Shown: piece after piece, positions 1 through 32,278 of the stretch | Position numbering within the stretch: position 1 is the first letter of the stretch | Layout: each line of letters starts with the position of its first letter | Source of the DNA: Nitrososphaerales archaeon | GTDB taxonomy: Archaea; Thermoproteota; Nitrososphaeria; Nitrososphaerales; Gagatemarchaeaceae | Direction: 5' to 3' | Length of the DNA stretch: 32,278 bases | NCBI GenBank assembly: GCA_014874415.1 | Contig: JACWAI010000071.1 | Coordinates: 1 to 32,278 of the forward strand | Program-made: the position numbers and the translations under genes | Notes under the pieces: generated by a model | The model's database searches: none | Told to the model about the DNA's origin: nothing | Seen by the model: the letters and a program-made list of their open reading frames with translations, nothing else

Positions 1-1652
1 TAGTCCCACCATGAGATTATCACCGAGTTGGTCGGGGTTTCCGTCCTCACCCACTGGAGCGTCTGTATCAAGTCGCTGAAGGCGGAACGTGAATAGATGG
101 TCGCCCCATTGACGAGGCTGACGCCGGCGTCCGCAGGGCTGTTGTCGCAGAACAACTGGCCAGAGTAGGTGCACTGTATGGGGTGTGGTATCCAGTAAGA
201 CCCCGCCGGCAGCACGACCAGAGCGATGACGGCGATTGAAAAGACGACCTTCATCTCGTTGCGCGAAGTCGGGGCCGCCTTCTTCTTGACCAGAGGCGTG
301 CTGCTCGGCTTGACGATCGAATAGGCCAGCTCGGCGAAACCTATGCCTCCGAGGAGGCCCAGGGCTATGGACGAATAGACCAGGAGACGCGAGAAGGCCG
401 CGGAGAAGTATAGCCCCGTAAGCCCGAAGATGAGGGCGTAGATCATGGGGATCCCCCTCCGCCTGAACGCCACGAGCGCCCCAGCCATCCCGAAGGCGAG
501 GAGGATTGCGTATGAAGTGAAATAGTCAGAGCCTGTGGGGACCGCCTGCTCGGCCACAGACTGGACGAGCGCGTTGCTCGTACGCGCCCATGGGGCGATG
601 ACAGTAAGGTACCTTAGGGTCAAGCCGCCGACCAGACCGAAGCTGAGCAGGGTCAGGCCTGCAAGGCCGAAGGCGAACAGGAACTTGATCAGGGTCGACC
701 TGTATTCCGTAGGCTTGGTCCAGGTCTTTGCCCACTGGGCGACCAGCGGGAACAGGGTCCCCCCGATGAGGACCAGGCCGACAGGGTTGGTGACTATCGC
801 CGCTCCTGGCCTCGGGAAAATCGCGCTCACGAAAAGGGTCGAGCTTGTGAACGAGACCATCGCAGGAGTGTAACCTCCCAGGTCCAGGTTCAGGAAGGGG
901 ACCAGCAGGAATATCAGGCCGAAGGCGGCGCTGAAGTAGTCGCCCCCGCCCCAGGCGGTGTTGGCGTACCCGATCAGGATGCCTCCCATCAGTCCGCGGA
1001 CGACCCTGCTGCGGACGGCCCTTTCCTTGTCAAAGACGGTGAGCATCAGATAGCTCGCCGTCACGAACAGGAGGATGGCGAGAGGCTCCGACTTGAACCA
1101 CCCCAGGTTGCCTCTCTCGATAAGGGGAGGAGAAACGGCAAACATGAGGGCTGCGAAAAGGCCTGCCGCGTCTCCCGCTATCTTCCTCACGAGGAAGTAG
1201 AACACGACGGCCGTCAGGGCGCCGAGGAAGACGGGGAGGACCACCAGCCAGTCGTAAAGCGTGATGGAGACGCCGAAGACGTTGTGGACCAGCAGGTAGG
1301 TCAAAGCTCCCGCCAGCTGCAGCCCTCCCTGGGATGTGGCGGCGACGTTCCGTCCGACGGGGAACCAGGTATTGATGTCGTGCCAGAAGAAGTATCCCTG
1401 CATGTTGTGGCAGGCAGTATACACCGTCGGCCCGCAGTTTGAGGGGTTGGCGAACAGCGCCGAGTACAAACCCTGCGACTGCGCCAGGTTCACTATGTGC
1501 TGGGCCGCGTAGTAGTCGTAGTAGGGGTCGAACTCGTTCAGGTAGAACCCGTACTTGGCCGCGAATGCCCTAATCAGGACGGCGATGGTGAACACTATGG
1601 AGAGCATCATGGCGGCCATGACCGCCCTGCGCGATACCTCGGGTCTCCTCAT
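1..1652 (-). CDS. aglB: Oligosaccharyltransferase STT3/AglB, C-terminus cut by window edge
   Basis: Catalytic subunit of archaeal N-glycosylation: it transfers a lipid-linked glycan to Asn in N-x-S/T sequons on the outer face of the membrane. Translating the minus strand gives 550 codons of polytopic membrane protein. Near the end of the first membrane helix is the STT3 acidic motif FDPYYDYY (Asp42), which binds the metal and sequon. The reading runs off the window exactly in the family's second hallmark, W548-W549-D550 followed by TA (a Tyr codon), i.e. WWDY(G). The soluble C-terminal domain therefore lies outside the window. I chose the ATG at 1652. A TTG at 1682 is also possible, adding ten residues and lying about 30 bases from a TATA-like box, which suits a leaderless mRNA. 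A stop closes the frame further upstream. The identity is firm; the exact start is not. Confidence 0.93.
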   Translation of the reverse strand, partial: MRRPEVSRRAVMAAMMLSIVFTIAVLIRAFAAKYGFYLNEFDPYYDYYAAQHIVNLAQSQGLYSALFANPSNCGPTVYTACHNMQGYFFWHDINTWFPVGRNVAATSQGGLQLAGALTYLLVHNVFGVSITLYDWLVVLPVFLGALTAVVFYFLVRKIAGDAAGLFAALMFAVSPPLIERGNLGWFKSEPLAILLFVTASYLMLTVFDKERAVRSRVVRGLMGGILIGYANTAWGGGDYFSAAFGLIFLLVPFLNLDLGGYTPAMVSFTSSTLFVSAIFPRPGAAIVTNPVGLVLIGGTLFPLVAQWAKTWTKPTEYRSTLIKFLFAFGLAGLTLLSFGLVGGLTLRYLTVIAPWARTSNALVQSVAEQAVPTGSDYFTSYAILLAFGMAGALVAFRRRGIPMIYALIFGLTGLYFSAAFSRLLVYSSIALGLLGGIGFAELAYSIVKPSSTPLVKKKAAPTSRNEMKVVFSIAVIALVVLPAGSYWIPHPIQCTYSGQLFCDNSPADAGVSLVNGATIYSRSAFSDLIQTLQWVRTETPTNSVIISWWD

Positions 1653-1708
1653 GGAGGACCTTATGGTGTCCAGTAAGCCCAAATCTGGATGGAGAGGCCG
1701 CTTTGGGC

Positions 1709-1716
1709 TATTTTAA
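1709..1716 (-). promoter_or_regulatory. TATA-like box for aglB
   Basis: The minus strand reads TTAAAATA in the 76-base gap between gcvH and aglB. Its centre is about 30 bases before a TTG (1682) and about 60 before the ATG (1652) of aglB. It suggests aglB has its own promoter separate from gcvT-gcvH. Recognised by pattern only. Confidence 0.5.
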
Positions 1717-1728
1717 GCGTGCTTTTTG

Positions 1729-2139
1729 CTACTTCTTCAGAAGGGTGTCCAGGTGGGCGGCGTAGGCCTTGGCATCGAGCAGCGCCTTCTTTTCGGAGGC
1801 GATATTGGTCGGCTTGACCTCCACCAGCCACCCCTCGCCGTAGGGGGACTTGTTGACAAGCTCGGGGTGGGAGTCGAGCTGCGGGTTGACCTTGGTCACC
1901 GTCCCCGAGATTGGGGAATAGATTTCGGAGACCGCCTTGATCGACTCCACGGTCCCCATGGACTTCGCCTGCTGCACGCTGTCATTCGTCTTCGGATTTG
2001 TGACGTAGACGACGTCGTTCAGGGTCTTGGCAGCGTAGTCTGTGATGCCGATCCTCACGACGCCTCCTTCCTGCTTGGCCCATTCGTGCTCCTTCGTATA
2101 CATCAGGTCGTCGGGGATGTTGTATCCCTGGAAGTCCAT
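1729..2139 (-). CDS. gcvH: Glycine cleavage system H protein
   Basis: Lipoyl carrier of the glycine cleavage system. It shuttles the aminomethyl group from the P protein to the T protein. The 136-residue product has the normal family length and opens with the usual strand pattern (YTKEHEW at residues 14-20). The lipoylation site is GTVESIKAVSE, with the modified lysine at Lys68. The frame is open 69 bases further upstream into the end of gcvT, but the ATG at 2139 gives the standard N-terminus (MDFQGYNIPDD), so I chose it. It lies 25 bases after the gcvT stop on the same strand and is probably cotranscribed with it. The P protein and the lipoamide dehydrogenase are not in the window; glyA, which makes glycine and methylene-tetrahydropterin or -folate, is at 19500. 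Confidence 0.95.
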   Translation of the reverse strand: MDFQGYNIPDDLMYTKEHEWAKQEGGVVRIGITDYAAKTLNDVVYVTNPKTNDSVQQAKSMGTVESIKAVSEIYSPISGTVTKVNPQLDSHPELVNKSPYGEGWLVEVKPTNIASEKKALLDAKAYAAHLDTLLKK

Positions 2140-2164
2140 CGGGTTCGGGCGCCGTTTTGCCTGA

Positions 2165-3277
2165 CTAATTATCCTTGTGTCGCTTCCAGCCGTAAAGTTG
2201 CTCGTCATAGAAGGGCGGCTTCGTGATCGAGCCTCCCTGGGCAGCCTCCCTTACCTTCACGCTGACCCTGGTGCCGAAGTCCGACTTGCCGCGGGTGACG
2301 CGGCAGAGGGCTATCCCTTTCCTGATTATCGGGGAGAAGGTCCCGCTGGTCACCTTCCCGACGACCCCCGACCCGTCCCTGACTTCGAAGCCATGCCTGG
2401 GTATCCCTGAATCCAGTACAAGCCCCCTCCTGATGCCGGAGGGATTCTGAGCGCTTTGGTCTGCGAGCGCCGCGGAGCCGATGAAGCCTACCTTGCCGGC
2501 GGAAATCACCCAAGCCAAATCCGCCTCGAAGGGGTTGGTGCTCTGGTCGATGTCCGACCCGTGGAGCGGGAGCCCGGCCTCGAGCCTCAGCGAGTCCCTG
2601 GCGCCGAGGCCGCAGGGGGTGGACGTGGCTGCTAGCTTCTCCCAGACTTTCAGGGCGCCTTCCGGGCTTTCGTTCGTGGTGCCGTACACTATCACCTCGA
2701 ACCCGTCCTCGCCGGTGTAACCTGTCCGCGAAACAAGCGCTTTCTGCCCTGCCACATCCGTTTGTTCGCAGCGAAATCGTTTGAGTTGGCCCAGGTCCAG
2801 GGCCGCAAGCGGTTGTAGAGAATCGGACGCCTTGGGGCCCTGTATCGCGATCATGGCGGTCGACGGTGTCAGGTCCTCGATTTCGAATCCTTCGGGGGAG
2901 TGGGCGACCATGTGACGCATGTCGGCCTGCGCGTTGGCGGCGTTCACCACCACCATGTAGCTGTCGTCGGAGAGCTTCTCGATGATCAGGTCGTCGATTA
3001 TCCCGCCTCTGTCGTTGAGCAGCAGCGTGTAGAACGATTTCCCCAGAGGCTGGGACCTGACGTTGGTGGGGACCAGGCCCTCGAGGAAGTCCGTCGCCTG
3101 CCTCCCCTCGACCATGAACCGCCCCATGTGAGAGACGTCGAAGATTCCCGACGCGTTTCGAACGGCGAGGTGTTCGTCTGTCGTGGCGGTATACCAGAGA
3201 GGCATCTCGTATCCCGCAAATTCGGTGAGTTTGGCGTGCTGTGCGTGATAGCTGTGGAGCTGGGTCGTACTGAGCAT
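2165..3277 (-). CDS. gcvT: Glycine cleavage system T protein (aminomethyltransferase)
   Basis: Transfers the methylene group from aminomethylated H protein to a tetrahydrofolate-type carrier and releases ammonia. The 370-residue length is typical. N-terminal landmarks are FAGYEMPLWY (residues 20-29) and FDVSHMGRF (about 46-54). The stretch VNAANAQADMRHM (about 111-123) carries the pterin-site Asn/Asp of the family, and RTGYTGEDGFEV is the usual central signature. The ATG start lies 27 bases from the centre of a TATA-like element, so the mRNA is probably leaderless. The gene is divergent from cofE and followed by gcvH. Identity is secure; whether the carrier is folate or a modified pterin cannot be read from sequence. 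Confidence 0.96.
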   Translation of the reverse strand: MLSTTQLHSYHAQHAKLTEFAGYEMPLWYTATTDEHLAVRNASGIFDVSHMGRFMVEGRQATDFLEGLVPTNVRSQPLGKSFYTLLLNDRGGIIDDLIIEKLSDDSYMVVVNAANAQADMRHMVAHSPEGFEIEDLTPSTAMIAIQGPKASDSLQPLAALDLGQLKRFRCEQTDVAGQKALVSRTGYTGEDGFEVIVYGTTNESPEGALKVWEKLAATSTPCGLGARDSLRLEAGLPLHGSDIDQSTNPFEADLAWVISAGKVGFIGSAALADQSAQNPSGIRRGLVLDSGIPRHGFEVRDGSGVVGKVTSGTFSPIIRKGIALCRVTRGKSDFGTRVSVKVREAAQGGSITKPPFYDEQLYGWKRHKDN

Positions 3278-3298
3278 GTTCGCCTGCGACGGCCGACT

Positions 3299-3308
3299 CT
3301 ATTTAAGA
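3299..3308. promoter_or_regulatory. Single TATA element shared by divergent gcvT and cofE
   Basis: The ten bases ctatttaaga are nearly self-complementary around TTTAA and read as a TATA box on both strands. The start codons of gcvT (3277, minus) and cofE (3332, plus) lie about 27 and 28 bases from its centre, the distance expected for leaderless archaeal transcripts in both directions. No other TATA-like sequence is present in the 54-base gap. Confidence 0.6.
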
Positions 3309-3331
3309 GAGTGACGTCCCGTTCTTGATGT

Positions 3332-4099
3332 TTGCTCACACTTACTCCTGTCGAGGTCCGGGCAGAGAGCTCGAAGTTCGACATCGTTTCGTTGATTGAA
3401 AGAAGGGTGGGAGGCGAGTTGAGGGATGGAGACCTGCTTGTGATTTCGAGCAAGTTCGTTGCTGTCTCGGAGGGGAGGGTCGTGAAGCTCGGCTCTGTGA
3501 CGCCCTGCGAAGAGGCGAGGAAGATGGCGGAGAAGCACCATATGGACGCGAGGCTCTGCGAGCTGGTCCTGCGCGAGTCGGATACAATCATAGGAGGTTC
3601 TCCCGGTTTCATCCTCGCCGCCAAAGACGGCCTTCTCACCCCCAACGCGGGGATTGACAAATCGAACGTGAAACATGGGACGGTCGTGCTCTATCCGAGG
3701 AGGCCCGAACTTTCGGCGTGGAGGATACGGGAGGCCCTGAAGTTCTCTCTGGGCGTCTCCATCGGGGTGGTCGTCTGTGACAGCCGGCTGTCCCCGACGA
3801 GAAAAGGGACCACCGGCGTCGCTGTGGCCTCGTCCGGGATAGAGGGGCTGATAGACATGAGAGGAAGAAAAGATCTCTTCGGCAACGTACTGAAGGTGAC
3901 GGCCCAGGGGGTGGCCGACGACCTGAGCTCGGCCGCCGAAATCCTGATGGGAGAATCCGACGAGGCGACCCCCATAGTCCTGGTGAGAGGGCTGAGAAAG
4001 GGCATTCTGAAAGACGCCGAGTACCCTGGAAAGAGGTTCGCCATTTCGATGGACGAATGCGTCTATCTGAGGAGCCTCGGCTACTCAGGACCGGCATAG
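3332..4099 (+). CDS. cofE: Coenzyme F420-0:L-glutamate ligase
   Basis: Adds gamma-linked glutamates to F420-0 in a GTP-dependent reaction, completing the deazaflavin coenzyme F420. The 255-residue protein matches the archaeal single-domain CofE. It has LRDGDLLVISSKFVAVSEGR early (the SK..S.SEG pattern), GGSPGFILAAKDGLLTPNAGIDKSN in the middle (LTPNAGID is a family hallmark), a VCDSRLSPTRKGTTGVA stretch that corresponds to the SFGRPWR.G..GVAIG region, and a closing G..DL...GR/VADDLSSAAEILMGE region. An in-frame stop at 3326-3328 leaves TTG at 3332 as the only start that keeps the N-terminal strand, and a TATA element lies 28 bases before it. The gene implies F420-dependent redox enzymes elsewhere in the genome. 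A small zinc-ribbon gene follows after 23 bases. Confidence 0.93.
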   Translation: MLTLTPVEVRAESSKFDIVSLIERRVGGELRDGDLLVISSKFVAVSEGRVVKLGSVTPCEEARKMAEKHHMDARLCELVLRESDTIIGGSPGFILAAKDGLLTPNAGIDKSNVKHGTVVLYPRRPELSAWRIREALKFSLGVSIGVVVCDSRLSPTRKGTTGVAVASSGIEGLIDMRGRKDLFGNVLKVTAQGVADDLSSAAEILMGESDEATPIVLVRGLRKGILKDAEYPGKRFAISMDECVYLRSLGYSGPA

Positions 4100-4122
4100 G
4101 CGTAAATGCAGGTTCCCGTGCG

Positions 4123-4308
4123 GTGTCGGGGTTGACCTACGAGATCGTTTGCTCCTCTTGCGGGACCCCCCTCTACTCAGGATTCGACCTCCGTTCCCCG
4201 GGAGATGTGCTCAAGGCCGCCGAATACAAGTGCAGGAAGTGTGGGACCAGGCTGTCCCCGACCAAGTTCGAAGTCGATGTAAGGAAGATTGACGGGTCGT
4301 TCTCCTGA
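4123..4308 (+). CDS. Small zinc-ribbon protein
   Basis: About 61 residues with two CxxC knuckles, CSSCG and CRKCG, separated by some 26 residues: a standard four-cysteine zinc ribbon. The linker contains SGFDLRSPGDVLK. The frame is open from 4057, inside cofE, but I take the GTG at 4123 (or the TTG at 4132) as start because the preceding residues look like read-through of the cofE tail. It follows cofE by 23 bases and is probably cotranscribed. The function is unknown. Small stand-alone ribbons like this are common in archaea and may bind RNA, DNA or RNA polymerase; nothing here decides which. Confidence 0.75.
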   Translation: MSGLTYEIVCSSCGTPLYSGFDLRSPGDVLKAAEYKCRKCGTRLSPTKFEVDVRKIDGSFS

Positions 4309-4343
4309 GTCAAGTTAATGCCCCGCGGCTCGGCGCGTCCCTT

Positions 4344-4350
4344 GGAGGTG
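4344..4350 (+). promoter_or_regulatory. Shine-Dalgarno sequence of topA
   Basis: GGAGGTG lies 8 bases before the ATG at 4359 and fixes the topA start. A TATA-like AGTTAATG at about 4313-4320 would give a short leader. This is one of the few clear ribosome binding sites here; many other genes have TATA-to-start distances that fit leaderless mRNAs. Confidence 0.75.
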
Positions 4351-4358
4351 TTCTTGGT

Positions 4359-6422
4359 ATGAGCGACGGATACACGCTGGTGATCTGCGAGAAGCCTGAC
4401 GCCGCCAGGCGCGTCTCAGACGCGCTGTCTGGAGGGACCAGTCACGCCGACCAGGTAGGCGGGGTTGCGGTATTCAGGTTCAGCAGAAGGGGGGAGGAAT
4501 TCGTCGTCTGCGCCGCCCAGGGACACCTCTACGGGGTGTCAGATCCGTCCGATGAAAGGGCGGTTTATCCTGTCTTCGACGTCGAGTGGTATCCCTCTGA
4601 CCTCTTGGACGAAGCCAGTGCCATTGCCGCAAGGCGGATATCGACGATAAGGACGCTCGCGGCCGGCGCGTCGAGGTTCGTCAACGCCTGCGACTTCGAC
4701 GTAGAAGGGGAAACCATAGGATATAATCTCCTGAAGTACGCCTGTGGCGGGAAGGAAAAGGACGCGCTGAGGGCGAAGTTCTCGACCCTCACAGAGGAGG
4801 ACTTGGTCAAGGCGTTCGAGGACCTGAAGCCTCAGCACGCACAGGGCCTCGCCAGGGCAGGGAGGGCGAGGCACGCCATCGATTTTGTTTGGGGGGTGAA
4901 CCTCTCCAGAGCCTTATCCCAGTCGGCATTGGGTTCCGGACACAGGTACAGGACGGTGAGCATAGGACGAGTGCAGGGCCCGACCCTCGGGTTCCTCGTC
5001 CAGAGGGAGAAGGAGGTACGGGAGTTCGTGCCCGTCCCGTTTTGGAAGGTCTCCGGGACCTTCGAAAAAGAGGGGAAGAGGTTCAACGCGGGCTACGCCG
5101 AGGACAGAATCGAGACCAAGGAATCAGCAGAGAAGATCAGGGAAGATTGCCTAGGAAGAGAGGCCGTCGCGGTCGCGGTCCGCAGGAGCTCTGCCCAGAT
5201 CGGTCCCCCCGTCCCGTTCAACTTGGGCGACCTCCAGAAAGAGGCATACCGGGCTTTCGGGTACTCCCCGAGCAGGACCCTACAGATCGCTGAAAGGCTC
5301 TACCTCGGAGCGCTCGTCTCATACCCGCGCACGAGCAGCCAGAGGCTCCCACCTACCATCAACTATGGGGGCATAATGCGAGGGATCGGGAAGATCACTC
5401 AGTATGCAGCCTACACAGAGGAACTGAACAAGGCCGAGCTCAAGCCTGTACAGGGCGCGAAGTCGGACCCGGCCCACCCGGCGATCCATCCTACCGGGGA
5501 GAAGCCCAAACGGGCCCTCGACGTTTCGGAAGCTGCGGTCTTCGACCTCGTCGTAAGGAGGTTTCTCGCGTCCTTCGGCCCTTCGGCCAGGAGGGAACTG
5601 GCGGAGGTTTCGCTGGAGGTGGGGGAGCACGAATTCAGGCTGTCAGGGGGAAGGATGATCTTCCCAGGGTGGATGAAGTACTACGGGAAGTATGCAGGTT
5701 ACAAGGACGTCGAGCTCCCGCCCGTTTCCCAGGGAGACAGGCTCGAGACGGTCGGTGTGGCCGTAGAAGAGAAGTTCGGCCAGAAGCCTTCGAGATACAA
5801 CCAGGCTAGCCTGCTCGAGAAGATGGAGAAGGAAGGAATCGGGACGAAGGCGACCAGGGCCGACATAATCGCGACGCTGGTGGGGAGGGGGTACGTCTCT
5901 GGAGAGAGCATGGAGGTGACCGACCTGGGGCTGTCCGTTGTCGAGGTCGTTGCCAAGTACGCTCCCTCGATAATAGGCATGGGTCTCACCAAGGAGATCG
6001 AGGAGAAACTTGAAGCTGTCGAGACGGGGGGACAGGGAGAGGGGACCCTGCTAAGGGAGACCGTCAGGGCCATCGCCGACCAGCTGGCGGAGCTCAGCGC
6101 CAACGAAGAGTCGGTCGGACACGGAATCGACTCTGCACTGATGAGCAGCGTGGCCGGGTCCTTCGTGTTGGGGAAGTGCCCCCTCTGCAAGACTGGAGAC
6201 CTCAGAATCGTCAGATCGAAGGCGACGAAGAAGAGGTTCGTCGGATGCTCCAACTATTCGTCCGGATGCCGTGCCTCCGCTCCCCTTCCGCAGAAGGGAA
6301 CGATCAAGACCACCTCGAAGGCATGCGAGCACTGCGCGTGGCCCGTCGTCTATGTGATGGGGGGAAGGCGCCCATGGAAGCTCTGCGTCAATCCAGGATG
6401 CCCGGGGAAGAACAAGCCATGA
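4359..6422 (+). CDS. topA: DNA topoisomerase I (type IA), archaeal
   Basis: Relaxes negative supercoils by cutting one strand and holding the 5' phosphate on a tyrosine. At 687 residues it has the full type IA layout. The N-terminal Toprim domain has LVICEKPDAARR with Glu11 and CDFDVEGE with Asp112, Asp114 and Glu116, the metal-binding acids. The strand-passage region has SIGRVQGPTL (about 201-210), and the catalytic site is SYPRTSSQRLP with Tyr322. The C-terminus holds two zinc modules: CPLC...GC.....GC and CEHC...C....C. There is no helicase domain, so it is not a reverse gyrase, in keeping with a non-hyperthermophile. The ATG at 4359 is supported by GGAGGTG. The TGA overlaps the ATG of the next gene (ATGA), which implies translational coupling. 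Confidence 0.96.
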   Translation: MSDGYTLVICEKPDAARRVSDALSGGTSHADQVGGVAVFRFSRRGEEFVVCAAQGHLYGVSDPSDERAVYPVFDVEWYPSDLLDEASAIAARRISTIRTLAAGASRFVNACDFDVEGETIGYNLLKYACGGKEKDALRAKFSTLTEEDLVKAFEDLKPQHAQGLARAGRARHAIDFVWGVNLSRALSQSALGSGHRYRTVSIGRVQGPTLGFLVQREKEVREFVPVPFWKVSGTFEKEGKRFNAGYAEDRIETKESAEKIREDCLGREAVAVAVRRSSAQIGPPVPFNLGDLQKEAYRAFGYSPSRTLQIAERLYLGALVSYPRTSSQRLPPTINYGGIMRGIGKITQYAAYTEELNKAELKPVQGAKSDPAHPAIHPTGEKPKRALDVSEAAVFDLVVRRFLASFGPSARRELAEVSLEVGEHEFRLSGGRMIFPGWMKYYGKYAGYKDVELPPVSQGDRLETVGVAVEEKFGQKPSRYNQASLLEKMEKEGIGTKATRADIIATLVGRGYVSGESMEVTDLGLSVVEVVAKYAPSIIGMGLTKEIEEKLEAVETGGQGEGTLLRETVRAIADQLAELSANEESVGHGIDSALMSSVAGSFVLGKCPLCKTGDLRIVRSKATKKRFVGCSNYSSGCRASAPLPQKGTIKTTSKACEHCAWPVVYVMGGRRPWKLCVNPGCPGKNKP

Positions 6423-6625
6423 AGTGTCATTTGTGTGAAAGGGAGGCAGTCTCGGGCCTCTGCCCTTATCATGAAGCTGCGAAGGCAAGGGTACAGTCCG
6501 CTTACCCCCTCTGGGTGCGGGCATACGGAAGAATGGAATGGAACGAGTACCTGGATAATGTTAAACGCAACGTTCAAACGGGTCAGTGGGCAAAGGAGAT
6601 AGCCGGGTTCCTGAAAGGTGATTAG
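6419..6625 (+). CDS. Small zinc-binding protein coupled to topA
   Basis: A 68-residue protein starting at the ATG inside the ATGA overlap with topA. The N-terminus has CHLCE (Cys3, Cys6) and CPYHE (Cys15, His18), a compact CxxC...CxxH zinc knuckle. A helical, basic tail with several aromatic residues follows (YPLWVRAYGRMEWNEYL). The frame is open much further upstream inside topA, but that part is the shadow of topA. The stop directly abuts the next start (TAG then ATG). The tight coupling suggests a role alongside TopA or in nucleic acid binding; I do not recognise a named family. Confidence 0.78.
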   Translation: MKCHLCEREAVSGLCPYHEAAKARVQSAYPLWVRAYGRMEWNEYLDNVKRNVQTGQWAKEIAGFLKGD

Positions 6626-7033
6626 ATGATAAGAGAAGCGATCGAGTCTGCTTACGACAAGACATTAGGGGCGCTGAAGGACACCCTGGTCGGGTTCGTC
6701 GCTTCGCTGACCAGAGGGAGCGGCGTCGTCGAGACCCTGTACATCATTCTGCTGGTCGCGCTCATGGCGGGCTTCGTCAACGCCGCTGTGTTTCCCGTTC
6801 CGAACCAGAGCTATGTCCCCTATCCGGGGATAAGCGCCATGACGATCCCCGAGGCCATCATCGATGCGTTCGTGATTGCTGTAGGAGGGTCGGGCATCTA
6901 TCTCGTGTACCGGAGCGGCAGACAGACCGTCCGCAGCAGGACGGTCAACCTCTACCTCGGGCTGGCTCTGCTGCTTCTGGTAGTCTCCGTCTTCACTGGG
7001 ATTGATATGGCCCTCCTCAAGGGCATCGGATAG
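6626..7033 (+). CDS. Conserved membrane protein, unknown function
   Basis: 135 residues. A cytoplasmic helical N-terminus of about 35 residues is followed by three likely membrane helices: VETLYIILLVALMAGFVNAA (about 34-53), an Ala/Ile-rich segment around EAIIDAFVIAVGGSGIYLVY (about 75-95) and VNLYLGLALLLLVVSVFTGI (about 107-126). A short loop with PVPNQSYVPYPG separates the first two. It begins at the base after the preceding stop, so it is part of the topA-zinc protein-membrane protein transcription unit. Its last 17 bases overlap the end of the convergent gene on the minus strand. No catalytic motif is visible. Confidence 0.8.
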   Translation: MIREAIESAYDKTLGALKDTLVGFVASLTRGSGVVETLYIILLVALMAGFVNAAVFPVPNQSYVPYPGISAMTIPEAIIDAFVIAVGGSGIYLVYRSGRQTVRSRTVNLYLGLALLLLVVSVFTGIDMALLKGIG

Positions 7034-7607
7034 AAAAGACCCCGGCCGGCCAAGCGGCGCCCCGCTCAGTTCTGACCGTCACCTCCTCCCTCCCGGCAGC
7101 CACCGAAGCCGTCAGGTCAGAGAGAGCAGAGATTGACCTGCTTGTACTCCCTCTAGTGAACCCTTCACGCCTGTACATCGACAGGATGACGGCCTTGCCG
7201 TTCGTCTTGGCAAAGAACGATAGGCTGGCCACAGCGAAGGTGAGCTTCCGGCTCCTCGGGCTCCCGTCTTCCAGTGAAATCAAGTGAAACAAGCTGTTGA
7301 GGCTGTCGATTATGACCACCTTCTGCTGGGTTTCGAACAGGGCGGAGAACTCGCCTTCTACGTCCACCCCGGGTTCGGGGACCCTGATTATTGTCTCCCT
7401 GACGGCGGAGGCAGCGGTCCCCGAAAAGATTCGGTCCGCGTTGGATGAGTAGAACGCATCGAGGTCGACGATGGCGCACGGAGCCAGGAGGGACATTACC
7501 GTGCGGGCGAAGGCAAGATTGGACCTCCTGTCTTCCAGGATGAAGGTCGACGTCTTCCCGACCAGAGGGGACAGGAATGACTGCGCCTGCTCCCCGCTAA
7601 AGCTCAT
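7017..7607 (-). CDS. RecA/RadA-like protein lacking the P-loop
   Basis: 196 residues from the ATG at 7607. The order of segments looks like a RecA-fold core: a first strand TSTFILEDRRSN where a Walker A loop should be, CAIVDLDAFYSS, then KVVIIDSLNSLFHLI as a good Walker B strand (hhhhD followed by S.N), then GKAVILSMYRREG and a C-terminal pair of strands (TASVAAGREEVTVRTERG), as in RadA/KaiC-type ATPases. No GxxxxGK[ST] is present, so ATP binding of the usual kind is unlikely. This resembles inactive RecA paralogues that serve as partner subunits. It is divergent, by 35 bases, from a RuvC-like gene, and its end overlaps the membrane protein by 17 bases. The assignment rests on fold-pattern reading only. 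Confidence 0.65.
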   Translation of the reverse strand: MSFSGEQAQSFLSPLVGKTSTFILEDRRSNLAFARTVMSLLAPCAIVDLDAFYSSNADRIFSGTAASAVRETIIRVPEPGVDVEGEFSALFETQQKVVIIDSLNSLFHLISLEDGSPRSRKLTFAVASLSFFAKTNGKAVILSMYRREGFTRGSTSRSISALSDLTASVAAGREEVTVRTERGAAWPAGVFSIRCP

Positions 7608-7642
7608 TAGTCCAGCCCGGGTCGACTCCCTCGGTATTTCAA

Positions 7643-8263
7643 GTGAACCGGATATGCGTGGCCACTTCCGAGGCCAGAGCATACTACGCGCTGGTCTCGA
7701 GGCTGAGACGGGCCGGCCTCCCTTTCTCAAGCGCCCTTCCCGACTCGAATCTGGACGAATGCGACCTGGTCCTCACCACGGCGGATGAAGCGGGACGCTT
7801 TAGCCAGAAGGCGCTCACACTGGAGAGCCTGGACGAAAATCCCGGGATTTTCAAGGGTCAGATTGTTTCGCAGCTGACGGGACGGAGCGATGTCATCCTG
7901 GTGGGGGTCGACCCGGGGAAGAGGACCGGACTCGCCGTCTTCTATGGTCAGACGAAACTGGCGTTCAACACATTCGACTCGGCTGGGGCGGTCTGCTCCC
8001 GGGTGGGAGCCTTCGCCAGGGGGGTCCCTGCGGACAGGCTGCTCGTCAGGGTAGGCAACGGGAACAGGTTGATGGCGGCCAGGCTTGTCGACGCACTGAG
8101 GAAGGAGGTCCCCGAGGCCACCGTCGAGATCGTGGACGAGTCCGGGACTTCGGCCGGAAGCTCTAAAATGAAAGGAGTGCAGAGAGATCAGGTAGCCGCC
8201 GCCAAGATCGCCTTCCGGAAGGGGGAGGTGGTCAGCCTTGGGGCGACCAGAACTCACGGCTGA
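7643..8263 (+). CDS. RuvC/YqgF-like RNase H-fold protein
   Basis: 206 residues from a GTG start. The first 80 residues form a small alpha/beta region (ICVATSEARAYYALVSRLR). The rest reads as a RuvC/YqgF-type RNase H fold. ILVGVDPGKRTGLAVF (Asp90) is the first strand with the DPG motif. VRVGNG (about 135-140) and VEIVDESGTS (Asp165, Glu166) resemble the YqgF DERxTS strand, and RDQVAAAKIAF (Asp182) is the final helix carrying the last acidic residue. These acids could form a metal site, so a nuclease or junction-resolving role is plausible but unproven. It lies back-to-back with the P-loop-less RecA-like gene and overlaps the end of the XPD-like helicase gene by 32 bases, placing it in a DNA-repair neighbourhood. 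Confidence 0.7.
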   Translation: MNRICVATSEARAYYALVSRLRRAGLPFSSALPDSNLDECDLVLTTADEAGRFSQKALTLESLDENPGIFKGQIVSQLTGRSDVILVGVDPGKRTGLAVFYGQTKLAFNTFDSAGAVCSRVGAFARGVPADRLLVRVGNGNRLMAARLVDALRKEVPEATVEIVDESGTSAGSSKMKGVQRDQVAAAKIAFRKGEVVSLGATRTHG

Positions 8264-10091
8264 AAGACTCGATGGAGCCGGGAGTCATGTCCCCGACGAC
8301 GAGGTCTCTCTTGAGCCAGGACGGCATCAGCTCTCTCGCGGCAGCCGAGCCGAACCTCTCGTCCAGAAAGAACACCAGCCCCCGCTTCCCCGGGCTTCTT
8401 ACATGCCTCCCGGCGGCCTGGAACGCCTTGCGTAGCGCAGGCAAGCGCGAGAGCATGAGATACGAGTCTTTCTCGCCGGCGCGCTTGAGGCAGGCGTACT
8501 CTGCGTACATCATGGGGGACGGAGGTGGGAGGGCAAGGCCGATCACCACCACCGCATCCATGGCCCCGCCGTCGAAGTCTTCGCCCTCCGAGAACCTCCC
8601 CCCCTGGACTGCGAAGAGGACGGAGTCGTCGGCCGACCTGAACGAGTCGAAGATCTCTTCGGCCTGTTCGTTGGAGAGCCCGGGAGCTTCGGATACCAGA
8701 CGCCTGCCCGCGACCTTCTTCGACACCAGCTCGAAAATCGCACCCAACACGGCATAGGAGGGAGCGAAGACTCCGACGCCGCCGCTGGTTGAGCCGATCA
8801 CGGCGGCAACCCTCTCTGAAATCTTGTCGTACATCTGGGGAGTCCGCAGCTTGTAGCGGGTCGACGTGCCGTTGTCCACGGCCGTCCTTACAGACACCAG
8901 GGGCTCTGTTGAAGCGTCGTAGGTCTGGATGCTTTCGGGCGCCAGGCCGAGGGACCTGGCGAAGACGCTCGACGGGCTGATCGTGGCCGAAAGGAGGACG
9001 GCGCTTCTGAACTCGCTCAGGTGCTCGGCCAGGCCTCTTACAGGGTCGGGATCCACCAGGCCCAGGGTGCTCTCCCACCTGACGAGCATGGGGCGGGTCG
9101 ACGACGTCAGTCGGACCAGGAACTCCCCCACCCGCAGGATTAGAGATGGAAGCTTCCTCTCGTATACGACGGAGCCCCAGGCCGCTCCCGAGCTGGCGCT
9201 GAGCTCGAACGCCAGGTTCTGGAGCCAGGGGGAGCCGTGGGCGTCCCGGAACATGTCTATGACGGCTCCCCTGTCAAGCAGCCACCCCTGCCGCTCTGCC
9301 ATCAGCTGCTCGACGGTCCGCAGCAGCGAATGGAGCGAGACGGCCGCCTCTTCCATCATCATTGCCTCGGCCTCCCTGGCCGCCCCTCTGATCTGGTCCA
9401 GCGAGAGGGTGGCGGAGTTGAGCCCCCTGAAAAAGTCCCTCAGGTTGTGAGCCTCGTCGGCGACCAGCAACGTCTTCCTCCTGTCGACCGAGTTACGGTC
9501 GAAGAGCACGGGCATGGCTTTGGGGTCGAAGGCGTACTGGTAGGGGACCACGGCCACCTCTGCCCTGGCCATCACAAGCCTCGCGACTTCGTAGGGGCAG
9601 ACATGGGCGCCTTCGGACTTCCTAATCAGGTCCGAGTGGCGCGGAGTCTTCAGGGACACCTCGTCGGCCAGGCGGTCGAACTCTTCGGTGAGGGTGATGT
9701 TGAGGAAGTACGAGCACAGGTTGTTGCTGACGTTGAACGAACAGTACCACCCGAATGACTCCTGGGGGATTGCTCTCTGGCGCCTGAGGAGACAGTAGTC
9801 GAACTTGGAGAGCATCGAAGCCGCCCTGAAGGGGTGCCTCGCCTGGAGCCTGGAAATCTCCTCCACCACCCTGTTGATCTGGCGCTTCGTCCTGCACGCA
9901 TAGACCACCCTGCAGCCTGTCTCTTCGGCCGCGGACAGGGCCCCGGCGAGCACGGCGGCGGTCTTCCCAAAACCGCTCATCGCCTCGGCGATCAGCGTCC
10001 CGCCGTCGATGCATGCTTCGTACACCCGCTGGGCCAGCTCTCTCTGCCCGGGGCGGAAGGTGTCATAGGCGAACCTCCCTTCTATTGCCAC
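8232..10091 (-). CDS. XPD/Rad3-like Fe-S DNA helicase (superfamily 2)
   Basis: Predicted 5'-3' helicase of 619 residues. Motif I is AMSGFGKT (Lys43), motif Ia RTKRQINR (about 67-74), and motif II is DEAH (212-215). Between motifs I and II are four cysteines, Cys100, Cys117, Cys126 and Cys165, at the position of the XPD 4Fe-4S cluster. The C-terminal half has LSATISP (motif III/IV area), GVGVFAPSY, QGGRFSEGEDFDGGAMDAVVVIGLALPPP (motif V, typical of XPD) and QAAGRHVRSPGKRG, which matches the motif VI QA.GR..R sequence. A TATA-like box lies about 24 bases before the ATG. Homologues take part in nucleotide excision repair or recombination. The clustering with the RecA-like and RuvC-like genes fits repair. 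Confidence 0.92.
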   Translation of the reverse strand: MAIEGRFAYDTFRPGQRELAQRVYEACIDGGTLIAEAMSGFGKTAAVLAGALSAAEETGCRVVYACRTKRQINRVVEEISRLQARHPFRAASMLSKFDYCLLRRQRAIPQESFGWYCSFNVSNNLCSYFLNITLTEEFDRLADEVSLKTPRHSDLIRKSEGAHVCPYEVARLVMARAEVAVVPYQYAFDPKAMPVLFDRNSVDRRKTLLVADEAHNLRDFFRGLNSATLSLDQIRGAAREAEAMMMEEAAVSLHSLLRTVEQLMAERQGWLLDRGAVIDMFRDAHGSPWLQNLAFELSASSGAAWGSVVYERKLPSLILRVGEFLVRLTSSTRPMLVRWESTLGLVDPDPVRGLAEHLSEFRSAVLLSATISPSSVFARSLGLAPESIQTYDASTEPLVSVRTAVDNGTSTRYKLRTPQMYDKISERVAAVIGSTSGGVGVFAPSYAVLGAIFELVSKKVAGRRLVSEAPGLSNEQAEEIFDSFRSADDSVLFAVQGGRFSEGEDFDGGAMDAVVVIGLALPPPSPMMYAEYACLKRAGEKDSYLMLSRLPALRKAFQAAGRHVRSPGKRGLVFFLDERFGSAAARELMPSWLKRDLVVGDMTPGSIESFSREFWSPQG

Positions 10092-10110
10092 GCCGAGGAA
10101 GCGGTAATCA

Positions 10111-10119
10111 CTATTTTAC
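10111..10119 (-). promoter_or_regulatory. TATA-like box for the XPD-like helicase gene
   Basis: The minus strand reads CGTAAAATAG in the 36-base gap after the HD gene. Its centre is about 24 bases before the helicase ATG, so the helicase can be transcribed by itself with a leaderless mRNA. Confidence 0.5.
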
Positions 10120-10127
10120 GACCAATG

Positions 10128-11423
10128 TCATTCAGTCGTAGCTGACATGAAACCCTGGCCCCCGAACAGCCGGGATGTCGCCTTCTCCACGGCAGACCGG
10201 CTCTTCGCCTCTGTGTAGACGCGGAGCATGTCCATGTAGCCGGCGATGGAACCGACGAGAGGGAGCTTCTCGAGCGGCAACGCCGTGACGGCCCGCCTGC
10301 CTCCTTCAGCCCTTAGGAGACCCACCGAAGTCAGGATTTCCTTCGAATATGTGTATGGCACCGAAGGAGTCGTGGGGACGTCGAGATAGACCTGTGCGGG
10401 ATCCACCTTGGCTGCTCTTGCGATGTCGGACACGGCTCGGGTCCTGGCGACTTCGGCTGCAAAGATTCTCCCGACAGTTCCTCCTTTCCTCTGGACGAGC
10501 TTCTCATAGGCGCATTTCACGAGCCTCCTGTCTCGGAAATCTCGGGCGAGTCGCTTTGCCTCCTTCAGCCCAGGCGTCGATGCCTCCAGGGACAGGAGAG
10601 ATTGGAGCACCACTTCGTCGGTCAGTTCGAGATACCTCTCAATTTCGCTGAGATCTGTGAGCCCCAGGGTATTGTCTGCGAGCTTCATGGAGCGTATCAA
10701 CATCAGCTCGGCCGCACGGACGGTTCTGTGGAAGTAGACTGCCTTGAACATCTCGTAGCGGGCGAGCAGCAGGGCCTCGAAGGCGTAAAGAGCCGCGTCA
10801 TCGATCACGAGGTGCCCATTGGCTACGTGGAGCGAGTCGATAACCCTCTGGGCATCGACCTTCCCGTATTCGACGCCCGTGAAGTAAGAATCCCGAGGGA
10901 GGTAGTCCATCATGTCTGCGCTGAGCCCGCCGGCTATGATCTCGTTCATGAACGGGGGCTTGGAGTCCTGCCTCCCGACGGCGAACCGCGACATCTTCTT
11001 CGCCGAATACCCGTTCTTCTCAAGAATGTCGCGGATGGACGTCTCCAGGATCACCCGTTGGGAAATGTCCTCGTGGGACGTCACCTCCTTCTCCGAGAGG
11101 ACCTCTTCGTACATGTGAGAAAAGGGACCGTGCCCGACGTCGTGCAAGAGAGCGGCCAGCCGCACCTCCTGGACCAGATTCTCTTCCATTTCGGAGGACT
11201 TCGCCAATGATTCGGCAATCTGGCCTGCGACGTGCATGGTCCCGACGACGTGCTCGAACCTGGTGTGCGTCGCGCCCGGATAGACCAGATAGGACCCTGC
11301 GAGCTGGTGGATACGCCTGAGCCTCTGCACGAACGGGGAGTCGATGAGTTCGCGTTCGACCTCGGTCATCTTGACGTATCCGTGGACAGGATCTCTAATC
11401 TCCGCCACGTGGGTGAGCGTCAC
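10128..11423 (-). CDS. HD-domain phosphohydrolase (SAMHD1/dGTPase-like)
   Basis: 431 residues. The HD metal site is clear: THTRFEHVVGTMHVA (His58), LLHDVGHGPFSH (His94-Asp95, with His98 and His103) and SADMMDYL (Asp170/Asp173). The N-terminal IRDPVHGYVKMTEVERELIDSPFVQRLRRIHQLA region is characteristic of the SAMHD1-type family, which cleaves dNTPs to nucleosides and triphosphate, though some members act on other nucleotides. The C-terminal 200 residues are mostly helical. I kept the GTG at 11423 as start because a TATA-like box lies about 31 bases before it; a second GTG at 11408 is possible. Thymidylate kinase lies just upstream on the same strand, which suits a role in dNTP pool control. 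Confidence 0.88.
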   Translation of the reverse strand: MTLTHVAEIRDPVHGYVKMTEVERELIDSPFVQRLRRIHQLAGSYLVYPGATHTRFEHVVGTMHVAGQIAESLAKSSEMEENLVQEVRLAALLHDVGHGPFSHMYEEVLSEKEVTSHEDISQRVILETSIRDILEKNGYSAKKMSRFAVGRQDSKPPFMNEIIAGGLSADMMDYLPRDSYFTGVEYGKVDAQRVIDSLHVANGHLVIDDAALYAFEALLLARYEMFKAVYFHRTVRAAELMLIRSMKLADNTLGLTDLSEIERYLELTDEVVLQSLLSLEASTPGLKEAKRLARDFRDRRLVKCAYEKLVQRKGGTVGRIFAAEVARTRAVSDIARAAKVDPAQVYLDVPTTPSVPYTYSKEILTSVGLLRAEGGRRAVTALPLEKLPLVGSIAGYMDMLRVYTEAKSRSAVEKATSRLFGGQGFMSATTE

Positions 11424-11448
11424 GCCTGCTTGAAGCGTGGCCCGGGCG

Positions 11449-11458
11449 GCTTAAACGG
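11449..11458 (-). promoter_or_regulatory. TATA-like box for the HD phosphohydrolase gene
   Basis: The minus strand reads CGTTTAAGCC, centred about 31 bases before the GTG at 11423, inside the 64-base gap after tmk. It supports the GTG start and a near-leaderless transcript. Confidence 0.5.
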
Positions 11459-11487
11459 CTTCGCCTTGAGATACGCTAGCGACCTTA

Positions 11488-12093
11488 CTACTTCTGTGCG
11501 AAGGGTAGCTTGGACACCTCGGATGTGATGCTGCGCCCTGTTTCTTCGATCCCCCTGTCGGCGTCGACCACGGTCCACCCGAATCTCGATGCCAGCTGGA
11601 GATAGGCGCTTCGGGCCCGCTCCTGTAGGCCTATGTTTCTTTCATAGGAGTCCTTCCTCTCCCCCCGCCTGGGTATGAGCCTGGCGGGCGACGCGTCCAG
11701 CACCAGGACGAGGTCTGGTACTGGAAGCCCCTCCTCGAGGTGCAGGAGCCACCCGAGCTCGAGCCCGTTGCTCATGCCGTAGGCGAGGTTTGATCCAGAG
11801 TACCTGTTCACGATGACGACGTCGGTGTTGGACAAGACCGCTTCGATCTTCGCCTTCTTCTCCCAACGGTTGGCGGCATAGAGCATGGCCCTCACTTCCT
11901 GCGGATAGTCGACTGTTCCCGCCAGGAATTTCTTGATCTCCCTTCCTATTGCAGTCTCGTAGGCTGGGAAAGACAGCGTCCGGGTGGTGAGACCCCTGGC
12001 GCCGAGCCAGCTCCTCAGGATCGAAGTTTGGGTCCTCTTTCCCACTGCGTCAATCCCCTCTATCGCTATGAAAGCCCCTCGAGCCCCGTCCAT
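11488..12093 (-). CDS. tmk: Thymidylate kinase
   Basis: Phosphorylates dTMP to dTDP. From the ATG at 12093 the protein has 201 residues, normal for the family. The P-loop region is FIAIEGIDAVGKRTQ, with Lys19. The next residue is Arg20 where Ser or Thr is expected, followed by Thr21, so the loop reads GKRT instead of GK[ST]T. The substrate-binding motif VNRYSGSNLAYG carries the DR(Y/H)-like Arg, the hydrophobic DLVLVLDASP strand is the usual second core strand, and RRGERKDSYERN is an Arg-rich lid. A GTG at 12105 would add four residues; I prefer the ATG because a TATA-like sequence (minus GGATTTAGA, 12117-12125) is about 28 bases upstream of it. It lies between DUF2070 and the HD phosphohydrolase gene. 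Confidence 0.9.
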   Translation of the reverse strand: MDGARGAFIAIEGIDAVGKRTQTSILRSWLGARGLTTRTLSFPAYETAIGREIKKFLAGTVDYPQEVRAMLYAANRWEKKAKIEAVLSNTDVVIVNRYSGSNLAYGMSNGLELGWLLHLEEGLPVPDLVLVLDASPARLIPRRGERKDSYERNIGLQERARSAYLQLASRFGWTVVDADRGIEETGRSITSEVSKLPFAQK

Positions 12094-12130
12094 TGCTTCC
12101 AGCACCCCGGAGAGCGTCTAAATCCGTTTC

Positions 12131-13906
12131 TCAGACGAAAACCGACACCAGCAGCAGCGCTGAGACAACTACGGTCGCGAACCTGAAGTAGTTCCTGGCG
12201 AACCTGGAACTGGACTGGATCATGGAAGCGAACTCCTTCAGCGCCCCTGACCCGAAGAATCTTACCCTGCTCTTCATCTCTGCGGAGCTGTATTCGGCGG
12301 GGGCGAGCCTGGTCTCTGCGAGCCGGGCCATCTTGACCGCCGCGCCCGCTATCGACTGTGTCGGAGTTGCCTCTCCCAGCGCACGATAACCTCGCTCCGC
12401 CGTCAGTCCCCGGGCGGCGAGGTTGTGGCTGTCAGAAGTGCAGAATTCGATAAGGTCGTACCCTGCGGACTCGAGAGCCTTCGCCACTTCGGACCTGAGG
12501 CCTGACACCGAGTTGTTTGCGTCGGCGAGGATCAGGACAGACTTCGCTCCTCCCGTCTGGATCATCAGCAGCGCCAGGCCGTTCTCGGTTATGTCGCCGC
12601 TCCCGGTGAAGCCGATTTCGCTCGAGTGAGAATAGGACGCGTTGAATCGGTCGGGCTTGGCCCGGCTGGTGTCCCCGAACAGCTGTTCCCATCCGGGGTC
12701 GCCCGTCGCGACGGACTGGAGTTCGGGGGCGATCGAATTGTGCGCGTCGACGATTGACAGGCCTAGGCCGGATTCGGAGGCTGTCTTTGAAAGTTGATCC
12801 TCGATGCTGGTGTCGATGTCGTCGGATCCGAGGGGTGCGAGGGAGATGGTCATGACCAGGTCTTTGCCAAAGGCGCAGGCGCTCGCGCTTGCGTTGCCGA
12901 CGCGGGCGTGGATAGGCCCACGCATCTCCGTCTGGCCCTGCTGGGGGATCATGGACAGGGCGAGCTCTTTCACGCTTTGAGAGTACTTCGCCGTCTCGGC
13001 CCTTGTGGCCAGGTTGCGCTCGTGGCCTCCCGGTCTGTGGAGTGTCATCACGGGCCCAAGGTCCTTGAACACCCTTGAAATCACGCCGGGGAGGTCGTAG
13101 CTCCCAACGGGATGAAAGGGGCCGGGGTGGACCCCCGGCAGGACGAGGAACGTGTCCCCCCCTTTGGTCCTGAGCCGAATGACTTTGGTGGCTGTCTCGG
13201 CTTCTTCTGAGTGGGATGCGATGGCCGCCTCGAGTTCGTCAGAGTCCCCGGCTGCCCAAGTCTTCATGAATGATTGAAAGAGGCTCAGTGCGTCGAACCC
13301 CAGGCTCGTCTTCCTTCTTCCCAACAGTACCGGGAAAGCGGCCAGCAGTGCAAGCGAGATTGCCCCGGCAACAGCTGCGACAGGATCGAGATGTTTCATG
13401 AGCTCGGGTGCCCTGATGACCAATATGGTCGCGGTCGGATGGACGATGGCCAGCGCGAAGGAAAGCGGGGCGCTCCTTTCGAAAGCCCCATTGATGACGA
13501 TGAATTCGAACCCAGCGCAGATGAACGCCCCGAAGAGAAGGGCGTTCGTCAAGGCATATGACGAACCGGAGGTCCAAGCGTACGCCCCGCCGACAGCCGC
13601 TATCACGAGCCAGAGAATCTCACTCCCTGCCAGCAGCGCCAGGACCCTTCGGAAAGTCGCAATCGTCTTTCTATCGACTAACAGGAGCGCACTCGAGATT
13701 GCCGAAGCTGACAGGGCGAAGACGACCAGCGCCAGGACGAAGTTGAGAATCCCTCCGGCACCCTTTGACAGGAGGGCGAGGAGGAGCGAAGCCAGCCCCC
13801 CGTAGAGCAGGAGCCGGGGGGCAGAAGGGAGGACGAATAGGTGCCTGTACCGGCTCGCAAGGACGTCTGTGGCCGAAAGGCTCTTAGTGGACGATGTTGA
13901 GGACAA
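12131..13906 (-). CDS. DUF2070 family archaeal membrane protein
   Basis: 591 residues, matching the archaea-specific DUF2070 family of unknown function. The N-terminal third (about 25-215) contains some seven hydrophobic helices. A soluble region of about 300 residues follows with conserved-looking polar motifs: HPGPFHPVGSYDLPG, RPGGHERN, a DANNSVSGLR stretch and CTSDSHN. The His/Asp-rich set suggests a metal-dependent hydrolase fold. A single hydrophobic helix at the extreme C-terminus (FATVVVSALLLVSVFV) returns the chain to the membrane. The only workable start is TTG at 13906, which overlaps the end of the Sec61-beta gene by 23 bases, so translation is probably coupled. The coupling to the Sec channel gene hints at an envelope or secretion-related role; that is inference. 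Confidence 0.88.
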   Translation of the reverse strand: MSSTSSTKSLSATDVLASRYRHLFVLPSAPRLLLYGGLASLLLALLSKGAGGILNFVLALVVFALSASAISSALLLVDRKTIATFRRVLALLAGSEILWLVIAAVGGAYAWTSGSSYALTNALLFGAFICAGFEFIVINGAFERSAPLSFALAIVHPTATILVIRAPELMKHLDPVAAVAGAISLALLAAFPVLLGRRKTSLGFDALSLFQSFMKTWAAGDSDELEAAIASHSEEAETATKVIRLRTKGGDTFLVLPGVHPGPFHPVGSYDLPGVISRVFKDLGPVMTLHRPGGHERNLATRAETAKYSQSVKELALSMIPQQGQTEMRGPIHARVGNASASACAFGKDLVMTISLAPLGSDDIDTSIEDQLSKTASESGLGLSIVDAHNSIAPELQSVATGDPGWEQLFGDTSRAKPDRFNASYSHSSEIGFTGSGDITENGLALLMIQTGGAKSVLILADANNSVSGLRSEVAKALESAGYDLIEFCTSDSHNLAARGLTAERGYRALGEATPTQSIAGAAVKMARLAETRLAPAEYSSAEMKSRVRFFGSGALKEFASMIQSSSRFARNYFRFATVVVSALLLVSVFV

Positions 13907-14042
13907 TCGAGACGGCTATCAGTGTGATCGACCCGATGAGGACTACTTCTGGCCTTATCTTGACCCCTTGAGTCTCCTCGTTGAAGAATGTGAGCAGGCC
14001 TGCGCTCGACGCGGGCATCGGAGCGTTGTCTTTCTTGCTCAT
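13884..14042 (-). CDS. secG: Preprotein translocase subunit Sec61-beta (SecG-type)
   Basis: A 52-residue protein: a short polar N-terminus with MPASSAGLLTFF, then NEETQGVKIRPEVVLIG, then one membrane helix (about 34-50) ending near the C-terminus. The SSAGLL..F.E...G.K..P..V sequence is the hallmark of archaeal Sec61-beta, the small tail-anchored subunit of the SecYE-beta channel. A TATA-like box (minus GCTTAAGAAC) lies about 29 bases before the ATG, so the mRNA is probably leaderless. The downstream DUF2070 gene starts within its last codons. Confidence 0.93.
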   Translation of the reverse strand: MSKKDNAPMPASSAGLLTFFNEETQGVKIRPEVVLIGSITLIAVSIVLNIVH

Positions 14043-14065
14043 TCGTGCGCCGACGAGCCTCTACC

Positions 14066-14075
14066 GTTCTTAAGC
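14066..14075 (-). promoter_or_regulatory. TATA-like box for secG-DUF2070
   Basis: The minus strand reads GCTTAAGAAC, centred about 29 bases before the Sec61-beta ATG at 14042. It probably drives the overlapping secG and DUF2070 genes together. Confidence 0.5.
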
Positions 14076-14123
14076 GTAGCGCCGTTCGAGATACGGTGAG
14101 GTCCGGCACCTGTCTGAGGCGCT

Positions 14124-14741
14124 CTAGTCCTGTGCACCGATCAGGTCGAGGAACACCGCTGGAGCTTCTCCAATGGTCCACGTGTCATGCCCCGGCCGTA
14201 CGTCGAAGGCGTCTCCGGGCCCCACCTCCAACTTCGTGCCGTCCTCCATCAGGAACCCCATCCGCCCTGAAATCACGTATCCTGTATGGTGGACCTCGCA
14301 GGTTCTTGTGTTCGCCAACTGTTTCATGGAGGTCGTCCATCTCCAGCCTGGCTCGAGCGTCCTGAGCCCCATGGTGAACCCCCCCACCGTGACGAGCTGC
14401 AGTTTCGCCTTCGGGGTGACCTTCGTCTGATCGGGATTGTTCACGTTCGCCTTCGCAGCCGACAGCTCGATCGCTTCCTTCCCCCTCTTCGTAATGCGGA
14501 CGACCACCCTAGTGTGGCCTTTTTCGCTGGTGACCCCGATCACCCTGTTCCCGCTCTTCTTCGCCCAGTTCCTTACGTCGGTCTCGATTGTGGGTTCCGT
14601 CGCGTCAAGCTCGATGACGTCCCCCAGTTTCGCCTGGCGCCAGGCCTTGAAGAGATCGATCATCGGAGTCGGAGGGCACCAGATGCCTTCGGATTCGACC
14701 TTGATGTATGCGGGCTGGCGGAGCGCGTTTTTCGTTTGCAT
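14124..14741 (-). CDS. TusA-cupin fusion protein
   Basis: 205 residues joining two domains rarely seen together. Residues about 12-80 are a TusA/SirA sulfur-carrier domain: GIWCPPTP with the acceptor Cys22, then MIDLFKAWRQAKLGDVIEL and a C-terminal strand HTRVVVRITK. It lines up along its length with the stand-alone TusA at 15432, except for one extra residue in the motif (CPPTP versus CPGP). Residues about 110-205 are a cupin barrel: ARG-rich linker, LRTLEPGWRWTTSMKQ, CEVHHTGYVISGRMGF (candidate metal-binding His pair) and VGPGDAFDVRPGHDTW (second cupin motif). The frame extends 17 codons upstream, but the ATG at 14741 lies 28 bases from a good TATA box. It is divergent from the DsrE2-TusA-SQR operon. 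It may bind a persulfide on Cys22 for oxidation or sensing by the cupin. Confidence 0.85.
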   Translation of the reverse strand: MQTKNALRQPAYIKVESEGIWCPPTPMIDLFKAWRQAKLGDVIELDATEPTIETDVRNWAKKSGNRVIGVTSEKGHTRVVVRITKRGKEAIELSAAKANVNNPDQTKVTPKAKLQLVTVGGFTMGLRTLEPGWRWTTSMKQLANTRTCEVHHTGYVISGRMGFLMEDGTKLEVGPGDAFDVRPGHDTWTIGEAPAVFLDLIGAQD

Positions 14742-14765
14742 CAGATTGGGAAGGGCGTCGACCTG

Positions 14766-14773
14766 CTTAAAAG
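14766..14773 (-). promoter_or_regulatory. TATA-like box for the TusA-cupin gene
   Basis: The minus strand reads CTTTTAAG, centred about 28 bases before the ATG at 14741. It supports that internal ATG over the longer frame. Confidence 0.55.
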
Positions 14774-14878
14774 AACGGGAGATGATTTTCACTGTTGATA
14801 ACGGCGGGATATGGGATCCTAGTCCTTCGCCTGACTAATAGGACCCAGACATTTTCCAACTTTGAGAATCGACTTCGC

Positions 14879-14887
14879 GCTTTATTA
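14879..14887 (+). promoter_or_regulatory. TATA-like box for the dsrE2-tusA-sqr-arsR operon
   Basis: The plus strand reads gctttattag. Transcription would start about 25 bases later, near 14910, which is on the palindrome at 14903-14912 and about 12 bases before the TTG start of the DsrE2 gene. Recognised by pattern and spacing only. Confidence 0.4.
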
Positions 14888-14902
14888 GCACATTAGAATC
14901 CG

Positions 14903-14912
14903 CGAATATTCG
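14903..14912. promoter_or_regulatory. Perfect palindrome, candidate operator of the sulfur operon
   Basis: CGAATATTCG is a perfect 10-base inverted repeat, with one further matching pair two bases out on each side. It lies where the predicted transcription start of the DsrE2 operon falls, a usual place for a repressor. The operon ends with an ArsR-type regulator gene, so self-regulation is a reasonable guess. Confidence 0.4.
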
Positions 14913-14921
14913 TGAGCTGGA

Positions 14922-15422
14922 TTGGCACAAGCAACGCAACTTAGGACCGAAGAGAAGGCAGAGCAGACGGAGAGGATGATGATCGTCCTGTCCAAGGGGA
15001 CGATGGACATGGTGTATCCCGCCCTGATGATAGCCACAACGGCGGCCACCATGGGGAAGGAGGTTCACATGTTCTTCACCTTCTGGGGACTACAGGCGGT
15101 GAACAAGAAGAAAGTGGGCTCGCTGAAGGTGGCGCCCGTGGGCAACCCAGGCATGCCGATGCCCAACATACTAGGCATGATCCCTGGCATGACAGCCATG
15201 GCCACCAGGATGATGAACGGGAAGATGAAGAAGCAGAAGATGCCTTCAATCCCCGACATGTTCAAGATGGCGAAGGACTTGGGAGTCAAGCTGCACGCCT
15301 GCTCCACGACGATGGAGGTCATGGGAACCCCCAAGGAGGCCCTCATCGACGAAATCGACGATATTATCGGGGCAGCCACGTTCATCTCGCTGAGCGAAGG
15401 CGGGCAAATCATCTTCATCTAG
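14922..15422 (+). CDS. DsrE2-type sulfur carrier protein
   Basis: 166 residues of the DsrE/F-like DsrE2 family, whose archaeal and bacterial members pass protein-bound thiosulfonate or persulfide sulfur. MMIVLSKGTMDMVYPALMIATTAATMGKEVHMFFTFWGL (about 19-57) is the first strand-helix-strand unit. A Met/Gly/Pro-rich hydrophobic segment (about 78-105) is typical of DsrE2, and LHACSTTMEVMG carries the only cysteine (Cys127), the expected sulfur-binding residue. The TTG at 14922 is the start; ATG codons at residues 19-20 would cut the first strand. It is the first gene of a tight cluster, followed 9 bases later by tusA. Confidence 0.88.
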   Translation: MAQATQLRTEEKAEQTERMMIVLSKGTMDMVYPALMIATTAATMGKEVHMFFTFWGLQAVNKKKVGSLKVAPVGNPGMPMPNILGMIPGMTAMATRMMNGKMKKQKMPSIPDMFKMAKDLGVKLHACSTTMEVMGTPKEALIDEIDDIIGAATFISLSEGGQIIFI

Positions 15423-15431
15423 GCGATCGAG

Positions 15432-15680
15432 ATGGCAACAGTAGAGCAACACAAAGTGATCGACTCCCGGGGAAGCTTCTGTCCGGGACCCATCACCGAC
15501 CTCTTCAAGGCATACAGGAGTTCTCAGCTCGGAGACATCATCGAACTCTTGGCGACCGACCCTGCCGCCAAAGCCGACGTCACGGCATGGGCGCAGAAGA
15601 GCGGGAACGAGCTGGTGGACATCATAGATGAACAGGACTACACCAGGATCGTAGTCAAGATCACCAAGAAAAGGAGCTAG
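15432..15680 (+). CDS. tusA: TusA-type sulfur carrier
   Basis: 82 residues with the canonical SFCPGPITDLFKAY motif; Cys17 accepts the persulfide. The remaining beta-alpha-beta fold (LGDIIELLATDPAAKADVTAW, then TRIVVKITKK) is complete. Similar residues along the length to the TusA half of the divergent cupin fusion suggest duplication inside this locus. It lies 9 bases after the DsrE2 gene and 8 bases before the flavoprotein gene. In sulfur oxidisers TusA and DsrE2 hand sulfur to one another; in other organisms TusA serves tRNA thiolation. The neighbours favour the former. Confidence 0.92.
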   Translation: MATVEQHKVIDSRGSFCPGPITDLFKAYRSSQLGDIIELLATDPAAKADVTAWAQKSGNELVDIIDEQDYTRIVVKITKKRS

Positions 15681-15688
15681 ACACGGCC

Positions 15689-16948
15689 ATGCAGAGGGTG
15701 GTCATCGTCGGCTCAGGCGACGGAGGGACTTTCACCGCCAACCTCCTGGCTTCGGAGCTACGGGATGAAATCCATGGGGGGCTCGCTTCGGTCCAACTGG
15801 TCGGCGAGCACCTCCACCATCCGTTCCAGCCTGGGAACCTGGATATCGCGTTCAAGGGCGCGTCCCCTGACAAGTACGTGAAAGAAGAGACCGAGCTCCT
15901 CAGAAAAGACGTCGAGTTCATCCAGGATCCGGCGGTGAAGATCGACTTCAAAGCGAAGTCTGTGTCCACGAAAAGCGGCAGGACGCTGACCTACGACTTC
16001 CTGGTGATCGCCACTGGTGCGGTCCCCGACCCGTCGAAGGTCCCGGGCCTGGCCCAGGGAGCCTTGAACTTCCACACAGGCGGGAAGGACTCCCAGCGCA
16101 TCTGGGAGTCACTACAGACCTTTGATGGAGGGACCGTGATCGTGGCGATAGCCGGAACGCCGCACAAGTGCCCCCCGTCTCCCAACGAGGCTGCTTTCAT
16201 GCTGGACGAATTCTTCCAAAAGCGCGGAATCAGGGACAAGGTGAAGATCAAGTTCCTGACGCCATACCCCAGGCCCTATCCTGCTGAGAAGATCTCCAAG
16301 GTCGTCGAACCGATGTTCCAGGAAAAGGGCATCGAGGTCTCGACCTTCTTCAACGTAGACTCCGTTGACCCTGCGGAGCGGAAGATCTACTCCCTCGAAG
16401 GAGAGGCTTTCCACTACGACCTCCTCATCGCGATACCCCCTCACCATGGAGCCGATGTGATAATCGACTCGGGCATAGGGGACCAGGAAGGCTACGTCCC
16501 CACGGACAAGGGCATGATGAAGGTGCAGGGGCAGGTTGGGGTGTACGCCATCGGGGACGCCACCAACATCCCCGTCTCGAAGTCGGGGGTCGTGGCGCAC
16601 CTGCAGTCCGTGGTGGTCGCGCACAACATCGTGGCGGAAATGCAGCAATCCTCCGACATGCTGGAATACAACGGCAGGATAAACTGCCCCATGGAGGTTG
16701 GGGCCCGTAAGGCCATCTTCGTCTCTGCCACGTACTCATCGCCCCCCGTGGACCAGACCCCTTCGACGATAAAGTACTTCATGAAGAGGTCTTTCGCCAT
16801 GATCTACTGGAGGGCGTTGAACGGGAGCCTGGAGAGGATGTTCGATCTGTTCTTCGGCCAGACGAGGTTCCCGGTCAAAGACAAGCCAGAGCCGCAAAAG
16901 CAGGTCGTCGAAGTGAAGGCTGCGCTGGGTGAGAAGAAAGTTGCATGA
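15689..16948 (+). CDS. Sulfide:quinone oxidoreductase-like flavoprotein
   Basis: 419 residues of the two-dinucleotide-binding flavoprotein family that includes SQR and flavocytochrome c sulfide dehydrogenase. The FAD motif is VVIVGSGDGGTFTANLL (about 4-20), with a second signature in DFLVIATGAVPDP (about 103-115) and VYAIGDATNIP (about 285-295). The protein has only two cysteines, Cys161 in HKCPPSPNEA and Cys333 in INCPMEVG, positions that match the redox pair that takes up sulfide. The C-terminus has an amphipathic, aromatic region (YFMKRSFAMIYWRALNG) suited to membrane attachment. It should oxidise sulfide and pass electrons to quinone, leaving sulfane sulfur for TusA/DsrE2. The end overlaps the ArsR gene by 20 bases. 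Confidence 0.88.
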   Translation: MQRVVIVGSGDGGTFTANLLASELRDEIHGGLASVQLVGEHLHHPFQPGNLDIAFKGASPDKYVKEETELLRKDVEFIQDPAVKIDFKAKSVSTKSGRTLTYDFLVIATGAVPDPSKVPGLAQGALNFHTGGKDSQRIWESLQTFDGGTVIVAIAGTPHKCPPSPNEAAFMLDEFFQKRGIRDKVKIKFLTPYPRPYPAEKISKVVEPMFQEKGIEVSTFFNVDSVDPAERKIYSLEGEAFHYDLLIAIPPHHGADVIIDSGIGDQEGYVPTDKGMMKVQGQVGVYAIGDATNIPVSKSGVVAHLQSVVVAHNIVAEMQQSSDMLEYNGRINCPMEVGARKAIFVSATYSSPPVDQTPSTIKYFMKRSFAMIYWRALNGSLERMFDLFFGQTRFPVKDKPEPQKQVVEVKAALGEKKVA

Positions 16949-17279
16949 AATCGCCGATCCAGAAGAGGAGCTATACCGGCTCCAGGCAGACTTCTGCAAG
17001 GGCATGGCGCACTCCACGAGGATCCACCTCCTGAGGTCGCTGAAACAGGGGGAGAAGACGGTCAACGAACTGGCCAGGCTGGTCGGTGTCACGCAGGCGA
17101 ACGCTTCCCAGCACCTGGCCATCCTCAGGCAGTTCGGCCTCCTCAACACCCGGCGGGACGGCTCCAGCATATACTACAGCATCAGCGACCACAGGATCAT
17201 AGAAGCGTGCGAGCTAGTGAGGGGCTGCATCGGCGAGAGGCTCAGGAAGGAACAGATGGTCCTGAAAGTGCCGCTCTGA
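16929..17279 (+). CDS. ArsR-family regulator, probable sulfur sensor
   Basis: 116 residues with a winged helix: LLRSLKQGEKTVNELARLVGVTQANASQHLAILRQFGLLNTRRDGSSIYYSI is a standard ArsR helix-turn-helix and wing. Three cysteines lie outside the recognition helix: Cys23 in the first helix (DFCKGMAHSTR), and Cys94 and Cys100 in the last helix (EACELVRGC). The canonical arsenic-site ELCVCDL is missing. Dithiol ArsR repressors such as SqrR and BigR sense persulfides through cysteines in comparable outer helices, so a sulfide-linked role is likely but inferred. The start is GTG at 16929 (or TTG at 16941), within the flavoprotein gene. The next gene converges after 6 bases. Confidence 0.88.
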   Translation: MRRKLHEIADPEEELYRLQADFCKGMAHSTRIHLLRSLKQGEKTVNELARLVGVTQANASQHLAILRQFGLLNTRRDGSSIYYSISDHRIIEACELVRGCIGERLRKEQMVLKVPL

Positions 17280-17285
17280 CCGCGG

Positions 17286-18692
17286 TCACACGAACCCGTT
17301 TTCTGTGAGCTTTGTGGTTACCCTGCTCCAGAACCCTCCGCTCATGGTCAGGAGGGCCGAGACGGCGCAAAGGAAGAGCCCCCCCGCAATGGCCACTACG
17401 GGGAAAATCGACGCTATCGAGACGAGCAATATCACTCCGCCAAGTGGCAGAGCGGTGGCCAGTTGCCGCAGGCTGAACTGCGCGGCCATCACCATGTCGT
17501 CTCCCTTCACCTGGATGGGCGCGATGTAGGCGGCCCAGCAGATCTCCAAGACGAATGCGCCAGGGATGACCGCAAGTACCACTCCGAGCGCCCCAAGGGC
17601 CACGCCGTAGCCCAGAGCGAAGAGGACCGCGTTGGCAGCGGCAAAGGGGGCCAGGATCAGCATCAGAGAAATGACTCGGGATGCGATGAGGTGCCGGAAG
17701 TAGATAGCAGGAGGGAGCGCCGTCAGAGAGAGCCATATCCGTTCGTTCGTTATCGCCGACTGGGAAAGGAAGAAACTGAAGAATGCGAGGACGACCGCTA
17801 CGAGGATCGCGCCTGAGAATGTGTCCGTTCCGCTCACAGCAGGCGCAGGCGCGCCTTGCAGAGCGTAGATGAAATACGCTGCCGCTCCCACAGCCGCAGT
17901 CGCGACGACCCAGCGGGTCTTGACACGCCTCGATATGTATCGGGAGGTCCCTGCCATGTTCATCCTTCCGGCCAAGGACATGTTGCTGAGGTTCATCGAA
18001 TAGATGGCACCCACGGGGCTCTTTCCAGCGTAGCTGTTGGGGGACTTGATATCCGAAGACGTCGTCCTCACGAGGCTCCTCATCATGTCGAGCTCAATCC
18101 GCGACAGAGATCTGAAGGCTAGCGTCGTCGTGACCACAGCGAGCGCGATAATCGTGACTGTCCCTCCGTACACGTTTCCGTTGAATGCCGCGCCGGGGGA
18201 AAGAGGGAAGTTCGCAAGCGCGGCGAGCGTCCAGAGCGCCAGTCCCACCGAAAGGGCGACCCTAAGCCGGGTGGTCATCGGAGGTGCTATGACCCCGAGT
18301 GACGTGAATGCCAGGGCCAGAGCGACGAGGTCTACCAGCAACAGAGGAGACGCAATGGTCTGGTACAGGTATCCGAACATGAACAGGATTGTTATCCCGA
18401 AGCCGATGAACTGTGAGAAGAAGATGGCGATGGAAAGGTCCCTGGTGCTCAGAGGGAGGGTGAAGAGATAGTCTCTGTCTGACTTGAATATCATGACCCC
18501 GCCCGCGGCAAGAGCCATGGCTAGGAAGAGCGCGACGATGCCCGTCCCATAGTAGCCGAGGATGAGATTCGCTTGTTGGGAAGGAATCAGCGTGGAGACC
18601 GCGGCGAAGTACACGAGCATGATCGCGATGAGTATCAGCAGGGGCCTGGAGAATCTGGTCCGGATGACGAATTTGAGGAGCTTAGGAAGCAC
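17286..18692 (-). CDS. ABC-type exporter, membrane subunit
   Basis: 468 residues with about eleven or twelve hydrophobic segments, for example [20 protein letters not shown] near the N-terminus and [15 protein letters not shown] in the middle. The overall pattern is that of ABC-2 type permeases of about 12 helices. The start is a GTG that overlaps the end of the ATPase gene by 11 bases, so the two subunits are translated together. The substrate cannot be read from the sequence. A cytoplasmic loop around residues 200-260 ([16 protein letters not shown]) separates two six-helix halves. Confidence 0.85.
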
Positions 18693-19404
18693 CAGCCATC
18701 ATCCTCGCCACGACGCTCTCGATGGGCTCCTCCGGCGAGCCCTTCTTCCTGAGCTCGTCGATGGTGCCCTCCCACAGGAACATCCCCTTTGATATCATCA
18801 CCACGCTGTCTGTCAGCCTGTGCGCTATCGCCATGATGTGCGTCGAGACGAGGTGGGTCCCCTCCATCCTGTCGAGCATGGCGATGACCTTCTCCTGTGT
18901 CGGGATGTCCAGGTAGTTCAGAGGCTCGTCGAGCAACAAGACCTTGGGAGTGTGGACGATGGCCAGGGCGATGGCCAGCTTCTGCGTGTTCCCCCTGGAG
19001 AGCCGGCCGACGTTCGACCTCTCGTAGTGCCTCAGATCGAGCTCGTCAAGGAGGAAGTCGGTCCGACCCTTCACGTCCTCCACCCCTCTGAGGGCTGCTA
19101 TGTACTCGAGGTTCTCCCTCACAGATAGCATCCTGTACGGCAGGGCGTCCTCGGGGAGGTAGCCGACGACCGCCTTCGACTCTTTGCTTTCGGGGGCGGC
19201 GCCGAGTATCTTCACCGACCCGGTCTCCGCCCGGAGGGAGCCTATGAGGAGCTTTAGTGTGGTGGACTTTCCTGCTCCGTTGGGCCCCAGAAGGGCGAAC
19301 CGTCCTCCCACCGGTATGTCGAAGCTCAGGTCGTTCAAAGCCAGGACCGAGCCATAGGATTTGCTGACGTGCTCTAACTCTATTCCGTTCGAACGAGACT
19401 CCAA
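18682..19404 (-). CDS. ABC-type exporter, ATPase subunit
   Basis: About 240 residues of a nucleotide-binding subunit. Walker A is [14 protein letters not shown], the signature is [13 protein letters not shown] (an R/N variant of LSGGQ), Walker B is [12 protein letters not shown], and the switch histidine is in [10 protein letters not shown]. The sequence fits the DrrA/CcmA-like group that pairs with ABC-2 permeases for drug, lipid or toxin export. The frame is open from a TTG at 19446. I prefer the TTG at 19404, because a TATA-like ATTTATTC (minus, about 19424-19432) lies roughly 24 bases before it and the ABC domain begins soon after. It is divergent from glyA. Confidence 0.9.
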
Positions 19405-19468
19405 GGAGACTCTGGCTTCTCCCCGAATAAATGTGGTATTAAGCAACCTGCAGGCTGACCCTACAAAC

Positions 19469-19477
19469 GTATAATTA
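19469..19477 (+). promoter_or_regulatory. TATA box for glyA
   Basis: GTATAATTA is centred about 26 bases before the ATG at 19500 and only about 14 before the ATG at 19488. The spacing supports 19500 as the translated start of a leaderless glyA mRNA. Confidence 0.6.
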
Positions 19478-19499
19478 TCGTAGGAAAATGTCGCGTCTC

Positions 19500-20789
19500 A
19501 TGCCCTCCTACGATTCAGAGTTCAAGTCGGTGCTGAGTAAGGTGCGCTCTCATGAGAGATGGTTCTCGGAAAGCCTGCCTATGATCGCCAGCGAGAACCT
19601 AGCATCGGAGCCCGTAAGGAGGGTTCTTTCCTCTGACCTCGGGCATCGCTATGCCGAGGGGTGGCCGGGCGAGAGGGTCTACGCCGGCTGCAGGTACATC
19701 GACCAGATCGAGCTGCAGGCAATAGCGCTCGGCAAGAAGCTGTTCAGGGCCGAGCACATCGATGTCAGGCCGGTGTCCGGGGTCGTGGCCAACCTGGCGG
19801 TCTATGCGGCGTGCACGAACCCAGGGGACACAATGATGGCGCTTTCGATCCCCAATGGTGGTCACATCTCGCACGGCAAGAAAGATTTCGGAGGCTCGGC
19901 CGGCGCCGTGCACGGGCTGGAGGTCTCCTACTTTGCCTTCGACAAGGAGGCGATGAACATCGACGTCGACGAGACGAAGAAGCGCATAGCCGCCCTCCCG
20001 TCGCTGAAGCTGGCCATGTTCGGTTGCAGCCTGTTCCTGTTCCCGCACCCGATTAAGGAGCTGGAGCAGGCCATCCACGACAAGGGAGGGGTCATCTGCT
20101 ACGACGCCGCCCACGTCGCCGGGCTCGTCGCCGGGGGCCAGTTCCAGGACCCGCTGAGGGAAGGGGCGCAGGTCATGACCTTCAGCACCCACAAGGTACT
20201 CTTCGGGCCTCAGGGAGGGGCCATCGCGTCCAACGCAGAGCTCGCCGAGCCGCTGAAGAAGGCCGTCTTCCCCGGGATGACGAGCAACCACCATCTGAAC
20301 AACGTGGCGGCGAAGGCGATGGTGTTCGCCGAGTTCCTGCAGTTCGGGCACAGGTACGCGAAAGACGTGGTGGCGAACGCCCAGACCCTGGCCGGAAGGC
20401 TGGCAGAGCTGGGAGAAAAGGTCCTTGGCGAGAAGAACGGGTACACAAAGTCCCACCAGGTGGTGCTGGACATCACCCGATATTCAGATGGTGGGGCCAT
20501 CGAGAAGCTTCTCGAAGACCAGAATGTCATCTGCAACAGGGAGCCCATCCCTGGGGACCTCCAGGCGGGCAGGCACTACACCAATCCGGGAGGCATACGG
20601 CTGGGGGTGGCAGAGCTCACGCGCCTCGGCATGGGCAGGTCCGAGATGAAAGAGATAGCGGGAATAGTGCGCCTCGCGCTCGGCGGGACCAAGAAGCGTG
20701 AAGTGACCTTGAGGATCAAGGAGTTGCGCAAGGGGTTCCAGAAGGTCAAGTACTCTTTCAGAGACTCGCCGGCCTACTCATTCGGCTAG
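19500..20789 (+). CDS. glyA: Serine hydroxymethyltransferase
   Basis: PLP enzyme that interconverts serine and glycine, moving a one-carbon unit to a pterin carrier. About 429 residues, close to archaeal SHMT. Visible signatures are MIASENLASEPVRR, HRYAEGWPGERVYAGC, DVRPVSGVVANLAVY, GVICYDAAHVAGLVAGG and the PLP-lysine motif MTFSTHKVLFGPQGG (Lys232 when counted from 19500). I start at the second ATG on TATA spacing; an ATG at 19488 adds four residues. With gcvT and gcvH at the other end of the window, it forms the glycine/one-carbon pathway. The last 12 bases overlap the convergent polC. Confidence 0.95.
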   Translation: MPSYDSEFKSVLSKVRSHERWFSESLPMIASENLASEPVRRVLSSDLGHRYAEGWPGERVYAGCRYIDQIELQAIALGKKLFRAEHIDVRPVSGVVANLAVYAACTNPGDTMMALSIPNGGHISHGKKDFGGSAGAVHGLEVSYFAFDKEAMNIDVDETKKRIAALPSLKLAMFGCSLFLFPHPIKELEQAIHDKGGVICYDAAHVAGLVAGGQFQDPLREGAQVMTFSTHKVLFGPQGGAIASNAELAEPLKKAVFPGMTSNHHLNNVAAKAMVFAEFLQFGHRYAKDVVANAQTLAGRLAELGEKVLGEKNGYTKSHQVVLDITRYSDGGAIEKLLEDQNVICNREPIPGDLQAGRHYTNPGGIRLGVAELTRLGMGRSEMKEIAGIVRLALGGTKKREVTLRIKELRKGFQKVKYSFRDSPAYSFG

Positions 20790-23700
20790 CGTCGGCTTCA
20801 GGAAGTCGGTCAGCTCGAGCTGGTCTGCTTTCCTGTGGCCCTGGAAGAGCTGGTCGAGCTCCCTCTGGAGCATGTCCAGGCGGCTCTTCAGATAGGGGTC
20901 GACGTCGTATTCGCGCGCGAGCCTCTGGGCGATGTAGAGGTACTTCTCCACGGACGCCCGGGTCAGGGTCCCTCTGATCTCGCTCCCGCAGGTGGGGCAC
21001 TTCCAGGAGAGGGGCGGGCGCCTCATGGTCATCCCGCAGCTCTTGCATTTGAAGGCCTGCGTCGCGTATTTCTTCGCGTTCCCCATTATGTCCCTTATCA
21101 GGTGCGTCTTGATTATAGACTCGACGACCTCGCGGGTCGACACCGCCTCGATGAGGGACGCCACCTCAATCTGTTTGGATATCTTTTCGTTCAGCGTCCT
21201 CAGGGTCGAATAGGACCCCCTCGAGCGCTTTATGGTCAGGGCACTCGTCGGGTGGGTGTAACCGTAGCCATAGAACTGGGTGTCGCTTTCGAGCCGCGTG
21301 CCTATCCGTTCGATCATGTCTGCGACCGAAGCCGCTGCGGGGGCGCTCTGGGTCCTTTCATAGAATTCGATTGGGTATGATGACGCTATGTCGAAGTTGT
21401 GGGCCTGCTCGTCCACTTCAGATGGCAAGATCACGGGCTGGATCAGGAGGGGGGTGTCCATGTATCCCCCTATCTGGGCGGGGATGTATTCGAGGGAGAA
21501 GTTGAGCAGGGCGTCCAATAGGAGTAGGAGAGAGTCTCCGTCCCCGTCGCAGTCTCGTCTTTTGGCGGAGTGCCAGTAGGGGTTTGCGAAGCAGACCTGC
21601 GTCGCTGCGAAGCCGACTATCCTCCCTCCCACCCCGACCGACGTGTGCGGCGCGAGGCCGATGACCAACTTGCCCAGCAGGTCCGCAGGCTCCCTGGCGT
21701 TGTAGAATGGTTCGAGTCCGTAAAGGCTCTGGAGCTCGTCGTCGACGCATTGGGCCATCCTCACGAGGTCGCCGCCGATGTCCGCCGGGATGATTACATC
21801 CTGGGGCTTGAGCTCGAGTATCTGGTCGTCTCGCTGCAGGGAAAGTCCGTCCTTGTCCTGGGTATATCCTAGGCGGATCAGCGTGCCGATGTCTGCCTTG
21901 ACGTCCCTGGGTCTGAAGTGGGTCAGAGGCTCGTTGGTGGCGTCTATCCTGAGGGTCCCGTCTTTGTACACGTATGTGTCGTGCCTGCTCCTGATGATCC
22001 CCTTTTCTATCGCCTCGGGCTGCTTTGAAGCGCTGGTGAGACCCCTCACCCCTTTGACCGGCTTGTTGGGATTGTGTGGTATCTTTGCTCTGACGGCTTC
22101 CAGCCTCGACCGGAAGTCGAAGTCCATCTTCGAGTAACTTACCGTCTTCGTCCTGCAGTTGGGACATGTCTCGTCCTTGGTCGTGGTCTCGCACCTCGGG
22201 CAGCTCCTGAAGCGCACCGTGGCTTCGCCGCAGACTTCACACTGTAAGGACATCCGTCTTTGGTTGCATTTCTGACAGAGCAGGTTGACCACCTCGATCT
22301 TTGCCCTCCCCGCCCGGGCGGCCGCGAAGACGTCGCGCATCGGACCTCCTCCGTAGCCGACGGGGAAGAGGGTGTGAACGGGAGGCTTCAGCTTCCTCAC
22401 CATAGCCTTCTCGGGCCTTCCGACTCTGATCCCAATCGTGGTGGTGCTCTGGCGGCCCAGCTGAATCCCCGAGAGGCGCTTGATGTATTCAGGTTCCTCG
22501 GTCGAAACCACAAGTTCCGGCTCTTTCAGCCTCAGAAGGGTGCTGAAAACAAGGGCCGGGTCTCCGCGGAGGACGGCCACGTCTCCCTCTATCCTGTGCT
22601 CGATCAGGCAGGTGTTGAGAATCCAGCGTATCTGGGGTATGTTGGCGTTTATGGCGACGTCAGACCCCTCCAGGAGGGAGTACTTCCTCAACTCGGCAAG
22701 GTCAGAAGAGTCCACTCTGTCGAAGCGCGGCGTGTGATGAGGGTGAAGTGGAATCCCAAGGGTCTGGGAGATCGCTATGGCCTCGACGGCGGATGGAATC
22801 GCGGCAGAGGAAGCCTGCAGTTCGGCGGACCTTTCGCGGGATATGCCCGCTACCGCCATCATTTCTGCGGCCCCTGGGATCCCTGTCATCGCGCGGCGAA
22901 AGTCCTGTACCCACCACTCTGCCACATAGGGAGATGGCGGGAGCGCCTTGTTGTTCTCAAGGAAGTCCCCATAGCTGATGAGGACGTCCCCCAGGTCAAT
23001 GATCTTCGCCAAGGCGTCGTGGACTTCTTCCGCCTGGGCCGTGGTCGACACCCTGATGACGCCCCCGTCCTTGGTCAGGATGGTGGGTCCCTCGATGGAA
23101 TCGACGAAAGCTATGGTCGCTGCCTTTCCAGGCATGTCCACCTTAACCTGGGTCCCTGTGACCACGGGATAGTCGAGTAGGGTGGCGACCGCCGGATGTA
23201 TGCCAATGGTCGAAAGGCCGGTGTTCATCGACCTGCCGTATCTGAGCCTGAAGCCCCCCTTGCTGTGAGGCATTGACAGGACGGCCCTGCCTGAGATCAC
23301 CTCCTCGAAGTGGGCGCCCGCCATCTCTGTCTCGTTGGTAGTCTGCTGGGTCCCCCCCTTCAGCTGGGCGAGGAACTCCCAGCCCGTGATGTTGAGGCTC
23401 GCGAGCTTCTTCGAGAGCTTGTTGGCGCGGCCGATGATGCCGTCGTTGAGCACCCTCAGCGCCCCGCCCCTCAGCCGGTCGGTGGCCACACGTTTCAGGT
23501 TCCTGTGGACCACCACCTCGATGGGGTCGGTCTCGATCCCGTCTATCTCGACGGGGAGGTTTGAGATGGCACGCCTGATGTCGTCGTCGGTGACCTTGTA
23601 TTGGAAGTTGCCGACGTCGCGCTCGTAGATCCTGAGCTCTTCCGCGAACCTGTCTATCTCCTCCTGGCGCGCCCTGTAGTTGCTCAGGCCGAGCTTCTTG

Positions 23701-24242
23701 GCTGTGAGGTCTGCTATGACGAGGGAGAACCCGGCCTCCGTCCCTCCGGCGGAGCGCATGGGTCCGGCGTATGAAACGGAGACGTAGTCTGTGTTGTCGT
23801 CGTTCTGCTTGATTTTGACCCCTGAGATTCCTTCCAGTGGGGCCACGGTGACCCCGTCCGTCATCACGGCGAGCCCGGCCCTTACCCCGTAGTTCAGGGC
23901 CTCGTGCCTTTCGAGGGCGCCGAACTTGCCGAGGGCTATCTCCTGCGAAATCGCAAGGGCGGCCCGCTCCTTTGAAGTGCTGTGCAGCAGCTCCCTGAGC
24001 CGGTCGACGAGGCCCTCGAACTGATCGAGACGGAGCATCTGGTTGACCCTGTCAGCCAGGTCGAAGACGGTCTTGCTTTCCACTGTTTCGGTGGGGTCGA
24101 AGCCCTTTGATCTTGCCGTGGTGGCAATCTTCTGCGCTGTCTCGTATTGAGAAAGAATGTCTCTGTAATATGAATCGAGCCTGGAGGGAATGGGGGCCAG
24201 CGTCTTGACGCGCTCCCAGGCAAGGTCGGCAGAGAAAGACAA
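20778..24242 (-). CDS. polC: DNA polymerase D large catalytic subunit (DP2)
   Basis: Polymerising subunit of the archaeal replicative D-family polymerase; the proofreading subunit DP1 is not in the window. The 1154-residue chain is a full DP2 without an intein. The double-psi-barrel active site is DCDGDGDSLLLLLDALLNFS, with the catalytic aspartates at Asp899 and Asp901; the usual Glu after DGD is Gly902. A cysteine cluster (CQKCN, CEVCG, CPRC, CPNCR) lies near residue 660-705, and a second zinc site near the C-terminus has CKSCG and CPTCG. The last residues contain QLELTDFL (1141-1148), a good PIP box for PCNA. The start is TTG at 24242, about 29 bases after a TATA-like box; no ATG is close. 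PolD excludes the Crenarchaeota as the source. Confidence 0.97.
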   Translation of the reverse strand: MSFSADLAWERVKTLAPIPSRLDSYYRDILSQYETAQKIATTARSKGFDPTETVESKTVFDLADRVNQMLRLDQFEGLVDRLRELLHSTSKERAALAISQEIALGKFGALERHEALNYGVRAGLAVMTDGVTVAPLEGISGVKIKQNDDNTDYVSVSYAGPMRSAGGTEAGFSLVIADLTAKKLGLSNYRARQEEIDRFAEELRIYERDVGNFQYKVTDDDIRRAISNLPVEIDGIETDPIEVVVHRNLKRVATDRLRGGALRVLNDGIIGRANKLSKKLASLNITGWEFLAQLKGGTQQTTNETEMAGAHFEEVISGRAVLSMPHSKGGFRLRYGRSMNTGLSTIGIHPAVATLLDYPVVTGTQVKVDMPGKAATIAFVDSIEGPTILTKDGGVIRVSTTAQAEEVHDALAKIIDLGDVLISYGDFLENNKALPPSPYVAEWWVQDFRRAMTGIPGAAEMMAVAGISRERSAELQASSAAIPSAVEAIAISQTLGIPLHPHHTPRFDRVDSSDLAELRKYSLLEGSDVAINANIPQIRWILNTCLIEHRIEGDVAVLRGDPALVFSTLLRLKEPELVVSTEEPEYIKRLSGIQLGRQSTTTIGIRVGRPEKAMVRKLKPPVHTLFPVGYGGGPMRDVFAAARAGRAKIEVVNLLCQKCNQRRMSLQCEVCGEATVRFRSCPRCETTTKDETCPNCRTKTVSYSKMDFDFRSRLEAVRAKIPHNPNKPVKGVRGLTSASKQPEAIEKGIIRSRHDTYVYKDGTLRIDATNEPLTHFRPRDVKADIGTLIRLGYTQDKDGLSLQRDDQILELKPQDVIIPADIGGDLVRMAQCVDDELQSLYGLEPFYNAREPADLLGKLVIGLAPHTSVGVGGRIVGFAATQVCFANPYWHSAKRRDCDGDGDSLLLLLDALLNFSLEYIPAQIGGYMDTPLLIQPVILPSEVDEQAHNFDIASSYPIEFYERTQSAPAAASVADMIERIGTRLESDTQFYGYGYTHPTSALTIKRSRGSYSTLRTLNEKISKQIEVASLIEAVSTREVVESIIKTHLIRDIMGNAKKYATQAFKCKSCGMTMRRPPLSWKCPTCGSEIRGTLTRASVEKYLYIAQRLAREYDVDPYLKSRLDMLQRELDQLFQGHRKADQLELTDFLKPTLAE

Positions 24243-24266
24243 ACCAGAGCGTTGACCCTGGAGAGG

Positions 24267-24275
24267 GAATTAATG
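24267..24275 (-). promoter_or_regulatory. TATA-like box for polC
   Basis: The minus strand reads CATTAATTC in the 40-base gap after the SpoIIM-like gene. It is centred about 29 bases before the TTG start of polC, supporting this unusual start codon. Confidence 0.5.
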
Positions 24276-24282
24276 TCTATCC

Positions 24283-25515
24283 TTAGGTTGCTTCCAGTGC
24301 TTCCAATTGTCTGCGCCTTCGGCGCCTCTTGGCGAACAGGAAATACGCGACGCCCAGGGGGACCCAGAAGAGTATCTCTCCGAGACCTATGAAGAGCCCT
24401 GAGGTCTCGATGAGCCCGGCTACGAGCAAGATCAGTGCGACCCCGCCCATCGATAGGGCGAATTTCGTCGAGCCGCGGTTCAGTCTTCGTGCGAACTCGC
24501 CAGGGGCGACGGTGCGCCATTTGGTGATGGCGAGGAGACCAGCTACGGTGGCGATGGGATAAGCCGATTCTTCGACCCATGTGTGTGGAAACAGGTACAG
24601 CCCGACGAGGACCAGGGACGGAGAGACTGGAGGGTTGTTACCTATGGCTATGACCTGGATCACTCTGCCTGTGTTGTAGTTTGCTATCCCGAATGCCAGC
24701 TGCCCCAGGAAAGGCACCGTCCCGCCCCAGGCGACTTGGATGTTGTTCAGATAGATCGCCCTGAACGCCTGTATGAACGTGGCTCCGGTGACTCCTGATT
24801 TCGTGTTGTTCAGGATGGTGCTGTACACCTGCTCCTCGCCGGGGAAGAAGGGGAGAGTCGCCGCCAGAATCAGGATGGCCTGGCCTATGATGAATACGAG
24901 CAGCGCCAGGGTCCAGAACCGAGTAAAGAAACTCGGGAGCCTAGGTGGCCTCCAGACATACCTGACCCTCCAGGCGTTGAGGGTCTTTTCCACGGCCGAC
25001 GCATCCTCCCTGTCGAACGTTATTGTGATCTTCCGTTTCGGGTCGGAAGCGGTGAACCAGAGGGTCCTGCCGTTCCAGTCGGCCATCCGTATGGATCGCC
25101 ATGGCGCCAGCCAGGACCTCCCTTTGCCGTCCATGTCGGAAGGAAAAGGAGAACGGTCGAGGTTCCGGAGCCCTCGCCATCTGAGCTCGTCATAAAGCAG
25201 AAAAGAAGCAGCCATCCAGATGGCCGCATAGACGTCCAAGACGCCGGAGTTTGTCACGAGGTAGATCGCGACGAGGATGAAAAGCGGCGCAAAGACTGCC
25301 AAGAACAGCAGGGTTCCAGAGCTGATTTCGACGCCGCGGAGCCCTGCGTCGGTTAGGTAGACCACCGTGTTCCTGCCGAGGCCGCGGATGTCCCGTGCCG
25401 TAGGCTGGACCGCGACCTGTCCGGGTTGAGCCGGTTCTCTGACGTCGAAGCCGCAGTTCGCGCAGAAGTTCTGTCCGAGAACCTGTGGGGCGCCGTAGTT
25501 GGGGCAGTAGTTCAT
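24283..25515 (-). CDS. SpoIIM-like membrane protein with degenerate zinc ribbon
   Basis: 410 residues. The N-terminus looks like a zinc ribbon, CPNY..., CANCG (residues 4-21), but the second ligand of the first knuckle is Tyr (CPNY instead of CPNC), leaving three cysteines. Two membrane helices follow (about 65-110), then a soluble PH-like strand region of about 80 residues with WNGRTLWFTASDPKRKITITF. The C-terminal half has about five helices and reads as the stage II sporulation protein M family: AFRAIYLNNIQVAWGGTVPF, LGQLAFGIANYNTGRVI and FPHTWVEESAYPIATVAGLL. The protein ends in a very basic tail (KRRRRRR). It is probably a membrane organiser or transporter-like protein of unknown substrate. 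The neighbour on the same strand has a comparable ribbon-plus-helices design. Confidence 0.82.
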   Translation of the reverse strand: MNYCPNYGAPQVLGQNFCANCGFDVREPAQPGQVAVQPTARDIRGLGRNTVVYLTDAGLRGVEISSGTLLFLAVFAPLFILVAIYLVTNSGVLDVYAAIWMAASFLLYDELRWRGLRNLDRSPFPSDMDGKGRSWLAPWRSIRMADWNGRTLWFTASDPKRKITITFDREDASAVEKTLNAWRVRYVWRPPRLPSFFTRFWTLALLVFIIGQAILILAATLPFFPGEEQVYSTILNNTKSGVTGATFIQAFRAIYLNNIQVAWGGTVPFLGQLAFGIANYNTGRVIQVIAIGNNPPVSPSLVLVGLYLFPHTWVEESAYPIATVAGLLAITKWRTVAPGEFARRLNRGSTKFALSMGGVALILLVAGLIETSGLFIGLGEILFWVPLGVAYFLFAKRRRRRRQLEALEAT

Positions 25516-25602
25516 GGGCTACCCCGGGTTCGCCCTGCTGTGAGCGTCGTAAGCGAAGACAAACGGGAATGGAATGGGCCTTTGGTTCTTATCGCTTTGG
25601 AC

Positions 25603-26184
25603 CTAGGCGGGCTGCTTGGCCCCGCAGCTGGAGCAGAAGGTAGCCGACTGCAACAGTTTGACGCCGCAATTTGCACAGAATTTCATGCCTGGCTCTATCG
25701 CGGCTGACTGGGCCATCGGTGAGTGGCCCGCCTGAACGGGCGCGAGCCTTGCCAGGTTGGAGTAGTAGTAGACCACCAGGAAAATGGGGATCAGCGGGAG
25801 GTAGAAGGACGAGAGGACGCTGCTGACCAAGGTGCTTGCCGAACCGAAGGCCGTGCTGATCGCGCTCACGATGGCGGCTGCGATCCCGATGATTATCCCG
25901 AAGACGATGAACAAAGCGAAGGTCTTCAACCACCTGTGGCCGACGAGCTCCCGGCTCCTGGTCATGCTTCCGCCGATTCCCTGGTTCTCGATCAGAAGGA
26001 CAGGGACCGTCAGGGAGAACATTATCGCCAGAATCACCCCGGGGACGATTAGGGCGATGAAACCGAGTACGACTATGATGCCGACGACCAAGCCCAGAGC
26101 CCACATCATGATCAACTTGGAAGCACCGAACCGGACGGACGTCCCGAGGTTAGGCTGACCCCCTGTAATCTCGTCGGATGCCAT
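25603..26184 (-). CDS. Zinc-ribbon membrane protein, C-terminal part of a frameshifted gene
   Basis: 193 residues from the internal ATG at 26184. Four hydrophobic helices (for example LIMMWALGLVVGIIVVLGFIALIVPG) are separated by a polar loop SMTRSRELVGHRWLKT. The C-terminus is a complete zinc ribbon: CANCG then CSSCG. The design matches archaeal multi-helix proteins whose N-terminal half resembles the open frame directly upstream (26150-26491). If one G is removed from the run of eight at 26193-26200, the two frames join as ...YGGAIKMASDEITGG, giving one 295-residue protein. The G run could also act as a weak ribosome binding site for the ATG. Either a single broken or slippage-prone gene, or two overlapping genes; I favour the first. 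Confidence 0.72.
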   Translation of the reverse strand: MASDEITGGQPNLGTSVRFGASKLIMMWALGLVVGIIVVLGFIALIVPGVILAIMFSLTVPVLLIENQGIGGSMTRSRELVGHRWLKTFALFIVFGIIIGIAAAIVSAISTAFGSASTLVSSVLSSFYLPLIPIFLVVYYYSNLARLAPVQAGHSPMAQSAAIEPGMKFCANCGVKLLQSATFCSSCGAKQPA

Positions 26185-26491
26185 TTTGATCGCCCCCCCC
26201 GTAGAGTATGGGGTAGAAGACGAGGCCTACGATCCCTATAACGGCGACGAGTTCGGCGAATGTTCCGAAGAAACCGGGAGCCCAGTTCAGGACCTGCTGG
26301 GTCGTCGGGTGGAACGGGAGAGTCGGCAGTGTGAAGGCGCGGTACGCCAGGGTGTTGACTAGTCCGATGATTGCCTCGATCACTACGAAGAGGATGAAGT
26401 ACTTCGCGAACTCTCGCCGGTAGAGGTTGAACGTCTTCGAGATGACCTCGCCGATGCCCAGCTCGTTCGTGATTCCCTGCTGCGAGGCCAT
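26150..26491 (-). CDS. N-terminal part of the frameshifted membrane protein
   Basis: 113 residues as read, of which the first 99 look genuine. LGIGEVISKTFNLYRREFAKYF is a typical amphipathic entry sequence of this group of archaeal membrane proteins, followed by helices FILFVVIEAIIGLVNTLAY and LVAVIGIVGLVFYPILYGG. After the G run the reading changes to a non-membrane tail (DQNGIRRDYRGSA) that stops quickly, as expected after a frameshift. A TATA-like CTAAAATAATA (minus, about 26519-26530) lies some 33 bases before the ATG, so the transcript starts here and probably covers the downstream half. Confidence 0.7.
   Translation of the reverse strand: MASQQGITNELGIGEVISKTFNLYRREFAKYFILFVVIEAIIGLVNTLAYRAFTLPTLPFHPTTQQVLNWAPGFFGTFAELVAVIGIVGLVFYPILYGGGDQNGIRRDYRGSA
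26193..26200. repeat. Homopolymer of eight C (G on the coding strand) at a frame break
   Basis: Eight C in a row on the plus strand, bounded by G at 26192 and 26201. Seven would keep the membrane protein in frame. Such runs cause replication slippage, polymerase slippage and sequencing errors. Confidence 0.9.
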
Positions 26492-26518
26492 TGTAATCGA
26501 GGCTTCGACTGTGGCTAC

Positions 26519-26530
26519 ATATTATTTTAG
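26519..26530 (-). promoter_or_regulatory. TATA-like box for the split membrane protein gene
   Basis: The minus strand reads GCTAAAATAATA in the 83-base gap between the C2H2 gene end (26575) and the ATG at 26491. The spacing of about 33 bases gives a leader of only a few bases. Confidence 0.5.
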
Positions 26531-26574
26531 CCTAGGGCGTTTCGAATGGAGTGTTGGGCGGAATATGCGATAAG

Positions 26575-26976
26575 TCAGCGCGCGACTCCGCGCATAAGGT
26601 CGTGCATCCTCAGGTGGTCTTCGTACTGCTCCTGGGATGTGGTCAGGTAGCCGCAGTCAGGACACTGGAGCAGCCCCGGAGGGAGTTTTTCGACGACCTT
26701 CTTTTCTTGGGCGGAGGCGGGCACCGAAGAGTGCACTATGATCGATTCGCCTTTCTCTTCGGTGCGGTATACCGAAGCGTCCTTCCTGCTCGACAGGTAG
26801 GAATCCACCAAAGACCGGATTCTGATGGCCCCTATCGCTGGTCCCGACAGAGTGTCGATCGCCACGTAGTCGCCGTCAAGGAGGGCGACGCCGGAGCCTT
26901 CGAGCCCCTGTGAGATCGCCTCAGCAAGAGCCAGCTTCAACGTCCCGCTCAGCTCAGAACAGTTTACCTTGATCAT
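26575..26976 (-). CDS. C2H2 zinc-finger protein, unknown function
   Basis: 133 residues from the ATG at 26976. The N-terminal 100 residues form an alpha/beta region (VALLDGDYVAIDTLSGPAIG, then IRIRSLVDSYLSS) without a recognisable motif. The C-terminus has a single classical finger, CPDCGYLTTSQEQYEDHLRMH: C-x2-C-x12-H-x3-H. The frame runs ten codons further upstream, but a TATA-like GTTTAATTG (minus, about 27004-27012) lies about 32 bases before the chosen ATG, inside the longer frame, so the shorter start is better. The finger suggests nucleic acid or protein binding. I do not recognise a named family. Confidence 0.75.
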   Translation of the reverse strand: MIKVNCSELSGTLKLALAEAISQGLEGSGVALLDGDYVAIDTLSGPAIGAIRIRSLVDSYLSSRKDASVYRTEEKGESIIVHSSVPASAQEKKVVEKLPPGLLQCPDCGYLTTSQEQYEDHLRMHDLMRGVAR

Positions 26977-27062
26977 TCGTCTCTTGGAAGGATGCATCGC
27001 CGGCAATTAAACGGTGTGAACCCCGGCCAGCAGCTGGGGGGCCCTCCCCAGGTCTTGGATCA

Positions 27063-27287
27063 TCAGTTTGTAGTTGTCAATAGATTGCGGATGTCGATGG
27101 GAACGTCCCCGTCGAAGCCGTGTTCCGTCAGTTCGACACCCAGTTCGATGCCCCACGGATACTCGGAAACCACCAGGCGCGCCAAACCTCTGTCGATTAG
27201 ACCACGAACTTCGTCGATGCGTCCCTCTAATCGTTCTATTGGAATGACATTGTTCCGTAGCCTCATCACCGTCTTTGCGCTTAGCAT
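27063..27287 (-). CDS. Hypothetical protein, 74 residues
   Basis: An acidic protein with a plausible helix (IERLEGRIDEVRGLIDRGLARL) followed by strands (VVSEYPWGIELGVEL). No motif is recognised. The start is ATG at 27287. An ATG at 27266 fits better with a TATA-like CCTATACG (minus, about 27298-27305), which is some 35 bases before it. There is nothing else in this 370-base interval, and the composition looks protein-like, but without relatives I cannot be sure that it is expressed. It is divergent from the ACT-domain gene. Confidence 0.45.
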   Translation of the reverse strand: MLSAKTVMRLRNNVIPIERLEGRIDEVRGLIDRGLARLVVSEYPWGIELGVELTEHGFDGDVPIDIRNLLTTTN

Positions 27288-27376
27288 GCCCTGGTCTCGT
27301 ATAGGAGCTTCTTGGGGCGAGGACGGGAAAAGCCTTATGTCATGATTGCATCAAATCAGGAACAGTTGCCATAATT

Positions 27377-28033
27377 ATGTCGAATTCGCAACATGCTGCC
27401 GACGTCGTGCGGGATGTGATTGAGAGCGACCCGGTGATTCGAAATGGACTTGCACGCGGACTCGTCAATGTGAGGGCGCTCGCCAGGCACATCCAGATTA
27501 CGACGCGACAGGACGTGACGCTCGAGGCTCTGGTCGCCGCGATTAGGCGGTACCCCACCAAAGAAGCGGTCGTAAAAGGCAGGGCCGTGAGCGAACTGAT
27601 TACCAAACTGAGTCTGAAAAGCGAGATCGTCGTCGTAGAGATTCAGAACGGTCCTGAAATCCAGGACCTGCTGGCGAAATTCTCCCAGAAGGTCGACACG
27701 TCCAGGGGGGAGTCCCTGAGCGTTGCTTCAAGCATCAAGGAAATGGTCGTAGTGATCGATTCGACGAACCTCGGCAAGTTGACGGGGATGATACCAAGGA
27801 AGAGCGTCCTGAGCGTCACGCGTGACCTTGCCGAAATCAGCGTGACGATGGCTGAACCGTTCAAGAACACCGTCGGGGCGATGGCGGCCATCACAAATGA
27901 AATTGCGATGGAAGGCATCAATGTCATCGATTACATCCGTGCCGCCCCCGACCTCGAGATAATCGTGGAAGCAAGAGACGCGCTCAGAACCTACAGAGCG
28001 ATGGAAAGGCTGCGCAGCCAGAACCAAGGCTGA
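27377..28033 (+). CDS. ACT-domain protein, probable regulator
   Basis: 218 residues. The N-terminal 70 residues are helical with an HTH-like layout (NVRALARHIQITTRQDVTLEALVAAIRRY). The middle has IVVVEIQNGPEIQDLLAKF and MVVVIDSTNLGKLTGMI. The last 80 residues read as an ACT domain: LAEISVTMAEPFKNTVGAMAAITNEIAMEGINVIDYIRAAPDLEIIVEARD, with the beta-alpha-beta-beta order and the NT/GA turn where amino acids bind. No kinase or dehydrogenase domain is attached, so it is likely a small-molecule-sensing regulator and not an aspartokinase. Similar free-standing ACT proteins occur in several archaeal phyla. It is alone on the plus strand between minus-strand genes; a TATA-like CCTTATG lies about 40 bases upstream. 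Confidence 0.82.
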   Translation: MSNSQHAADVVRDVIESDPVIRNGLARGLVNVRALARHIQITTRQDVTLEALVAAIRRYPTKEAVVKGRAVSELITKLSLKSEIVVVEIQNGPEIQDLLAKFSQKVDTSRGESLSVASSIKEMVVVIDSTNLGKLTGMIPRKSVLSVTRDLAEISVTMAEPFKNTVGAMAAITNEIAMEGINVIDYIRAAPDLEIIVEARDALRTYRAMERLRSQNQG

Positions 28034-28096
28034 CACGGACTACGACAGCGACAGCCCAACCAGCGAACCCTACACTGGGCGATGCCGAGCGGCCGC

Positions 28097-28528
28097 CTAG
28101 TAAAGCCCCAGAAGAGCGTCCAGGGAGATCGAGCCTGCGCCTACGGCTATCAGGACCAGGGCGATGATGAGATAGGTGAAGTCGATCTCGTATGACGGGC
28201 CACTCTGTCCCTTCGGGATGAGCGTCGCCTTCATCTTCGCCATCTTCATGATGACGATCCCCGCCATCTGCACCAGGAACAGGAGCGCCACTATCGGGAC
28301 CAAGAAGCCTATGATCAGGAAAATGCCTCCGAGGACTTCCAGTGCTGTCGCGAGTGGAGCTGCCGGAGCCGGCACGCCCATGCTCTGTATCCACTGCCCT
28401 GCCTGCTTCCAACCTCCGCCGCGGACCTTCATCAGGCCGTGCTGCAGCCAGGCCGCGCCTGCCGCGACCCGGAACACCAAGAGAAGGACTGCTATGTAAG
28501 AGGATGGTAAATCGAGATATCCCGACAT
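28097..28528 (-). CDS. DoxX-family membrane protein
   Basis: 143 residues with four membrane helices. The N-terminal helix carries VFRVAAGAAWLQHGLMKVRGGG, the typical DoxX opening (R...G..F..HG..K). A conserved-looking central segment follows, PLATALEVLGGIFLIIGFLVP, where Glu in the second helix is a family feature. DoxX proteins are linked to thiosulfate:quinone oxidoreductase in Acidianus and to redox or stress functions elsewhere. Here the sulfur island is 11 kb away, so a connection is only a possibility. A TATA-like GATTAATAAACC (minus, about 28559-28570) lies about 37 bases before the ATG. Confidence 0.87.
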   Translation of the reverse strand: MSGYLDLPSSYIAVLLLVFRVAAGAAWLQHGLMKVRGGGWKQAGQWIQSMGVPAPAAPLATALEVLGGIFLIIGFLVPIVALLFLVQMAGIVIMKMAKMKATLIPKGQSGPSYEIDFTYLIIALVLIAVGAGSISLDALLGLY

Positions 28529-28626
28529 CTGAATTGCGTCCCTAGGGGTGAACGGTCTGGTTTATTAATCTGGTAGTAATATCGTATCTACTTGGTTGCG
28601 CTGATTTGACTTGGGTCGGCGATTGC

Positions 28627-28812
28627 CTATTCCTTTTCCAAGGTGACCTTCCGTTTCTCCATGTCCACCTTGACGATCACCACGTCCTTCGGCTTGAACG
28701 GGAACCCGCTGTCCCTAGCCACTTCGACGGGTATGTAGACGAAGAAGTTGTCGTAGGCCTTGTTGGAGGTCTTCCTTCTCAGGTTGACGAAGCGGCCCTT
28801 TCCCTCTAGCAT
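28627..28812 (-). CDS. AbrB/SpoVT-like small protein
   Basis: 61 residues from the ATG at 28812. The sequence GRFVNLRRKTSNKAYDNFFVYIPVEVARDSGFPFKPKDVVIVKVD follows the swapped-hairpin AbrB pattern: a strand, then FVYIPVEVARDSGF (as in VTIPKEVR..LGL), then a second strand VVIVKVD and a basic end. The frame is open 11 codons further to 28845, but those residues do not belong to the fold. AbrB-type proteins bind DNA as dimers, either as global regulators or as antitoxins. No toxin gene lies beside it, so the regulator role is more likely. Confidence 0.75.
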   Translation of the reverse strand: MLEGKGRFVNLRRKTSNKAYDNFFVYIPVEVARDSGFPFKPKDVVIVKVDMEKRKVTLEKE

Positions 28813-28869
28813 TCTGTTATTACCCGCTGTTATCGCAAGGCGCATGCCTTAACAGGATTTTCACATTGT

Positions 28870-29163
28870 GTGAAACTATCGTTTGTTACTATACCAAAAG
28901 CAATACAGGCAGCCATTTGGCACCAAACGCGGGGTAGGACAGCGACAGTCTCGGCCGGTTCCGACGCCGAAGGGTGCGACATCTGTGCGACATTCGGCAA
29001 GGAGTACATAAGGGCCCAGAAGACCGGAGAGTCGGAGAGGGCCGAACTGATCCTGTTGGTGCTAGACGGCCACAAACAGGCGAGGCATTCGCAGCCGCCA
29101 GCGAGGTCTATGGGTATTCCAACAAGACCCGGAACGCCTGACTCCCTGAAATACCACTCCTAA
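28870..29163 (+). CDS. Doubtful hypothetical protein, 97 residues
   Basis: An open frame beginning at GTG with one CxxC (CDICATFG) and a helical middle (EYIRAQKTGESERAELILLVLDGHKQA). The C-terminal third is rich in Pro, Arg and Ser and looks less like protein. A TATA-like TACTATACC at about 28887-28895 lies inside the frame, so a later start would be needed. It precedes a convincing small Cys-rich gene by 21 bases. If it is not real, 28846-29184 is a 340-base gap in which I see only the TATA-like sequence. Confidence 0.35.
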   Translation: MKLSFVTIPKAIQAAIWHQTRGRTATVSAGSDAEGCDICATFGKEYIRAQKTGESERAELILLVLDGHKQARHSQPPARSMGIPTRPGTPDSLKYHS

Positions 29164-29184
29164 CTACATACGAAGTGATTCCAC

Positions 29185-29334
29185 ATGTGCAAGCGTTGTC
29201 ATGATTTCATCGCCGATTCGAAACGACCCGCTGAAATGTCGTTGAAGAAGAGCAGGGGCTGCCGATGCGAGGCGGGATGCTCACACCTGATCGAAGGCGT
29301 CTGTGGCGACTGCGGGCACTATGTTGCAGCTTGA
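29185..29334 (+). CDS. Small Cys-rich zinc-finger-like protein (49 residues)
   Basis: Reading from the ATG at 29185 to the TGA at 29332-29334 gives 49 residues with seven cysteines and several histidines: CKRCH at the N-terminus, then CRCEAGCSH in the middle (about 26-34), and CGDCGH near the end. The paired CxxC/CxC groups and following histidines suit two zinc sites. The middle, SLKKSRGCRC, is basic. It lies 21 bases after a doubtful frame and 29 bases before the end of the convergent hydrolase gene. The Cys density is far above chance for a frame of this length, which is the main argument that it is real. Function is unknown; binding of nucleic acid is a guess. Confidence 0.62.
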   Translation: MCKRCHDFIADSKRPAEMSLKKSRGCRCEAGCSHLIEGVCGDCGHYVAA

Positions 29335-29363
29335 CGCCAATCTTCCCGAGGCCCTCGGCTCGA

Positions 29364-30329
29364 CTAGACCATGGTCGTCCTTCCGCCTCTGGTCTGCCAC
29401 TTTATCACCGCGACAGCCACTATGAGGACCGCAGCGGCTCCCGCGACCAAGAGAGGCGGATTCGAGAGTGTGAGACTGATGTTATCAACGAGGCCAGTCC
29501 ATGACAGCAGGACAGACGAGGCGAGAAGAGCGATTCCTATTCCCAACAGCGGCACCTGAATTGGCTTTAGCATTCTGAGCCTCGAAGCTGGGTCGGGTTT
29601 CCCCTGCTGTCCTGCTTTGGCCCGAGACCTTTCCCCAGAACTCTGGGTTTCCCCTGAAGCGAAGAGCAGAAGGACACCCAGGTAGCCCGCCACGATGCCC
29701 CACAGCTGCGGCCCCAACCCGACGAATTGGGATACGCTCGCTGAGTTGGTCGGATCGATGAACCACAGAATCGCTATTGCGATGGACCCGAAGAAGAACC
29801 CTCTGTCAAGAAGATGGCTGTTCTGGGCGAACCCGTACACCCTCCTCCAGGGAACCGGGTCTTTGCTCGGCTCCTGCAAGTCCGGGTCTGCGAGCTTGAC
29901 AAGTTCAGGTGGATCCTCCTGGTAAAAATACACATGTTCGTTCGCGGCCGGAGCCTGGTCCTTCCCGTTGGCATCGTGTATCCCTCGCTTCACCAGCCGA
30001 GTGAATGGGTAGAACCACTCGACCCCGCGGTCCTTCACAGTTGTGAACGAGTCTTGCAGAACGTGTAGGAAGACCCCGAGGGACAGGAGCGGGTTGGCGA
30101 TGTAGGCGACAGCCATCACGACCACGTTGTGGAAAAGTGCACGGTGCATCTGTTCTTCTGCGTATTTGCGCTCGGGGACGTACCAGTACTCTCGGTCCAG
30201 GTCGGGGAACAGCGCACCCAGACCGATAATCAATGCCACTTCTGGTCGGCCAAAGAAGACGAGGCCCACGGCGATCCCAAAGAAGAAATGTGTGGGCAGG
30301 TCCAATGGCAGTCGACTCAGAATAAACAT
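29364..30329 (-). CDS. YdjM-like membrane-bound metal-dependent hydrolase (DUF457)
   Basis: 321 residues. The N-terminus carries the family's metal-ligand pattern: PTHFFFGIAVG (His14), ALFPDLDRE (Asp43, Asp45), MHRALFHNVV (His62, His67) and LHVLQDSFT (His89, Asp93), intermixed with membrane helices. A polar insertion of about 70 residues (115-180) follows. The C-terminal part has three or four helices with a charged loop (ERSRAKAGQQGKPDPASRLR), longer than in the short YdjM proteins. Relatives are linked to phospholipid or envelope chemistry and DNA damage in bacteria; the substrate here is unknown. The start is ATG at 30329, about 26 bases from an AT-rich TAATTATC (minus, about 30351-30358). 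Confidence 0.82.
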   Translation of the reverse strand: MFILSRLPLDLPTHFFFGIAVGLVFFGRPEVALIIGLGALFPDLDREYWYVPERKYAEEQMHRALFHNVVVMAVAYIANPLLSLGVFLHVLQDSFTTVKDRGVEWFYPFTRLVKRGIHDANGKDQAPAANEHVYFYQEDPPELVKLADPDLQEPSKDPVPWRRVYGFAQNSHLLDRGFFFGSIAIAILWFIDPTNSASVSQFVGLGPQLWGIVAGYLGVLLLFASGETQSSGERSRAKAGQQGKPDPASRLRMLKPIQVPLLGIGIALLASSVLLSWTGLVDNISLTLSNPPLLVAGAAAVLIVAVAVIKWQTRGGRTTMV

Positions 30330-30337
30330 GAACCAAA

Positions 30338-30348
30338 CTATATAAGAT
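30338..30348. promoter_or_regulatory. Strong TATA box in the divergent YdjM-like/membrane protein promoter
   Basis: CTATATAAG on the plus strand is the best TATA box in the window. Its centre is about 26 bases before a GTG at 30369. The neighbouring TAATTATC on the minus strand suits the ATG at 30329. The two genes therefore share a 39-base, very AT-rich spacer, unlike the GC-rich surroundings. Confidence 0.6.
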
Positions 30349-30368
30349 TAGATAATTACCACGTGACT

Positions 30369-30944
30369 GTGGCCGCACTGGTTCCAGTCGGTCTCTCCGC
30401 GCTTCTCGGCCTGTTGGCTGGTTTAACGGTCATTGGATATGGTATGGTGAGGTTCGGCAGAAGCGTCGATGGCCAATGGAGTGTCACACACGTGCAAGTA
30501 ATCCTCTGGACTGGGGTGATTCTGGGAAGCTACCTCGCGCTCTCCTTGTCAGTGGGGGCCTTCCTCAGTGACATCCCCACAAACACACTCGTCTTGGTAG
30601 GGATTGCCTCTGGAACGCTAGCTCTTACGTCGATAACAAACGGCGTTCAGAACAAAACGAAGTGGGTTCAGAGTAGTGGGAACGCCGCGGCGGCGACCAG
30701 TGGGACTCTGCCGAAACCTTTCATGGGTGGCTTCCTCGCGACAGAAAAACTCTCCCACGGGCCGTCCCTGGTGAAGGTGCAAATGTTTGCATGGAACGTC
30801 GTCGCTATCCTGCTGTTCGTGACGTTCGTGTCGTCGAATCTTTACAGTGGGACATACTCGCTCCCCGACATCGGAGCGACGTTGAGTACGATCATAGGGA
30901 TAAGCAATGGCGTCCACGTCGCGGCGAAGCCACTTGACAAGTGA
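30369..30944 (+). CDS. Membrane protein, unknown function
   Basis: About 191 residues from the GTG at 30369 (GTG at 30363 is also possible). The frame is open much further upstream, into the hydrolase gene, but the TATA box at 30338-30348 rules that part out. There are four clear membrane helices: LVPVGLSALLGLLAGLTVIG, QVILWTGVILGSYLALSLSV, LVLVGIASGTLALTSI and VQMFAWNVVAILLFVTFVSS, with a possible fifth near the end. A polar loop (NKTKWVQSSGNAAAATSG) divides helices three and four. No known family is recognised. The downstream gene on the same strand is also a membrane protein and may be cotranscribed (73-base gap). Confidence 0.72.
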   Translation: MAALVPVGLSALLGLLAGLTVIGYGMVRFGRSVDGQWSVTHVQVILWTGVILGSYLALSLSVGAFLSDIPTNTLVLVGIASGTLALTSITNGVQNKTKWVQSSGNAAAATSGTLPKPFMGGFLATEKLSHGPSLVKVQMFAWNVVAILLFVTFVSSNLYSGTYSLPDIGATLSTIIGISNGVHVAAKPLDK

Positions 30945-31017
30945 GAGAGTCCCCCAAAGGAAGGCGGGACCTCAGAGGAGTGAGTTGACAGGCTCAGCGG
31001 AGGCCGCTTGACCCAAC

Positions 31018-31881
31018 ATGTCAAAACCGGTCGGCTCTGACTTCGGATTGGAAGAGTGGCAAGAGGCGAGGGCGGTCCTTGCGAGGTTCGACGACAACCT
31101 CCACGACCTGAGGAAATACGGATTCAGCTTCGTAACGGGATTGCTGACCGCCGACACACTTCTTGGACAGGCCGCAGCCAATGCAAACGTAGTGGTGTCC
31201 GACTACGTCAAACTGGCCGTTTTCGTTGTGACCCTCGGTCTGATTTGTACGTTGAGATTACTCGACAAGCACTACAGAAGGTTCCAGGAAGCCGCAGCGG
31301 TCAGGGCCAGGATACTCGAGAACCGCCTGAACCTGGATTTGAGCGGGACGATCGCCTACTTCTACGACATCACGGCATCATGGAGATACGTGCACTACGT
31401 CTACGTCGGATTCGTCCTCCTTACGGGCATCCTTGGGTTAGCGGTACTCTGGCCCGATGCTTGGGCCTTGGGTGGACTGGCAATCGCGGTGGTTGTCGCT
31501 CTTGGATTTGTTCTTGGGATTCACGTCTGGAAAGGCAGGGTGCGTGCGACCGATTGGAGTGTTGACAAGAAGGTTGCCTTCGCCGGGGATTCAATCCGGA
31601 TTACATTAACAAATCTCGCCGAAGTGCCATTCAAAATCCCGGCGAATTATGTAGCCTGGGCAATCTATGGAATGGGGAAGGAGGAAGACACGTCGTTCGG
31701 CACTGCGCCGGTCCGGGGCGAGGACCTCTTCCTCAAACGGCAGTTGGAGACCTACGACTGGCTTTGGGATGTAAGCGTCAAGCCCGGTTTGTATAGGCTT
31801 GTGATTGGACCAGTGGAGAACCCCCGCTATGTCACAACCCTCCAGGTTCTTCGCCCTAGGAAAGGGGACTCTTCAGAGTAA
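31018..31881 (+). CDS. Membrane protein with C-terminal beta domain, unknown function
   Basis: 287 residues. An N-terminal helical stretch (EEWQEARAVLARFDDNLHDLRKYG) leads into two membrane helices (about 37-75), then a basic helical loop (DKHYRRFQEAAAVRARILENRLN), then two more helices (about 120-170). The last 110 residues are beta-rich: VDKKVAFAGDSIRITLTNLAEVPFKIP and GLYRLVIGPVENPRYVTTLQVL, an Ig-like sandwich pattern. The 2+2 helix layout with a helical linker recalls SLATT-type effector membrane proteins, but I cannot show relatedness. GGAGG at 30999-31003 lies 14 bases before the ATG, which is a little far. It follows the previous membrane protein on the same strand. Confidence 0.72.
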   Translation: MSKPVGSDFGLEEWQEARAVLARFDDNLHDLRKYGFSFVTGLLTADTLLGQAAANANVVVSDYVKLAVFVVTLGLICTLRLLDKHYRRFQEAAAVRARILENRLNLDLSGTIAYFYDITASWRYVHYVYVGFVLLTGILGLAVLWPDAWALGGLAIAVVVALGFVLGIHVWKGRVRATDWSVDKKVAFAGDSIRITLTNLAEVPFKIPANYVAWAIYGMGKEEDTSFGTAPVRGEDLFLKRQLETYDWLWDVSVKPGLYRLVIGPVENPRYVTTLQVLRPRKGDSSE

Positions 31882-32062
31882 TCGTCGTCGAAGACCCTCC
31901 CTCGGGGCGGCTGCTCGCAGGATAGTTACGTCTTCGATTCCGGCCTCGGCTTGGTCCCCACCGGAGGGTACGGCCCATCTGGAGGGATTCCTTGTATGCC
32001 CGCTCGAACGCCTTGGCTCTGGCGTCGCCCTCTTCCCGGCCAGCGGGCTTCTCTGATGACAT
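31856..32062 (-). CDS. Doubtful short frame, possibly damaged
   Basis: 68 residues as read. The first 30 (EGDARAKAFERAYKESLQMG) look like a real helix, while the rest is Arg/Ser/Gly-rich and unconvincing. In another frame the same stretch reads GDQAEAGIEDVTILRAA, which looks more natural, so a frameshift near 31960 is possible. A TATA-like TCTTAATACTC (minus, 32093-32103) lies about 36 bases before the ATG. It overlaps the end of the convergent membrane protein by 26 bases. Low confidence. Confidence 0.28.
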   Translation of the reverse strand: MSSEKPAGREEGDARAKAFERAYKESLQMGRTLRWGPSRGRNRRRNYPASSRPEGGSSTTITLKSPLS

Positions 32063-32080
32063 TCCGACCGAACCACGCTT

Positions 32081-32278
32081 TCATGGGGCCTGAGTATTAA
32101 GAATGGTTGGCCGAGCAGTTGGTTTCTCTCTCCGTCCCTCTTTGCTTGAACGATTTGCTATCTCTGCGTCAATGGTTCCGCTGTGGTGGCGCAGGGTTTC
32201 GACGTCACGGTCGAGGTTGCGCACGGCGTTGTCCTCGAAATCAGGGCTTTCGACCGACCAGAAAGGCCAGTAAAGCCA
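32081..32278 (-). CDS. C-terminal end of an unknown protein, cut by the window edge
   Basis: The minus strand is open from the right edge to a TGA at 32081-32083, giving 65 codons: LYWPFWSVESPDFEDN at the start, a charged helical stretch (VRNLDRDVETLRHHSGTIDAEI), then a basic Ser/Pro-rich tail. The order of features is protein-like and would fit the end of a longer gene to the right. No family can be named from this fragment. The alternative is chance openness in GC-rich DNA. Confidence 0.4.
   Translation of the reverse strand, partial: WLYWPFWSVESPDFEDNAVRNLDRDVETLRHHSGTIDAEIANRSSKEGRREKPTARPTILNTQAP

Follow-up and report, generated by a model that had tools for sequence, protein, structure and literature searches.

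A gene that joins a TusA sulfur-carrier domain to a cupin barrel is found in the window, the whole stretch of 32,278 nucleotides analysed here, from an archaeon of the family Gagatemarchaeaceae. It lies divergent from a dsrE2-tusA-sqr-arsR operon whose genes probably oxidise sulfide. Both domains of the fusion are under purifying selection, and alignments indicate that both of its candidate sites, the TusA loop and the cupin site, bear changes specific to the fusions. The likeliest function proposed for the protein is that of a specialised sulfane-sulfur carrier or processor, in which the cupin domain would accept or process sulfur from its own TusA domain. This proposal is tentative, being plausible rather than probable.

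Gene organisation and domain assignments

All five genes (the fusion, dsrE2, tusA, sqr and arsR) were confirmed at the coordinates first given for them (Table 1), so the divergent arrangement described in an earlier note on this DNA stands. In the domain search which that note had suggested, the N-terminal half of the fusion matches TusA (PF01206) with 42.9 bits against a cut-off of 28.6, over residues 40-99 of the 222-residue open reading frame. The C-terminal half matches Cupin_2 (PF07883) with 23.4 bits, under the cut-off of 27.2, over residues 168-217; here the barrel is backed by structure prediction and Foldseek. Scans with Pfam and NCBIfam profiles found no DNA-binding or signalling domain in the fusion.

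The mechanical open reading frame of the fusion begins at a GTG at 14792 and has 222 codons, 17 more than the 205-residue protein. This frame is probably too long, since the fusion's promoter element overlaps the GTG start, and the 17 extra codons differ from those of genome G024 at 5, 6 and 7 first, second and third codon positions, which is no codon-position bias. The ATG is thus the likely start, as the earlier note had chosen in naming a protein of 205 residues with its carrier at Cys22. Residue numbers of the longer frame are converted by subtracting 17 (Cys39 is Cys22).

In the operon, DsrE2 matches PF13686 with 141.5 bits (cut-off 25) and its NCBIfam equivalog with 122.5, below 210, while the stand-alone TusA scores 64.5 bits. 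The SQR-like protein, noted earlier as a two-cysteine flavoprotein, has two cysteines by eye and a Pyr_redox_2 match of 66.4 bits. Its best NCBIfam match is type III SQR, at 305.3 bits against a cut-off of 525, the model being a selenoprotein subtype. The regulator matches HTH_5 with 49.4 bits and HTH_metalloreg (NF033788) with 82.6 bits, above the cut-off of 55; as a BigR-type sensor it scores 53.1 and misses the equivalog cut-off of 155. It has one cysteine in the N-terminal part and another near the C-terminus; of the 10 ArsR rows aligned, 8 keep both. No persulfide dioxygenase gene (pdo) is found among the ten window genes scanned around the operon.

Table 1. Features of the fusion locus and the divergent operon, in positions of the window
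Feature	Position	Strand	Details
TusA-cupin fusion gene	14124..14741	-	205 aa; likely start ATG 14741
Cupin domain	14133..14441	-	residues 118-220 of the 222-aa ORF
TusA domain core	14496..14678	-	carrier Cys39 (Cys22, codon 14676-14678); fusion-specific loop W-C-P-P-T-P
Promoter element of the fusion	14767..14802	-	degenerate palindrome, about 10 nt, TATA-like TTTTAA
Promoter element of the operon	14852..14887	+	palindrome TTTTCCA-N4-TGAGAATCG, about 10 nt, TTTATTA
dsrE2	14922..15422	+	166 aa; TTG start; single Cys (count by eye); DsrE2B-like
Stand-alone tusA	15432..15680	+	82 aa; CPGP motif
SQR-like flavoprotein gene	15689..16948	+	419 aa; two Cys (count by eye)
ArsR-family regulator gene	16929..17279	+	116 aa

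Linkage and promoter elements in the family

The host is a soil archaeon, a group I.1c thaumarchaeote. Absence of the fusion from every relative was named beforehand as a refutation of the idea; instead, 5 of the 46 family genomes carry an intact copy and one further genome a decayed one. Values of dN/dS between the window and genomes G024 and G067, at a dS near saturation, are about 0.11-0.16 for the TusA half and 0.03-0.10 for the more constrained cupin half. Recurrence in five assemblies and these low values rule out an assembly artefact and show that the fusion is more than a chance event.

Four of the five copies lie less than 3 kb from the operon, in three arrangements. The operon is present in four of the five fusion genomes versus 9 of the 41 others (Fisher p 0.018, kinship ignored). 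Nevertheless, neither needs the other, since the fusion is missing from 9 of the 13 operon-bearing genomes and G067 carries the fusion without the operon.

The operon-type element, a palindrome followed by a TATA box, precedes all four operon-linked fusions. Direct search found no inverted repeats in the intergenic stretch, and the degenerate palindrome of the window is visible only by comparison. A 36-column matrix anchored on a 20-column Gibbs motif was used, because the shorter motif had settled on a half-site plus the TATA box. This matrix gives the fusion's element a score of 20.4, which places it in the top 16 of 448,816 windows scored. The shared element and the linkage tie the fusion to the SQR-like operon.

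The element is not confined to these genes. With up to 3 mismatches, 12 genomes have 5-18 forward and 4-23 reverse matches each (palindromes being counted on both strands), against 0-6 each for the reversed-pattern control; the window's own genome has 10 and 10 against 4 and 3, a modest excess. The element also precedes genes for glutamate dehydrogenase, POR, flavodoxin and ferritin, as well as five operons that have no arsR match beside them. These matches do not support the local ArsR as the owner of the palindrome, which is at most a candidate for its operator.

The two candidate sites

TusA proteins carry sulfur on the cysteine of a CPxP loop. The carrier cysteine is kept in all five fusions, where the loop reads CPPTP, with one inserted residue and with the cysteine and prolines kept. 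This form occurs in none of the ten operon TusAs, all of which have CPGP. Like the solved relative 1pav (Ta1170/Ta1414), the fusion has its carrier cysteine starting the first helix; it differs from the TusA/SirA family in the insertion and in the C-terminal cupin. The TusA halves form one clade (support 100/98), placed among TusAs of the SQR-operon type.

The AlphaFold2 model, built from a 72-row alignment with a mean pLDDT of 89.2, supports a cupin barrel. It supersedes a poor prediction from four fusions alone (mean pLDDT 66.1). The linker has low pLDDT and the pTM is 0.65, so that the arrangement of the two domains is uncertain. The cupin's PDB relatives by sequence are all weak matches (best E 0.018). 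By structure, the best Foldseek matches in the PDB are cupins, and the top ones are metal cupins of the TM1459 type (1vj2 and variants), which share the barrel fold at an E of 2.4e-06 at best. Residues His54 and His58 of TM1459, mutated according to PDB entry titles, have the same spacing as Cys165 and His169 of the fusion. The fusion differs from TM1459 in having a cysteine in place of one ligand histidine, in the attached TusA domain, and in sequence (18-20% identity).

By its sequence, the cupin half belongs to a large and widespread orphan family whose members have a cysteine-containing site. The motif of this family is Cys-x3-His...His-Asp-x-Trp, and its residues Cys165, His169, His202, Asp203 and Trp205 (Cys148, His152, His185, Asp186 and Trp188 of the 205-residue protein) are invariant in 56 of 56 stand-alone cupins and in all five fusions. 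The 56 rows comprise 53 of the 78 cupins from loci L036-L113 and 3 from further relatives. This invariant set and its residue spacing suggest a Cys/His/His metal site (Cys148/His152/His185), unlike the three-histidine site of thiol dioxygenases. Residue 143 is leucine in the fusions versus arginine or lysine in 55 of the 56 stand-alone cupins. The cupin halves of the fusions form one clade (98), beside a stand-alone cupin from the same family.

Possible functions of the fusion

In the proposed mechanism, SQR would make sulfane sulfur, and DsrE2 and TusA would pass the sulfur on. The TusA domain of the fusion would pick it up on Cys22, presumably as a persulfide, and transfer it to its own cupin domain. 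There it would be accepted or chemically processed at the predicted metal site. Oxygenation dependent on O2 is possible.

The role of carrier or processor is supported by the linkage to the operon, the co-occurrence with it and the shared promoter element, and by the kept carrier cysteine, the single clades, the low dN/dS, the invariant residues, the predicted barrel with its metal-cupin matches, and the fusion-specific changes at both sites. Known systems provide a further argument. PMC9918477 describes the yrkD...sqr-pdo sulfide-detoxification cluster of B. licheniformis, which combines SQR, DsrE-like and TusA carriers, a repressor and a persulfide dioxygenase. The window operon shares the SQR, the carriers and a regulator with it, and differs in that the regulator is of ArsR type and the ten scanned genes lack the dioxygenase. 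The same paper describes CstA of S. aureus, whose gene fuses DsrE, RHOD and TusA homologues and is clustered with sqr and pdo. In CstA and in the YeeE-YeeD chain (PDB 8k1r), a sulfur carrier is fused to a partner, as here, where the partner is a cupin. Metallosphaera cuprina shares archaeal DsrE2 and TusA carriers with the window, but its dsrE3A-dsrE2B-tusA genes are linked to hdr genes (PMC4175335). There, DsrE3A and TusA carried thiosulfate from tetrathionate, and neither glutathione persulfide nor polysulfide reacted with them.

Several observations count against a role as carrier or processor. These are the operon genomes without the fusion and G067 without the operon, the uncertain domain arrangement, a metal site predicted from residue spacing, and the promoter element's occurrence before unrelated genes, with a modest excess over the control in the window's own genome. 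In addition, of the 190 Pfam families encoded beside stand-alone cupins, none of the 25 most frequent is a sulfur-transfer family, and the window's TusA and DsrE2 have no match in any of the 78 stand-alone loci. The neighbour scan covered 141 of 145 nearest neighbours and left out 135 second neighbours; two very long ORFs (L044, L104) and two L095 rows with coordinates equal to those of L094 were dropped.

Another model, rather unlikely, is a self-contained persulfide dioxygenase, in which iron in the cupin would oxidise the Cys22 persulfide to sulfite and fill the place that PDO has in bacterial sqr-pdo operons. The lack of a pdo among the ten window genes scanned and the invariant candidate site are consistent with it, and three of the five genomes with the fusion, namely G003, G024 and G033, combine the operon with no AprA match over the cut-off. 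However, both the fusion and AprA are absent from six operon genomes, of which G011 and G028 are less than 70% complete, and the cupin family elsewhere has no visible link to sulfur. Thiol dioxygenases (CDO, ADO/PCO) have a three-histidine iron site with an HxH motif. The HxH half is missing from the fusion, because a cysteine stands at the second ligand place, and the fusion has no Pfam or NCBIfam match to these enzymes at E 0.001; membership was rejected. The earlier note had counted persulfide dioxygenases among cupin folds, which is not borne out: the ETHE1 type has a metallo-beta-lactamase fold, according to PMC4383860, and the fusion has no Lactamase_B match at E 0.001. The interpretation in that note is partly supported, by the conserved fusion, its linkage to the SQR-like operon, the shared element and the candidate metal site. 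Literature searches found no cupin-fold persulfide dioxygenase of this kind among the texts surfaced, no naming of a TusA-cupin fusion in titles or abstract openings, and nothing for a DsrE2-TusA-SQR-ArsR persulfide gene cluster. The specific claim of a one-protein unit whose Cys/His/His iron site oxidises the persulfide of its own TusA domain is doubtful.

Alternately, the cupin may bind a small ligand or metal and control sulfur loading or hand-off without catalysis, acting as a sulfur-state sensor or gated carrier. Many single-domain cupins are ligand binders; the fusion is preceded by a promoter element of its own, and most genomes with the operon lack it, which would suit an accessory gene. 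This role is unlikely, given that no DNA-binding or signalling domain was found and that both candidate sites are conserved among fusions yet differ from those of related proteins, a pattern expected of an enzyme that has changed.

Cupins often form dimers, and the TusA half falls among TusAs of the operon type, so the cupin might be a mere dimerisation scaffold for a duplicated TusA; the retention of all five motif residues in every fusion and the stronger constraint on the cupin half make this improbable. Least probable is biosynthetic thiolation, with the TusA domain giving sulfur to a cofactor or metabolite in the cupin pocket: thiolation of tRNA and cofactors is another role of TusA proteins, and the cupin differs from stand-alone ones at residue 143, but the SQR-like operon is linked in most fusion genomes.

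Sulfide oxidation yields reactive sulfane sulfur that needs carriage and disposal, and a carrier joined directly to a barrel that may bind metal would be a compact solution. With a chemistry proposed from sequence and model, the fusion points to a new means of dealing with reactive sulfur, and it gives experiments a way into a large, unassigned cupin family with a cysteine-containing site. If the dioxygenase model were true, a cupin-fold enzyme of soil archaea would take the place of the metallo-beta-lactamase-fold persulfide dioxygenase that accompanies SQR in bacterial operons, and the orphan family would gain a first function. Together, the fusion and the operon suggest that little-known soil thaumarchaeotes handle sulfide.

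Domain make-up and spread of the fusion

The genome that holds the window is archaeal, with 1.69 Mb in 114 contigs and a completeness of 91.56%. The closest named relatives of its fusion gene share 73% identity (thaumarchaeote assembly REEA66) and 67% identity (Candidatus Gagatemarchaeum stordalenia) with it, and from them the family is taken to be Gagatemarchaeaceae (group I.1c). Pfam scores bear out the layout described in the earlier note, a minus-strand TusA-cupin gene facing plus-strand dsrE2, tusA, an SQR-like flavoprotein and ArsR. The main domain of each plus-strand product lies above its cut-off, as does TusA in the fusion (42.9 bits, cut-off 28.6). Only Cupin_2, against the C-terminal stretch of the fusion, falls below (23.4 bits, cut-off 27.2).

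The mechanical reading frame of the fusion begins at a GTG and has 222 residues. An operon-type promoter element overlaps it, and its 17 extra codons show no coding pattern, with 5, 6 and 7 sites at codon positions 1, 2 and 3 differing between the window and another carrier genome, G024. The GTG start is therefore improbable and the ATG is the likely start. This restores the 205-residue protein with carrier Cys22 that had been proposed; other residue numbers below follow the 222-residue frame.

Coordinates of the features discussed
Feature	Locus	Position	Strand
TusA-cupin fusion, from ATG 14741	window	14124-14741	-
GTG of mechanical reading frame	window	14792	-
Operon-type promoter element overlapping that frame	window	14767-14802	-
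TTCTCA-N4-TGAGAA element	window	14852-14887	
dsrE2-tusA-sqr-arsR operon	window	14922-17279	+
Decayed island	L119 (genome G017)	8494-9694	
Decayed stand-alone cupin	L134 (genome G527)	7139-7917	
Stand-alone cupin in long frame	L073	3238-3570	
Sulfur gene cluster	L129 (own genome, contig 71, 33000-48000)	3571-11715	

The fusion is not absent from every relative, which the earlier note had named as a refutation: both domains match in 5 of the 46 genomes of the family Gagatemarchaeaceae (G000, G003, G024, G033 and G067). Among the matches listed for 400 genomes of the class, these five included, and for 398 of the phylum, a partly overlapping sample, there is no additional genome with both. A collection of 84,980 species genomes was scanned with two peptide patterns, so that differently built fusions would escape, and 254 loci encode a relative. 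The best 80 comprise 2 fusions, both from Gagatemarchaeaceae, and 78 loci, spread over many bacterial phyla and further thaumarchaeotes, that match the cupin half only. None of the open-licence PMC papers listed mentions a TusA-cupin fusion in its title or abstract opening, and for Sulfolobus A20 the cupin gene described near sre is separate (PMC5127849).

Genome G017 holds a decayed island. A fusion copy in two pieces lies beside an SQR end and an open arsR frame, with the promoter element retained (score 33.7) and several flanking genes of the window still in order.

The TusA halves of the five fusions form one clade (bootstrap 100, SH-aLRT 98) among TusAs of the SQR-operon type. The cupin halves likewise form one clade (98), adjoining a stand-alone cupin of G035 from the same family (90, not starred), in a tree with few columns and many open forks. 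Both halves look constrained. Between the window and G024, dN and dS are 0.18 and 1.17 for the TusA half and 0.09 and 3.2 for the cupin half; against G067 they are 0.24 and 2.1, and 0.16 and 1.6, and the ratios are rough because synonymous change is near saturation and some dS values against G003 and G033 were not computable.

Linkage to the operon and its promoter

At E 0.001, 15 of the 46 family genomes have a DsrE2 match and 21 an SQR match; in 13, close matches to both are adjacent. This unit is present in four of the five fusion carriers, G067 having the fusion without it, and in 9 of the 41 other genomes (Fisher p 0.018, uncorrected for kinship). In these four carriers the fusion is less than 3 kb away from the unit, placed in one of three ways: at the operon head and divergent (window and G024), at the tail and pointing towards arsR (G003), or downstream on the same strand (G033). 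Linkage that persists through rearrangement suggests that it is under selection.

The phylum has dsrE2-tusA-sqr-arsR units in further families as well (G427, G455, G626 and G527). One of these genomes, G527, has a decayed stand-alone cupin belonging to the same cupin family, divergent from a dsrE2-tusA-sqr unit; a 135-residue frame, SnoaL-like by eye, separates the two. This one case may be an echo of the state before fusion.

The stand-alone cupins (loci L036-L113) form a large orphan family of many bacterial phyla and thaumarchaeotes, for which no assigned function was found. One lies inside a 775-codon frame whose start is 1,980 bases upstream; this may be another fusion or a chance long frame. 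Of 145 nearest neighbours 141 were scanned, and the 25 commonest of the 190 Pfam families beside stand-alone cupins include no sulfur-transfer family; any such family has at most two cases, because the last of the 25 has two members. The TusA and DsrE2 of the window matched at none of the 78 loci, and its SQR weakly at two (L078 and L111). A general sulfur role for the cupin family is not readable from gene context.

Ten operon promoters (window, L116, L117, L118 and L122-L127) carry variants of a palindrome close to TTTCTCA-N4-TGAGAAACG, some clear and others degenerate, about 10 bp ahead of a TATA-like box. Eight of them, with the window and G024 left out, gave a 36-column matrix. It places the fusion promoters among the best 15 (G003), 12 (G033), 11 (G024) and 16 (window) of 448,816 windows of family DNA that include the operon promoters themselves. 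By this matrix the G067 fusion is without the element (best score -0.1). The sole perfect consensus site in the G003 genome fronts the fusion, the consensus having been drawn by eye from sites including that one. Shared control of fusion and operon is supported by these promoter sequences.

The element TTCTCA-N4-TGAGAA, followed by about 10 bp and a TATA box, is commoner than its reversed-pattern control in each of 12 genomes. With up to three mismatches there are 5-18 forward and 4-23 reverse sites per genome against 0-6, palindromes counting twice; the window's own genome has 10 and 10 against 4 and 3. At two mismatches or fewer, the counts in G003 are 10 and 8, with 0 and 0 for the control. 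Five of ten scanned genes beside such sites have a Pfam match: glutamate dehydrogenase, pyruvate-ferredoxin oxidoreductase, flavodoxin, ferritin and a weak cupredoxin. The element is thus not restricted to sulfur genes. It fronts central-metabolism, redox and sulfur genes, and is perhaps the site of a regulator. The data give no support for control by the local ArsR, since the element fronts non-sulfur genes and five operons without an adjoining arsR match (L116, L122, L124, L126 and L127).

The cupin site and the TusA loop

A Cys-x3-His...GHD-x-W set is invariant in 56 aligned stand-alone cupins. Cys165, His169, Gly201, His202, Asp203, Trp205 and Gly208, invariant there, are kept in all five fusions. 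PGWxW is also invariant, which says little because it was the search pattern for 53 of the rows. An AF2 model of the fusion (72-row alignment) has a mean pLDDT of 89.2 and a pTM of 0.65, with low confidence at inter-domain residues ~101-110. Among PDB entries, Foldseek ranks metal cupins of the TM1459 type highest for it, with 18-20% identity. The Cys165-x3-His169 spacing equals that of His54 and His58, residues named in TM1459 mutant titles, and His202 then stands at the place of the last ligand. A Cys/His/His metal site is predicted. Leu143 is specific to the fusions, with Arg or Lys there in 55 of the 56 stand-alone cupins. The TusA half has the loop CPPTP in all five fusions, whereas none of ten operon TusAs has it, their loop being CPGP.

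Sulfur genes of the lineage and the proposed role

In a Gagatemarchaeaceae paper, sulfur words stand at two places, one a reference (PMC10640624). For Nitrososphaeria, another paper describes aprAB and dsrAB in some families and raises the possibility of sulfur oxidation (PMC10833072). The window's own genome has a cluster of HdrB- and HdrC-like proteins, DsrE, a GcvH-like protein, lipoate ligase, TusA, DsrE2, ArsR, a weakly QmoC-like membrane protein, AprB (170.2 bits, cut-off 135.65) and AprA (909.8 bits, cut-off 641.75). In this soil thaumarchaeote the cluster may represent an Hdr-like/Apr pathway of sulfur oxidation, a direction that we infer. AprA exceeds its cut-off in 5 of the 46 family genomes and is partial in G013.

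In its boldest form, a role for the fusion would have the cupin oxidise sulfur to sulfite. It would then take the place of the persulfide dioxygenase that belongs to a bacterial sqr-pdo cluster (PMC9918477). The self-contained dioxygenase of the earlier note keeps a real fusion and a candidate metal site, but the 3-His motif is missing from the fusion cupin, ETHE1 has another fold according to an extract (PMC4383860), and nine genomes have the operon without the fusion.

The most likely reading of the fusion is a dedicated carrier or processor of sulfane sulfur. SQR would produce the sulfur and DsrE2 and TusA would carry it; the fusion would receive it on Cys22 and hand it on to its own candidate cupin site. 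DsrE3A and TusA of M. cuprina carried thiosulfate and were unreactive with glutathione persulfide or polysulfide (PMC4175335), so the cargo may also be a thiosulfonate.
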